Shown here: positions 1 through 33,281 of the stretch, piece after piece
Layout: the number at the start of each line of letters is the position of its first letter
Numbering within the stretch: position 1 is the first letter of the stretch
Source of the DNA: Methanoregulaceae archaeon PtaB.Bin056
GTDB lineage: Archaea > Halobacteriota > Methanomicrobia > Methanomicrobiales > Methanospirillaceae
Reading direction: 5' to 3'
DNA: 33,281 bases
Assembly: GCA_002067095.1 (NCBI GenBank)
Contig: MVQD01000026.1
Location: 1-33,281, forward strand
Notes under the pieces: generated by a model
Told to the model about the DNA's origin: nothing
The model's database searches: none
Seen by the model: the letters and a program-made list of their open reading frames with translations, nothing else
Made by a program: the position numbers and the translations under genes

Positions 1-147
1 CGGGTGCGGGAAAAAGGTAGGGGTGGGGGGGGGCTCATGATGATAATTAAAAAAAAAACACGCTATTATAAAGGATCATCAAGATAACCAGGGTATCCTC
101 AAATCTTTTTCAAGAATAGTTTGGACTCCTTTTACGTTCTTACCAAA

Positions 148-158
148 TTTATATATTA
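148..158 (+). promoter_or_regulatory. TATA box of the small lipoprotein gene
   Basis: An AT-only tract reading TTTATATATTA is centred about 28 bases before the ATG at 181. This is the usual archaeal TATA-to-start distance and fits a leaderless or near-leaderless transcript. It supports the ATG at 181 over an in-frame TTG at 121, which lies upstream of this box. Confidence 0.55.
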
Positions 159-180
159 TCCAGGTATCAATTCACAATTG

Positions 181-747
181 ATGGCAAACTTTGTTGATAA
201 AAAAATTTTAATTATTGTATTTATTTCTTTCTTTGTATTTTCCTCATGCTGTGTCTCAAATCATCCCGATTCTAAATCTACAAGTCCCATTGGAGAAATT
301 TTCAAGGATATCACGAAAGAACCTAATCGCTATATAAGTCTGGATGAAGCGATTGGTGAACTTAACTTAACTCATAAGGAACATTCTTCTATTCATTATA
401 TCCGTGGTCAAAATGTCGATTCAAGTGGCTGGGCTCAAGAATGGGTAATTGGAGTTAAACAGAGACCAATTACCAATTATTTCTTTATATATTCTGGCCT
501 TGGAGGTTCGGTAGTACCCTGGAAGTCGTGGATGCCTGAAAATGAAATAGATCTTAATAGTATCCTCTTACCTGATGATCTTTTTAAAATTCACTCTTCA
601 GAATTATTATCCTATTACGAGAATGATAATTTTTCCCATTCTAATTTGGAGATTATTGAGAAAGAATACCGCGTTACATTTTATTTAGACGAATCCCAAG
701 TCACTTTCTGCTTTGATTCCCAAACAGGAACGCAAAAAATGTGTTGA
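181..747 (+). CDS. Small secreted lipoprotein, function unknown
   Basis: The protein has 188 residues. Its N-terminus is a lipoprotein signal: a short charged start, a hydrophobic stretch at about residues 9-20, then F-S-S-C with the likely lipidated Cys at 23 followed by a second Cys. The mature part is polar and probably sits outside the membrane; I recognise no domain in it. The ATG at 181 was chosen because a TATA box precedes it at the right distance; the frame stays open to an in-frame TTG at 121. The gene is AT-rich like the rest of the first 7.3 kb. It converges on the large vWA surface protein gene with only 5 bases between the stops, so the two probably share a termination region. 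Function cannot be inferred beyond envelope association. Confidence 0.65.
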   Translation: MANFVDKKILIIVFISFFVFSSCCVSNHPDSKSTSPIGEIFKDITKEPNRYISLDEAIGELNLTHKEHSSIHYIRGQNVDSSGWAQEWVIGVKQRPITNYFFIYSGLGGSVVPWKSWMPENEIDLNSILLPDDLFKIHSSELLSYYENDNFSHSNLEIIEKEYRVTFYLDESQVTFCFDSQTGTQKMC

Positions 748-752
748 AATTT

Positions 753-3700
753 TTATTCAATTTTAATATAATAGGTTCCGGGAGCCAGTGTATTGGTGGG
801 GGGAGTTGGAGTTGGTGAGGGTGTTGCACTCACTGGCCCTGGTGAATCTAATGCGCTTGCTTCAACTTTAAAGAGGATTTCACCGGGAGGCAACAAGTAT
901 ACGGGATATCTGAATTCCCCGGGCTGATTAGCTTGTGCGGGAGTCAAAACAGCAGACCCTACTAGTATTTTTTGCATCCAATTGTCATTCGAGATGTAAT
1001 ACTTCTCCGTTACGTTAAATGTTCCAGAATAGAACCTGTCCCAGGTCCAGACCATATACTCAATACCCCCCACATTTGCAGTACCAGAAGCGGTATTAGT
1101 AACATTCAGAACACTGGTATTCACTCCAGTGGTCACCATGCCGGGAACACCTGTGATGTAGGTCTTCGGAAGAAGAAGCGTGGCCTCCCCGTTGTTGAAA
1201 GTGATGGTCGATCCAGGTCCGAAGATATTGATGTTCCCATCGGTAAGCACTCTTAATGTATAGCGTGCTTCCCATACCTGGCCAAGTTTGATAGTCCCTG
1301 CATTAAACTGGAGGTGATAGGGCTTTGTCGCATTATTCCACTGGTCAGACTGGTTGATCCAGGTATTCAGGAATGTAGTTGTCTCATTGTAATGGTGGAC
1401 ATTAGTCGAGGTCGGGTTGTTGGGAACATAGTCGAATACCTTGTAAGTGCTATTCATTGCTACGACTTCATAATTGACCTCGATATTCTCAAAATTCAGG
1501 TCGACCTGGGTGTTAACGCCGGCTTCGGTCTTGAGTTCCCCGGCGATAGCGGTATATACGTCGGCGATGTTGGTGGCAGATGCATTGTAGTACTTGCCAC
1601 CAGTAGATTCTGCTAATATTCGGAGAGTATCTCGACCCCCTGGAGTGATCGTATCAGCAAATCCGATTGTAAAAATTTTTATGCCGTTGTTTTTTGCATA
1701 AGCTGACATATTCTGGTTAGTTGCATTAAGGCCTGCATAATTATACCAATAAGAGGTTAAATCACTATAACTCGTTGGATCTGATGTTGTCCCCCTTGCA
1801 CTATTTCGAGCTAATGGATCTCCATACCAGTTATAGTCACCATCAGAAAGAATAACGACTGCTTTTACTGCTTTTTGCCTTTGTACAGCGATCAAACTTG
1901 CAATTGAAAGCCTAATTGCTTCACGCATTGGCGTTCCATGATCTGGAACAATTAAATCAAATTCATTTTTAACGGAATTAAAATCAAATGTAATGTTTTT
2001 ATCGTACGTTGCATATCCAGCATATGTCCTTGGATAGACGTAGACATTGTTAATGTATGATGTTGAAAGACCAGAATTATAACCCGGTCGAGAAATATAA
2101 CCATTTCTCCCAAATGTAACCAGACCAATGCGATCACGTATTGGGTTTAAGCTATCAACAAATATCTTTGCTGCTTCTCTTACTGAATACATCCTATCAG
2201 GATTGTCGTAAAGCATACTCCCTGACCGATCTGTGCACAGTACTACGTCAATCGGGTTCGGCTGGAGTGCCCAACCATCCCCTTTCAACTTTATCAATAC
2301 ATCAACAGTGTCTGTGACGTTTACTGTCTGGGGATACACTGATGTCTCAAGACTCAAATAAGGGTAGTTTTTCCAGGTAACTGTAACAATGTGTGTGCTG
2401 CTAAGGTTTCTGGTTGCGTTTTCCCAATATGCAGTCACAGGGACACTGCCCGTTGCAGTCGCAGAAAAATTGGGATCTCCCCAGAATGTGGTAAAAGCCC
2501 CGGGAAGGAAATCAACGATTGCATATCCATCCATATCAGAGAAAGCCGTAGTTGCAGACAGGTTTGGCTGCATTGTAACATTATAGGTATCTGCGTATGT
2601 TGGGGTTCCTATTGAGAATGTCACTAGTTCTCCTTCCACAGGGTTTCCGTTCTCATCGATCACTTTTGCTCTCAGTTCTCCAGGTTCCCATCCTTCAACG
2701 TCACGGCTTGGCATATTTTCAGGGATTGCGGTGAACTGCATATCCACCGCTTCCTGACTGATGAACATGACTTCCTTCGAACAAGTTACAGAGGTATTTA
2801 TTTGACTTGTGGCAGTGAGCGTGATCCTCCCGATCGAGGTCTTTGGACCATAGGTAAGCATCGCTTGCCCGACAGAATTGGTATACACCACTGTTTCCTC
2901 CCCAGGGATAGTAGTGCTTATGTGAATTGGGCTATTTCTCACCCCATTTCCAAATTGATCCTTCAAGGTATAGATAATCTGAAAAAGGCTGATTCCATCT
3001 GCATATTGTTTTGGAGGATTCCCAAGATACCCGTCGGGATTGAAGTATTGCTCAATTGTTACAGGAGGGGAATTTGCAATAGCTTCGATGAAGAAATACC
3101 TGTCGGACAGAAGGCCCCCAAATGGGTGAACCTGGACAATGTTTGTTCCTGGGGTTGAACTCACCCGTAGCCAAGCAGTAAAATTACCTAAATTGTCATT
3201 TTGAATGGTAGCGGCTGGTCCGGGGGGTGTCACATTTTCAAATATAGGAGTTCCATTCGATGAGGATACATAGAAATACGTTTCTTCCGGATATCTCCTA
3301 TTATCAATGGGATTACCCCATTGATCGCTATATTTGATAATCAGTGGAATTAAAGAACCAACCGTTGCTTCTGATGGGACTTGATATGAAACCATCTGGA
3401 GAGGATTGTCATGATCGATTTTAATCTCCGTTTCCCATGATCTGCTTTGGGGGACTTCGTTGGGGTCGGTATCGTTTACCTTAAAAAATACAGTTCCGGT
3501 GATATTGACCGTTCCACTCTTGTATTTTGTAGTAAAAGTAGTTAATGTTTTATTATTGACCGTATAGGCGGATGTAGGATTTAAAGTCCCGAAAATTTGA
3601 TCATCCAGTGAAAATTGCACGAGATACCCATTCATGCTTGAGTTGCTATTATTACCAATCTCTAAAGTTATACTACAGGAATCTGTTCCATTGGCAACGA

Positions 3701-3812
3701 CCCATTCTTTGCTTCTCGTCCATGTAACCTGGTCTACAACCATCCCTGAAGTAATTACAACAATGTTGATACAAAATATCAGAATGATTACCGCACGGTA
3801 AAACCGATCCAT
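753..3812 (-). CDS. Secreted Ig-like / von Willebrand factor A domain protein (putative adhesin)
   Basis: The 1019-residue protein has an N-terminal signal helix (residues 5-23). Ig/invasin-like beta domains follow at about 135-245, 270-350 and 357-470, recognisable by D-Q-W-G-N-P, D-Q-F-G-N-G and D-E-N-G-N-P turns. A von Willebrand A domain lies at about 521-760. Its metal site is intact: D528-x-S530-x-S532, a Thr near 627 (H-G-T-P-M), and S-D-G-D at 656-659. A beta-rich region and a Pro/Thr linker (about 991-1009) end the protein. There are many N-x-S/T sequons, as expected for an archaeal surface glycoprotein. I see no C-terminal hydrophobic anchor or PGF-type sorting tail. A GAGGGG ribosome site lies 7-8 bases before the start. 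The gene is divergent from the pilin-like operon, so it may be an adhesin displayed on or with that structure (inference). Confidence 0.85.
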   Translation of the reverse strand: MDRFYRAVIILIFCINIVVITSGMVVDQVTWTRSKEWVVANGTDSCSITLEIGNNSNSSMNGYLVQFSLDDQIFGTLNPTSAYTVNNKTLTTFTTKYKSGTVNITGTVFFKVNDTDPNEVPQSRSWETEIKIDHDNPLQMVSYQVPSEATVGSLIPLIIKYSDQWGNPIDNRRYPEETYFYVSSSNGTPIFENVTPPGPAATIQNDNLGNFTAWLRVSSTPGTNIVQVHPFGGLLSDRYFFIEAIANSPPVTIEQYFNPDGYLGNPPKQYADGISLFQIIYTLKDQFGNGVRNSPIHISTTIPGEETVVYTNSVGQAMLTYGPKTSIGRITLTATSQINTSVTCSKEVMFISQEAVDMQFTAIPENMPSRDVEGWEPGELRAKVIDENGNPVEGELVTFSIGTPTYADTYNVTMQPNLSATTAFSDMDGYAIVDFLPGAFTTFWGDPNFSATATGSVPVTAYWENATRNLSSTHIVTVTWKNYPYLSLETSVYPQTVNVTDTVDVLIKLKGDGWALQPNPIDVVLCTDRSGSMLYDNPDRMYSVREAAKIFVDSLNPIRDRIGLVTFGRNGYISRPGYNSGLSTSYINNVYVYPRTYAGYATYDKNITFDFNSVKNEFDLIVPDHGTPMREAIRLSIASLIAVQRQKAVKAVVILSDGDYNWYGDPLARNSARGTTSDPTSYSDLTSYWYNYAGLNATNQNMSAYAKNNGIKIFTIGFADTITPGGRDTLRILAESTGGKYYNASATNIADVYTAIAGELKTEAGVNTQVDLNFENIEVNYEVVAMNSTYKVFDYVPNNPTSTNVHHYNETTTFLNTWINQSDQWNNATKPYHLQFNAGTIKLGQVWEARYTLRVLTDGNINIFGPGSTITFNNGEATLLLPKTYITGVPGMVTTGVNTSVLNVTNTASGTANVGGIEYMVWTWDRFYSGTFNVTEKYYISNDNWMQKILVGSAVLTPAQANQPGEFRYPVYLLPPGEILFKVEASALDSPGPVSATPSPTPTPPTNTLAPGTYYIKIE

Positions 3813-4029
3813 CTTTTTTCCCCCTCAGCACCTTAGTGAATGTAGTGTTTTATTCATCCTCTAATATAACTATTCATCGGGACAAAAATTGAAATATAAA
3901 TATTAAAGAATATTTCCAAACTGGATGTAATTAATTAGTCACTATTTACGCAACAGCATTTTTTTTATCGCAGGTTTTAAATCCTTTACAGGTTTTTTTT
4001 CTATTTGAGTAAATTACCCGGTTATTCTC
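3813..4029. promoter_or_regulatory. Divergent promoter region between the vWA protein and the pilin-like operon
   Basis: This 217-base AT-rich gap must drive both directions. For the minus strand, TATA-like tracts lie at about 3849-3857 and 3862-3871, with a GAGGGG ribosome site just before the start at 3812. For the plus strand, TTTTAAATCC at about 3975-3984 is a TATA candidate about 50 bases before the ATG at 4030, implying a short leader. I see no clear operator palindrome. Confidence 0.45.
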
Positions 4030-5142
4030 ATGTGGAAAGGGCGCCCCATAGTACAATTAGTGTTTATCAAGAATGATTCCGGACAATTATCCATAGATTT
4101 TATTGTTGGCTTATCGATTTTCATGATCGCTCTGATTATGGCAGCCACCATGGCCGCTGGTCTCCTTTCAGGACTTCAGAGCAAACATATTGATTATGAT
4201 GCTGTTGCGTATCGAACCGCAGTAATGTTAGTTGAAGACCCCGGGGAGCCTGTTGAAACAGTGGGGAAATCAATATTTTCAAACCCTTATCCAAAATATC
4301 AATGGGAATTCGTTATTAACGGTTTAGAAAAACCATTTGTAAAAAGGTTCGGTCTTGCAGTCTCAAAGAGTACTTCAGGAGTAATTTCTTCAAAGAAACT
4401 TGGAAGGTTCATGGACAATACTTTCTATTCCGCTGATGATTATAAAAATAAGTTGCTTTTTAGTGATTATCCTTATAATTTTAATATTACAATACAAAGA
4501 GACGGTGAAATTCCACAAACGATTGGAGATATATATCATGAAAATTCTCAGTACGGATATATACGGAGAATGATTTTTGAAAAGGAATCTGGAACAATCA
4601 AGGTAATATTAGCCAATTATAACCTTCCCGGAGGTGATGGAAAGCTCACCGTTGAAATTTGGACCTCTGATTTTCTCAATTCACTCCCAGGTGATGGATC
4701 AACCTATATACTCGATCCCTACCGGGAAAATGTTAAAATCAATTTAAGTTTCGACGGTGTTATTCCTAAACTAGACCCGGTATCGGGAGACCCTATTCCG
4801 GTTAGGTTGGAGAGTGTCCATTGTGAATATTTTTCAAAAGATGAAATTAATCCAATACAAGGAACTGGCATACCAGTAAATACCGCCAATTTCATTTATC
4901 GACTATCAAGTGGTACCGAAATAACCCCACCCTATGAAATTGGAACTCCTGATTATTTAATAACTGATTTAGGTAGATTATTAGATAATCCAGATCTCGG
5001 TTCAATCGATAAGCCAATTATTTTAATTACGTATGATTTTGGTGCAACTGCGGATATTTCAGGGCGTGAAATTTCAACTGCACATGATGATTATGCCGGT
5101 CCAGAACTAATACCTGCATGGATGGAGGTGCGGGTATGGTAG
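4030..5142 (+). CDS. Archaeal pilin-like protein with class III signal peptide
   Basis: The 370-residue protein starts with a short leader, then K-N-D-S-G-Q-L-S-I-D-F at residues 14-24, followed by a hydrophobic helix to about residue 47. This is the class III (type IV pilin) signal pattern, with expected cleavage between G18 and Q19 by a prepilin peptidase such as PibD/EppA. The remaining 320 or so residues form a polar, beta-rich extracellular domain, larger than a typical pilin. It is the first gene of a five-gene run and overlaps the next gene by 7 bases. An in-frame GTG (residue 11) is an alternative start and would give a leader more usual in length. It is probably a membrane-anchored or filament-associated pilin-like subunit; no assembly ATPase is in the window. 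Confidence 0.7.
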   Translation: MWKGRPIVQLVFIKNDSGQLSIDFIVGLSIFMIALIMAATMAAGLLSGLQSKHIDYDAVAYRTAVMLVEDPGEPVETVGKSIFSNPYPKYQWEFVINGLEKPFVKRFGLAVSKSTSGVISSKKLGRFMDNTFYSADDYKNKLLFSDYPYNFNITIQRDGEIPQTIGDIYHENSQYGYIRRMIFEKESGTIKVILANYNLPGGDGKLTVEIWTSDFLNSLPGDGSTYILDPYRENVKINLSFDGVIPKLDPVSGDPIPVRLESVHCEYFSKDEINPIQGTGIPVNTANFIYRLSSGTEITPPYEIGTPDYLITDLGRLLDNPDLGSIDKPIILITYDFGATADISGREISTAHDDYAGPELIPAWMEVRVW

Positions 5143-5669
5143 GGGATGATGCGCAGATTTTTACAATCGAAGGAATTGCTGCCGCTTTTTTAATACTTTT
5201 TACTACATATCTTGCTGTTTCCACTACAACGGTCCTCACCCCGGGGGATACTCACATTGCTGATCTCCAACTCACTCAGCTGGGAAACGATGCACTCTTT
5301 ATCATGGATACACCTGACGCTGCAGGTCAATTAAGTGAACTCCAGAATTATATTTATCAGGGAAAACCTGATGATTTTCATTTTCGAATGAAGTATTATT
5401 TAAATGAATTACCCGGAACGATTGAAAAAGATAGGGTAAAATTTTCTGCGAGATACTATTACCTAAATAATCTAGGGGATAGTGAAGTCTTTTTATTTGA
5501 TAATTCTGATAAATATTATCATGAAAACTCAGTTACAGTCACAAGATGGGTATGGATACCAGGAACACCCGTTTTAAACCCACCCCCCAACATGAGAGAT
5601 CCCGATCCACCTCCACCTGATCCTAGCATTCCAAAAGTTGTTCTTCTTGAGGTACATTTATGGCGTTAA
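5136..5669 (+). CDS. Pilin-like single-helix surface protein (DUF7288-like)
   Basis: This is a 177-residue protein. The ATG at 5136 was chosen because GGAGGTG at 5124-5130 sits 5 bases upstream; an in-frame ATG at 5118 lies before that site. The N-terminus reads D-D-A-Q-I-F-T-I-E-G-I followed by a hydrophobic helix. This is the Q-x-F-T-x-E-G pattern of archaeal pilin-like families such as DUF7288, assigned from memory of the family and not from a search. A Pro-rich stretch (about residues 148-165) precedes the C-terminus. It overlaps the upstream gene by 7 bases and the downstream gene by 10, so translation is probably coupled. It is likely an outward-facing component of the same envelope structure as its neighbours. 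Confidence 0.65.
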   Translation: MVGDDAQIFTIEGIAAAFLILFTTYLAVSTTTVLTPGDTHIADLQLTQLGNDALFIMDTPDAAGQLSELQNYIYQGKPDDFHFRMKYYLNELPGTIEKDRVKFSARYYYLNNLGDSEVFLFDNSDKYYHENSVTVTRWVWIPGTPVLNPPPNMRDPDPPPPDPSIPKVVLLEVHLWR

Positions 5670-6010
5670 AACATGACGAAGCACAATGGATAGTCATGCT
5701 TGGTCTGATTATCAGTTTCGCTATTTTATTTTTAGCACTTGTCATTAATCAGTCAATACTTGTTGGTCGAACCACGGCCGAAAGTGCTCTTGAATTCCCA
5801 AAATCAGATATTAAAGATATTCGGAATCAAATTCGAGAGATTAAAGATTCTAATCCCATGTACTGGGATAGTCTGATACAGGACATGCAAATCATCTCAA
5901 TTCAAAGAAAAGGAGCACTTGTTGAGATATTATATAACCCCGCTTGGGAAATCCATTATAATAATGGTGTGACAGAGTATAGCGAGATAATTTACCATTG
6001 GGATTACTAA
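5660..6010 (+). CDS. Small single-pass membrane protein of the pilin-like operon
   Basis: The 116-residue protein has a short N-terminus (M-A-L-K-H-D-E-A-Q), a hydrophobic helix at about residues 10-32, and a small polar domain. A GAGGT ribosome site lies about 6 bases before the ATG, and the gene overlaps its predecessor by 10 bases. Its size, topology and position match the minor pilin-like proteins that accompany archaeal type IV pilus-like clusters. The D-E-A-Q before the helix could be a degenerate class III cleavage site. I do not recognise a specific family with confidence. Confidence 0.6.
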   Translation: MALKHDEAQWIVMLGLIISFAILFLALVINQSILVGRTTAESALEFPKSDIKDIRNQIREIKDSNPMYWDSLIQDMQIISIQRKGALVEILYNPAWEIHYNNGVTEYSEIIYHWDY

Positions 6011-6011
6011 T

Positions 6012-6440
6012 ATGGAACGCAATGAAAGTGGTGTCTCAAGTCTTCTCGAATATCTTTTAATCAGTGGTATAATGATCCTTTTTATTGTGATAACTGTTCC
6101 AATGGTGACCTCAATTTTTATTGAGCAACCAACCAATCAATTGACGACAACTGCATTTATTGACATCGGCAATGGGGTAAGTACGAGAATTGTTGACTTA
6201 TACGCATTAATTCCTGGTCCTAACAATGCTCACATTAAAACTTTATTTGATATACCTGATGATGTTGCAGGAAGGGACTATGTGGTCGAAATAGAACAAG
6301 GTTCTAAAGTTGTAGTATCTCGGGGCGATTACGAAACAAAAGTATCTCTTGGGGGCATCTCTGTTTCGAACATGGGTTCAACGGGGGGCAGAACAAGTGC
6401 CAGCGGGTTGAATATAATCAGATTTGATAACCCGCCATAA
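6012..6440 (+). CDS. Pilin-like membrane protein
   Basis: The 142-residue protein begins M-E-R-N-E-S-G-V-S-S-L-L-E-Y, followed by a hydrophobic helix to about residue 35 and a C-terminal beta-rich domain. The S-G-V-S-x-x-x-E-Y lead into the helix resembles archaeal pilin N-termini, where a Glu near position 5 of the mature helix is typical. It starts one base after the stop of the previous gene and ends 11 bases before the next one, so it belongs to the same transcript. It is probably a minor pilin or envelope scaffold component; the exact role is unknown. Confidence 0.6.
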   Translation: MERNESGVSSLLEYLLISGIMILFIVITVPMVTSIFIEQPTNQLTTTAFIDIGNGVSTRIVDLYALIPGPNNAHIKTLFDIPDDVAGRDYVVEIEQGSKVVVSRGDYETKVSLGGISVSNMGSTGGRTSASGLNIIRFDNPP

Positions 6441-6451
6441 CAGGGGAGTGC

Positions 6452-7324
6452 ATGAGAACATATAATAAGATCAAAGGTTCCAACAACCGAATTATACCGG
6501 ATTTGGGTGTATCGGAAACAGTTGGATTTATTATTATATTTGGCATTACGATAACTGGAATTGCTATTGTCACAGTCTATGGGTATCCCGCATTACTCAA
6601 TGCTCAAGCAGATGCGAATATCCGCAACATGGAGCGGAACATGATCGTGCTCCAGAGCGATGTCAATGCACTCGTCTACAAGAGCGTTCCCTACAAGGAG
6701 ACGACGATGCAGGTCAGCGGGGGAGTGCTTTCTATCACTGGGCCAGATCCTAGCGTATCCTATATTAACATATCCGATGCCGGCGGACCATTATTAACAG
6801 CATTTGTTGATGGAGAATTTCCACTAGGAAGTCTCCAGTTTTTATCAGAATCCGGTGATGTAGCCATTGCTCTTGAGAATGGGGCTGTTGTCAAGTGGCA
6901 GATAGGTGAGACAGGCCAGCCATATAAACCTTCAGTTATGCTCTCAAAACCCCGATGGTTCATCGACGAATCTGGCGGCATAAGGACAATGGTAATTACA
7001 CTCATTCAGATATATTCAGAGAAGACACTGTCAACATCAGGGATTAGCACCGTCCAGATGAAAATAGAACCTCTAATTATAAGCGATCCTGATGGTAATC
7101 CAAATTCTGGTGACGAAAGTTCCTATTTCGATAACCCACCAGCCGGGAATATTGTCAAAATTTCTGTTCCAATAACAGATAGATATTTTAGAGGATGGGG
7201 AAATTATGTATATCTTGATCTTAAACAAGAGGATATACCTGAATCACTTCCCTCTCCTTGGGAAATTGACAATATTCAGCGCCTTATCATTAAAGGTTAT
7301 AAAATCACCGTGATAGCCCTCTGA
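6452..7324 (+). CDS. Pilin-like surface protein (DUF7289-like)
   Basis: The 290-residue protein has L-G-V-S-E-T-V-G-F at about residues 18-26, leading into a hydrophobic helix that ends in V-Y-G-Y-P. Then comes a conserved segment R-N-M-E-R-N-M-I-V-L-Q-S-D-V-N and a beta-rich C-terminal domain. V-S-E-T-x-G-F plus this segment is familiar from a Methanomicrobia/Halobacteria family of pilin-like proteins (DUF7289-like, from memory). A GGGGAG ribosome site lies just before the ATG. It is the last gene of the pilin-like run. The stretch coding for the conserved segment (about 6630-6720) is clearly richer in GC than the flanking codons, suggesting a mosaic history or selection on that piece. Confidence 0.7.
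   Translation: MRTYNKIKGSNNRIIPDLGVSETVGFIIIFGITITGIAIVTVYGYPALLNAQADANIRNMERNMIVLQSDVNALVYKSVPYKETTMQVSGGVLSITGPDPSVSYINISDAGGPLLTAFVDGEFPLGSLQFLSESGDVAIALENGAVVKWQIGETGQPYKPSVMLSKPRWFIDESGGIRTMVITLIQIYSEKTLSTSGISTVQMKIEPLIISDPDGNPNSGDESSYFDNPPAGNIVKISVPITDRYFRGWGNYVYLDLKQEDIPESLPSPWEIDNIQRLIIKGYKITVIAL
7294..7304 (+). promoter_or_regulatory. Possible TATA box inside the end of the last pilin-like gene
   Basis: The tract GGTTATAAAAT lies in the last codons of the DUF7289-like gene, about 85 bases before the ATG at 7385. It could start a transcript with a leader of about 60 bases for the GC-rich gene that follows. The composition changes sharply at this point, which fits a separate transcription unit. 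Confidence 0.35.
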
Positions 7325-7384
7325 CTATCCCTCTGATCTCCCCCCACCACAACCCCCATCACCTCCCCCGCCAACCTCTCTTCC

Positions 7385-8395
7385 ATGGTCCTCGAAGAGA
7401 CCCTCCTGTTCAACTCGGCAGATGATGCGGATACCTTCATCAGATTTCTCCGGAAGAAGCGGTGCAAGGCGCACAAGAAAGCCACGGCCGTGTTTCTGGA
7501 CGCCCAGCATATACACGGGCCAATCGACCGTGTCATCGGATACCTGAAATGGCTGGCGGATGTTGCGGAGATCGAGGGGGATGATATTGAAGATGAATAT
7601 CCCCTGAATGACCATATCGAGAGCCTCGAGCGGCGAAAGGAGATACTTGGGAAATTTCTTTCATCGCATGATGAGGGGGACGTGGTGTTTTCATCGGACG
7701 AGATCATGAAGCATTCCAAGACTGCCACCCTGCACATGCTGTACGCGATGTACCCGGTATTCAAGGAGAAGATGGCCGGGTTAGGGCAGGAATTGCCGCC
7801 GCAGGAGAGGGGGCGGGAGATATCAGAAGAGGAGGTAAGGGAAGCCCGCGACTTCCTCGCTGTCTTTGACCTCCTTGAGGAGAACGACATGATAGAGAAG
7901 GAGGAGGAGCAATACCGGCTTGTGAAGAAGTTGGCCATCGCCGAATGCATGATGAAGGAGAACCTGGCAGGCCTTCCGGAGATCGATCCCGATGACCTCC
8001 CGGCGCACGGGCTCTCCTCCCACGTCAATCTTAGCGCACGAGTCCAGTACCAGGTGTTCATGGATGCAAACATCCATTTCCAGTTCTCGGTCGATGACAT
8101 CGAGGAGGGTCTTATCGGGCTTGACGTGGATACCGGGAGCCTTGATGAGTTCTACTGGGGGCTTGAGCGGAAACAGATCGCAATACGTGCCATCCTGGAA
8201 ATGGTGGATCAGGCAGGGCGGATATCGTTCGAGCAACTCCTGGAACGCTTCCTGAGTTACCCGATCCATCTCGAGGAGAGCACCGAGACTGTCACCCTGA
8301 CACTTGGGCGGGAGTTTCTCTCATCGCTTGTCGCCGAAATGAGGAAAGAGGGATACCTCTCCGGGTCGCAGGAGAATATCCGGCTGGGGAAATAG
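7385..8395 (+). CDS. Conserved-looking charged protein, function unknown
   Basis: The 336-residue protein has no signal peptide or membrane helix. It is strongly charged and predicted to be mostly helical, with acidic patches (for example I-E-G-D-D-I-E-D-E-Y near residues 63-72) and a segment rich in E and K around 145-180. The C-terminal 60 residues (Q-A-G-R-I-S-F-E-Q-L-L-E-R) could be a winged-helix-like unit, but I see no firm motif. It starts about 60 bases after the pilin-like operon on the same strand but has the high GC content of the downstream chromosome, so it probably does not belong to that operon. I do not recognise the family. The start is the first ATG after an in-frame stop; no good ribosome site precedes it. 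Confidence 0.65.
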   Translation: MVLEETLLFNSADDADTFIRFLRKKRCKAHKKATAVFLDAQHIHGPIDRVIGYLKWLADVAEIEGDDIEDEYPLNDHIESLERRKEILGKFLSSHDEGDVVFSSDEIMKHSKTATLHMLYAMYPVFKEKMAGLGQELPPQERGREISEEEVREARDFLAVFDLLEENDMIEKEEEQYRLVKKLAIAECMMKENLAGLPEIDPDDLPAHGLSSHVNLSARVQYQVFMDANIHFQFSVDDIEEGLIGLDVDTGSLDEFYWGLERKQIAIRAILEMVDQAGRISFEQLLERFLSYPIHLEESTETVTLTLGREFLSSLVAEMRKEGYLSGSQENIRLGK

Positions 8396-8640
8396 GCGGT
8401 AATCCGCACTCTGATTACCCTAAAAGGGAGGGATGACCCCGGGCCTGATGAGAGGGAGCCGGACAGTGATGGTCCCCCCAATCGGTTCTCGAGGCGATAC
8501 TCCGGCCGCCAAAGGTGCCTTCGATGAGGCAAGAATTCGTTCAAAATAATGATTCGTATCGAAAAACGGCGGCGGTTGGAGTGACGAAATGAGTGTGCAA
8601 GACACCACCTAAAATTCAGTCCCCCACATAAAACAGCGGG

Positions 8641-8658
8641 AAGATAAAAAGAGAGAGG
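8641..8658 (-). terminator. T-rich terminator after aIF1A
   Basis: On the minus strand, pyrimidine-rich CCTCTCTCTTTTTATCTT begins about 20 bases after the aIF1A stop. Archaeal termination commonly uses such T-rich tracts without a hairpin. Confidence 0.35.
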
Positions 8659-8678
8659 TTGCTGGTCGAAAACACCCT

Positions 8679-8993
8679 TCACAGATACCCGTTCCGCCGG
8701 AGCCACTCCACCTGCGGACCGGTGTACCGGTAGATGATGTCGCACTTGTCGTCCTGGAAACTCCAGGGGATGACGACCAGGATATCCCCCTCCCGGATCC
8801 AGACTTTCTTCTTTATCTTCCCCTTGATCCTTCCCATCCGGGTGACCCCGTCATAGCACTTCACCCGGATATGGTTTGCGCCCATCATCAGCTCGGCCTG
8901 GGCAAACATCTCCCTGTTCCGCTTCTGGGGAAGGCGGACCCGGATGATCTCCCCGGACTCGTTCTTCTCCTCGTCGGTCTTCCTCTGGATCAG
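8679..8993 (-). CDS. eif1A: Archaeal translation initiation factor aIF1A
   Basis: This is a 104-residue S1/OB-fold protein that helps the small ribosomal subunit bind mRNA and initiator tRNA. The core is unmistakable: I-R-V-R-L-P, R-N-R-E-M-F-A, G-A-N-H-I-R-V, D-G-V-T-R-M-G-R-I-K-G-K-I-K-K-K, V-W-I-R-E-G-D and Q-D-D-K-C-D-I-I-Y-R-Y. The length fits the family (about 100-113). No ATG lies near the expected N-terminus. I placed the start at a CTG (8993) because GAGGAG at 9002-9007 sits 8 bases upstream; ATC at 8990 or an in-frame TTG at 9041 are alternatives. The frame stays open further upstream, but that extension does not look like coding sequence. The gene is divergent from a HEAT-repeat gene. 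Confidence 0.9.
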   Translation of the reverse strand: MIQRKTDEEKNESGEIIRVRLPQKRNREMFAQAELMMGANHIRVKCYDGVTRMGRIKGKIKKKVWIREGDILVVIPWSFQDDKCDIIYRYTGPQVEWLRRNGYL

Positions 8994-9057
8994 CGAATCA
9001 ACTCCTCGGCTCCGGTCCTCGTATCCGCGATAAACATTCAATTTTTGAGGTGCGAGC

Positions 9058-9066
9058 TTATAGAAT
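9058..9066 (-). promoter_or_regulatory. Probable TATA box for aIF1A
   Basis: On the minus strand the tract TTCTATAAG lies about 65 bases before the chosen CTG start. It would place the transcript start near 9036, giving a leader of about 40 bases that contains the GAGGAG ribosome site. Confidence 0.4.
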
Positions 9067-9198
9067 TTTCCCGGTTTTTCCTGCCTGAGCGGCACGGGAT
9101 CCGGGGGAAGAGGACAGAGTGTGGCCCGTTGTGTACCCGTATAGAGCCTGATGGGGGATGAGAGAGGGGAAAAGTTTAAGAAGGAACCTTCCATCCAA

Positions 9199-9208
9199 TA
9201 ATATATAT
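9199..9208 (+). promoter_or_regulatory. TATA box of the small HEAT protein gene
   Basis: TAATATATAT is centred about 31 bases before the ATG at 9235, consistent with a transcript that starts at or just before the start codon. Confidence 0.6.
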
Positions 9209-9234
9209 GGTTTGCGTACATACGAGTACTCAGG

Positions 9235-9639
9235 ATGACTGGACCGCGTGCAGATGCCGATACGGTCGGCGCCATTATTAAAGACCTCTACAGTCATGAC
9301 TGGAGCATCCGCCAGGCCGCGGTGCGGCGCATAGGGAGCATCGCGAGCGCCGAAGATCTCTTTGCCCTCTTTTTACTCCTGCGCCGCGAGAAGTGGTACA
9401 TCCGGGAGGCCGCGGCTGCCGGGATACGGGTCCTCGACTCCCCCGGGGTGATCCCGGGCCTTCGCTCCATCATGCGGGACGGTGACGACATCCTGAGGAA
9501 CGCTGCCACCTGCGCACTCGGGAACATGCGCTCGCGGGAAGCCGAGGCGATCCTCGAGGCGGCGGTAAACGATCCCGACTGCCGGGTGAGGAAGAACGCA
9601 AGAGTATCGCTCCAGCGGATCAGGGCTCCCCTTCCCTGA
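9235..9639 (+). CDS. Small HEAT-repeat protein
   Basis: This is a 134-residue soluble protein made of about four HEAT/PBS-lyase-type helical repeats. Recurrent units are D-W-S-I-R-Q-A-A-V-R-R-I-G, K-W-Y-I-R-E-A-A-A-A-G-I-R, D-I-L-R-N-A-A-T-C-A-L-G and D-C-R-V-R-K-N-A-R-V-S-L. Such proteins are protein-binding scaffolds; no catalytic residues are seen. The gene is transcribed away from aIF1A from its own TATA promoter and is followed by a T-tract. The partner is unknown. It resembles, in repeat type, the two other HEAT proteins later in the window but is not adjacent to them. Confidence 0.8.
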   Translation: MTGPRADADTVGAIIKDLYSHDWSIRQAAVRRIGSIASAEDLFALFLLLRREKWYIREAAAAGIRVLDSPGVIPGLRSIMRDGDDILRNAATCALGNMRSREAEAILEAAVNDPDCRVRKNARVSLQRIRAPLP

Positions 9640-9654
9640 ATCCTTCACTGGGGA

Positions 9655-9661
9655 TTTTTTT
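9655..9661 (+). terminator. T-tract terminator after the HEAT gene
   Basis: Seven consecutive T follow GGGGA, starting 16 bases after the stop codon, consistent with a simple archaeal T-tract terminator. Confidence 0.4.
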
Positions 9662-9781
9662 CGCGCTGTTTGCGCGGGTTTCACCCGTACACAAGGCATA
9701 CTGAGATTCCAGGTTTCAGAATCCTCGCCCAGTGGAAATGACTCCTTCTTCTTCCCGATCTTCGCATTCAAAACCGAAGCG

Positions 9782-10051
9782 TTATTGGCCCAGATAGCCT
9801 CGCCTGCGATGAAGCATATCGAGGATCTTCACTTCATTGCCCTCAACCACGTAGATAATCCGAAAATTCCCCGCTCTTAACCGGTATTTCTGGGAATGCG
9901 TGTCTTTTAATGGCTTGATATCGGCATGGGCACGGGGAGCACATGGGTCTTCCTCCAGGCATGTCAGGCTCTTCCTGGTCCTGGTTTGAGAATTTAACGG
10001 AATTTTTTGGAACTCCCTCTGGAATGTCCTGGATACCAATACTCTGAACAT
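9782..10051 (-). CDS. RelE/ParE-family toxin
   Basis: The 89-residue basic protein has the RelE-type pattern. An N-terminal V-S-R-T-F-Q-R-E-F-Q-K-I-P helix is followed by D-I-K-P-L-K, Y-R-L-R-A-G-N-F-R-I-I-Y-V-V-E and a C-terminal I-L-D-M-L-H-R-R-R-G-Y. The Y-R-L-R-x-G-x-x-R core and the C-terminal H-R-R-x-x-Y are the residues used by this family for ribosome-dependent mRNA cleavage. The length is standard, so the toxin looks intact. Its ATG overlaps the antitoxin stop as TGATG, so the two are translationally coupled. It acts in the cytoplasm and is expected to be inactivated by the upstream antitoxin. Confidence 0.85.
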   Translation of the reverse strand: MFRVLVSRTFQREFQKIPLNSQTRTRKSLTCLEEDPCAPRAHADIKPLKDTHSQKYRLRAGNFRIIYVVEGNEVKILDMLHRRRGYLGQ

Positions 10052-10236
10052 CAGAGCTCATCCAGGGGAATGAATTCATCATTTTCGAGAATTTCGTTCC
10101 AGCGTGTGTCAAGATGTTTCCAGCCCGCATCCTTCAGGAGACGGAGGATGATATCATCGTATGTCTCCCCCTTGTTCCCCAGGTCTCTTAGAAGATCGCG
10201 TGTTTCCAGGGATAGCGCGATGGTCGTCTTCACCAT
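10051..10236 (-). CDS. Antitoxin of the RelE-type pair (VapB/DUF7557-like)
   Basis: The 61-residue protein starts M-V-K-T-T-I-A-L-S-L-E-T-R-D and continues with L-G-N-K-G-E-T-Y-D-D-I-I-L-R-L-L. This is the typical archaeal ribbon-helix-helix-like antitoxin N-terminus that binds its own promoter. The acidic C-terminus (E-N-D-E-F-I-P-L-D-E-L) would wrap the toxin. I chose the ATG at 10236 because homologues begin at this M-x-K-T-T; an in-frame ATG at 10248 is the alternative, and longer versions read into the AT-rich promoter. The gene ends in a TGATG overlap with the toxin. Confidence 0.8.
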   Translation of the reverse strand: MVKTTIALSLETRDLLRDLGNKGETYDDIILRLLKDAGWKHLDTRWNEILENDEFIPLDEL

Positions 10237-10246
10237 GGTATTCAGC

Positions 10247-10283
10247 ATTATAATAGCTATAATAGTTATAATAATTATGGCTA
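10247..10283 (-). promoter_or_regulatory. AT-rich iterated promoter/operator of the toxin-antitoxin pair
   Basis: About 37 bases consist almost only of A and T, with repeated TATAATAG units and the short palindromes ATAGCTAT and ATAATTAT. It lies directly upstream of the antitoxin start, where the TATA box must be. Ribbon-helix-helix antitoxins bind short repeated palindromes, so autoregulation here is likely. The exact operator is inferred. Confidence 0.5.
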
Positions 10284-10431
10284 TCACGTTGGTGTGACGT
10301 TTCATTCCCGAATGAAACACGCTCCCGGGCCTTTCAGGTGCCCCCACCCCTCGCCTGCGTCCCGGGCAAAAAGGTCAGACTTTTTCCCTTTCCCCCGCCA
10401 AGTTCTTCTGCAACGACCGAGAGATACGACC

Positions 10432-11610
10432 ATGCAGTACCGATTCGCCGGCCGGATGCACTGTGCACCGCCCTCATTCCTCGGAAAGTTGTTTGCGGTC
10501 TCCACCGACCCCCGCATCATCTCCTTTGCCGGGGGCCTGCCAAGCTCCGCCTTCATCGACGTGGACGGTCTTGCGGACGCGTCCCGTCGCGTCTTCGAGG
10601 AGGAGGGGAGGGAGGCCCTCCAGTATGCCACGACCGACGGCTACCTCCCCCTGCGGGAGTTCATCTCGCGGCGATACCGGCAACGCCTCGGCCTCGACAT
10701 CCCCCCGGGCGAGATACAGGTCGTGAACGGGTCCCAGCAGTGCCTTGACCTCGTGGCAAAGATCTTTCTTGACAGGGGCGACCCGGTGGCGATGGAACGG
10801 CCGGGATATCTCGGGGCCATCGAGGCCTTCTCCCTCTACGAACCAGTCTTCCACGATGTCGCCTTCGAGGCAGACGGCCCCGACATAGACGAGTTCCGCC
10901 GGGTCGTCCGAGAATTCTCCCCGAAGTTCTTCTATGGCATCCCCAACTCCCAGAACCCGTCAGGACAGACCTACTCGTATGAGAAGAGGAAGGCCGTCGC
11001 CGAGGTCCTGGAGGGGTCAGATACCGTCTTTTACGAGGACGACGCGTTCGGGGAGCTCTTCTTTGACGGCCGGCCCCGGAAACCCGTGAAAGCCCTCGCT
11101 TCCGACTGCTGCATCCTCTCGGGTTCTTTCTCGAAGGTCATCGCACCAGGCATGCGCATCGGGTGGATCTGCGCACCAGGAGAGGTCCTTGCACAGTTCA
11201 ACTGCGCCAAGCAGGCCGCAGACCTCCACTCAAACTTCCTCTGCCAGAAGGTCCTCTCGCGCTACCTCGGGACTCACGACCTCGATGCGCATGTCCGCCG
11301 CATCTCTGCCGCATACGGGCAGAACTGCCGCCTCATGTGCGACCTCCTGGACGACCTGTTCCCGCCCGGGATGAGCCATACGGAGCCTGAAGGCGGGATG
11401 TTCCTGCTCGCCACGCTCCCAAAAGGCCTCGACTCGATGACCGTGTTCGAGGAGGGACTCAAAGAGGGAGTCGCGGTCCTTCCAGGGATCCCCTTCTATG
11501 TCTCGGGCGGGGGCAAGTCCACTATCCGCCTCAACTTCTCGAGCATGGACGGCGAGCGGATAAGGGAGGGGATGGACCGCCTCTCCCGCGTGGTCCGGAC
11601 CCTCCTGTGA
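10432..11610 (+). CDS. PLP-dependent class I/II aminotransferase (LysN/2-aminoadipate type)
   Basis: The 392-residue fold-type I aminotransferase transfers an amino group between an amino acid and a 2-oxoacid. Visible landmarks are I-S-F-A-G-G-L-P near residue 30 (substrate loop), N-G-S-Q-Q at 99-103 (phosphate contact), P-N-S-Q-N-P-S-G at about 171-178, Y-E-D-D-A-F at 201-206 with the PLP-pyridine Asp, and S-G-S-F-S-K at 230-235 with K235 as the Schiff-base lysine. These match the MocR/ARO8/LysN branch, which includes 2-aminoadipate and aromatic aminotransferases; substrate cannot be settled from sequence alone. The ATG at 10432 starts the conserved region; the upstream in-frame part runs through the divergent promoter region and looks non-coding. 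Confidence 0.88.
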   Translation: MQYRFAGRMHCAPPSFLGKLFAVSTDPRIISFAGGLPSSAFIDVDGLADASRRVFEEEGREALQYATTDGYLPLREFISRRYRQRLGLDIPPGEIQVVNGSQQCLDLVAKIFLDRGDPVAMERPGYLGAIEAFSLYEPVFHDVAFEADGPDIDEFRRVVREFSPKFFYGIPNSQNPSGQTYSYEKRKAVAEVLEGSDTVFYEDDAFGELFFDGRPRKPVKALASDCCILSGSFSKVIAPGMRIGWICAPGEVLAQFNCAKQAADLHSNFLCQKVLSRYLGTHDLDAHVRRISAAYGQNCRLMCDLLDDLFPPGMSHTEPEGGMFLLATLPKGLDSMTVFEEGLKEGVAVLPGIPFYVSGGGKSTIRLNFSSMDGERIREGMDRLSRVVRTLL

Positions 11611-11612
11611 CC

Positions 11613-12158
11613 TTACCCGAGTGGAGCTGCCCACCTCTCGGGAAGTGCCGCGATTACCATAGATGTCACCACGAGCGTGAAGGCCATCTCGGGGAGGACG
11701 CCTTCCGCCGCCTCCAAAAAGAGCGAGAGAAACGGGACATTGAGGGTGAAAGATGCAATCGCGATATGCAGCGGGAGCAGCAGGACGTAATAATAGACCG
11801 GGATGCTCGCCGCCCAGAGGGCTGCCCTCGTCCACCTCCCCTTCCCGAGGCTCCACCGGTACAGCACCACGTACCACGCCCCCCACAGGAACCCGGCCAA
11901 TACGTGCGAGGGGATGTTGCGCTCCGGTGCATATACAACTCCCTGGAGGAGACCGACAATTATCCCCCCGAAAGGGCCGGAGAATGCTGCCCCGAGCGTC
12001 ACGAAGACTTCGCTTGGCTCGGCCAGGAGACCGTGGCCCAGGGGGACCGCGAGCCCCGAGAAGAGCGTCAGGGCGGCGAGCGTCCCGAAAGAGAGCGCCG
12101 CAAGGAACTGGCGGAGGGAGAGGTGCAATGAGAAGACGCGTGAGGTTTTGTTGCCCAT
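11613..12158 (-). CDS. Multi-pass membrane protein (LytS 5TM / ECF-like)
   Basis: A protein of about 181 residues with five or six hydrophobic helices. The first segments (F-G-T-L-A-A-L-T-L-F-S-G-L, then F-V-T-L-G-A-A-F-S-G-P-F-G-G-I-I-V-G-L) recall the 5TM receptor module of LytS-type sensors and the substrate-binding subunits of ECF transporters. No kinase or transporter partner is adjacent, so I leave it as a membrane protein with a possible small-molecule-binding role. The start is uncertain: the ATG at 12158 precedes a typical charged N-terminus, but the frame is open to another ATG at 12257. It converges on the aminotransferase gene with only 2 bases between stops. Confidence 0.65.
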   Translation of the reverse strand: MGNKTSRVFSLHLSLRQFLAALSFGTLAALTLFSGLAVPLGHGLLAEPSEVFVTLGAAFSGPFGGIIVGLLQGVVYAPERNIPSHVLAGFLWGAWYVVLYRWSLGKGRWTRAALWAASIPVYYYVLLLPLHIAIASFTLNVPFLSLFLEAAEGVLPEMAFTLVVTSMVIAALPERWAAPLG

Positions 12159-12309
12159 GCAGTGAACGTTCGTCCCGGTGATGAAAAAATTGTTTGGGGA
12201 TACCCGGAAATGAATCCCCAACCGTATCCTCCCGTAAAAAAAGCCCCCTCTCTTCACATCTGATCAATGGCGGGTGATCCCGGCCAGGTTCGCGTGCGGG
12301 ATATCCCCC

Positions 12310-13602
12310 TCATTTGGGTTTGTAGTACCCCCACTTCTCCAGGGACTGCGCGAGCTCGGGCGACGATCTGGCCTTCTCGTCCAGGGTCAGTCCATCTTTC
12401 CACGCCTCGATTGCCTGCATGGTCGCGATCGCGCCGGCGCGGGTACCCTTCGGGTGCCCGTGGACCCCGCCGCTCACCAGGAGCACGAGGTCTGTCCCGT
12501 AGATATCGAGGACGTCCGGGACGAGGCCCGGGTGCAGGCCCCCGGAGGAGACCGGGAATGCACTCTTGATGGAACCCCAGTCCTGGGAGAGAAGGGCGTG
12601 CCGGACCTCTTTAACCCGGCGCTCCCTGAGCACGTCGGCGAGGATCCGGGCCTCCTTCCTTGACCCGGTGAGCTTGCCCACCGCAGTCCCGGTATGGATC
12701 TGGGAGACGCCGATCATCCGCATCATCTTTGCCAGGAACTGCATGGTGATCCCGTGCTTTGGGTTCCTGTCGAATGCCGCATGCATCGCGCGGTGCGCGT
12801 GGATCGCGAGCCCGAGGTCCGAGCAGTAGTCCCGCATTGTCGCGACCGCCGCGGTCCCGGCCACCACCACGTCGATCATCGCGTAGTTCCAGCCGCTCTC
12901 CGCGAGCATCTTCGCACGCTCCTTCATCGTCTCCGTGTCTCCCGTGATGTTGAGGAAGGCGGACTTCACCTCGCCGGTCGCCTGCTCGGCCCGGTCGCGC
13001 ATCCTCGTCATTTCCCGTACACGGTCCTCGAACCGGTTGAAGGAGGTGGAGGTCAGGTTCTCGTCGTCTTTTACGAAGTCAAAACCACCCATCCAGGTCT
13101 CAAACCCTATCTCGGCATGCTCCCGTGCGGAAAATCCCACCTTGGGCTTGGGGACTGCGCCCGTAAGCGGGCGGCCCTCCACCCGCATCATCTTCCGGAT
13201 ACCCTCCATCCCGAAGTGCGGGCCTTGGAAGTGCCGCAGGTATCCGGGGGGAAGGCTCACGTCGATGAGGCGGAGGTTTCGTATCGCCTTCATCCCGAAG
13301 ATATTTCCCGCAATCCCGCTCAGGAGCTGCACTGCGTTCCCCTCCTCCCAGAGGCCGGGGGGATACGCGATCCGGGCATACCTGCCTTCGATCTCGTGGA
13401 CCGTTGCCTGGAGGTCCCTCATCCTTGGCGGGAGCGTGTGGAGCGTGGTCCAGGTCCCGGTCGAGCTCTCGGACGCGATCCTTCCTGCCGCCTCCTCGCT
13501 GCTGATCCCTTTTGCCGGTTCAAAATAAAAGAGTGCGTCCAGTTCGTCCTTCGCGGGCACGTAACCGGGGTCCACGAAGTCCATGTACCAGTCGATTGCC
13601 AT
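12310..13602 (-). CDS. rbcL: Form III ribulose-bisphosphate carboxylase
   Basis: The 430-residue enzyme carboxylates ribulose 1,5-bisphosphate to 3-phosphoglycerate. Catalytic residues are present: K152-P-K154, the carbamylated K178 in V-K-D-D-E with D180 and E181, H270-R271 in H-A-H-R-A-M-H, H303 and loop-6 K310 in I-H-T-G-T-A-V-G-K, S353-G-G, and S-G-G-V-H-G-H-P. The sequence is of the archaeal form III type. In archaea this enzyme works either in the AMP/nucleoside salvage pathway or, with phosphoribulokinase, in the reductive hexulose-phosphate cycle known from Methanospirillum; no phosphoribulokinase is in this window. The ATG at 13602 has GGGAG 6 bases upstream. The gene is divergent from an isocitrate-lyase family gene. 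Confidence 0.95.
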   Translation of the reverse strand: MAIDWYMDFVDPGYVPAKDELDALFYFEPAKGISSEEAAGRIASESSTGTWTTLHTLPPRMRDLQATVHEIEGRYARIAYPPGLWEEGNAVQLLSGIAGNIFGMKAIRNLRLIDVSLPPGYLRHFQGPHFGMEGIRKMMRVEGRPLTGAVPKPKVGFSAREHAEIGFETWMGGFDFVKDDENLTSTSFNRFEDRVREMTRMRDRAEQATGEVKSAFLNITGDTETMKERAKMLAESGWNYAMIDVVVAGTAAVATMRDYCSDLGLAIHAHRAMHAAFDRNPKHGITMQFLAKMMRMIGVSQIHTGTAVGKLTGSRKEARILADVLRERRVKEVRHALLSQDWGSIKSAFPVSSGGLHPGLVPDVLDIYGTDLVLLVSGGVHGHPKGTRAGAIATMQAIEAWKDGLTLDEKARSSPELAQSLEKWGYYKPK

Positions 13603-13728
13603 ATGTGTCTCCCTGTAAAGTAAGGGAGGGGGAGGGATAATAAGAGTGCCAATGGCGCAAAAAAGCCCCCACCGATGGCATGGATCCCGGCGAAACACAT
13701 AAGTCCAGGCGGTTTTTTAATCCTGGTG
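13603..13728. promoter_or_regulatory. Divergent promoter region, RuBisCO and lyase-family gene
   Basis: This 126-base spacer must hold the promoters of both genes. TTTTTTAATCC at about 13713-13723 is close to the plus-strand start. AT-rich GGATAATAAG at about 13634-13643 is a minus-strand TATA candidate about 35 bases before the RuBisCO ATG. Confidence 0.35.
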
Positions 13729-14613
13729 ATGAGCTGCCCCGAACGACCCACCACGCGCCTGCGCAACCTTATCCTTGCGGAGCCGATCCTTGTCGTCCCT
13801 GTCGTCCATGACCCCCTCTGCGCGAGGATCGCCGAGCAGGCAGGCTTCTCTGCCATATTCTCGGCAGGGTACGCGAACTCCGCCGCACTCCTGGGGAGGC
13901 CTGACGTCGGCCTGCTGACCCTCACCGAGATGGTCGACTGCGCCTCGAGGATCGTGGACGCAACGAGCATCCCGGTATTCGCCGACGGCGACACGGGGTA
14001 CGGGAACGTGACGAACGTGGTCCGCACCATCTCCATGTACGAGAAGGCGGGTGTCGGAGGAGTCTTCATCGAGGACCAGGTATCGCCGAAGCGGTGCGGG
14101 CACATGGCCGGAAAAGCGCTCATCGCTCCTGAAGAGATGGCAGCGAAGGTCAGGGCGGCAGTTGATGCAAGAGAGGACCCGGACCTCGTGATCATGGCCC
14201 GCACCGACGCGATAGCCGTAAACGGCATCGATGACGCAATTGAGAGGGCAAACCTTTACTATGAGGCCGGCGCCGACCTCACGTTCGTCGAGGCCCCCGA
14301 GTCCGTGGCGCAGATGCGGCGGATATGCCGTGAGGTCAGGGGTCCCTCGTTTGCCAACATGCTCCCCGGAGGAAAGACCCCGGTCCTCTCCGCATCCGAG
14401 CTGGAAGCGATCGGGTACGCAGTCGTCGCCGACGCCGTCTCCTGCACCTATGCCATCGCAAAGGCGGTGCAGTTCGTCTTCTCGGAACTGAAGCGGACCG
14501 GGTCCTCTGCATCGTATTCCGACCGGCTCATGGGGTTCGACGAGTTCAACCGCCTGGTCGGACTGGACGAGATACGTGAACGCGAGCAGTCATATTCCTG
14601 TCGGTTTTTTTGA
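13729..14613 (+). CDS. Isocitrate lyase / PEP mutase family enzyme (methylisocitrate-lyase-like)
   Basis: This 294-residue TIM-barrel enzyme belongs to the isocitrate lyase/PEP mutase superfamily. It has the metal site F-A-D-G-D-T-G-Y-G-N (D86, D88), E-D-Q at 115-117, and the active-site loop P-K-R-C-G-H at 120-125. The K-R-C-G-H form points to C-C bond lyases such as 2-methylisocitrate or dimethylmalate lyase; oxaloacetate decarboxylase and PEP mutase lack the Cys motif. The natural substrate is unclear in a methanogen, which normally lacks a methylcitrate cycle. The length matches PrpB-type enzymes. GTG at 13726 is an alternative start. The head-to-head arrangement with RuBisCO may reflect co-regulation (inference). 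Confidence 0.88.
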   Translation: MSCPERPTTRLRNLILAEPILVVPVVHDPLCARIAEQAGFSAIFSAGYANSAALLGRPDVGLLTLTEMVDCASRIVDATSIPVFADGDTGYGNVTNVVRTISMYEKAGVGGVFIEDQVSPKRCGHMAGKALIAPEEMAAKVRAAVDAREDPDLVIMARTDAIAVNGIDDAIERANLYYEAGADLTFVEAPESVAQMRRICREVRGPSFANMLPGGKTPVLSASELEAIGYAVVADAVSCTYAIAKAVQFVFSELKRTGSSASYSDRLMGFDEFNRLVGLDEIREREQSYSCRFF

Positions 14614-14932
14614 TAACGATCCCGGGAAACGCATGAACACTTCAAGAGTGCAGAATCAAAATGTCGCTGCATTACTCTTTTTGGATTAAAAATGGCCGAG
14701 GAGATACCAATAAAAAATACACGTAGTGCCACATTCAAAGGAAAATTACTCCTAAATAGCAGAATATATGCGAAAAGTTACTGTAATCAATATCATTGAG
14801 GGGAAACTTCAGGGAAAGGACTTTCCTGGATGGAGATAGTCCCTACACCGAATGGAATACTCTTGCGATTTTTTGAATTGAAATCTTGTCAGGGCTAAAA
14901 TGTTAATACAGGGTTTGTCTATCTGATCTATA
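14614..14932. other. Intergenic region upstream of the TIR protein
   Basis: This is 319 bases of AT-rich DNA without a convincing gene. A 35-codon frame from the ATG at 14693 has no promoter or recognisable product. GGAAAG-GA-CTTTCC at 14813-14826 is a short perfect inverted repeat and a possible operator. GTTAATACAG near 14901-14910 is a TATA-like tract about 28 bases before the TIR gene start. Confidence 0.4.
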
Positions 14933-16330
14933 ATGGCCCGGACCATTAGTGCCGTCCTTCTCGTCATCACCATGGCGTGCCTTCTTTGTTTCTCTCATGC
15001 AGTTGCTGAAGATGCAAATACTGTGTATCAGCAGGCACTGGACCTCTATTACCAGCAAAAACTTGACGATGCACTGGTCACTTGCGAGAGAGCCCTTTTG
15101 CTCAATCCCAAATCGTCCAGCTCCTGGGTCCTGAAGGGACTTATCCTCGATGACCTTGGAAGATATCAGGAAGCGTTGAATGCGTATGATGAAGCGATAA
15201 CACTGAAGCCCAACAGCCATATTGCCTACAACAATAAGGGCAATACTCTCAAGCATATGGTCCGATACGATGAGGCACTGGAGGCATATGACCAATCACT
15301 CAAAATCAATCCCTCATATACCACTGCCTATTACAATAAAGGAAATCTTCTCTCTCTTATCGGCCGCTATAACGACGCTATCAAATCTCTGGATAGTGCA
15401 CTCTCATATGATCCTCATTACGCAGATGCGTGGTATGCCAAAGGTCTCGTATACCAGAAAATGACAAAGCACCAAGACGCAATATTCTGTTTTGAGAAGG
15501 CCATTGCAGAGAAAACAGAGTATAAAGAAGCTTATTATAAAAAAGGAGTTTCTTTAATTGAACTTGGATGGACAGACGATGCAATAATGGCTTTTTCGAA
15601 GGCGCTCGATATAGATCCACAATACACGGATGCAAAAATTCAATTGAATAAACTCCTCCAGGAAAACGCGACACAGGGAGAAATTCCCGGTGCGCCGGTT
15701 CTTCCTACCGGCGTGGATATGTGGTTGCTTTTAATAATCATCCTCATCGCCGGGGGGGCGGGTGCCGGAATACTCTTTTTCAGGTCCCGTCACGCATTGC
15801 CATGGAATAAACCTGAACTCCGAGCCACCGGGATATCCACAGCCAGGAGTGCTGATGATGCCGCTTGCGATAAAGAACCACGAACGCCCTGGGTTCACGA
15901 TGTGTTCATCAGTTACTCCTCCCAGGACAAGGCAATTGCCGATGCTGTGTGCGCGGGCCTGGAGGCCCGCCGAATCCGTTGCTGGATAGCCCCGAGAGAT
16001 CTCATGCCCGGAGTGCTGTATCAGGAGGGCATCATACGGGCTATCGAAGGTTCCAGGTTCATGGTTTTTATTTTTTCGTCCCATTCAAATAATTCTCCCC
16101 ATATCATCAGGGAACTCACAAAAGCGGTTTCGAGCGGAGTTATAATCATCCCGTTCCGCATCGAAGACGTGCTCCCATCAAAAACCATGGAATACCTCAT
16201 TGGTGCCCCGCACTGGCTTGATGCCCTCACTCCGCCCCTCGAAGCGCACATATTGAAACTTGCCGATACCATCGAGTCTCTGCTATCTTCAGAACGGGAT
16301 AGAAATACTGAACAAGAAAAAAGGATTTGA
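14933..16330 (+). CDS. Secreted-TPR, transmembrane, cytoplasmic TIR-domain protein
   Basis: The 465-residue protein has a signal peptide (residues 1-25), about six TPR repeats (27-230; recurrent A-Y-x-x-K-G and Y-x-E-A-x-x-A-Y/F motifs), a linker, one transmembrane helix (263-283), a basic stop-transfer segment, and a C-terminal TIR domain (about 321-440). The TIR has D-V-F-I-S-Y-S-S-Q-D-K, the C-W-I-A-P-R-D loop, and I-I-R-E-L with E394 at the place of the catalytic Glu of TIR NADases. The TPRs should lie outside the membrane and the TIR inside, like a receptor. TIR domains of this kind can cleave NAD or make cyclic ADP-ribose isomers; activity here is inferred. It may signal to the RyR-domain channels 1.4 kb downstream. 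It converges on hisD with a 21-base gap. Confidence 0.85.
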   Translation: MARTISAVLLVITMACLLCFSHAVAEDANTVYQQALDLYYQQKLDDALVTCERALLLNPKSSSSWVLKGLILDDLGRYQEALNAYDEAITLKPNSHIAYNNKGNTLKHMVRYDEALEAYDQSLKINPSYTTAYYNKGNLLSLIGRYNDAIKSLDSALSYDPHYADAWYAKGLVYQKMTKHQDAIFCFEKAIAEKTEYKEAYYKKGVSLIELGWTDDAIMAFSKALDIDPQYTDAKIQLNKLLQENATQGEIPGAPVLPTGVDMWLLLIIILIAGGAGAGILFFRSRHALPWNKPELRATGISTARSADDAACDKEPRTPWVHDVFISYSSQDKAIADAVCAGLEARRIRCWIAPRDLMPGVLYQEGIIRAIEGSRFMVFIFSSHSNNSPHIIRELTKAVSSGVIIIPFRIEDVLPSKTMEYLIGAPHWLDALTPPLEAHILKLADTIESLLSSERDRNTEQEKRI

Positions 16331-16351
16331 GGGCCGGAATCCTGGAATATC

Positions 16352-17602
16352 TCAGTGAGAGCGGCGCCTGATACGCACCGACTCGGCGTGGGCACAGAGC
16401 CCCTCGGCGTCGGCGATGGTCTCGATGGTGTCTCCTATTGCCTCAAGGCCTCTCCTGTCGATGATCTGGACCGTTGATGTCTTGCAGAAATGCGAGACGT
16501 TCAGGCCTGAGTAGGTCTTCGCGTACCCGGCGGTTGGTAAAACGTGGTTCGTCCCGGAGGCATAATCCCCCGCGGCAACCGGGGTATACGGCCCCACAAA
16601 GATGGATCCCGCGTGTTTGACCGCATTGAGGACCGTGAGCGGATCGGCGACCTGGATCGAGAGGTGCTCGGGTGCAATCTCGTTCATGCCGGATATCGCC
16701 TCCTCCATCGTGGGCACTAAGACGTACCCTGAATTCCCAAGCGCCTTCTCGATGATCTCCTTCCGGGGCGACTCCCGAAGCAGTCTCGAAAGCTCCGCCT
16801 TCACCCGGTCGACAAGCGCTTCATCGGTGGTGATGAGCACGCAGGCCGCGTCCGGGTCGTGCTCTGCCTGGGCCAGGATATCGATCGCGATGAACAGGGG
16901 GTTCGCATTCCCGTCCGCGATGATCCCGATCTCGCTTGGGCCCGCGGGAAAGTCGATCTCGGCGTGCTCCCGGAGCATCATCTTCGCGGCCGTCACGTAC
17001 ACGTTGCCCGGCCCGACGATCTTCTGGACCGGGCGGATGGTCTCTGTCCCGAGTGCCATCGCCGCGACCGCCTGGGCGCCGCCGATCCGGTAAATCTCGT
17101 CGACGCCTGCGATATCGAGCGCAACAAGAGTCAGGGGGAGGACCGGAGGAGGAGTACAGGCGCACATCTCGGGGACCCCCGCGACTTTTGCCGGCACGGC
17201 GTTCATCAGGGCAGTCGAAGGGTACGCCGCTCTCCTGCCCGGCACGTAGAGGCCGACGCGGTCGAGGGGCGTGGTCTTGACACCGAGCACGATGCCTGGC
17301 TCCACCTCATCGAGCCAGAGGCTCCGCTCCTTCTGGAGTTCGTGGAACCTCGTGATCCGCGCCTCGGCCTCGATGAGGCTCTCAAGGAGCCCTTCATCCA
17401 CTTCACCGTAGGCCGCCTCGATCTCGTCTTTTGTAACCCGCACCGAGGTGATATCCGGTTCGTGCTTCCTTGCCATTGCAAGCAGCGCCCCGTCACCCCC
17501 TTCCCGGACCGCCTGGATGATCCCGGCCACGGAGACTTTCGCCTCGTCGAGGCTTGACCGCCGTTCCGCCACCCAGCGGTCCACATCAAGCGCGTTGAAC
17601 AT
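16352..17602 (-). CDS. hisD: Histidinol dehydrogenase
   Basis: The 416-residue enzyme performs the last two oxidations of histidine synthesis (histidinol to histidine, two NAD+, zinc-dependent). It is complete. It has V-G-L-Y-V-P-G-R near residue 116, G-G-A-Q-A-V at 174-179, V-G-P-G-N-V at 196-201, and zinc ligands Q245 and H248 in A-Q-A-E-H-D-P. D346 lies in A-A-G-D-Y-A-S-G-T-N-H, a likely H405 near the C-terminus, and the catalytic pair E312-H313 in I-A-P-E-H-L-S. No other his genes are adjacent, which is common in methanogens with scattered his genes. The start at 17602 lacks a ribosome site; a leaderless transcript is likely. It sits as a single opposite-strand gene between the TIR and RyR-channel genes. 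Confidence 0.95.
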   Translation of the reverse strand: MFNALDVDRWVAERRSSLDEAKVSVAGIIQAVREGGDGALLAMARKHEPDITSVRVTKDEIEAAYGEVDEGLLESLIEAEARITRFHELQKERSLWLDEVEPGIVLGVKTTPLDRVGLYVPGRRAAYPSTALMNAVPAKVAGVPEMCACTPPPVLPLTLVALDIAGVDEIYRIGGAQAVAAMALGTETIRPVQKIVGPGNVYVTAAKMMLREHAEIDFPAGPSEIGIIADGNANPLFIAIDILAQAEHDPDAACVLITTDEALVDRVKAELSRLLRESPRKEIIEKALGNSGYVLVPTMEEAISGMNEIAPEHLSIQVADPLTVLNAVKHAGSIFVGPYTPVAAGDYASGTNHVLPTAGYAKTYSGLNVSHFCKTSTVQIIDRRGLEAIGDTIETIADAEGLCAHAESVRIRRRSH

Positions 17603-17762
17603 GCGGTCTTATGGTTTCTCTTTTCGAAAGATAAGGGTGTGTCCGGGTGTGGTCCTTTGACGGTATCTCACGGTGAAAAGAGCGGCCCCGGCTATCGAAC
17701 AGAGAGACTTTTTTTTGGCGCTCCCAAGGATTCATATCAGTTCAGTCATTCAATATTTTCCC

Positions 17763-19532
17763 ATGGAACGCTCTTTTTACCGGGTGCGCTCGTACTTGTT
17801 CCTGCTGCTCGCCGTGCTGGTGCTTGGCACGCTTGCTGTCATTCTGACAGAGGGGTTGTCCCCCTTAAATGCGTTCTATTTCGTTATTGTGACAATTGCA
17901 ACCGTGGGATACGGGGACTTTGTGCCACAGACTGGATACGGGAAAATCGTCGCTGTTCTCCTTATCATCGCCGGAGTGGGGACGTTTATTGCAATTTTTA
18001 CCGAAATTATCTGGTTGCGGGATAAAATTCGTGAGATACCAGTTCTTTTTTACAGGGATCATGTGATTATCTGCGGGGTCAATGAAACCACTGAAACCCT
18101 CGTGCAACAATTAAGGAGCGAAAAAACCAAATCGGTTGTAATAAGTGGAAACGAAAGCACTCGTGAGGCCGGAATTTTCCGTGGAAGGGACACCGTTGTA
18201 CTTTTTGGCGATCCGAAAGACACTTCACTTCTCTCCCTCGCCCAAGTGAAGAACGCCAGGGCGCTGTGTGCACTGACCGATTCCGATGGCCTGAATGCAG
18301 AAATTACTCTCTCTGCAATGAAGATTCTGGAAAAGCGAAAAGGAAAGCCGCTCACCTGTATTCATCAGATCACTAATCCGGCGCTCTGGAAAGTCATTCG
18401 TGAACTCGCACTCTCACCAGTCACCAGTGATGCGGTGCGGATAGATTTTTATAACGGACCGGCACTGGGTGCGCGTGCACTCACAAACATGTATTTTACT
18501 CCCCTGATTCCCAGCTGGAGAAGCAGTGAATCGTTGTTCATCGTTGTTGGTGCGGGTCGCTTCGGTGAAAATATCATAGCAAGAGCATCCCGCGAATGGT
18601 TCGAGAATAATGCAACCGAATCGAAGTTAAACATCCTGCTGGTGGACTTGCACGCGGATACACTCGCAGGACGCCTGAAGGCGACATACCCCCACCTCAA
18701 GGAGGCGGTAAATATTCACGCCATGTCCGTAGATGTCCTGTCCCCCCGGTTCCAGGTTCCAGGTTTCATGAAGGAGTATGCCTCGTTCTCACGGGCACTG
18801 GCCTTTATTTGCATCAGCGACGACACCGTGGGCCTGACCGCGGCACTGGCACTCTCCCATCACATGATCGGCATGAACGCCCGGATCCTTGTCAGGATGG
18901 ACCACAATCCCGGGCTTGCACAGCTCGTTGAGGAACAAAATGCAGGAGAAATAACGATTATACCATTCAACAGCCTCTCGCTCGCGGCCCGGCCCGATGT
19001 GGTTCTCGGGGGAATTCGGGAAATGCTGGCCCGGGCTATCCATGAGCAGTACCTGGCAACCCTCTCAAGGAGTCCACCCGTCCAAAAAGGCGTTCCCGCG
19101 GTCCCGTGGGACGAGCTTTCGGAACGGCTCAAAGAATCCAACCGGCTCCAGGCAGAAGACATCCTCGAAAAAATACGGGCGGTTGGGTGCGATATCGTTC
19201 CGATGACTGACTGGACGGCAACGAGTTTCTCTTTTTCGCCCGGGGAGGTTGAATACCTCGCGGAAAGGGAGCATGTGCGATGGATGAACGACATGAAAAA
19301 CCAGGGGTTTTCCTTTGGACCATTGAAGGACGAGCAGAAAAAGAGGCATCCGTTAATGGTGCCCTATTCGGATCTGCCCGAGACAGAGAAGGAGAAGAAC
19401 CGGGATGCTGTCCGGATGATTCCCCGCTATCTTGCCCTCATCGATTTTCAGCTCTACCGCCCGGTGCGTAGTGCATCCCCGCCGGGTGAATGGAAGACTG
19501 GTATCCCCCATCGTAATATCCAGGGAAATTAA
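17763..19532 (+). CDS. Two-helix potassium channel with TrkA-N/RCK domains and C-terminal RyR domain
   Basis: The 589-residue protein has helix M1 (10-29), a pore loop with an intact K+ filter T-V-G-Y-G-D (47-52), helix M2 (59-80), a first TrkA-N/RCK-like nucleotide-binding domain (about 98-230), a second one with canonical G-A-G-R-F-G (263-268), and a C-terminal RyR domain (about 446-560). The RyR domain is marked by H-P-L-M-V-P-Y-x-D-L-P-E-x-E-K and N-R-D-A-V-R. The C-terminal parts face the cytoplasm, so ligand binding there could gate K+ flow. RyR domains in prokaryotes are rare and thought to sense nucleotide-derived or modified ligands (inference from the literature). The ATG at 17763 directly precedes M1; an in-frame GTG at 17673 adds 30 unlikely residues. 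A close paralogue follows. Confidence 0.85.
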   Translation: MERSFYRVRSYLFLLLAVLVLGTLAVILTEGLSPLNAFYFVIVTIATVGYGDFVPQTGYGKIVAVLLIIAGVGTFIAIFTEIIWLRDKIREIPVLFYRDHVIICGVNETTETLVQQLRSEKTKSVVISGNESTREAGIFRGRDTVVLFGDPKDTSLLSLAQVKNARALCALTDSDGLNAEITLSAMKILEKRKGKPLTCIHQITNPALWKVIRELALSPVTSDAVRIDFYNGPALGARALTNMYFTPLIPSWRSSESLFIVVGAGRFGENIIARASREWFENNATESKLNILLVDLHADTLAGRLKATYPHLKEAVNIHAMSVDVLSPRFQVPGFMKEYASFSRALAFICISDDTVGLTAALALSHHMIGMNARILVRMDHNPGLAQLVEEQNAGEITIIPFNSLSLAARPDVVLGGIREMLARAIHEQYLATLSRSPPVQKGVPAVPWDELSERLKESNRLQAEDILEKIRAVGCDIVPMTDWTATSFSFSPGEVEYLAEREHVRWMNDMKNQGFSFGPLKDEQKKRHPLMVPYSDLPETEKEKNRDAVRMIPRYLALIDFQLYRPVRSASPPGEWKTGIPHRNIQGN

Positions 19533-19694
19533 TCTATTTTGCAGAATTGAAAGAGGGGCGCTTGAAAATGCAGCATAAATCATAGAGAACTATTCAGATT
19601 CTCTTTGGTCTTCTGTGAACACCTGAATTCAACAAATTTTTCTATGTGTGGATTCACTGTATCGTACGAGAGATGTCCCATTGCTGGTTCAGAT

Positions 19695-21341
19695 ATGCCG
19701 AATTCACTGATTGATGTCCTTAATGCAGTTGGCAGCCTGCTCCGTTTTGGCGTTATGCCCATCTATTCTGACAGGTTTATCCAGATCCTGGCAGCAGCTT
19801 TTGCCGGTTCAGGTTCAGCCGGGATCCTTGTTATCCATTTTCGCGATAAAATCCGGGAGATGCCCCTTGCGTTCTGCAGGAACCACGTGGTAATCTGTGG
19901 CGTGCATAAAACTACTGAAGTTCTCGTGGAACAGTTCAGGGACCAAAAGATAAAAACCGTCGTAATCGGAGCGGGAGAAGATTCCCCCGAGGGAGAAAAC
20001 ATCAGGAGATCCAGCACGGTAATGCTTTCCGGAGATCCAAAAAACCCTGCGGTACTCTCCCTTGCCCGGGTGAATAAAGCCAGGGCTTTGCTTGCCCTGA
20101 CCGGTTCCGATGGCCTGAATGCAGAAATTGTCCTTTCTGCGATGAAAATCCTCGAAACGCGGAAAGGAGAGCCCCTCGAATGCATCCTTCAGATCAGCAA
20201 CCCCAGCCTCTGGAAAATAATTCGTGAACAGGTGCTTTCACCTGCCAAAAATCCGGTTGTGAGGATCGATTTTTACAACGGGCCATCCCTTGGGGCACGG
20301 GATCTTCTCGCATCCTATTTTACTCCCCATGTAAGGACTTCGTTGAAACATGCCCCGCTCCTGGTCGTGGTAGGTGCAGGGAGTCTTGGAGAGAATATCA
20401 TCGCGGGGGCTTCCCGTGCATGGTACGAGAGCGGCTTGCAACCAGCACCCCTCGAAGTTATCCTCGTTGACCTGAATGCGGAAGAGATAAAAAAACGCCT
20501 TTACCTGACCTATCCCCGTCTCCGCGATGCCGCAGACATCCACGCGGTACCCTTTGATGTAAGGTCTGCCGAGTTCCAAAGCGGCAGTTATCTGAAAACC
20601 TCCGGATCATACCCTTTCGTGTTAGCTTTCGTCTGCCTTAATGACGATACGGCAGGCCTGACCGCAGCCTTGGCTATCTCTCACCACCTTGTCGGGCTGA
20701 ATGCCCGGATACTGGTCAGAATGGATCACAACCCTGGCCTCGCAACCCTGGTCGAAGAGATGTCTCCTGAAACGATTCCAATTATTCCCTTCAACAGTCT
20801 ATCCTTTGCAGCACGGCCTGACGTTGTTCTCGGAGGTATCCGGGAGATCCTGGGACGGGCGATCCATGACCAGTACCTTCTCACAAAATCATTGCACGAA
20901 CCTGTGCAGAACGGTTCGGCAATGGTCCCTTGGGATGACCTTCCTGAACGCCTCCGGGAGTCCAACCGGCTCCAGGCAGAAGACATCATACATAAATTAC
21001 GGGCTATCGGTTGTGATATTCTCCCGATGACGGACTGGAAGTCAACTGCCTTTTCTTTCACCCCGGATGAGATCGAGTATCTGGCTGAAATGGAGCATTT
21101 GCGCTGGATGAAAGCGATGAGAGCCCAGGGATTTTCATTCGGAGCCATTAAAGACGAAAAAGAAAAAACACATCCTTTGATGGTGCCGTATAATGATTTG
21201 CCCGAAACCGAAAAAGAAAAAGACCGGGACGCGGTCCGAATGATCCCTCGCTATCTTGGCATGATCGACTTCCAGGTATACCGCCCAAACCAGAATCCAA
21301 AGGGAGCGGAGATGATAACCAAGTTCATTGAAAAGGACTAG
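19695..21341 (+). CDS. Pore-less paralogue of the RCK-RyR channel protein
   Basis: A 548-residue tandem paralogue of the preceding protein; most residues match from R-D-K-I-R-E-(I/M)-P to near the end. It keeps the two TrkA-N-like domains (second with G-A-G-S-L-G), the shared V-R-I-D-F-Y-N-G-P core and the C-terminal RyR domain (H-P-L-M-V-P-Y-N-D-L-P-E-T-E-K). The N-terminus differs. M1 is missing, the filter is replaced by A-V-G-S-L-L-R-F-G, and only a helix in the place of M2 (about 27-48) remains. It therefore cannot conduct K+ alone. It may be a regulatory partner for the intact channel, or a decaying copy, although the rest of the frame is undamaged. In-frame ATG at 19644 and TTG at 19605 are alternative starts. 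Confidence 0.78.
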   Translation: MPNSLIDVLNAVGSLLRFGVMPIYSDRFIQILAAAFAGSGSAGILVIHFRDKIREMPLAFCRNHVVICGVHKTTEVLVEQFRDQKIKTVVIGAGEDSPEGENIRRSSTVMLSGDPKNPAVLSLARVNKARALLALTGSDGLNAEIVLSAMKILETRKGEPLECILQISNPSLWKIIREQVLSPAKNPVVRIDFYNGPSLGARDLLASYFTPHVRTSLKHAPLLVVVGAGSLGENIIAGASRAWYESGLQPAPLEVILVDLNAEEIKKRLYLTYPRLRDAADIHAVPFDVRSAEFQSGSYLKTSGSYPFVLAFVCLNDDTAGLTAALAISHHLVGLNARILVRMDHNPGLATLVEEMSPETIPIIPFNSLSFAARPDVVLGGIREILGRAIHDQYLLTKSLHEPVQNGSAMVPWDDLPERLRESNRLQAEDIIHKLRAIGCDILPMTDWKSTAFSFTPDEIEYLAEMEHLRWMKAMRAQGFSFGAIKDEKEKTHPLMVPYNDLPETEKEKDRDAVRMIPRYLGMIDFQVYRPNQNPKGAEMITKFIEKD

Positions 21342-21739
21342 AGACCACCACTCACAGCCCTATTATTTTACACGTCCGCATCCGAATATCGGAGTGAGTC
21401 CCTCAATGCCACCCCTCCGGATCCTTCCCATTCCCTATCCCTGTATTATTGATAGTATGTTTGACGCAGGATAATCCGGGCGGCAGAATCTTGCACCTCA
21501 TCTATTTTCAAGTGCTGCCCCTTCTCCCAATAGTCTACACCAAGGGGTGTGAATCTGCGGTCACCTGTTTCTCGTTGAAAAAGATTACGGACGATTGCCC
21601 TGGAAGACACAGCGGGAAATGGCAGCCGGCATGGCATGCGGCTCAAAACAGAAGCTGAGAGGTTAATAAAATGATGAGAAAAAGGAGGAATAATCAGGCC
21701 TGGGAGATTGGGAAGTGAGAATGGGACCAGGTGGTTGAA
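21342..21739. other. Intergenic region between the channel paralogue and tRNA-Leu
   Basis: These 398 bases show no recognisable gene. A 66-codon minus-strand frame (21446-21646) has no promoter or family signature. AGCCG/CGGCT at 21624-21643 is a weak inverted repeat around GCATGGCATGC. I see nothing else of note. Confidence 0.4.
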
Positions 21740-21822
21740 TGCGAGTGGCAGGATTCGAACCTGCGAACTCCTGCGAGAACCGATCTTGAGTCGGTCACTT
21801 TTGGCCTCTCAGTCACACTCGC
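21740..21822 (-). tRNA. tRNA-Leu (anticodon CAA)
   Basis: This is a complete type II tRNA on the minus strand. The acceptor stem GCGAGTG pairs with CACTCGC, followed by A73 as usual for leucine tRNAs. The D-arm has a 3-bp stem, and the anticodon stem ACCGA/TCGGT encloses CTCAAGA, giving anticodon CAA for UUG codons. The long variable arm is CTC-GCAG-GAG, and the T-arm is GCAGG-TTCGAAT-CCTGC. No CCA is encoded and no intron is present. Confidence 0.95.
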
Positions 21823-21835
21823 GGTCGGAAATGGA

Positions 21836-21850
21836 TATACTATAATCAAG
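21836..21850 (-). promoter_or_regulatory. TATA box of tRNA-Leu
   Basis: On the minus strand the tract GATTATAGTATATCC lies about 15-28 bases upstream of the tRNA 5' end, a normal position for an archaeal tRNA promoter. Confidence 0.55.
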
Positions 21851-21973
21851 GGTGAGCCGCCGGGATAAATATTCACCAGGCTGCACTCTCCGAACCTGCG
21901 GCTGGAATAAAAAGACTGCGAAAGAAATCGCACTCACGGAATCATTTTTCTTCTCCGCCGGGGAGGGACTTGT

Positions 21974-22882
21974 ATGCAGAAAAGCAAGATCTTCTCCCTT
22001 CTCCTTCTCATGGCAGTCCTTGCGGGAGGACTCTTATGTGCGGGGTGCGTATCCCCTGACATCCCTGGCGCAATATCCTCCCAGAAAAGCAGCGCGGATA
22101 TCCCCCCCGCTGGGTATAATTATGGTGGTTCAAGCGGGGGTTCAGCATATATTACAGAGGAGTATCGTGAGCCCTATCCCGCGACTTCTTCTGAGATATA
22201 TTCCGGGGCATGGGCTGGCGACGATCAGAAGATCATCAGGACAGCCCAGATCAACCTCGAGGTCAAGGATGTCCCTGCCACCAGGGATGCCCTCCAGGCA
22301 ATTGCGGCCGCCAACGGAGGGTATGTGGGATCCCTTTCCATAAACCGCTACAGCGGGGACAGGCTCTCTGCTTCTCTCGTGATGCGAGTCCCGGCATCGG
22401 CATTCGACCAGGCAATCTCCTCCATAATATCACTGGGGACGCTTAAGTCCCAGTCAATCGACACAAAGGATGTCACAGAGGAGTACGTCGACCTCCAGGC
22501 CAGGAGAACCGCGCTCGCACACCAGCTCGCCCAGTACCAGCGCATCATGGAGAAAGCTGAGAACGTCTCCGAGATCCTGGAGGTGCAGGGGCAGATCGAG
22601 CGGATTCAGGTCGAGATCGATCGGATTGACGGGCGTCTCAAATACCTCGACAGCCGGATCGATTATGCAACGATCTCTGTCTCCTTCCGGGAGCCGGAAC
22701 CCGTGGGCCCGAGCGGCGGGCCGTCGGTCACTTCGGTGATCAACGAGGGCATCGCCGGGTTCCTTGGTGTCACTGCCGCACTCGTGATCATCCTGATCTC
22801 GGTTATCCCGCTGGTAATCCTCGCGCTCGTTGCCTATGCGGTATACAGGTGGTGGAAAGGGAAAAAAGGGCAAAAAACCTGA
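21974..22882 (+). CDS. DUF4349-domain lipoprotein
   Basis: The 302-residue protein has a lipoprotein signal (hydrophobic 7-21, lipobox L-C-A-G-C). A Ser/Gly/Tyr-rich linker precedes a DUF4349 domain at about 80-240: I-I-R-T-A-Q-I-N-L-E-V, G-G-Y-V-G-S-L-S, V-M-R-V-P-A-S-A-F, and V-T-E-E-Y-V-D-L-Q-A-R. This is followed by a coiled coil (about 175-215, I-L-E-V-Q-G-Q-I-E-R-I-Q-V-E-I-D) and a C-terminal transmembrane helix (about 262-292) ending in a basic tail. It is thus anchored to the envelope. DUF4349 proteins are widespread in bacteria and archaea and their role is not established. A GGGAGGG ribosome site precedes the ATG. It converges with the cysteine desulfurase gene. Confidence 0.85.
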   Translation: MQKSKIFSLLLLMAVLAGGLLCAGCVSPDIPGAISSQKSSADIPPAGYNYGGSSGGSAYITEEYREPYPATSSEIYSGAWAGDDQKIIRTAQINLEVKDVPATRDALQAIAAANGGYVGSLSINRYSGDRLSASLVMRVPASAFDQAISSIISLGTLKSQSIDTKDVTEEYVDLQARRTALAHQLAQYQRIMEKAENVSEILEVQGQIERIQVEIDRIDGRLKYLDSRIDYATISVSFREPEPVGPSGGPSVTSVINEGIAGFLGVTAALVIILISVIPLVILALVAYAVYRWWKGKKGQKT

Positions 22883-22901
22883 AGTGAAGCAGCCCGAATA
22901 A

Positions 22902-22907
22902 TTTTTT
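22902..22907 (+). terminator. T-tract terminator after the DUF4349 gene
   Basis: Six T residues in an AT-rich context lie 20 bases after the stop, in the 53-base gap between convergent genes. Confidence 0.35.
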
Positions 22908-22935
22908 CCCCGATATTCCTTCCGTTCATCCACCG

Positions 22936-24102
22936 TTACCGCGAGCCCGCAATCTCCTCCACGGTCTCCACGAACACGGCGACCTCTTCAGGGGTGGTGT
23001 AGCACCCCATCGAGGCCCTGACCGTTCCAAGGGGGTTGAGAGAGGATGCCAGGGGGTGGGCGCAGTGCAGGCCGCTGCGGACGCAGATCCCTTTCCGCAG
23101 GTCAAGTGCAGATGCGCAGTCGTCCGGGTTCATCCCCGTGATGTTGAACGAGACCACCGGGGAGCCCTTCGGACTGTAAACGACCACTCCTTCGATGGAT
23201 GAGAGCCCGTCCCAGGCCTGCTCGCCCAGCCGGGTCTCGTGGCGATGGATCTCCCCGACGCCAAGCTCCCCGACGAGCCCTATCGCCGCGCCAAGGCCGA
23301 TCACCCCCGGGATGTTCGGGGTGCCGGCCTCGAACCTTGCAGGCGGGGGGAGGAGGGAGAACCCTTCGAGCGTGACCTCCCCGACGATACCCCCGCCATG
23401 GCAGGTGACCGAGAGGTCCGAGTAATCTGCCACGTACAGTGCACCCGTCCCCTGCGGTCCGAGGAGGCCCTTGTGGCCCGGGAGGGCCACGAAGTCGAAC
23501 CCGCGCACATCGAGCGGCATGTGCCCTGCGGACTGGGCCGCGTCGAGGAGGATGTGCGCCCCGGCATCGTGCGCGATCTTTGTCATCTCTTCGACTGGCT
23601 GGACGGTCCCGAGCACGTTCGTGACATGCGTGACCGCAACAAGCCTTGTCCGTTGGGAGAGCGCATCCTGCAGGTCTGCAGGGTCGACGATTCCGTTCTG
23701 TTGCGGGAGTATCTTTACACGGACCCCCTTGCCCCGGAGTGCCATCCAGGGCAGCAGGTTCGCATGGTGCTCGACCGCCGTGGTGATGACCTCGTCGCCC
23801 TGCTCCCAGCAGGTCCCGCAGGCGACCATGTTGATCGCATCTGTCGCGTTCTTCGCAAAGACGAGGTGCCCGGGATCCACCCCAAGGAATCTCCCCAGTG
23901 CCTCGCGGGTCCGTTCGTACTCTTCGGTGGTCCTCCTCGCAAGGTGGTGGGAACCCCTCCCGTGGTTTGCGGCATACTCGTAAAAATAGGCGCACATCGC
24001 CTCGACCGCCCTTTTCGGGGTCTGGCTCGTAGACGCGGAATCAAGGTAGATGCAGCCGGAGAGGACCGGGAACTCATCGCGGAGGCAAGAAAGGTCATAC
24101 AT
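22936..24102 (-). CDS. sufS: SufS/CsdA-type cysteine desulfurase
   Basis: This 388-residue PLP enzyme removes sulfur from L-cysteine to supply Fe-S cluster and other sulfur-containing cofactor assembly. It starts with the typical Y-L-D-S-A-S-T-S-Q-T-P (19-29). It has A-K-N-A-T-D-A-I-N at 83-91, E-H-H-A-N at 111-115, D-A-A-Q-S at 187-191, the PLP lysine K211 in L-P-G-H-K-G, and the catalytic C347 in R-S-G-L-H-C-A-H-P, the type II (SufS) arrangement. The length is normal. The ATG at 24102 starts the conserved region, and the extra upstream frame overlaps the DNA polymerase gene and is a shadow. It follows polC on the same strand after 65 bases, so it may be co-transcribed. No SufBC genes are visible here. 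Confidence 0.92.
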   Translation of the reverse strand: MYDLSCLRDEFPVLSGCIYLDSASTSQTPKRAVEAMCAYFYEYAANHGRGSHHLARRTTEEYERTREALGRFLGVDPGHLVFAKNATDAINMVACGTCWEQGDEVITTAVEHHANLLPWMALRGKGVRVKILPQQNGIVDPADLQDALSQRTRLVAVTHVTNVLGTVQPVEEMTKIAHDAGAHILLDAAQSAGHMPLDVRGFDFVALPGHKGLLGPQGTGALYVADYSDLSVTCHGGGIVGEVTLEGFSLLPPPARFEAGTPNIPGVIGLGAAIGLVGELGVGEIHRHETRLGEQAWDGLSSIEGVVVYSPKGSPVVSFNITGMNPDDCASALDLRKGICVRSGLHCAHPLASSLNPLGTVRASMGCYTTPEEVAVFVETVEEIAGSR

Positions 24103-24167
24103 TGGTGAGACGTAATTGTCCTTCCAGTATGAAATGCATTCTCCTGGCCGGACGTGCCCGCCCCTGC

Positions 24168-27100
24168 CTACATGAAATCCGCGAGGCCCATCTGCTGGCT
24201 CTTCTCCTGGCCAAACGTGGACTCGATTGCCATGTCGAGGACCTGTACCCGCTGGCGGGTATACTCCGACACCCGGTACTTCCTGCAGATTTCCCTTGAC
24301 ATCTCCAGGTACTTCTTCACCGACCCCTCGTGGACGGTCGGGATGATGTTGCCGCCGCACCGGTTGCACCTGCCCGCAAGCGGCATCCGGCGGTAGCTCG
24401 TGTTGCATTTCACGCACCGGAACTTCTGCTTCGAGAAGGCAGAGAGGTTCCCCTGGAGGTCGCGGATGAAGTGGGTGGTCAGGACCCGCTCCGCGACGTC
24501 GTCCTCGTCTACGGCCCGGATCTTCCCGGCAAGGGCCAGCTCTGCGTCGAGCTTGTCGATCATGCTCTTGAGCTGGGTATACGTGGACTCGAGTGGCCCC
24601 GCCGAGATGTCTGTCGTGTCATGCGTAAACGAGAACCCCTCCATCTGGGCGGGGGTCCCAAGGCGCCTGCCCACCCGGTCCACAATCCCTTCCACCTCCT
24701 TTGGGTGGGCATACCTGAGGGTTGCCAGGTAGAACTCGAGGGGGTAGCCGGCCCCCACGTCGAGGTTGTGGCTCTCCTTGTCGATCTCGGCGGGATCGAT
24801 CCTGGTGGTCAGGACAAGCGGCGCGTCCATCGAGCCGCCGCGGGTCTCGGGCAAAAATGAGCGCGAGAAGTTGATCAACCCGTCAAGGAGGAGCATGATG
24901 CAGTCCTCATCACCGTCGCACTGGCCGGTGAAGATGCCGTTTGCAAGCACCGTGTGGTCCTCGGTCACGGTCAGGCAGAATACCCGCGTGTCCGGCGAAG
25001 GGACGACCTCCCGGCGGGTGATGTGGTCGGTGAGGACGTTGGTTCCCACCATCACAGGGACCGGGTCCCCCTCTTTCAGCTCGACCGCCCGGATCTTCCG
25101 GAGCGAGCAGACGTCCCAGACGAGCATCGCGTGGTCTGCGGTCACTGCGATCTCCCGGCCGCCGCGGGTCTCGAACCGGATCAGGGCTTCGGGGGACCTG
25201 TGGATGGAGACCGACGTCACCCGACGCAAATGTGGCTTCCCCTCACGGTCAACGGTGCGCACCAGGAGCGTGGACGCCGGGTCCGAGTAATAGGTCCCGA
25301 GCCGGTCGATCCCCGGGCGCGAGAGGTCGAAATTCTCGGAGACGATCTGCCGTATCGGCCTCGTGCACCACTCCCTCCCGTCGAAGGTCTCGATCATGGT
25401 GTCGCCAAAGAAGCAGTTCCGCCGCTTGGCCGCGTGGAAGAAGGGGTGGGCGTACCCGACGTTCGCCCGGGAGAACCCGGCAATCCTTGCCAGCACTCCC
25501 GCACTGGTGTGGGGTGCAAGGCCGATCACCAGGTGGCCGATGAGGTCGTCCCTCGACTGCACCCGGTAGAAGGGAGGCAGGCCATAGCACTTCTCGAGGA
25601 GCTCGTCAATAAACTGGGCGACCTTCACCATGTATTCCGCGCAGGATTCGGAGATCAGGATGTCCTGCGCCTTGAGTTCCACCACCTGGGACGGAGTATG
25701 GAGCGCATCTCCGTGGATATCCTCCGTGTACCCGAGTTCCCGGAGCCGGTCGGGAGAGACTCCAACCTCGCCGGGACGGATGTGGGTGAGGGGCAGGTCG
25801 ATCATGTCGTACCGGACCGTCCCGTCCTTGAAGACGAAGAGGTCCCGGGCCGCCCTGAGGATCCCCTTCTCCATCGGCTCGACGGTCCGCTCGCGGGAGA
25901 TCAGCCCCCTGACTCCTTTCACGAGCGAGATGCTGCTCTCACGGATACCGAGGCGCTCCATCGCCATCGCATACTCCTGCTTCACGTTCAGGCTTGTGAC
26001 CTGGGTACATACGAGCGGCGTGTGGCAGGTCGGGCACTCAAGACCTTCATGCTCCCGCTTGCAGCGGGGGCAGGTGTAGACCGGTTCCGTGTGCGACCCG
26101 CACTCGCACCGGTTGCGGAACGTCTCGATGCCGCAGGAGGGGCATCTCCTCCGCCCGGTCTCGATGGTGATCACCCCCCCGTCCATGTTCGGCTGGGGGG
26201 CGTGGTTCGATGCTTCCTGGAACGACCGCCTGCTGCCCCCCGCCTCTCCCAGGGGGAAGAGCGAGTGGGGCGGAGGGTTCATCTTCCTGGGCTTCGACTT
26301 TCCCGGGCGGCCCATGCGACCGCCGATGCGGGTGCCCCCCCTCGACCGCATCCGGAACCCCGAGAGGTGGCTTACGAGGGCGAGCGGGTCGTCCATGGGA
26401 GCCCCTTCCCAGGCAGGTCGCTTGTGCAGCTTCAGGTCGAGGCCCAGGCACGCGAGGAAGACGAAGTACTCGCTGACGCAGATCAGCCCCTCCCTCACGC
26501 GGTGGGGGAGAAGGATGACCTCGAGCATCTCCTTGATGCGGCCCTCGGGGGGCAGGACAAGGATGCCGTGCTTCAATTCCCCATACCGCGAGACGGCGTC
26601 CGCAAGTTCTGCGATCTCTTCGCACGAGAGATCGTCCCAGAGCAATGTGAAGTCTGGATGGAGGAATGCTCCCTCGAAGCAGAGGGCGATTGCCTCCTCC
26701 TCGTTCTCGGGCCGCCCCGACCCGCCTTCAAGGCACCACCACTCGTGGCAGTAGGCAGGCGGGACCAGCGGGTGGTTGTTCTCCAGGAACTCGCCGTACC
26801 CGACCAGGATCTCTCCGACATCGAGGACCAGGTCAACTTCAGGGCTGAGCTCTCTTGCCTGCGCCGCATCGTCGATCCTGAGGACGTCCCCGCATTTCAG
26901 CCTGACCGTCGGGCCCTGGATGGTGTCCACCGGCACTATCCCGGCGGCCTTGCCCGGCCGCTCCACCTTCATCTGGGTACCTGTGGCGAGGAAGTCCCCG
27001 AGGATGTGCATGGTCGCGGGGTTGAGCCCCGCTGCGGCAAAGCCCGTGTTCCGGGAGCGGCCGTACCTGAGCCTGAACCCCCCCTTCCTCATCGGGTAGG

Positions 27101-28034
27101 AGAAGACGGGGCGGCCCCCGATGAGGTCACGCAGGTACTTGTCTTTCGGCCTGATGCCGGGGGCATCATCCCCGTCGCCCCCCTTCGAGGCCCCGCTGAT
27201 CAGTTCGTCCAGCCACTCCCACCCGTCCAGGGAGAGGGCCCGTACGTTCTTCTGGACCTTCGGTGCCTTGAGGGCGAGGCCCTCTGCAAGCACGAGCGCC
27301 ATGCCACCCCTCACGGTGTTCGTCTCCACCCGTTCGAGGTTCCGGTACCCGCCGACCTCCTCCTGCTCCGTTCCTTCCCCGTCGATGCAGACCGGGCAGT
27401 TCTGGACGATCAACCTGATCTCTCGCTCCGATGGGAGGTACTGCAGGTTCATGATGGAGTTGTACTGGCGAATCTCCTCGATGTAGCGCTCCACCTCTTC
27501 GGGGCGGGGGATATAGCGGTTCATCCCGAGCGCCCGCCTGACGAAATCCCCCACCAGCACCGAGAGGGCCTGGGCGGTACCCCCAGCGCTCCTGATCGGC
27601 CCTGCATAATAGACCTTCAGGTACCTGCTGCCGTCGTCATTTCGCCCGATGCCCACCTTGGCGATCCCTTCCGTCGGAGCAGCGACCACCCCCTCGGTGA
27701 GCACCGCCATCGCGGTCCGGATGGCGTGGTCGAGGATCTCCTCGTCGGTCTCCTCCCCAAACCGGCGCTGCACGAAGTCCTCGCCGATGTGGAGGGCCAC
27801 CTCCTCCCGGGACATCTGGCCCTCCATCTCGCGAATCCTTGCCGCCAGGCCCTTTATCCCGAGCAGCGCCTCGACCCGGTCCGCAAGGTCGCTTGCCACG
27901 GGTATCTCGACTGCCGTGCGGGGATCGATCCCCACGGCCCTGGCCCGCTCCGCAACTGCCATGGCCGCGTTCAGCCCTTCCTGCAGCCCGGCGAGGTAGC
28001 GTTCGATTGCCGGAGAGCACTGCATCATCACCAT
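24168..28034 (-). CDS. polC: DNA polymerase II (PolD) large subunit DP2, intein-containing precursor
   Basis: The precursor has 1288 residues; removing a 165-residue intein gives an 1123-residue DP2, the normal size. DP2 is the catalytic large subunit of the archaeal replicative D-family polymerase. Landmarks are [12 protein letters not shown] near residue 142, a large zinc-finger region (C-P-S-C-G, C-P-R-C and C-P-T-C), and the catalytic N-C-D-G-D-E-D motif split by the intein. A C-terminal zinc finger (C-V-K-C...C-N-R-C) and a C-terminal PIP-box-like Q-M-G-L-A-D-F-M for PCNA follow. The start among three clustered ATGs (28034, 28028, 28025) is uncertain. The small subunit DP1 is not in the window. 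The gene is followed by the cysteine desulfurase. Confidence 0.95.
24921..25415 (-). other. Mini-intein in PolD large subunit
   Basis: This 165-residue in-frame insertion starts with Cys (C-F-F-G-D-T), has an N-terminal splicing block B with T-A-D-H-A (about residues 92-96), and ends [10 protein letters not shown] before Cys+1. There is no room for a homing endonuclease, so it is a mini-intein. It interrupts R-R-N / C-D-G-D-E-D, the polymerase active-site motif, a recognised Pol-II intein site. The last residue is Gln, not the usual Asn, and the penultimate one is Gly instead of His. A Gln-ending PolII intein from Pyrococcus abyssi is known to splice, so activity is plausible but unusual. Confidence 0.9.
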
Positions 28035-28143
28035 CTCTCTTGCAGCGGCAGTGACTTATCAGTTGGGATACCGTTTTCTGACAGGCATTGACTCCTCGTT
28101 CGTCACCGCTGGAGGGTGGTGAGAGAGGTGGTGAAAAATTGTG

Positions 28144-28653
28144 TTAGACCCCGTCATCCATCGACGAAAGAAGCGATTCCAGGCCTTCCCCGCCCATCTG
28201 CCAGAGGGTGAGCGTGGCGCACTCGCGCAGCACCGGGTCGTCTGACCCGAGCATCTTCCTGACTGCGGGGATTGCCGGCTCTCCGATCCTGCAGAGGGCC
28301 TGCGCAAGGAACCCCCGGGTCTTTGGGTCCGCATCCCGCATGGCTTTCAGGATCGGGGCCACCGCCGGCTCCCCGAGGTGCCCGAGCGCGGCGGCAGCAT
28401 ACCGGCGGAAACGAGGGTCCGGGTTCCCGGATATCGCGTCGAGGATCGGGCCAATCACCTGCGGGCCTATCCTGACCAGGGCAACCGCGGCGTACCACCG
28501 CACCTCGTTCTCCACCGGCTCCTGGAGGAGCGAGATGAGGCGGGGGACGGCCTTTCCCCCCCTGCCGGCAAGCTGCCTGACTGCATCGCGCCGTGCGGCC
28601 AGGTTCCCGTGGACGAGAGTGGCGGCAAGGTTCTCCAGTTCAGGGTCTTCCAT
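28144..28653 (-). CDS. HEAT-repeat protein downstream of MscS
   Basis: This is a soluble protein of about 169 residues with about five HEAT/PBS-lyase repeats. Examples are N-L-A-A-R-R-D-A-V-R-Q-L, E-V-R-W-Y-A-A-V-A-L-V-R-I-G, R-F-R-R-Y-A-A-A-A-L-G-H-L-G and K-T-R-G-F-L-A-Q-A-L-C-R-I-G. It has no catalytic motif and is probably a binding scaffold. The start at 28653 has GGTG 6 bases upstream and overlaps the mscS stop by 14 bases; ATG at 28665 is an alternative. The overlap implies translational coupling with mscS, suggesting a role in regulating or assembling the channel cluster (inference). Confidence 0.78.
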   Translation of the reverse strand: MEDPELENLAATLVHGNLAARRDAVRQLAGRGGKAVPRLISLLQEPVENEVRWYAAVALVRIGPQVIGPILDAISGNPDPRFRRYAAAALGHLGEPAVAPILKAMRDADPKTRGFLAQALCRIGEPAIPAVRKMLGSDDPVLRECATLTLWQMGGEGLESLLSSMDDGV

Positions 28654-29500
28654 GGGCAGCACCATCTCCCTGAGGATCGTAGCACGGCGACCCTTCATTA
28701 TCCCTGGCAAATGTGATCACCCGCTGGGGGAACGGGATCTCGACCCCTTCGGCCTCGAGCGCCACCTTGATCGCCCAGAGCATCTCTGTCCTTACCGACC
28801 ACCATACCCTGGACGGTGCCCAGATAAAGACCCTGAGGTTCACGCTCGAGTCTGCAAGCGTGTCCACAAAGACGCTCGGCGCAGGGTGCCTGAGGACGAA
28901 GGGGTGGTCATCGAGGAGTCCCCGGATGATCCGGATCGCCTTGGCGGCATCGGACCGGTAGCTGATCCCGATAGTGTATTCGAACCTCCTTGCGACATTG
29001 GCGACGTAATTGGTGATCTCAGACGTGAAGATCTTCTCGTTCGGGACCCTTACGTACACCCCTTCGTGCGTCTTGATGATGGTTGAGAGGACCCGTATCT
29101 CCTCGACAGTTCCGCTCACCGTGCCGATGTTGACGCTGTCTCCGGGTTTCATCGGCCGCTCCGCGATGAGGAAGAGGCCCGAGCCGAAGTTCGAGACGAT
29201 CCGCTGGCTTGCAAACGCGATCACGAGCCCCATCGTGCCTCCCACCACCAGCATGTCCGCGAGGTTGATGTCAAAACTCGGGAGTGCGAGGTATACCCCG
29301 AGGATGATGATCGCAGCCTGGATAATCCTGACCAAAAAGTCCATCTCTTTTGGCTGGACCCGGTCGCTCAGGGACTTCTTGAGGTAGATTGCCACGACTT
29401 TTGCGATGACCGCGGCCGCGAGCACCGAGATGCCGAATACGATAAGGTCGAAAAGGGTGACATTTCCTATCACTTCAATCCTGAGGGATTCGAACGCCAT
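28640..29500 (-). CDS. Small-conductance mechanosensitive channel (MscS family)
   Basis: The 286-residue membrane protein has three predicted helices (about 15-38, 53-73 and 82-105). The third carries the Gly/Ala-rich pore pattern G-G-T-M-G-L-V-I-A-F-A-S-Q. Next is the conserved MscS beta-domain start (A-E-R-P-M-K-P-G-D-S-V-N-I-G) with T-V-E-E-I-R-V-L-S-T and V-R-V-P-N-E-K-I. MscS channels open under membrane tension and release solutes during hypo-osmotic shock. The gene follows the DUF432 gene after 5 bases and overlaps the HEAT gene by 14 bases, so the three form an operon. It is intact and of normal size. Confidence 0.92.
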   Translation of the reverse strand: MAFESLRIEVIGNVTLFDLIVFGISVLAAAVIAKVVAIYLKKSLSDRVQPKEMDFLVRIIQAAIIILGVYLALPSFDINLADMLVVGGTMGLVIAFASQRIVSNFGSGLFLIAERPMKPGDSVNIGTVSGTVEEIRVLSTIIKTHEGVYVRVPNEKIFTSEITNYVANVARRFEYTIGISYRSDAAKAIRIIRGLLDDHPFVLRHPAPSVFVDTLADSSVNLRVFIWAPSRVWWSVRTEMLWAIKVALEAEGVEIPFPQRVITFARDNEGSPCYDPQGDGAAHGRP

Positions 29501-29505
29501 TCTGC

Positions 29506-30240
29506 TCAGTCTCCTACGCCGTATTCCATCATGAATGGCTGTTTCTCAGGGATAAGCATCCTTTTTGTGGGAAACACGCGAAGCGACTGCTTCATCCCAT
29601 CCTCTGGCGGGAGGTCGAGAACACTCGTCTCGGCCACGAGGCGCGAATAGACCTCCATCTCTCCGGTGATTGCGACAATCCTTCCGTGGAAGATCCTGAG
29701 CATAGAGGCGTCAAAGACTGCACGGGAGACCTCCACCCAGTCCCTCGCGGAGTTCTTGATGGTGAGGAAGAGCACCCCCTCTTCGAATGGGTTCGTGGGA
29801 GGCGCATACTCATACACCTCGCACTCCACGTGCCTGGTGATGAACCCCTTCTCGGGAGTGCCGTAAAGGGAGTACTTGGGCCGGGCCAGGGAGAAGACGT
29901 CGAGGAGAGTGTAATTTTCGGCGGCACCGACAAACACCCCGATCTCCACCGGAAACTTCATGCAGATCGGGATGCTGGAGCCTGGCCGCAGGGTCACGGG
30001 CGTGAAGTGGAATTCAAGCATCCCTGTCACCTCCGAGGGCAGGTTGACCGGCTCGACGGGGTTGATGAACACTCTTCCCTCGCGGTATCCAAGCCGCTTC
30101 GTGAGTGTCCCTAAAGGCGCTATCCTCCGGTAGGTGGACGTTTCACCCTCGCATTCGACCGATACTGTGATCCCGGCCGCGTCTGTCTGGAAAGGGATCT
30201 TGTATATTCCAAACACAGGAAGAGATGGAACTCTCACCAC
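29506..30240 (-). CDS. DUF432-family protein
   Basis: This 244-residue protein begins with a GTG at 30240 and the DUF432-typical F-G-I-Y-K-I-P, then P-V-E-P-V-N-L-P, F-P-V-E-I-G-V-F-V and K-Y-S-L-Y-G-T-P-E-K-G-F-I-T-R. It has no signal or membrane helix and is expected to be beta-rich. DUF432 genes are often beside or fused to MscS genes in archaea (from memory), and here mscS starts 5 bases downstream, so it may be a regulatory partner of the channel. A minus-strand TATA-like CTTTTATTG lies about 30-35 bases upstream, implying a leaderless transcript. Confidence 0.85.
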   Translation of the reverse strand: MVRVPSLPVFGIYKIPFQTDAAGITVSVECEGETSTYRRIAPLGTLTKRLGYREGRVFINPVEPVNLPSEVTGMLEFHFTPVTLRPGSSIPICMKFPVEIGVFVGAAENYTLLDVFSLARPKYSLYGTPEKGFITRHVECEVYEYAPPTNPFEEGVLFLTIKNSARDWVEVSRAVFDASMLRIFHGRIVAITGEMEVYSRLVAETSVLDLPPEDGMKQSLRVFPTKRMLIPEKQPFMMEYGVGD

Positions 30241-30270
30241 ATATACTTGACCGGGAGGGAAAATCCGGGT

Positions 30271-30280
30271 GCAATAAAAG
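30271..30280 (-). promoter_or_regulatory. Probable TATA box of the DUF432-mscS-HEAT operon
   Basis: CTTTTATTG on the minus strand lies about 30-35 bases before the GTG start at 30240, just beyond the stop-side end of the upstream gene. Confidence 0.4.
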
Positions 30281-30285
30281 GGGTT

Positions 30286-31527
30286 TTATGGACCTGGGCC
30301 CTTTTCATCAGAATGCGGCTCCTTCTCCCCTCTCTTTGTGGCCAGGGTGAGGATCACATCCCTTGTCTCGTCATCTGCCCGGGAGAGGACGGGGAAAAAT
30401 CCCTCCGCGAACTTCGGGCTGGCCGCCTCCCGGAGGGCCTGGAATATGCGGGTCCTCTCTTCGGGAGGGGCTGCGCCGACATGCACAAGGAGTCGTGCAT
30501 GGACGCCTTCGCCGAGGCACGCGAGGGCATCGAGCACGGAGGAGCGTACCGTATCATCGGGGTCCGCGAGTGCGGTGAGGAGCGGATCCATCACCTCCGG
30601 CCCGCCGATCTTCCCGAGCGCGATCGCGGCTCCGCGCCGTGCAGCAGGGCTTCCCTCCTTCAGGACGGCCAGGAGTGCCGAGAGTGCAGCACTGCCGAAC
30701 TGGCCCAGCGCGTACGCTGCCCTGCTCTGGACAAACCTGTCCTGGTCCTCGAGGAGCGCAATCAGCGGGGGGATGGCTCGGGGGTCACCAATCTCGCCGA
30801 GTGCGATCGCCGCCTTCCACCTCACGTCCTCGTCGGGGTTATCGAGAGCCCCGATGAGCGGCCCGACGGCTGGGCTGCCTATCCGGGCAAGGGCCTCGGC
30901 CGCCTTCCACCTCACCCCCGAATAACGGTCACCTGTCAGGGCGGTCATGAGTGGAAAGACCGCAGAAGGCTCCCTCAATGCCCCGAGGGCCTCGGCCGCT
31001 TCGTACTGGACCGCAGGGTCTTTGTGCCTGAGGGCTTCGATGAGCCCCCGGGCATCCTTCTCATCCCGGAGCCTCTTCACGTTGACCGAGGATCGCAGCT
31101 TCGCCTTCCACTCGTCGAGGTTGCCCCGGAACCTCCCCGAGGTTCCTTCCCTCAACGCAGCATTGGCCATCTGGGTCATCACCTGCTCCTGTTCCCTGTG
31201 GACATAGTCCATCACGACGCCAATGACGAGGGCGACGACCACGAACATCAAGGCGCGGATCAACGCGTCGGAAGGCACGGCTCCACCGATGAGGTAGTAG
31301 TCACCGATGTACACCCCCGCGAGGAAGACCGCCACCAGCGCCCCCTTCTTCCCGTACCAGACCGCTCCCAGGACCACGGGGATGTAGAAGAAATGGGAGT
31401 ATACCACCTCTATTCCCATTGCGTGGTGCACGAATGCCTCGAGGGCCACCGAGACGGCGACCAGCAGGAGGAGGATGGCAGGCTTGTAGCGGTCCATCCT
31501 GGACAGGTGCAGGTCAGAAAATGCCAT
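30286..31527 (-). CDS. Membrane-anchored HEAT-repeat protein with sensor-like N-terminus
   Basis: The 413-residue protein has four predicted transmembrane helices in the first 110 residues. These resemble the membrane sensor module of Methanomicrobiales histidine kinases: the G-I-E-V-V-Y-S-H-F-F-Y-I-P-V-V-L-G-A-V-W-Y-G pattern. A charged linker follows, then about seven HEAT/PBS-lyase repeats (155-360), for example V-R-W-K-A-A-E-A-L-A-R-I-G and V-R-W-K-A-A-I-A-L-G-E-I-G. No kinase domain is present, so the output domain seems replaced by a scaffold. It could recruit partners to the membrane in response to an external signal (inference). It lies upstream of DUF432 with a 45-base gap. A TATA-like tract at about 31546-31555 suggests a leaderless transcript. 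Confidence 0.8.
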   Translation of the reverse strand: MAFSDLHLSRMDRYKPAILLLLVAVSVALEAFVHHAMGIEVVYSHFFYIPVVLGAVWYGKKGALVAVFLAGVYIGDYYLIGGAVPSDALIRALMFVVVALVIGVVMDYVHREQEQVMTQMANAALREGTSGRFRGNLDEWKAKLRSSVNVKRLRDEKDARGLIEALRHKDPAVQYEAAEALGALREPSAVFPLMTALTGDRYSGVRWKAAEALARIGSPAVGPLIGALDNPDEDVRWKAAIALGEIGDPRAIPPLIALLEDQDRFVQSRAAYALGQFGSAALSALLAVLKEGSPAARRGAAIALGKIGGPEVMDPLLTALADPDDTVRSSVLDALACLGEGVHARLLVHVGAAPPEERTRIFQALREAASPKFAEGFFPVLSRADDETRDVILTLATKRGEKEPHSDEKGPGP

Positions 31528-31604
31528 TCAGCAGGGTATTTGCATAAAATCGGTGATAAATCCACCGCAACGGAGAGGGTTGCCTGTCCTTTGGACCGCT
31601 CATG

Positions 31605-32789
31605 TTACCGCGGACTCCCTGCCGGGGCCCCGGTCGCCACCTCGATGCATTCTTCGGTGGTCCCCAGGCGGGCTGCCGCACCGCACATGTTCGGGATGTA
31701 GGCATACGCCTTTCCGGAGTTGACCATGATGGCCGAGAACCGCTCCATCGCGGGGGATACCACCATGCAGGTATCGGCAAATACGTGTGCCCCGCTCTCT
31801 TCGATGGTAGCGACCTCTTCGGAGTGACGGGCCGCGACATCCCTCGCGGCAAATACAAAGACCGGTATCCGAACCTTTTTTCCGGCAAGGAGCTCCGCGA
31901 TGCGGGAGAGCTCGTCCGGCGAGCAATGGGGGCATCCCAGGGCGACCGCCTCGACGGGGATCTCCTCCATGGCGGCCGACACCTCATCGTACTTGATGGA
32001 GATCACCTCCAGTCCTTCCGCAGGATAGGAGAAGACCCTCGCTTCCGGAGTGATGCCCTTCACGTGGAAGAGGGCCACTGCGCCGGATGCCGCCATCGCG
32101 GCCCCGAGCGCTTTCAGGAAGTCCTTCTTCGGCCGTATGCCCTCGATCAGGGGGATGCGGCTCCCTACGAGTCTCCCGGCAAGGTAACCGAGTGCGCCGA
32201 AGTGTGCGGCATCGGAGAGTCGGTCTCCATCCTCCACGCGGATCACCACCCGGGGTGCCCTCTCTCTGACCAGGTGGAGCCCGTATTCCGGCGTCTTTCC
32301 GATGATCGCCGCGGCAAGGGCGCTCGGCCCACCCTCGCGGTTCGTCCTCGCCCCAATCACCGAGTTTGCATACGCGACCGCCGATGACTCGGACCAGGCG
32401 AGGTGATCGCCGTAGCGGGTCATGTACAGGTAATACGGCGTGCAGGTGCACTCCATGGTCACCCCAAGGCGCCGGTAGGCGTCCAGCACCTCCTCCTGCA
32501 CCCGTGCGAACTCGGGGGTTATGCCCATCTCGCGCCACCGGGAGCGGTCCATGCCCACCGGGTTTAGGACTGTTGGCACGGAGACCCTGGCATCGAGCCC
32601 CTGGAGCCATTCAAGGCCCCAGCGGCCGATCGTCTTGTAGGATGCCCCGCTCACCTGGGCGCTCACGATGGGGATAAGCCGCTCTGCCCCGTATACCTTG
32701 CCGAGCGCCAACAGGATCTCGAGCATCCTGGCCCTCGTCTCGCCCTCCTCCCCGGCAAGGATGGCCTCCTCGTCAGGCGAGAGGATCAT
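31605..32789 (-). CDS. Aconitase X: mevalonate 5-phosphate dehydratase large subunit
   Basis: The 394-residue aconitase-X family protein is expected to bind a 4Fe-4S cluster and dehydrate mevalonate 5-phosphate to trans-anhydromevalonate 5-phosphate in the archaeal mevalonate pathway. Conserved features are S-G-A-S-Y-K at 47-52, C114-x-C116 in M-E-C-T-C-T-P-Y, N-S-V-x-G-A-R-T-N-R-E at 142-151, G-C-P-H-C at 285-289, C341 in D-T-C-M-V-V-S-P and C369 in N-M-C-G. The small subunit (DUF126 type) is not in the window. Its start overlaps the stop of the UbiD-family gene as ATGA, so the next enzyme of the pathway is encoded directly upstream and co-translated. This pairing makes the pathway assignment strong, although hydroxyproline-metabolism AcnX enzymes also exist. 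Confidence 0.88.
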   Translation of the reverse strand: MILSPDEEAILAGEEGETRARMLEILLALGKVYGAERLIPIVSAQVSGASYKTIGRWGLEWLQGLDARVSVPTVLNPVGMDRSRWREMGITPEFARVQEEVLDAYRRLGVTMECTCTPYYLYMTRYGDHLAWSESSAVAYANSVIGARTNREGGPSALAAAIIGKTPEYGLHLVRERAPRVVIRVEDGDRLSDAAHFGALGYLAGRLVGSRIPLIEGIRPKKDFLKALGAAMAASGAVALFHVKGITPEARVFSYPAEGLEVISIKYDEVSAAMEEIPVEAVALGCPHCSPDELSRIAELLAGKKVRIPVFVFAARDVAARHSEEVATIEESGAHVFADTCMVVSPAMERFSAIMVNSGKAYAYIPNMCGAAARLGTTEECIEVATGAPAGSPR

Positions 32790-33281
32790 GACCCGTCCTG
32801 CCAGCCAGCACGCCGGAACTCATCCTCCCTGCCAAGGACCATCGTCGCGTCGACTCCTACCTTGACGTTGGTGCCGTCCCCCACCCTGCAGGGATCGAGC
32901 GACGACCCCCTGACGCCGGTGACCACCATGATGTCCTGGTCCCCGCGGACCCTCGTTGCCAGGGCAAACTCGACTTCCTCTGGGTCGGCGGGGTCGATGT
33001 CCTCGTCTACTACGACCACGTGCTTCAGGGAGGTATGCGCGGCAAACGCTGCCATGATGGCGTTCTTGGCGTCCCCCTGGGTACTCTTCCTTATCTGGAT
33101 CACCGCGTGGAAATAGCCGCATCCCCCGGTAGTCAGCACCACGTTCCTTGCCTCGGTGACTCCCGATACTGCCCTGAAAATGATGGGCTCGTAGGGGACA
33201 CCCATAAGGAGCCGGTGCTCGTTGCCCCCCGGGAGGATGCTGTGGTAGATGCAATCCTTTTTGATGTGCATCCCGGTAAAC
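32786..33281 (-). CDS. UbiD-family decarboxylase, C-terminal part (anhydromevalonate phosphate decarboxylase)
   Basis: About 165 C-terminal residues are present and the frame is open at the window end, so the gene continues outside. The fragment has UbiD-family features: I-Y-H-S-I-L-P-G-G-N-E-H, V-V-V-V-D-E-D-I-D-P-x-D-x-x-E-V-x-x-A-L-A-T-R and D-I-M-V-V-T-G. UbiD enzymes use prenylated FMN for decarboxylation. With aconitase X overlapping by ATGA, the likely reaction is decarboxylation of trans-anhydromevalonate 5-phosphate to isopentenyl phosphate, as known for archaea. A role in menaquinone or aromatic-acid metabolism is less likely in this context. Confidence 0.85.
   Translation of the reverse strand, partial: FTGMHIKKDCIYHSILPGGNEHRLLMGVPYEPIIFRAVSGVTEARNVVLTTGGCGYFHAVIQIRKSTQGDAKNAIMAAFAAHTSLKHVVVVDEDIDPADPEEVEFALATRVRGDQDIMVVTGVRGSSLDPCRVGDGTNVKVGVDATMVLGREDEFRRAGWQDGS

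What the first reader, a model, noticed from the sequence alone, without database searches (positions are those of the whole stretch)
17763..21341. Tandem RCK-RyR duplication in which the second copy lost its K+ pore
The two proteins match closely from the end of M2 to the C-terminus. In the second, M1 is gone and T-V-G-Y-G-D is replaced by A-V-G-S-L-L-R-F-G while the cytoplasmic domains are intact. This looks like specialisation into a non-conducting regulatory subunit, not random decay. Alternative: a recent deletion in progress.
Basis: seen in the sequence. Interest (0 to 1): 0.6.

Follow-up and report, generated by a model that had tools for sequence, protein, structure and literature searches.

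The report
Nucleotide-sensor protein gained potassium channel pore
In a methane-making archaeon, one of two sister nucleotide-sensing membrane proteins has been given a ready-made potassium-channel pore by gene fusion, and the whole protein family sits beside TIR enzymes of the kind that make alarm nucleotides in immunity, which suggests an archaeal counterpart of signal-gated ryanodine-receptor channels.

Summary
The tandem pair is real: A (17763-19532) and B (19695-21341) share 63% identity from the end of M2 to the C-terminus. B's pore-less N-terminus is ancestral: it is conserved in B', in two other genera and, more distantly, in six Methanoregula genomes. B's 'AVGSLLRFG' is part of its first helix, not a ruined filter. 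A is the novelty. Its leader and first ~83 codons come from an ordinary single-RCK K+ channel and are joined in frame to the RCK-RCK-RyR body. The A/B duplication predates the split of two species. Both copies are under purifying selection at equal rates. The orthologous locus also carries one pore and one pore-less copy. In the order, 24 of 46 RyR domains lie within 2 kb of a TIR domain (0.11 expected; 0 of 76 ordinary K+ channels). RyR residues that bind ADP-ribose in a phage RyR protein are conserved. Best explanation: a TIR-RyR module in which TIR makes an NAD-derived signal, RyR/RCK senses it, and the membrane part acts as effector, which in A is a K+ pore. Pore gain is near certain. The TIR-RyR link is strong. 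The signal, K+ flux and antiviral role are inferred.

The parts
17763..19532 (+). Gene A: chimeric K+ channel, 2TM pore + RCK1 + RCK2 + RyR, 589 aa
   Evidence: AF2 pLDDT 88, pTM 0.78; Foldseek best hits GsuK then MthK
17722..17762 (+). Conserved leader of A, apparently carried over with the pore from the donor channel gene
   Evidence: 95% over 41 bp with A'; 84% over 31 bp with the same position upstream of the channel gene of G101 (E 2e-5); weaker with G105, G096, G098
17763..18011 (+). Acquired pore module (about 83 codons): M1, pore helix, filter, M2
   Evidence: 50-65% identical to pores of ~275-300 aa channels in the order, match ending at residue ~83; pore tree sister to genus g17 channels, support 92/84
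17901..17918 (+). Selectivity filter TVGYGD
   Evidence: sequence; intact in A'
18063..18377 (+). RCK1 (TrkA_N) of A; degenerate glycine motif CGVNET
   Evidence: Pfam PF02254 E 8e-16; motif
18618..19070 (+). RCK2 of A; intact GAGRFG nucleotide-binding motif
   Evidence: AF2; motif
19083..19472 (+). RyR (Repeat12-like) region of A; ligand residues H, W, H kept, D replaced by N
   Evidence: Pfam PF02026 E 8e-17; Foldseek to human RyR3 Repeat12
19695..21341 (+). Gene B: pore-less membrane RCK-RCK-RyR protein, 548 aa (ancestral architecture)
   Evidence: AF2 pLDDT 83, pTM 0.79; Foldseek TrkA, GsuK, RyR3
19704..19859 (+). Two-helix N-terminal hairpin of B (residues 4-24 and 28-55), no P-loop; includes AVGSLLRFG
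   Evidence: AF2; conserved in L004, L005, L006 and Methanoregula loci
20931..21293 (+). RyR region of B with H468, W471, H493, D510
   Evidence: Pfam E 6e-16; conservation across 22 proteins
14933..16330 (+). TPR-TM-TIR protein, member of the TIR subfamily that neighbours RyR proteins in the order
   Evidence: Pfam TIR_2 E 7e-20; subfamily alignment with conserved Glu
16352..17602 (-). hisD-like gene lying between the TIR gene and A; TIR-hisD order also present in G026
   Evidence: sequence, identified from general knowledge; synteny

Best explanation
A and B are membrane-bound members of an archaeal RCK-RCK-RyR family that works with a neighbouring TIR enzyme. Shown by comparison: the ancestor had a two-helix membrane hairpin, two RCK domains and a Repeat12-type RyR domain. 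It duplicated before the split of the two species that carry the pair. One copy (A) then had its hairpin exchanged for the leader and 2TM pore of a MthK-like K+ channel, giving an intact channel with a GsuK-like gating ring. Inferred: the TIR protein turns NAD+ into an ADP-ribose-type nucleotide under infection or stress. The RyR domain (and perhaps RCK2) binds it, the RCK ring changes shape, and the membrane part responds. In pore-less members the hairpins perturb the membrane, as proposed for Thoeris TM-macro ThsA. In A the ring opens a K+ pore, so K+ efflux and depolarisation become the effector. B may form its own rings or co-assemble with A as a non-conducting subunit.
For: Polarity: tree ((A,A')100/99,(B,B')100/99)99/98 inside pore-less G007 (90/82), G032 (100/100) and Methanoregula; AU test rejects a species-specific duplication, p 1e-5; B's N-terminus is shared by these outgroups. 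Pore donor: match to ordinary channels ends at residue ~83 where homology to B starts; the leader is also homologous to a donor-type gene. Pore fusion found in 2 of 232 genomes of the order. Selection: dN/dS 0.16-0.19 across A, 0.11-0.16 for B's body, Tajima tests even. Orthologous pair with an IS256-like element between the copies. TIR link: 24/46 RyR domains within 2 kb of TIR_2, 0.11 expected; 28/46 within 5 kb, 0.28 expected; genome co-occurrence 30/4/33/165; control 0/76 ordinary K+ channels within 20 kb. Operon-like layouts: TIR stop overlaps RyR start in G115, ~5-10 bp gaps in Methanoregula. Also outside the order: G241, G248. Ligand residues H/W/H/D of phage RyDEP (PMC13232231) at the same spacings, H and W in 22/22. 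Folds match GsuK with ADP or NAD, TrkA, and human RyR3 Repeat12 with ADP/ATP. Precedent for a two-helix TM effector with a TIR partner: PMC11204291.
Against: In the window the TIR gene is not adjacent: hisD on the other strand separates it from A. In G026 the TIR is 11.7 kb from A'. No PADLOC model matches the RyR proteins and ThsB models match the TIRs only weakly or not at all. 18 of 46 RyR domains have no TIR within 5 kb. No ligand binding, NADase, conductance or antiviral data exist. Window A carries N where 21 of 22 relatives have D510. The donor grouping rests on 83 columns and is not starred (92/84).
Confidence: 0.6

Rival explanations
1. One reading: B is a degenerate copy of a pore-bearing ancestor, which lost its pore and became a regulatory subunit.
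For: A and B are a tandem pair, and B lacks a filter but keeps its body under selection.
Against: B's N-terminus is homologous to those of pore-less outgroup proteins in other genera; loss would require the same ancestral N-terminus to return. A's pore and leader belong to another gene family.
Confidence: 0.03
2. A is a housekeeping K+ channel whose RCK2/RyR domains read cellular nucleotides (NAD, ADP, ATP) for ion homeostasis, as GsuK and TrkA do. The TIR neighbourhood concerns other members of the family and not this pair.
For: RCK2 keeps GAGRFG; best folds are GsuK with ADP/NAD and TrkA; in the window hisD intervenes, and in G026 the TIR is 11.7 kb away; A has N at D510.
Against: Patchy distribution: 2 of the genomes of the genus hold RyR proteins and at least ten do not. 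The order-wide TIR association is very strong, the same TIR subfamily lies 3 kb away, and it is the only TIR_2 gene found in the genome.
Confidence: 0.25
3. A and B co-assemble into one hetero-tetrameric gating ring in which B is a non-conducting partner that tunes A.
For: 63% identical RCK tandems and a same-strand pair kept together in two species.
Against: No complex prediction was possible; pore-less relatives exist alone in genomes without A, so B has a function of its own; the 162 bp between the genes in the window, and the inserted element in G026, argue against strict co-translation.
Confidence: 0.3
4. The TIR-RyR pairing is a by-product of both genes collecting in defence islands rather than a working pair.
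For: Both domains are known from conflict systems in general; TIRs cluster in some loci such as G195.
Against: The same TIR subfamily recurs with overlapping or 5-10 bp spaced frames, in at least seven genera and with two different RyR architectures; window neighbours are housekeeping genes.
Confidence: 0.12

Closest known systems
GsuK (2TM K+ channel with two RCK domains per chain; PDB 4gx0-4gx5)
   Same: A has a 2TM pore with TVGYGD, a continuous M2-to-RCK1 helix and two RCKs; best Foldseek hit, E 6.5e-13
   Different: A has an added C-terminal RyR Repeat12 domain and arose by recent fusion; 15-19% identity in the Foldseek alignments
MthK-like single-RCK K+ channels of the same archaeal order
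   Same: Pore 50-65% identical, and the leader is homologous in genus g17
   Different: Single regulatory part of ~190 aa, no RCK tandem, no RyR
TrkA (tandem-RCK regulator of TrkH; PDB 4j9v, 4j9u)
   Same: B's two RCK domains have the TrkA fold, E 6e-11
   Different: B has a membrane hairpin and an RyR domain; TrkA is peripheral
Thoeris, TM-macro ThsA type (PMC11204291)
   Same: TIR partner plus a two-helix membrane protein with an ADP-ribose-type sensor domain
   Different: Sensor is RyR with an RCK tandem instead of macro; in A the hairpin is replaced by a K+ pore; no PADLOC ThsA match
Phage RyDEP and animal RyR Repeat12 domains (PMC13232231; PDB 9l90, 6uhb)
   Same: PF02026 domain with H-x-x-W, H and D ligand residues at the same spacing; Foldseek to RyR3 Repeat12
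   Different: RyDEP is a phage counter-defence glycosidase or sponge; here the domain is a host protein's C-terminal sensor on a membrane protein

Membership tests
RCK-gated 2TM K+ channel (MthK/GsuK kind), for A | 2TM pore with K+ filter TVGYGD | tested here: met
   Ion_trans_2 E 1e-15; AF2 M1, pore helix, M2
RCK-gated 2TM K+ channel (MthK/GsuK kind), for A | RCK domains directly after M2 | tested here: met
   TrkA_N; continuous helix 58-96 into RCK1; Foldseek GsuK, MthK
RCK-gated 2TM K+ channel (MthK/GsuK kind), for A | K+ conductance gated by ligand | not testable with these tools
   needs electrophysiology or flux assay
RCK-gated 2TM K+ channel, for B | Pore with filter | tested here: not met
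   no Ion_trans match; AF2 hairpin without P-loop
TrkA-type regulator, for B | Two RCK domains per chain | tested here: met
   Foldseek TrkA E 6e-11
TrkA-type regulator, for B | Soluble, peripheral protein acting on TrkH | tested here: not met
   conserved N-terminal hydrophobic two-helix hairpin; a TrkH partner was not looked for
RyR Repeat12 domain (PF02026) | Domain match above curated cut-off | tested here: met
   61.7 and 58.9 bits against cut-off 27.4
RyR Repeat12 domain (PF02026) | Adenine-nucleotide ligand residues H, W, H, D | tested here: met
   met in B; in A the D is N (residues from PMC13232231)
Thoeris | TIR (ThsB-like) gene near the effector | tested here: met
   order-wide 24/46 within 2 kb; in the window 1.4 kb away with hisD between
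Thoeris | ThsA effector with SIR2-SLOG or TM-macro | tested here: not met
   effector is TM or pore + RCK-RCK-RyR; no PADLOC match
Thoeris | TIR makes an NAD-derived signal that activates the effector; antiphage activity | not testable with these tools
   the S..V.RE glutamate is conserved in the 12 full neighbour TIRs of the subfamily, activity unknown

The most novel reading that the evidence does not exclude
A is a K+ channel opened by a TIR-made ADP-ribose-type nucleotide through an RyR domain. It would be a prokaryotic counterpart of cADPR acting on ryanodine-receptor channels, and the first TIR-immunity effector made by bolting a true K+ pore onto an existing TIR-RyR sensor.
Probability: 0.35. 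Interest if true: 0.88.

Novelty: new variant of a known kind. Interest (0 to 1): 0.7.

Why it matters
The locus captures the birth of a ligand-gated ion channel: the pre-fusion protein, its sister copy and the donor channel family can all be named, so sensor and pore can be tested separately. If the TIR-RyR pairing works as inferred, it gives a cellular role to prokaryotic RyR domains. It would also suggest why phages carry RyR proteins that cut or soak up cADPR signals, and bear on the open question whether animal RyR Repeat12 domains sense ADP-ribose nucleotides.

Tried and rejected
Frameshift or assembly artefact in B: rejected, all three frames upstream show no pore remnant and B' in a separate assembly has the same N-terminus. 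Pore loss in B: rejected by outgroups and tree. Recent species-specific duplication or gene conversion of the body: AU test rejects A+B of one genome as a clade. Relaxed selection: no. Viral carriage: no relatives in viral contigs. Plasmids: only generic pore/RCK matches covering ~26% of A. PADLOC: no defence model for A or B. The first protein scan of genome contigs found nothing; the alignment scan found eight loci. Burroughs et al. 2015, the most likely earlier survey of nucleotide-centred conflict systems, is not held in the library, so an earlier mention of TIR-RyR pairs there cannot be excluded. The ordinary-channel control was run with 69 of the 97 TIR positions; the omitted ones were compared by eye and none lies near a channel.

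Full report
Observation. Two + strand ORFs, A (ATG 17763 to 19532) and B (ATG 19695 to 21341), match over 486 residues at 63% identity without gaps, starting at the end of M2 (RDKIRE) and running to the C-terminus. Pfam finds Ion_trans_2, TrkA_N and RyR in A, and only TrkA_N and RyR in B. Upstream of the join there is no protein or DNA similarity between A and B, and no broken pore in any frame before B. The observation of a tandem pair with and without a pore is therefore right. The statement that B's filter was 'replaced' is not.

Polarity. Full-length relatives in the same family show that B's short N-terminus (M..SLIDVLNAVGSLLRFG..PIYSE..FLQILAAAFAGSGSAG.L.IYFRDKIR) is conserved in B' (genome G026, same genus), in G007 and G032 (two other genera) and, more distantly, in six Methanoregula genomes; none of these has a pore. 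A maximum-likelihood tree of the shared cytoplasmic part gives ((A,A')100/99,(B,B')100/99)99/98, with pore-less G007 (90/82) and G032 (100/100) next and the six pore-less Methanoregula proteins outside; joining A and B of the window as a recent duplication is rejected (p 1e-5). The duplication thus predates the split of the two species, and the pore arose on the A branch. Loss in B would need the ancestral N-terminus to reappear.

Source of the pore. The first ~83 residues of A are 50-65% identical to the pores of ordinary ~275-300 aa channels found across the order; the match stops where the similarity to B begins. In the order, a pore fused to an RCK-RyR body occurs only in G000 and G026 out of 232 genomes. 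On a pore tree A and A' join the channels of genus g17 (92/84, 83 columns). The ~40 bp before the start codon are also shared: 95% over 41 bp with A', and 84% over 31 bp with the leader of a g17 channel gene. The transferred piece therefore seems to have been leader plus pore. AlphaFold gives A an M1, a pore helix and an M2 that runs on as one helix into RCK1 (pLDDT 88), with GsuK and MthK as nearest solved folds. B is modelled with a two-helix hairpin without pore loop, an RCK tandem like TrkA/GsuK, and an RyR region like human RyR3 Repeat12 (pLDDT 83).

Selection. Pairwise dN/dS between the two species: A pore 0.19, RCK 0.17, RyR 0.16; B RCK 0.16, RyR 0.11, short N-terminus 0.41 over 49 codons. 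Relative-rate tests show no difference between A and B. Neither copy is decaying. In G026 the two genes lie at ends of two contigs, each carrying part of an IS256-like transposase, with B' followed by the same DUF4349 gene as in the window; the reading of a tandem pair split by an insertion element is an inference.

A partner: TIR. The window has a TPR-TM-TIR gene at 14933-16330. The same TIR subfamily neighbours RCK-RyR genes again and again: a compact TIR ~5-10 bp upstream in the six Methanoregula loci, a TPR-TIR next to the gene in G032, G007, G036 (second locus) and G115, where the frames overlap. Counting all RyR and TIR_2 domains in 232 genomes of the order, 24 of 46 RyR domains lie within 2 kb of a TIR (0.11 expected from each genome's own TIR number), 28 within 5 kb (0.28 expected), and the two co-occur in genomes (30/4/33/165). 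None of 76 ordinary K+ channels of the same genomes lies within 20 kb of a TIR. These counts are not phylogenetically independent, but they span at least seven genera, several orientations and a second RyR architecture (PAS-HisKA-RyR), and two further cases lie outside the order. In the window and in G026 the pair is looser: hisD lies between TIR and A in the window, and the TIR is 11.7 kb from A' in G026.

Mechanism. A 2026 preprint shows that the phage RyR-domain protein RyDEP binds and cleaves 2'/3'cADPR using H75, W78, H100 and D117, residues it shares with animal Repeat12 domains (PMC13232231). At the same spacings the archaeal proteins have H and W in 22 of 22, the second H in 18 of 22, and D in 21 of 22; the window's A is the one with N, which would fit binding without cleavage but may be drift. 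RCK2 keeps its GxGxxG motif, RCK1 does not. Thoeris TM-macro effectors give a precedent for a two-helix membrane protein that clusters on binding a TIR product (PMC11204291). I therefore infer: TIR makes an ADP-ribose-type signal, RyR (with RCK2) senses it, and the membrane part is the effector, with A having exchanged a hairpin for a K+ pore. Shown here: architecture, polarity, conservation, selection, gene association. Not shown: ligand, conductance, oligomer composition, antiviral role.

Place among known systems. A works like a GsuK/MthK channel by anatomy and is a member on the features testable here. B is not a K+ channel and not a classical TrkA. The locus is not filed under Thoeris, because the defining ThsA effector types are absent, although it may work in the same way. 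Full-text searches found no paper on TIR-RyR pairs in cells, but the held library is partial.

Noticed in passing
L023, L021, L028, L020 (G034, G010, G016, G041) and L131:3085-5380, L132:4665-7082: A second TIR-RyR arrangement: PAS-HisKA-RyR proteins of ~365 aa directly upstream of a protein that begins with a TIR of the same subfamily. Looks like a separate TIR-RyR signalling pair.
   Followed up: partly
L013, L016, L017, L018, L049, L046 (N-termini): Deeper RCK-RyR relatives have two hydrophobic segments with an intervening stretch like 'TLYKTLQLFTNNYQLQVPPPNLSLQLARFLAP', reminiscent of a P-loop without a K+ filter; possibly a divergent pore.
   Followed up: no
17763-18017 and 19695-19841: Synonymous divergence is lower at the 5' ends of both genes (pS 0.37 and 0.33) than in their bodies (0.55-0.62).
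   Followed up: no
window A at the position aligned to B D510: Window A has N where 21 of 22 relatives, including A', have D, the position aligned with the RyDEP catalytic D117.
   Followed up: partly
L094 3' end and L092 5' end (G026): Parts of an IS256-like transposase at the two contig ends between A' and B', probably one inserted element.
   Followed up: partly
12310-13698 (-): RuBisCO large-chain family protein (E 8e-84) in a methanogen window; the same gene order is seen in G026.
   Followed up: no
L129:3079-7996 (G248, another order) and L110:8565-15958 (G195): RCK-RyR gene convergent, within a few bases, with a large TIR-type protein of 1050-1865 aa.
   Followed up: no
G195:C1:211727-211999: Stand-alone 102-aa RyR ORF with the best PF02026 score of the order (115 bits), amid several TIR genes.
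   Followed up: no
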